A stretch of 10,408 nt of DNA from Pasteurellaceae bacterium (GTDB lineage Bacteria; Pseudomonadota; Gammaproteobacteria; Enterobacterales; Pasteurellaceae). Location of the stretch: positions 1 through 10,408 of the forward strand of contig CAAELW010000138.1 of the NCBI GenBank assembly GCA_900756875.1, given 5' to 3'. Shown here one piece after another: positions 1 to 10,408 of this stretch. The notes beneath the pieces are model-generated. The model was given only the letters and a program-made list of their open reading frames with translations, was not told the DNA's origin and did no database searches. Position 1 is the stretch's first letter; each line of letters starts with the position of its first letter. Made by a program: the position numbers and the translations under genes.

Positions 1-2970
1 TGCTGAAGAATCTGCCGATGAAGCTGAAGAGCTTGCTGCAGTCGCTGAAGAATCTGCTGATGATGCAGAAGAGCTTGCTGCAGTCGCAGAAGAATCTGCC
101 GATGAAGCTGAAGAGCTTGCTGCAGTCGCTGAAGAATCTGCTGCTGATGCAGAAGAACTTGCTGCGGTTGCTGAAGAATCTGCCGATGAAGCTGAAGAGC
201 TTGCTGCTGTCGCAGATGATTGTGCAGAAGATGCACTATTTGATGCGGCTGTAGCAGAGCTTACAGCTGCAGATGCCGCACTTTCAATTTTATCTAAGTT
301 GTTATTAACCACTTCCGCAGCTGATGTTGCCGCTGAAGCTGCTGCTTTCGCTGTTTCGTTTGTTTTATCTAATTGCGAGGTTACTGCATAAAGTTGTGAA
401 CCATTGATCGCTTCTGTTGAAGTCGCGGAAATATTACCCGCTGCAACATTGATCAATTTACGCTCATCGTCTGCAGCACCGACGCTTACGAAGCTACCAA
501 CACCTGAAACTGTTCCTTTGAAGCCACTATAAGTTAGATTACCCACTGTTGCAGAAGTTACATTTGCAATTGGGTGAGAGCCAGTTGTAGTTGAATGATT
601 ACCTAATACCACTGCTTCATCTAAACCAGCAGCGATATTTAAATTATTACCCAATACGGTTGTACCGTTTGATGCAATAGTATTCCCGTGTCCAATAATC
701 GTGTTATTTTTAACGCCATCTTTTACGTTATTTGCAACACCTACAGCAATAGTATTTTGAGTATTATTACCAACAAGGTTATATACCCCTAATGCGGTGC
801 CATTATTCACATTTTCGCCAACCCAAGTGCGAGCACCAACTGATGTACCATTTGTTGTGCTGTTATCCACACCAGCGTAATGACCTAATGCTGTGCCATC
901 ATTCGTATTTGGACGCACATAACTTCTTGAACCTAAAACGGTTGCATTCACAGAATCTTTACCTGCAGCAGAGAATTGACCAACAACAGTCGCATTTTGG
1001 GCACCAGCTTGAACTTCTGAGTTAGAACCTAATAGAGTTGCATTAGTACTACCCGCTTTTATGCTTGAGTTTTTACCAATGACTGTTGCATTTGCTGCAT
1101 CTGTATAAACAGCACTACCAGAACCAATTACAATTGCATCTTCAGATGCTGCTGAAGATTTATATCCCATCACAACAGCACCAGCTGCAGCTGTTGTTGT
1201 AGTAGCATTTACACCTGCAGTAATAGAATTTCTGCCTTGTGCCCCACCAGCTAAACCAACTTTATCATTGTTAGTTGTTTTAGCTGCATCAGAAGACGCA
1301 TTATTAGAACCATTATTCACATGGAAATAGTTAGTTGTATTTAATGCCTGATTTGCTGCATCTAATGCTGTGTTAGCAGTTGTGTTAGCTACGTTAGCAG
1401 TTGTGTTAGCCGCATTAGCAGTTGTATTGGCCGCATTAGCAGTTGTATTAGCTGTATTAGCAGTTGTATTGGCCGCATTAGCAGTTGTATTAGCTGTATT
1501 AGCAGTTGTATTAGCTGCAGTTGCTGTGCTTAATGCAGTGCTAATATTAGCTTTTGCTGAACGAGACAGATCGTAAACTACATCACCAGTGTTAGAAACA
1601 GTTGCAACAGTTTCTGTTCCATCTTTAAAGTTAAGCTTATTATCATTGTTAATACGTGCTTTTGATGTACCATTTTCTGCAGCATTAAAGCCCACATTAG
1701 TCATTACTGCATAAAGTTGGCTACCATTGACAGCATCTGTAGAAGTATTACTTAGACGACCTGCACCTACGTTTTGGATTTGGCGCTGTCTTTGTTCTGT
1801 ACCAACAGAAACTGCCCCTTCAAAACCACTTGTTCCTGCAAAAGTAACTTGTTTATTATTAAATGTTGCTTTTTGAGCTGTTAAATCATCAAATTTATTT
1901 TCTTTTGCTTCTGACATTGCCCCTAACGCGATACTATTCTTAGCTCCTGCTTTTGACAATGCACCTAGTGCAACAGCATACTCTGCATCGGCTTTAGAAG
2001 CCATACCAAACGCAGCACCCGCAGTAGCAGTAACATTAGCTCTAGAACCTAAAGCGGTACCTGAAGCACCACTCACAAAAGTATCTTTTCCTAGTGCTGT
2101 GCCATCATTATCAGCAGTAACATTAGAGCCAGATCCAATAGCAATATTATTTCCAGATACTGCTTTGGTTTCTCTTCCTAAAGCAATTGAGTCAATACCT
2201 GCCTTAGCATTGAATCCTTGTGCAATACCTGCTTGATCACTAGTTGCATTGAGACCAATTGCAATTGAATAATTACCAGTAGCATTAGCATTTGCACCCG
2301 TTGCAATATTTCCAGTTCCAGTCGAAGTTACATTCGTACCAATCGCGATAGAACCAACTCCACTTGCAGTTGTGGTATTAGGACCAGCAGAAATAGCAAT
2401 TGTACTTTGATTGGAGGCCATTGCATTAGCACCTAAAGCGGTTGCAGAACTACCTGTCGCATTAGCATTATGCCCCACAGCCGTAGCACTAACAGTAGCA
2501 GCTCTAGAATCAGCTCCCATAGCGAGCGCATAATCTGATATTGCTTTAGCATCTGAACCAACAGCTACCGATTTAGTCCCTGTTGCCTTTGTGGCAATAC
2601 CGTAGGCAGAGCTATTTGAACCTGTTCCTTCAGAAAAACGTCCAATAGCCACTCCACCGTTATTTGCCTTAGATGTATGTCCAATAGCAATAGCACCAGT
2701 ACCATCAGCCGTACCACCACCTGCAGCAACTAAAAAGTTACCTGTATGACCATTAAATTGAGTCATAGTAGAAGTGATCGCACTAGCCTGTCCTGCAACA
2801 CCTAATGTTGCCAATGCAACAGCGCTTAATTTAAATAATTTACTGACTCGACCTACAACTGTCGGCACTGAAACATCAGAAGATGATTTTACTTGCCCTT
2901 TTGCTAATTCGGACGTCACCACCAACGACTGAGTAGTACGATTCCAAATCACTTTAAAAATCTTATTCAT
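1..2970 (-). CDS. Trimeric autotransporter adhesin (YadA/Hia-like), 3' end outside the window
   Basis: This frame is open for 990 codons, from the ATG at 2970-2968 to the left edge. It encodes the N-terminal part of a surface adhesin expected to trimerise and be anchored by a C-terminal YadA-type beta-barrel, which is not in view. Residues 1-64 are an extended signal peptide: MNKIFKVIWN start, hydrophobic core near 46-60, probable cleavage after GQASA. Residues about 66-386 are a first head of repeated A(I/V)G-type motifs, closed by a neck at 387-422 ending NGSQLYAV. Heptad repeats lie at 486-534. A second, Asn-rich head covers about 560-827, with a second neck at 828-863. A Ser/Ala-rich coiled-coil stalk runs from 864 to the edge. 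AAGGAG at 2988-2983 is the ribosome binding site, 12 bases from the ATG. The architecture is certain, but the ligand cannot be inferred. No uptake signal occurs in this gene portion. Confidence 0.93.
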   Translation of the reverse strand, partial: MNKIFKVIWNRTTQSLVVTSELAKGQVKSSSDVSVPTVVGRVSKLFKLSAVALATLGVAGQASAITSTMTQFNGHTGNFLVAAGGGTADGTGAIAIGHTSKANNGGVAIGRFSEGTGSNSSAYGIATKATGTKSVAVGSDAKAISDYALAMGADSRAATVSATAVGHNANATGSSATALGANAMASNQSTIAISAGPNTTTASGVGSIAIGTNVTSTGTGNIATGANANATGNYSIAIGLNATSDQAGIAQGFNAKAGIDSIALGRETKAVSGNNIAIGSGSNVTADNDGTALGKDTFVSGASGTALGSRANVTATAGAAFGMASKADAEYAVALGALSKAGAKNSIALGAMSEAKENKFDDLTAQKATFNNKQVTFAGTSGFEGAVSVGTEQRQRQIQNVGAGRLSNTSTDAVNGSQLYAVMTNVGFNAAENGTSKARINNDNKLNFKDGTETVATVSNTGDVVYDLSRSAKANISTALSTATAANTTANTANTTANAANTTANTANTTANAANTTANAANTTANVANTTANTALDAANQALNTTNYFHVNNGSNNASSDAAKTTNNDKVGLAGGAQGRNSITAGVNATTTTAAAGAVVMGYKSSAASEDAIVIGSGSAVYTDAANATVIGKNSSIKAGSTNATLLGSNSEVQAGAQNATVVGQFSAAGKDSVNATVLGSRSYVRPNTNDGTALGHYAGVDNSTTNGTSVGARTWVGENVNNGTALGVYNLVGNNTQNTIAVGVANNVKDGVKNNTIIGHGNTIASNGTTVLGNNLNIAAGLDEAVVLGNHSTTTGSHPIANVTSATVGNLTYSGFKGTVSGVGSFVSVGAADDERKLINVAAGNISATSTEAINGSQLYAVTSQLDKTNETAKAAASAATSAAEVVNNNLDKIESAASAAVSSATAASNSASSAQSSATAASSSASSADSSATAASSSASAADSSATAASSSASSADSSATAASSSASSADSSATAASSSASSADSSA
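2..211 (-). repeat. Tandem 42-bp repeats encoding Ser/Ala double heptads, continuing past the left edge
   Basis: Five 42-bp units start at 2, 44, 86, 128 and 170, and the array probably continues beyond position 1. Each encodes 14 residues of the type SSATAASSSASSAD, with Ala at positions 3, 6, 10 and 13, which is a 3-4-3-4 heptad spacing. Units 1, 3 and 5 share one sequence variant and units 2 and 4 a second, so there is an 84-bp higher-order period. The array lies wholly inside the adhesin frame and stays in frame. Confidence 0.92.
1369..1515 (-). repeat. Seven tandem 21-bp repeats encoding ANTTANx heptads in the adhesin stalk
   Basis: Seven consecutive 21-bp units encode A-N-T-T-A-N-x, with x = T, A, T, A, A, V, T (residues 486-534). 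Degenerate heptads flank them (ALSTATA before; ALDAANQ and ALNTTNY after). Ala recurs at alternating spacings of 4 and 3, the a/d pattern of a left-handed coiled coil. Each unit also holds one N-T-T sequon. The units are nearly identical at DNA level and in frame, so gain or loss of a unit would change stalk length without a frameshift. Confidence 0.92.
2779..2970 (-). other. Extended signal peptide (ESPR type) of the adhesin
   Basis: The first 64 residues begin MNKIFKVIWNRTTQSLVVTS, the extended signal peptide region seen in many large type V secreted proteins of Gram-negative bacteria. A hydrophilic linker follows, then a conventional positive and hydrophobic segment (KLFKLSAVALATLGVAG) and an A-S-A cleavage site. 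The extension is thought to slow inner-membrane translocation so that large passengers stay export-competent. The exact cleavage position is a prediction by eye. Confidence 0.88.
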
Positions 2971-3003
2971 AAAAAAATAAAACTCCTTTGCATAAATTTA
3001 ACT

Positions 3004-3031
3004 ATTATAAAACTATGATCCTGCCTCAAAA
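3004..3031 (-). promoter_or_regulatory. Possible adhesin promoter
   Basis: On the minus strand a perfect TATAAT lies at 3009-3004. Sixteen bases upstream, at 3031-3026, is TTTTGA, a weak -35 match. The -10 lies 34 bases before the ATG, giving a short leader that includes the AAGGAG ribosome binding site. The -10 is convincing and the -35 is not. Confidence 0.5.
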
Positions 3032-3305
3032 CGCCCAAGCAAAAACCAATCCCCATTATCTAACACACGCTTAATAAAATCTAGGCATTTTCAATATAAT
3101 TTTTGTAAAAGTATGTAAATAAATTATCTTAAAAAAAACAAACACATATTTCTTTTATTTTTATACTCAGAAACTATAACAAAACCCCACTCTCTGCTTT
3201 GGTAAATTTCATAACAAACTCTTATAAGTTCTAACATAAGGACGTAGTGGGTAAACTAATACAACATTGAAAGGTAGTCTTTGAACTATGTACTTTATTA
3301 CGCTA

Positions 3306-3314
3306 AAGTGCGGT
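3306..3314 (+). repeat. DNA uptake signal sequence
   Basis: Exact AAGTGCGGT core, with the common extra A on the left and T-rich sequence further downstream. It lies just upstream of the emrA promoter. Confidence 0.9.
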
Positions 3315-3319
3315 CATTC

Positions 3320-3348
3320 TTGAAATAATTTTAATTCACGTTCATAAT
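3320..3348 (+). promoter_or_regulatory. emrAB promoter
   Basis: TTGAAA (3320-3325), a 17-base spacer and CATAAT (3343-3348) give a near-consensus sigma-70 promoter, with five of six matches in each hexamer. Transcription would start near 3355, giving a leader of about 60 bases. The -10 lies inside a palindrome, so binding there would block RNA polymerase. Confidence 0.68.
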
Positions 3349-3362
3349 GAACAAACATTCAT
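3340..3362. promoter_or_regulatory. Candidate repressor operator over the emrAB -10 element
   Basis: GTTCATAATGAAC (3340-3352) has two 6-base arms around a single A. A further TTCAT at 3358-3362 forms a second inverted pair with ATGAA at 3347-3351. The three alternating half-sites cover the -10 and the predicted start, a usual place for TetR- or MarR-type repressors of drug pumps. No regulator gene lies in the window, so the binding protein is unknown. Confidence 0.5.
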
Positions 3363-3371
3363 ATTTTATAG

Positions 3372-3392
3372 GCTGAAGCCTTTTACTTCAGC
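3372..3392 (+). promoter_or_regulatory. Leader hairpin of emrA, possible attenuator
   Basis: GCTGAAG (3372-3378) and CTTCAGC (3386-3392) form a perfect 7-bp stem with a 7-base loop, followed by ATTTTCTC. It lies in the predicted 5' leader, 10 bases before the ribosome binding site. The U-tract is short and interrupted, so it could be a weak terminator, an mRNA stabiliser or chance. Confidence 0.4.
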
Positions 3393-3414
3393 ATTTTCTC
3401 ATAAGGCTCGCATT

Positions 3415-4584
3415 ATGTCCGATCAACAAACAGATACACAAACGTCCTCAAATAATAAATCTCAACAACGTAAAAAAGGGCTTTCCATTTTTATTCTTTT
3501 GCTTCTTCTGATTGCAATCGGTTCTGCGGCTTATTGGTTTTTCTTTATTAAAGGCTTTGAAGAAACCGAAGATGCCTATGTCAGCGGCAATCAGGTAATG
3601 GTCTCATCACAAGTCGCGGGAAATATTGCGAAAATTAATGTTGATAATATGGATCCCGTACAGGCGGGCGACGTGTTATTAGAACTGGACGATACCAACG
3701 CCAAATTAAGTTTTGAGCAAGCTAAAAGCAATTTAGCCAATGCGGTTCGCCAAGTTTCTCAACTGAATTACACGGTAAAACAATTGAAATCCGCCGTTCG
3801 TGCGAATGAAATTACCCTTGCTCAAGCACAAGGAAACTTGAACCGTCGCGTTCAATTAGTCAAAGATGGGGCGATCGATAAAGAATCGTTCCAACACGCG
3901 AAAGAAGCGGTTGAACTCGCCAAAGCAAACTTAACAACTTCACAAAACCAACTTGAGGCCAATCAAGCCTTATTGTTAGACGGCCCTTTAAGTGAACAGC
4001 CGCAAATTCAAAGTGCAGTCAGTAATTTGAAACAAGCTTGGTTGAATTTAGAACGCACGAAAATCCGTAGCCCAATTAAAGGCTATGTGGCTCGTCGCAA
4101 TGCGCAAGTAGGACAAGCGGTGTCTGTTGGTGGCGCTTTAATGGCAGTCGTAACCACGGATCAAATGTGGTTAGACGCCAACTTCAAAGAAACACAATTA
4201 ACCCATATGCGAATTGGTCAGCCGGTTAAAATTCACTTCGATCTCTACGGAAAAGATAAAACTTTTGATGGTAAAGTGGTGGGAATCGAAATGGGTACGG
4301 GCAGTGCATTCTCATTATTGCCTACTCAAAATGCGACCGGTAACTGGATCAAAGTGGTGCAACGTGTGCCTGTGCGTATTCAATTAGATCCGCAACAGCT
4401 GACTGAAAACCCATTACGCATTGGGCTTTCTGCCACCGTGAAAGTGGATGTGAGTGATAGCCAAGGCGAAACCTTGCGCAACCAAGCACCAACCACAACG
4501 CTTTATTCCACCAATGTGTTGCAATATGATGAAAGTGCGGTCAATAATTTGATCGAATCCATTATTCGCGACAATAGCTATTAG
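3415..4584 (+). CDS. emrA: EmrA-type membrane fusion protein of a multidrug efflux pump
   Basis: This 389-residue protein, close to the size of E. coli EmrA, is the periplasmic adaptor linking the inner-membrane transporter EmrB to an outer-membrane TolC-type channel encoded elsewhere. A short cytoplasmic Lys/Gln-rich tail precedes a single membrane anchor at about 24-45. A lipoyl-like half-domain follows at about 51-93 (TEDAYVSGNQ, then AGDVLLELDD). A long alpha-helical hairpin spans about 95-205, and the second lipoyl half is marked by RSPIKGYVARRNAQVGQAVS. The beta-barrel region carries the EmrA-typical stretch GSAFSLLPTQNATGNWIKVV. AAGG at 3403-3406, 8 bases before the ATG, supports the start. 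The stop lies 8 bases before emrB, so the two form an operon. Family and role are secure; the exported compounds cannot be read from sequence. Confidence 0.95.
   Translation: MSDQQTDTQTSSNNKSQQRKKGLSIFILLLLLIAIGSAAYWFFFIKGFEETEDAYVSGNQVMVSSQVAGNIAKINVDNMDPVQAGDVLLELDDTNAKLSFEQAKSNLANAVRQVSQLNYTVKQLKSAVRANEITLAQAQGNLNRRVQLVKDGAIDKESFQHAKEAVELAKANLTTSQNQLEANQALLLDGPLSEQPQIQSAVSNLKQAWLNLERTKIRSPIKGYVARRNAQVGQAVSVGGALMAVVTTDQMWLDANFKETQLTHMRIGQPVKIHFDLYGKDKTFDGKVVGIEMGTGSAFSLLPTQNATGNWIKVVQRVPVRIQLDPQQLTENPLRIGLSATVKVDVSDSQGETLRNQAPTTTLYSTNVLQYDESAVNNLIESIIRDNSY
4533..4541 (+). repeat. DNA uptake signal sequence inside emrA
   Basis: Exact AAGTGCGGT core in the last codons of emrA, where it encodes part of the poorly constrained C-terminal tail. 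Confidence 0.9.
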
Positions 4585-4592
4585 GTTTCACG

Positions 4593-6119
4593 ATGTCGCA
4601 ATCTCATTTTACGCCGGTACAAGGCGGTGCACTGGTTATTCTCACGTTAGCGCTCTCACTTGCCACTTTTATGCAGGTGTTGGATTCCACCATCGCTAAC
4701 GTTGCCATTCCGACTATTGCAGGTGATTTAGGGGCTTCATCCAGCCAAGGCACATGGGTCATCACTTCGTTCGGTGTGGCCAATGCGATCTCAATTCCTA
4801 TCACCGGTTGGCTGGCAAAACGCTTCGGTGAAGTGCGGTTATTTTTAATCTCAACCTTACTTTTCGTCCTTGCCTCTTGGCTTTGTGGCATTTCACACAG
4901 TTTGGAAATGTTGATTATTTGCCGCGTCATCCAAGGTGCGGTTGCCGGTCCAATCATCCCTCTTTCGCAAAGTTTACTACTCAATAATTATCCGCCTAAA
5001 AAACGCGGCATGGCACTGGCATTTTGGTCAATGACTGTGGTGGTTGCCCCTATCTTCGGGCCCATTTTAGGCGGCTGGATCAGCGATAACATTCATTGGG
5101 GTTGGATCTTTTTCATCAATGTTCCTATTGGATTATCCGTTGTCTTAATGAGTTGGAAGATTCTAGGTAATCGAGAAAGCCAAATTTCTCATCAGCCTAT
5201 TGATACCGTTGGGCTTGTTTTATTAGTTCTAGGTGTAGGCTGCTTGCAATTAATGCTGGACCAAGGAAGAGAGCAAGATTGGTTTAATTCAACGGAGATT
5301 GTTGTTCTCACCGTGATTGCTGTTGTGTGTTTGATCGCGCTCACTATTTGGGAACTGACGGATGACAATCCCGTTGTAGATATTTCACTTTTCAAATCAC
5401 GCAACTTTAGTGTAGGCTGCCTTTCAACCAGTCTTGCCTTTTTGGTGTATTTAGGGTCGGTTGTACTTATCCCACTTCTACTCCAACAAGTCTACGGCTA
5501 CACCGCGACTTGGGCTGGGCTTGCAGCCGCCCCAGTGGGATTATTCCCAATTTTACTTTCACCAATCATCGGTAAATTAGGGCATAAAATTGATATGCGA
5601 ATTTTAGTCACAATCAGCTTTATGGTTTATGCCCTGACCTTTTATTGGCGAGCTGTAACCTTTGAGCCTGGCATGACCTTTGCTGATGTTGCATTGCCAC
5701 AATTTGTGCAAGGTTTAGCGGTTGCTTGCTTCTTTATGCCACTGACAACCATCACACTTTCTGGTTTACCACCCGAAAAAATGGCTTCAGCATCGAGCTT
5801 ATTTAATTTCCTTCGAACCCTTGCCGGATCAGTGGGAACATCCCTCACGACATTTATGTGGTATAACCGCGAAGCCGTGCATCATACTCAACTCACGGAA
5901 GCGATTAACCCATATAATCCGATTTCTCAACAGTTCTTCCAAACGATGGCAAGTTTTGGTTTAAACGAACAACAAACGGCATCATATCTCGCCAGACAAA
6001 TCACTGCTCAGGGCTTTATTATTGGCGCTAATGAAATTTTCTGGTTATCGGCTATCACATTCTTGGCATTATTTATTATCGTCTGGTTCGCCAAACCACC
6101 TTTTGGAAATCGCCATTAA
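4593..6119 (+). CDS. emrB: EmrB-type multidrug transporter (major facilitator, DHA2 family)
   Basis: This 508-residue inner-membrane protein is a proton-driven drug exporter predicted to have 14 membrane helices, and it works with EmrA and a TolC-type channel. Family motifs are visible. Helix 1 has LDSTIANVAIPTIAGDL with Asp31. Motif A is near 71-82 (TGWLAKRFGEVR). RVIQGAVAGP at 111-120 corresponds to motif B. The motif C region, GPILGG at 156-161, is typical of antiporters, followed by WGWIFFINVPIG. Length matches E. coli EmrB (about 512). It starts 8 bases after emrA, and the sequence before its ATG has only a weak TTAGG, so coupled translation with emrA is likely. A strong hairpin terminator follows 16 bases after the stop. 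The promoter and probable operator are upstream of emrA. Confidence 0.95.
   Translation: MSQSHFTPVQGGALVILTLALSLATFMQVLDSTIANVAIPTIAGDLGASSSQGTWVITSFGVANAISIPITGWLAKRFGEVRLFLISTLLFVLASWLCGISHSLEMLIICRVIQGAVAGPIIPLSQSLLLNNYPPKKRGMALAFWSMTVVVAPIFGPILGGWISDNIHWGWIFFINVPIGLSVVLMSWKILGNRESQISHQPIDTVGLVLLVLGVGCLQLMLDQGREQDWFNSTEIVVLTVIAVVCLIALTIWELTDDNPVVDISLFKSRNFSVGCLSTSLAFLVYLGSVVLIPLLLQQVYGYTATWAGLAAAPVGLFPILLSPIIGKLGHKIDMRILVTISFMVYALTFYWRAVTFEPGMTFADVALPQFVQGLAVACFFMPLTTITLSGLPPEKMASASSLFNFLRTLAGSVGTSLTTFMWYNREAVHHTQLTEAINPYNPISQQFFQTMASFGLNEQQTASYLARQITAQGFIIGANEIFWLSAITFLALFIIVWFAKPPFGNRH
4831..4839 (+). repeat. DNA uptake signal sequence inside emrB
   Basis: Exact AAGTGCGGT core followed by TATTTTT, the T-rich extension often seen after this signal. 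It encodes part of motif A (E-V-R), so it fits a conserved protein segment. Confidence 0.9.
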
Positions 6120-6135
6120 AAAATCTCAAAAAAAT

Positions 6136-6174
6136 AACCGCACTTTGATGATGCCCAAAGTGCGGTTGGTTTTT
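6136..6174. terminator. Bidirectional terminator built from two inverted uptake signals (emrB / uvrA)
   Basis: AACCGCACTTTG (6136-6147) and CAAAGTGCGGTT (6156-6167) form a perfect 12-bp stem with an 8-base loop. T5 follows at 6170-6174 for emrB transcripts. For uvrA transcripts reading the other way, the A7 run at 6128-6134 supplies the U-tract. Each arm contains an uptake signal core, ACCGCACTT at 6137-6145 and AAGTGCGGT at 6158-6166. Using inverted uptake signals as terminators is well known in Pasteurellaceae. Confidence 0.93.
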
Positions 6175-9006
6175 CTAGCCTTTTGCTAAGATATCTTTCA
6201 GGAATCTCGCGGTATGCGAACCTTTGACTTTAGCGACGTCTTCAGGTGTACCTGTCGCGATAATTTGGCCACCGCCACTGCCCCCTTCAGGACCAAGATC
6301 CACAATCCAGTCTGCGGTTTTGATCACATCTAAGTTGTGTTCGATCACCACGATAGTATTGCCTTGATCGCGCAAGCGATGTAACACTTCGAGAAGTTGT
6401 TTAATATCAGCGAAATGCAGGCCGGTTGTCGGTTCATCCAAAATATAAAGGGTTTTACCGGTATCGCGTTTTGAAAGCTCTGTCGCTAACTTAACGCGTT
6501 GTGCCTCACCACCTGAAAGCGTGGTAGAAGACTGACCTAAACGAATATAAGACAAGCCCACATCCATTAGGGTTTGCAATTTACGCGCAATCATTGGGAT
6601 CGCATCAAAAAACTCGCGAGCTTCTTCTACCGTCATATCCAACACTTGGTGAATGGTTTTACCTTTGTATCGGATCTCCAAGGTTTCACGGTTATAGCGT
6701 TTACCTTTACATTGATCACAAGGCACATACACATCCGGCAAGAAGTGCATTTCAACTTTCAGCACGCCATCACCTTGGCACGCTTCACAACGTCCACCAC
6801 GCACGTTAAAGCTAAAACGACCAGGGTTATAACCACGCGCACGCGCTTCTGGCACGCCTGCAAATAATTCACGAATTGGGGTAAATAATCCCGTGTAAGT
6901 CGCCGGGTTAGAACGTGGTGTTCGACCGATCGGACTTTGGTTAATATCGATCACTTTATCGAAATATTCCAAGCCTTCAATGGATTTATAAGGCGCAAAA
7001 TCCGTTTTTTCCGCACGATTTAAGGCGTTTTGAGCCAATGGGAATAAGGTATCATTAATTAGCGTTGATTTACCTGAACCTGATACCCCCGTAATACAAG
7101 TAAATAAGCCCACTGGGATCTCTAAATTCACACCTTTCAGATTATTCCCTGTCGCACCTTTTAATTTTAGAAGTTTGCTTTTATCAAGTGCGGTTCGTTT
7201 TTTCGGAATTTCGATTTTTTCTTCACCCGATAAGAACTTACCCGTAATCGAATTCGGGTTCGCCATGATTTCTTTGGCGGTACCTTGCGCAATCACTTGA
7301 CCACCATGCACACCTGCCCCCGGGCCAATATCAATAATATGATCGGCTTCTCGAATGGCATCTTCATCATGTTCCACCACAATTACGGTGTTGCCCAAAT
7401 TACGCAGATGAATCAGCGTATTTAACAGACGTTCATTATCACGTTGATGCAAACCAATAGAAGGTTCATCCAACACATACATGACGCCTACTAAGCCCGC
7501 ACCAATCTGACTCGCAAGACGAATACGTTGCGCTTCACCACCCGAAAGGGTTTCGGCAGAACGAGAAAGGGAAAGATAATTCAAACCCACATTCACTAAA
7601 AATTCTAACCGCTCTTTGATCTCTTTCAGGATTTTTTCCGCAATTTGTGCTTTTTGACCGGTTAAAGTAAGCCCTTGGAAAAACTCAAGGCTTTCACCAA
7701 TGCTTTTCTCTGAAATTTGTGGCAAGTTAATATTACCGATATACACGTTACGAGCTTCTGGACGAAGACGCGAGCCACCACAATCAGCACAAGGGCGGTT
7801 GCTGATATTTTTCGCCAATTCTTCGCGCACAGACATGGATTCCGTTTCTTTATAACGGCGCGCCATGTTATTCAAAATCCCTTCAAAAGGATGTTTGCGG
7901 ATCACCACATCGCCACGGTCGTTCATGTATTGGAATTCAATTTCTTCCTTGCCTGAACCATGCATCACAATATCTTTAATTTTCTGTGGTAAATCTTCGT
8001 ATGGCGTTTCAATATCAAATTTATAATGTTTCGCCAACGAGGTAAGCATCTGATAGTAATAGAAATTGCGACGATCCCAACCTTTTACTGCACCGCCTGC
8101 AAGAGAAATACTTTCATTTTGTACCACACGGCTTTCATCAAAGAACTGCTGAACACCTAAGCCATCACAAGTCGGGCACGCCCCTGCCGGGTTATTAAAT
8201 GAGAATAAGCGAGGCTCTAATTCTGGTACGGAATAGCCACAATGCGGACAAGCAAAATTCGCCGAGAAAACCAATTCTTCAGCGTTAGGATTATCCATAT
8301 CTGCCACAACCGCTGTACCACCAGAAAGCTCTAAAGCCGTTTCAAAGGATTCTGCTAAACGTGTGGCTAAATCTGACCGCACTTTAAAGCGATCTACCAC
8401 CACTTCAATGGTATGTTTTTTCTGTAAAGCAAGTTCTGGTGGATCGGATAAATCACAAATCTCACCATCAATTCTTGCGCGAATATAACCTTGTGCCGCC
8501 AAGCTATCTAACAGCTTAATGTGCTCACCTTTACGGTTTTTCACCACGGGCGCAAGCAACATCATTTTGCGTTCTTCAGGCAGACTTAAAACTTTATCCA
8601 CCATTTGACTGATGGTTTGTGCCGTTAATGGCACATCATGATCAGGACAACGCGGCTCCCCTACGCGAGCAAACAGCAAACGCAGATAATCGTAAATTTC
8701 GGTGATCGTGCCCACTGTTGAACGCGGGTTATGAGAAGTAGATTTTTGCTCAATAGAAATCGCTGGTGACAAGCCCTCAATCGAATCCACATCCGGTTTT
8801 TCCATCAAAGAAAGGAATTGACGCGCGTAAGCAGAGAGCGATTCCACATAACGACGCTGCCCTTCCGCATAAAGCGTATCAAATGCTAAAGAAGATTTGC
8901 CCGAACCAGACAAGCCTGTTATCACAATTAATTTATCGCGCGGAATGGTTAAATTGATGTTTTTGAGGTTGTGGGTTCTAGCCCCACGAATGTCGATAGT
9001 ATCCAT
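6175..9006 (-). CDS. uvrA: UvrA, excinuclease ABC subunit A
   Basis: This is the complete 943-residue damage-recognition ATPase of nucleotide excision repair, which acts in the cytoplasm on DNA as a dimer, loading UvrB. Walker A motifs lie at 31-39 (GLSGSGKSS) and 640-648 (GVSGSGKST). ABC signatures LSGGEAQR are at 487-494 and 830-837, each followed by a Walker B ending in LDEP. A Cys4 zinc site starts at Cys253 (CPHC, then CPTC). The DNA-binding zinc site starts at Cys740 (CEAC, then CDQC). All are at the positions known in E. coli, so the protein looks fully active. The ATG at 9006-9004 gives the canonical [10 protein letters not shown] start. The nearest AAGG lies 14 bases upstream, which is far, and a T7 run abuts the ATG. 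It diverges from ssb and is probably LexA-controlled. Confidence 0.98.
7186..7194 (+). repeat. DNA uptake signal sequence inside uvrA
   Basis: Exact AAGTGCGGT core followed by TCGTTTTTT. It lies in the linker region just before the second ATPase half of UvrA, a less conserved part of the protein. Confidence 0.9.
8377..8385 (-). repeat. DNA uptake signal sequence inside uvrA, reverse orientation
   Basis: ACCGCACTT on the plus strand is the exact complement of the uptake signal core. It falls in the first third of uvrA. Confidence 0.88.
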
Positions 9007-9051
9007 AAAAAAAGCGATTGCCTTAAGAAAATAAATTCAAAAATTGCGACC

Positions 9052-9079
9052 ATTATCGCATATTTCAATATCTGTGCAA
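9052..9079 (-). promoter_or_regulatory. Probable uvrA promoter
   Basis: On the minus strand TTGCAC (9079-9074), a 16-base spacer and GATAAT (9057-9052) make a good sigma-70 promoter reading into uvrA, with the -10 45 bases before the ATG. The -35 lies inside the LexA-like box, which would give SOS repression. Confidence 0.62.
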
Positions 9080-9087
9080 ATATCCAG
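9072..9087. promoter_or_regulatory. LexA-type SOS box between uvrA and ssb
   Basis: CTGTGCAAATATCCAG keeps the CTG-N10-CAG frame of gammaproteobacterial LexA sites. It matches the idealised CTGTATATATATACAG at 12 of 16 positions, with one change in the outer CTGT/ACAG arms (CCAG). It overlaps the proposed uvrA -35. In E. coli the divergent uvrA-ssb region is also LexA-controlled, which supports the call. Confidence 0.75.
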
Positions 9088-9168
9088 TTAATTTTTATGG
9101 ATCTTTTGTTTCATTTAAGGCAAAATAGCCAAAATTTTTCATCTTATTTCTAAAATATAGAGGATTCT

Positions 9169-9636
9169 ATGGCAGGTATTAATAAAGTAATCATCGTGGG
9201 TAATTTAGGTAATGATCCTGAAATCCGCACGATGCCAAATGGCGAAGCGGTAGCAAATATCAGCGTGGCAACAAGTGAAAGCTGGACAGATAAAAACACG
9301 GGCGAACGTCGTGAAGTGACCGAATGGCACCGCATCGTGTTATATCGTCGTTTAGCGGAAATTGCGGGTCAATACTTACGCAAAGGTTCACAAGTTTATG
9401 TTGAAGGTCGTTTAAAAACCCGTAAATGGCAAGATAACAACGGCCAAGATCGTTACACCACTGAAATCCAAGGTGATAACTTACAAATGTTAGGTGGTCG
9501 CTCTCAAGAGATGGGCGGTTATACACCTGCACAATCAGCACCACAACCAAGCTATCAATCTCGTCCAGCACAATCTGCACCAGCTCCACAAGCTGAGCCA
9601 CCAATGGACGCATTTGATGACAACATTCCATTCTAA
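9169..9636 (+). CDS. ssb: Single-stranded DNA-binding protein
   Basis: This complete 155-residue SSB coats single-stranded DNA as a tetramer during replication, recombination and repair. Residues about 1-112 are the OB-fold, starting [18 protein letters not shown] and including [19 protein letters not shown] and [13 protein letters not shown] flexible Gln/Pro/Ala/Ser-rich tail follows from about 113 to 146. The acidic tip DAFDDNIPF is the conserved docking peptide for partner proteins such as PriA, RecQ and the polymerase chi subunit. A ribosome binding site (AGAGGA, 9159-9164) sits 4 bases before the ATG. All 12 Arg codons are CGT or CGC, the usage of a highly expressed native gene. The promoter is less clear than that of uvrA; TTGCGA (9044-9049) with CAATAT (9066-9071) is one weak possibility. 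Confidence 0.98.
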
Positions 9637-9682
9637 GTTACATTAGAAATTAAATATGGAAATACAATTCAAATGAATAAAT

Positions 9683-9712
9683 AGAAGTCTTTTAAAATAG
9701 GCTTCTTTTTTT
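9683..9712 (+). terminator. Rho-independent terminator of ssb
   Basis: AGAAGTCT (9683-9690) pairs with AGGCTTCT (9699-9706), an 8-bp stem with one G-U pair and an 8-base loop, running into a T7 tract at 9706-9712. It lies 47 bases after the ssb stop and separates ssb from the next gene. Confidence 0.82.
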
Positions 9713-9747
9713 CTATGTTAAAAAGATAAGTAATAAGAGTTATTTAA

Positions 9748-10408
9748 ATGGATCTAAACACTTTTAGAAGAAAAACAGCTATGGTTTTACACGAATTAGA
9801 AATTGGAATAGGAAATCTAGTACTAGAACAAATTCCAGATTCTAATTTATCTGATTCTGAAACTAATAAATTAAAACCGCTGACAGTTCAAGATTTAGTG
9901 GAGCAATCATATCTAGATGATTTATTTCAGATGTTAATTCCTTCATCTAAAGATACTATTTTTAGAGAAGATATAATTGAATTAAGAAATATTTTTATAC
10001 AGAACGAAATATATAATATTAGAAATGTTATATCTCATCCTAATAGAATATTTGATTTAAATTACTGGTATAAAGTTGCTGCCTTGGCAAGTGATCCTAT
10101 TATTGAATTATTAGGTTTATCTAAGGTTAAAAAATCATTATTATCAGCTGAAAATAATCTAATTGTAGATCCTCCTGAAGATTGGATGAATAGTATCTTT
10201 AAGAAAATTCCTAACAACATCCCAGATAAATTTGAACATACTATAACAGGTCTAATTGGCAGGAATAAACTATTAGCCGATCTTAAAGAACTTCTAATAA
10301 ATAGGCTTGATCGAAGATCTTTGACCATATCCCTCGTTGCTCCAGGAGGAAATGGAAAAACAGCAATTGTATTAGAAACTTTAAGAAGAATTATTAATGA
10401 TCCATTAA
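9748..10408 (+). CDS. HEPN-like domain / STAND-type P-loop ATPase, 3' end outside the window; candidate defence protein
   Basis: The frame is open from the ATG at 9748 to the right edge (220 codons seen). TAA directly precedes the ATG in frame, and AAGAG at 9735-9739 lies 8 bases upstream, so the start is well supported. Residues about 1-140 look all-helical and contain R92-N-V-I-S-H97-P, the R-x4-H pattern with Asn after Arg found in HEPN domains, many of which are RNases. At 168-176 GLIGRNKLL resembles the G-R-x-x-L element that precedes the P-loop in STAND ATPases. Walker A is APGGNGKT, residues 198-205. The Walker B, winged-helix and sensor repeats would lie beyond the edge. Eleven of 12 Arg codons are AGA or AGG (9 AGA, 2 AGG) against none in ssb, and Ile ATA and Leu CTA are frequent. 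The gene was probably acquired. Such effector-ATPase fusions are common in phage defence, but this role is inferred and I cannot name the family. Confidence 0.72.
   Translation, partial: MDLNTFRRKTAMVLHELEIGIGNLVLEQIPDSNLSDSETNKLKPLTVQDLVEQSYLDDLFQMLIPSSKDTIFREDIIELRNIFIQNEIYNIRNVISHPNRIFDLNYWYKVAALASDPIIELLGLSKVKKSLLSAENNLIVDPPEDWMNSIFKKIPNNIPDKFEHTITGLIGRNKLLADLKELLINRLDRRSLTISLVAPGGNGKTAIVLETLRRIINDPL

Follow-up and report, generated by a model that had tools for sequence, protein, structure and literature searches.

The right end of the window, by which we mean the whole stretch of 10,408 nucleotides of Pasteurellaceae DNA that was analysed, carries the 5' part of a gene that likely encodes a single-protein, NLR-like bacterial receptor that acts against phages and belongs to the HEPN-STAND-TPR-OB (cold-shock/S1) group. 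The following features, all on the + strand, are relevant here:

9169..9636, +: ssb (Pfam SSB), the conserved anchor of a variable locus
9683..9706, +: hairpin resembling a terminator, located between ssb and the HEPN-STAND gene (1 found vs. 0.1 expected from shuffles)
9748..10408, +: first 220 codons of the HEPN-STAND gene, ATG at 9748, truncated at the window edge
9748..10152, +: HEPN-like, all-helical N-terminal domain, residues 1-135 (AF2 model, VIA comparison)
10021..10038, +: RNxxxH, R92-N-V-I-S-H97, corresponding to the HEPN Rx4-6H signature (sequence, homologues, alignment)
10258..10275, +: GRNKLL, residues 171-176, where the STAND NTPase begins (alignment)
10339..10362, +: P-loop/Walker A APGGNGKT, A198-T205 (sequence, homologues)

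Translation of the frame starting at 9748 is free of stop codons up to the right edge. The sequence-only reading had described a gene entering at the right edge, and R-N-x3-H, GRNKLL and the P-loop were all recovered at the residues where it had placed them (92-97, 171-176 and 198-205, respectively). Its order, in which a STAND ATPase comes after a helical N-terminal domain with an HEPN-type motif, is likewise supported. When the 220-codon protein was shuffled 5000 times, RN...H arose at a rate of 1.4% and Walker A at a rate of 0.4%; since both are rare in shuffles and both are conserved in homologues, they exceed what chance would produce. Among 144 retrieved homologues, RNxxxH is present in 143, the sole exception being P0004, a 553-aa fragment, while [AG]PGGxGKT occurs in 140. 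The Walker B motif hhhD[NS]LET, the site of which falls beyond the window edge, is found in 142; Walker A inside the window and Walker B in the homologues are as expected of a STAND NTPase. Alignment A3 comprises 62 sequences, two of which are distant Rhizobium proteins, and has five fully conserved positions within residues 1-145 (E18, R92, N93, H97 and P142); near GRNKLL, the alignment of the family shows no variation at T167, G168 and R172.

The nearest homologues among the best 120 listed share about 50% identity with nearly the entire fragment, and the highest value among these 120, 53%, applies to a shorter stretch of it. A profile of the fragment's closer relatives gave 259 matches, and the names among the best 120 of these 259 include Aeromonas, Pseudomonas, Yersinia, Escherichia fergusonii, Cronobacter, Pantoea, Proteus, Citrobacter, Klebsiella and others. 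Tblastn searches of plasmids with the fragment yielded 13 records, six from Acinetobacter baumannii with 41% identity and the entire query covered, and seven from Streptomyces with about 30% of the query covered around the start of the NTPase. The copy on A. baumannii plasmid pABLAC1 (L004) is 890 aa long, and a protein search with it gave 492 matches, most of the best 120 listed having about 890-917 aa. Two Rhizobium homologues (846 and 872 aa) share 27-30% identity with the fragment. One viral contig (L003) encodes a homologue with 48% identity, the gene being incomplete there as well; alignment A2 retrieved nothing besides this contig among the viral contigs, and no match to the fragment was found in the phage collection. 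The fragment matched in 0 of 100 whole genomes of relatives. The family is sparse: a draw from the phylum contained one positive genome out of 398, a draw from the order contained the same genome as the only positive out of 394, and within the genus of that genome three of 196 genomes were positive.

For full-length relatives, mostly of about 890-917 aa, the predicted order of domains is an HEPN-like helical bundle, a STAND/NB-ARC NTPase, a winged helix, TPRs and a C-terminal cold-shock-like OB fold. The NTPase is predicted to be followed by a helical and a winged-helix module, as is the case in NLR/Apaf-1 proteins, and then by TPRs and an S1/cold-shock OB fold that lie outside the window; Walker B, the winged helix and the C-terminal TPRs, for which the sequence-only reading had advised looking in a complete protein, are all present in these relatives. 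In the AF2 model of the fragment, residues 1-135 are all-helical with low confidence at residues ~31-50. Four of the six best chains in the VIA comparison of the N-terminal domain are HEPN domains. Foldseek with the 220-aa model gave no match at E ≤ 0.001. Searches of solved structures with alignments A2 and A3 returned TPR-type and other repeat proteins among the best 60 of 223 and of 215 matches, respectively, and no full-length relative among them. Regarding sequence profiles, no Pfam HEPN model matched at E ≤ 1 in five proteins scanned, none was among the 25 of 61 families listed for 22 members, and the Pfam HEPN_Swt1 profile did not match the family significantly. An hhalign comparison with seven HEPN_Swt1 members gave a weak result (P 0.014) with the motifs aligned, compared with P 0.16-0.45 for three control regions. 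The RNase signature of HEPN domains has been given as Rx4-6H with a polar residue following the arginine (Anantharaman et al., 2013; PMC3710099), and R92-N-x3-H97 conforms to it.

With regard to the NTPase clade, Pfam NB-ARC matched 19 of 22 members (best E 2.4e-9) and NACHT five of 22 (best E 0.0032); assignment to NACHT (bNACHT) was rejected because NB-ARC matches are both commoner and stronger. We take the PADLOC library to include Avs models, and membership in Avs was not supported, no Avs being among the nine PADLOC families that matched the 22 members at E ≤ 0.01. Scans with PADLOC and NCBIfam produced weak or partial matches to the NTPase and TPR regions only, including a weak match of the NCBIfam FxSxx-system TPR model across the NTPase, and PADLOC 2.0.0 (2023) contained no model fitting the whole protein. 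The earlier statement that the family cannot be named therefore stands insofar as neither a Pfam HEPN model nor a PADLOC model for the whole protein applies. The architecture itself was tabulated by Anantharaman et al. (2013; PMC3710099). The Swt1-like HEPN row of their Table 1 gives fusions to STAND-ATPase, TPR and S1 domains, "mostly active," with Npun_F6454, MED222_16016 and Desac_1927 as examples, and the same paper mentions HEPN-STAND proteins of bacteria that end in a cold-shock-like OB fold. The description of the gene as undescribed consequently fails at the level of architecture. The three tabulated proteins have the domain list predicted for the window's family, a difference from the Swt1-like HEPN domains being the lack of a significant HEPN_Swt1 profile match noted above. 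A literature search for MED222_16016 found nothing beyond that paper, and in the open-access literature searched, chiefly at the level of titles and abstracts, no experiment on an HEPN-STAND protein was found.

The genomic surroundings of relatives were informative. In Escherichia coli, a homologue occurs in three of 5426 genomes, and in the two of these that were examined the same protein, WP_021574896 (44% identity to the window fragment), is encoded between an integrase gene adjoining tRNA-Leu and psu in a P4-like element. The int-psu locus of P4 satellites has been described as a reservoir of anti-phage systems, and a TIR-STAND-TPR protein from it confers protection from P2-like phages (Rousset et al., 2022; PMC9122126). 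At locus L033, an integrase, the homologue, a GmrSD-like protein (HEC-05, E 1.3e-84) and Gabija GajA (2.3e-200) and GajB (2.2e-126) are all encoded within about 7 kb, as established by PADLOC scans of nine of the 14 neighbors. At L034 an integrase is followed by the homologue, and the single neighbor scanned with PADLOC, an adjoining ORF of 2471 aa (L034:11402-18814, -), gave no match at E ≤ 1e-5. At L035, an IS110-like transposase was spotted by eye near the homologue. On the A. baumannii plasmids L005 and L006, the homologue sits beside genes for a RelE/ParE-type toxin, an HTH protein, DUF1643 and SMI1/KNR4 proteins, and modular exchange on these plasmids is likely. The small viral contig (L003:381-4704) has the homologue 3' of tail-type genes, which we presume to be P2-like. 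This placement is not the one reported for P2 phages, in which Rousset et al. (2022; PMC9122126) name the Q-A locus.

In the genus of the window organism, ssb was found in nine of nine genomes searched, in eight with 95-98% identity and in one with 77%, and similarity to the window stops at or just past ssb (window positions 9634-9667), the gene content farther 3' varying among genomes. One of these genomes has a second, partial ssb match of 81% identity (G005:C1:1205142-1205480), which perhaps sits on a mobile element. Defence or restriction-modification genes are recognizable 3' of ssb in five of the nine genomes:

L021, L023, 3' of ssb: type II cytosine methylases
L024, 3' of ssb: DrmMII-type methylase and a neighbor weakly similar to a type II restriction enzyme
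L026, 3' of ssb: type I restriction enzyme
L027, 3' of ssb: Thoeris ThsA/ThsB

A first scan covered ten selected proteins, nine from five loci and one from L022, the latter with weak matches only; at L019, L020 and L025 no defence gene was recognized 3' of ssb. Cargo without recognized identity is present at L022 (5136-6776), L025 (7057-8046) and L024 (5763-6941). The full scan comprised 64 ORFs of at least 120 aa in nine stretches of up to ~9.5 kb 3' of ssb (L019-L027) and matched 90 PADLOC models at E ≤ 1e-30, 25 of the 90 being listed, a figure that does not equal a number of genes because the same methylases often matched several alternative models. By comparison, none of 80 ORFs of at least 120 aa from nine 9.4-kb control stretches, picked by position elsewhere, one per genome, matched a PADLOC model at this threshold. 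In this genus, the variable locus 3' of ssb thus behaves like a hotspot of defence genes. Considering all loci, family members and the ssb locus lie beside defence or mobile genes, apart from the exceptions given above. The GC content of the HEPN-STAND gene is 28.1%, compared with 42-45% for the adhesin, emrAB, uvrA and ssb regions. In the left part of the window, a long ORF cut by the left edge (1-2970, -), with head-like and Ser/Ala-rich repeats, resembles a trimeric autotransporter adhesin, and two adjoining genes (3415-6119, +) resemble an EmrA/EmrB-type efflux pair. Co-transcription of the HEPN-STAND gene with ssb was rejected, a conclusion drawn from the terminator-like hairpin between them and the different GC content.

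The context at the ssb locus and the P4 hotspot, the Gabija and GmrSD-like neighbors and the divergent GC content support a role in defence, and the gene is probably a single-gene, defensive RNase-type bacterial NLR, the activity and trigger of which we infer. The C-terminal TPR and OB module would sense an infection cue, possibly foreign RNA or single-stranded DNA, or a phage protein. As the predicted fold suggests, the NB-ARC-like STAND domain would then bind ATP and drive a resistosome-like assembly. By analogy with other HEPN proteins, this assembly would pair the N-terminal domains, and the RNxxxH sites of each pair would make up a dimeric RNase, which would cut RNA and thereby stop the cell or the phage. 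Sensing of nucleic acid is attractive because the C-terminus is cold-shock-like, but this domain could equally place the RNase on its substrate. The more specific version, in which OB fold and TPRs read foreign or phage-perturbed nucleic acid before a STAND resistosome forms and the paired HEPN domains cut RNA, is a tentative proposal that we regard as possible rather than probable.

Three other explanations were weighed against a defensive RNase. That the N-terminal bundle lacks nuclease activity, its R, N and H being structural or part of an assembly surface and the domain serving as an adaptor or pore-like element comparable to the coiled-coil domains of plant NLRs, appears unlikely in view of the invariance of R-N-x3-H in the 62 aligned sequences, its near-universal presence in the retrieved homologues and the HEPN domains that make up four of the six best chains in the VIA comparison; a polar residue after the arginine of Rx4-6H is, moreover, part of the published RNase signature (PMC3710099). 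As only 220 of ~900 codons are visible, the window copy might be a broken remnant, which we consider quite improbable given that these codons contain neither a stop nor a frameshift and that the family-invariant residues are intact. Bacterial STAND proteins also include transcriptional and metabolic regulators, and the weak FxSxx-system match would suit such a regulator without a role in defence. This explanation is very improbable, as the patchy distribution, the divergent GC content, the P4 satellite, plasmid and integrase-linked sites and the hotspot 3' of ssb all speak against it.

Among known systems, the TIR-STAND-TPR protein ("TIR-NLR") of P4 satellites resembles the window's family in combining N-terminal effector, STAND NTPase and C-terminal TPR in one protein and shares the int-psu locus with the E. 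coli homologue, whereas its effector is TIR instead of HEPN (PMC9122126). SIR2 and nuclease effectors are described as alternatives in STAND proteins of the P4 hotspot; HEPN systems are listed there too, and the passages concerned name HEPN as a domain of uncharacterized systems only (Rousset et al., 2022; PMC9122126). These systems, or the four validated systems with HEPN domains reported for DefensePredictor (PMC13092281), could include the window's family. Avs/AVAST and the SIR2-STAND protein Avs5 are likewise STAND-based receptors with N-terminal effectors, and Foldseek with a full model matched EfAvs5 at rank 15 (E 3.5e-6), but effectors and sensors of Avs/AVAST differ from those of the HEPN-STAND family. 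Systems in which an HEPN effector is joined to an inactive STAND-type module (Kaur et al., 2021; PMC8195603) have eroded STAND motifs, while Walker A and B are conserved here. NLR-like proteins of corals carry an N-terminal DZIP3-like HEPN domain on NACHT/NB-ARC, NB-ARC being mostly paired with TPR (PMC10236652); this likeness of architecture may be convergent.

Actual genes that can be cloned from defence hotspots, including a compact one from an E. coli P4 satellite, now stand beside the computational prediction of 2013, and the cold-shock-like C-terminus provides a testable hypothesis of nucleic-acid sensing. If the defensive role is confirmed, an RNase effector would join TIR, SIR2 and nuclease effectors in the set of bacterial NLRs. 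Should the RNA-sensing version prove true, a single chain would combine nucleic-acid sensor and RNase effector, giving prokaryotes a counterpart of RNase L-like immunity with an NLR architecture.
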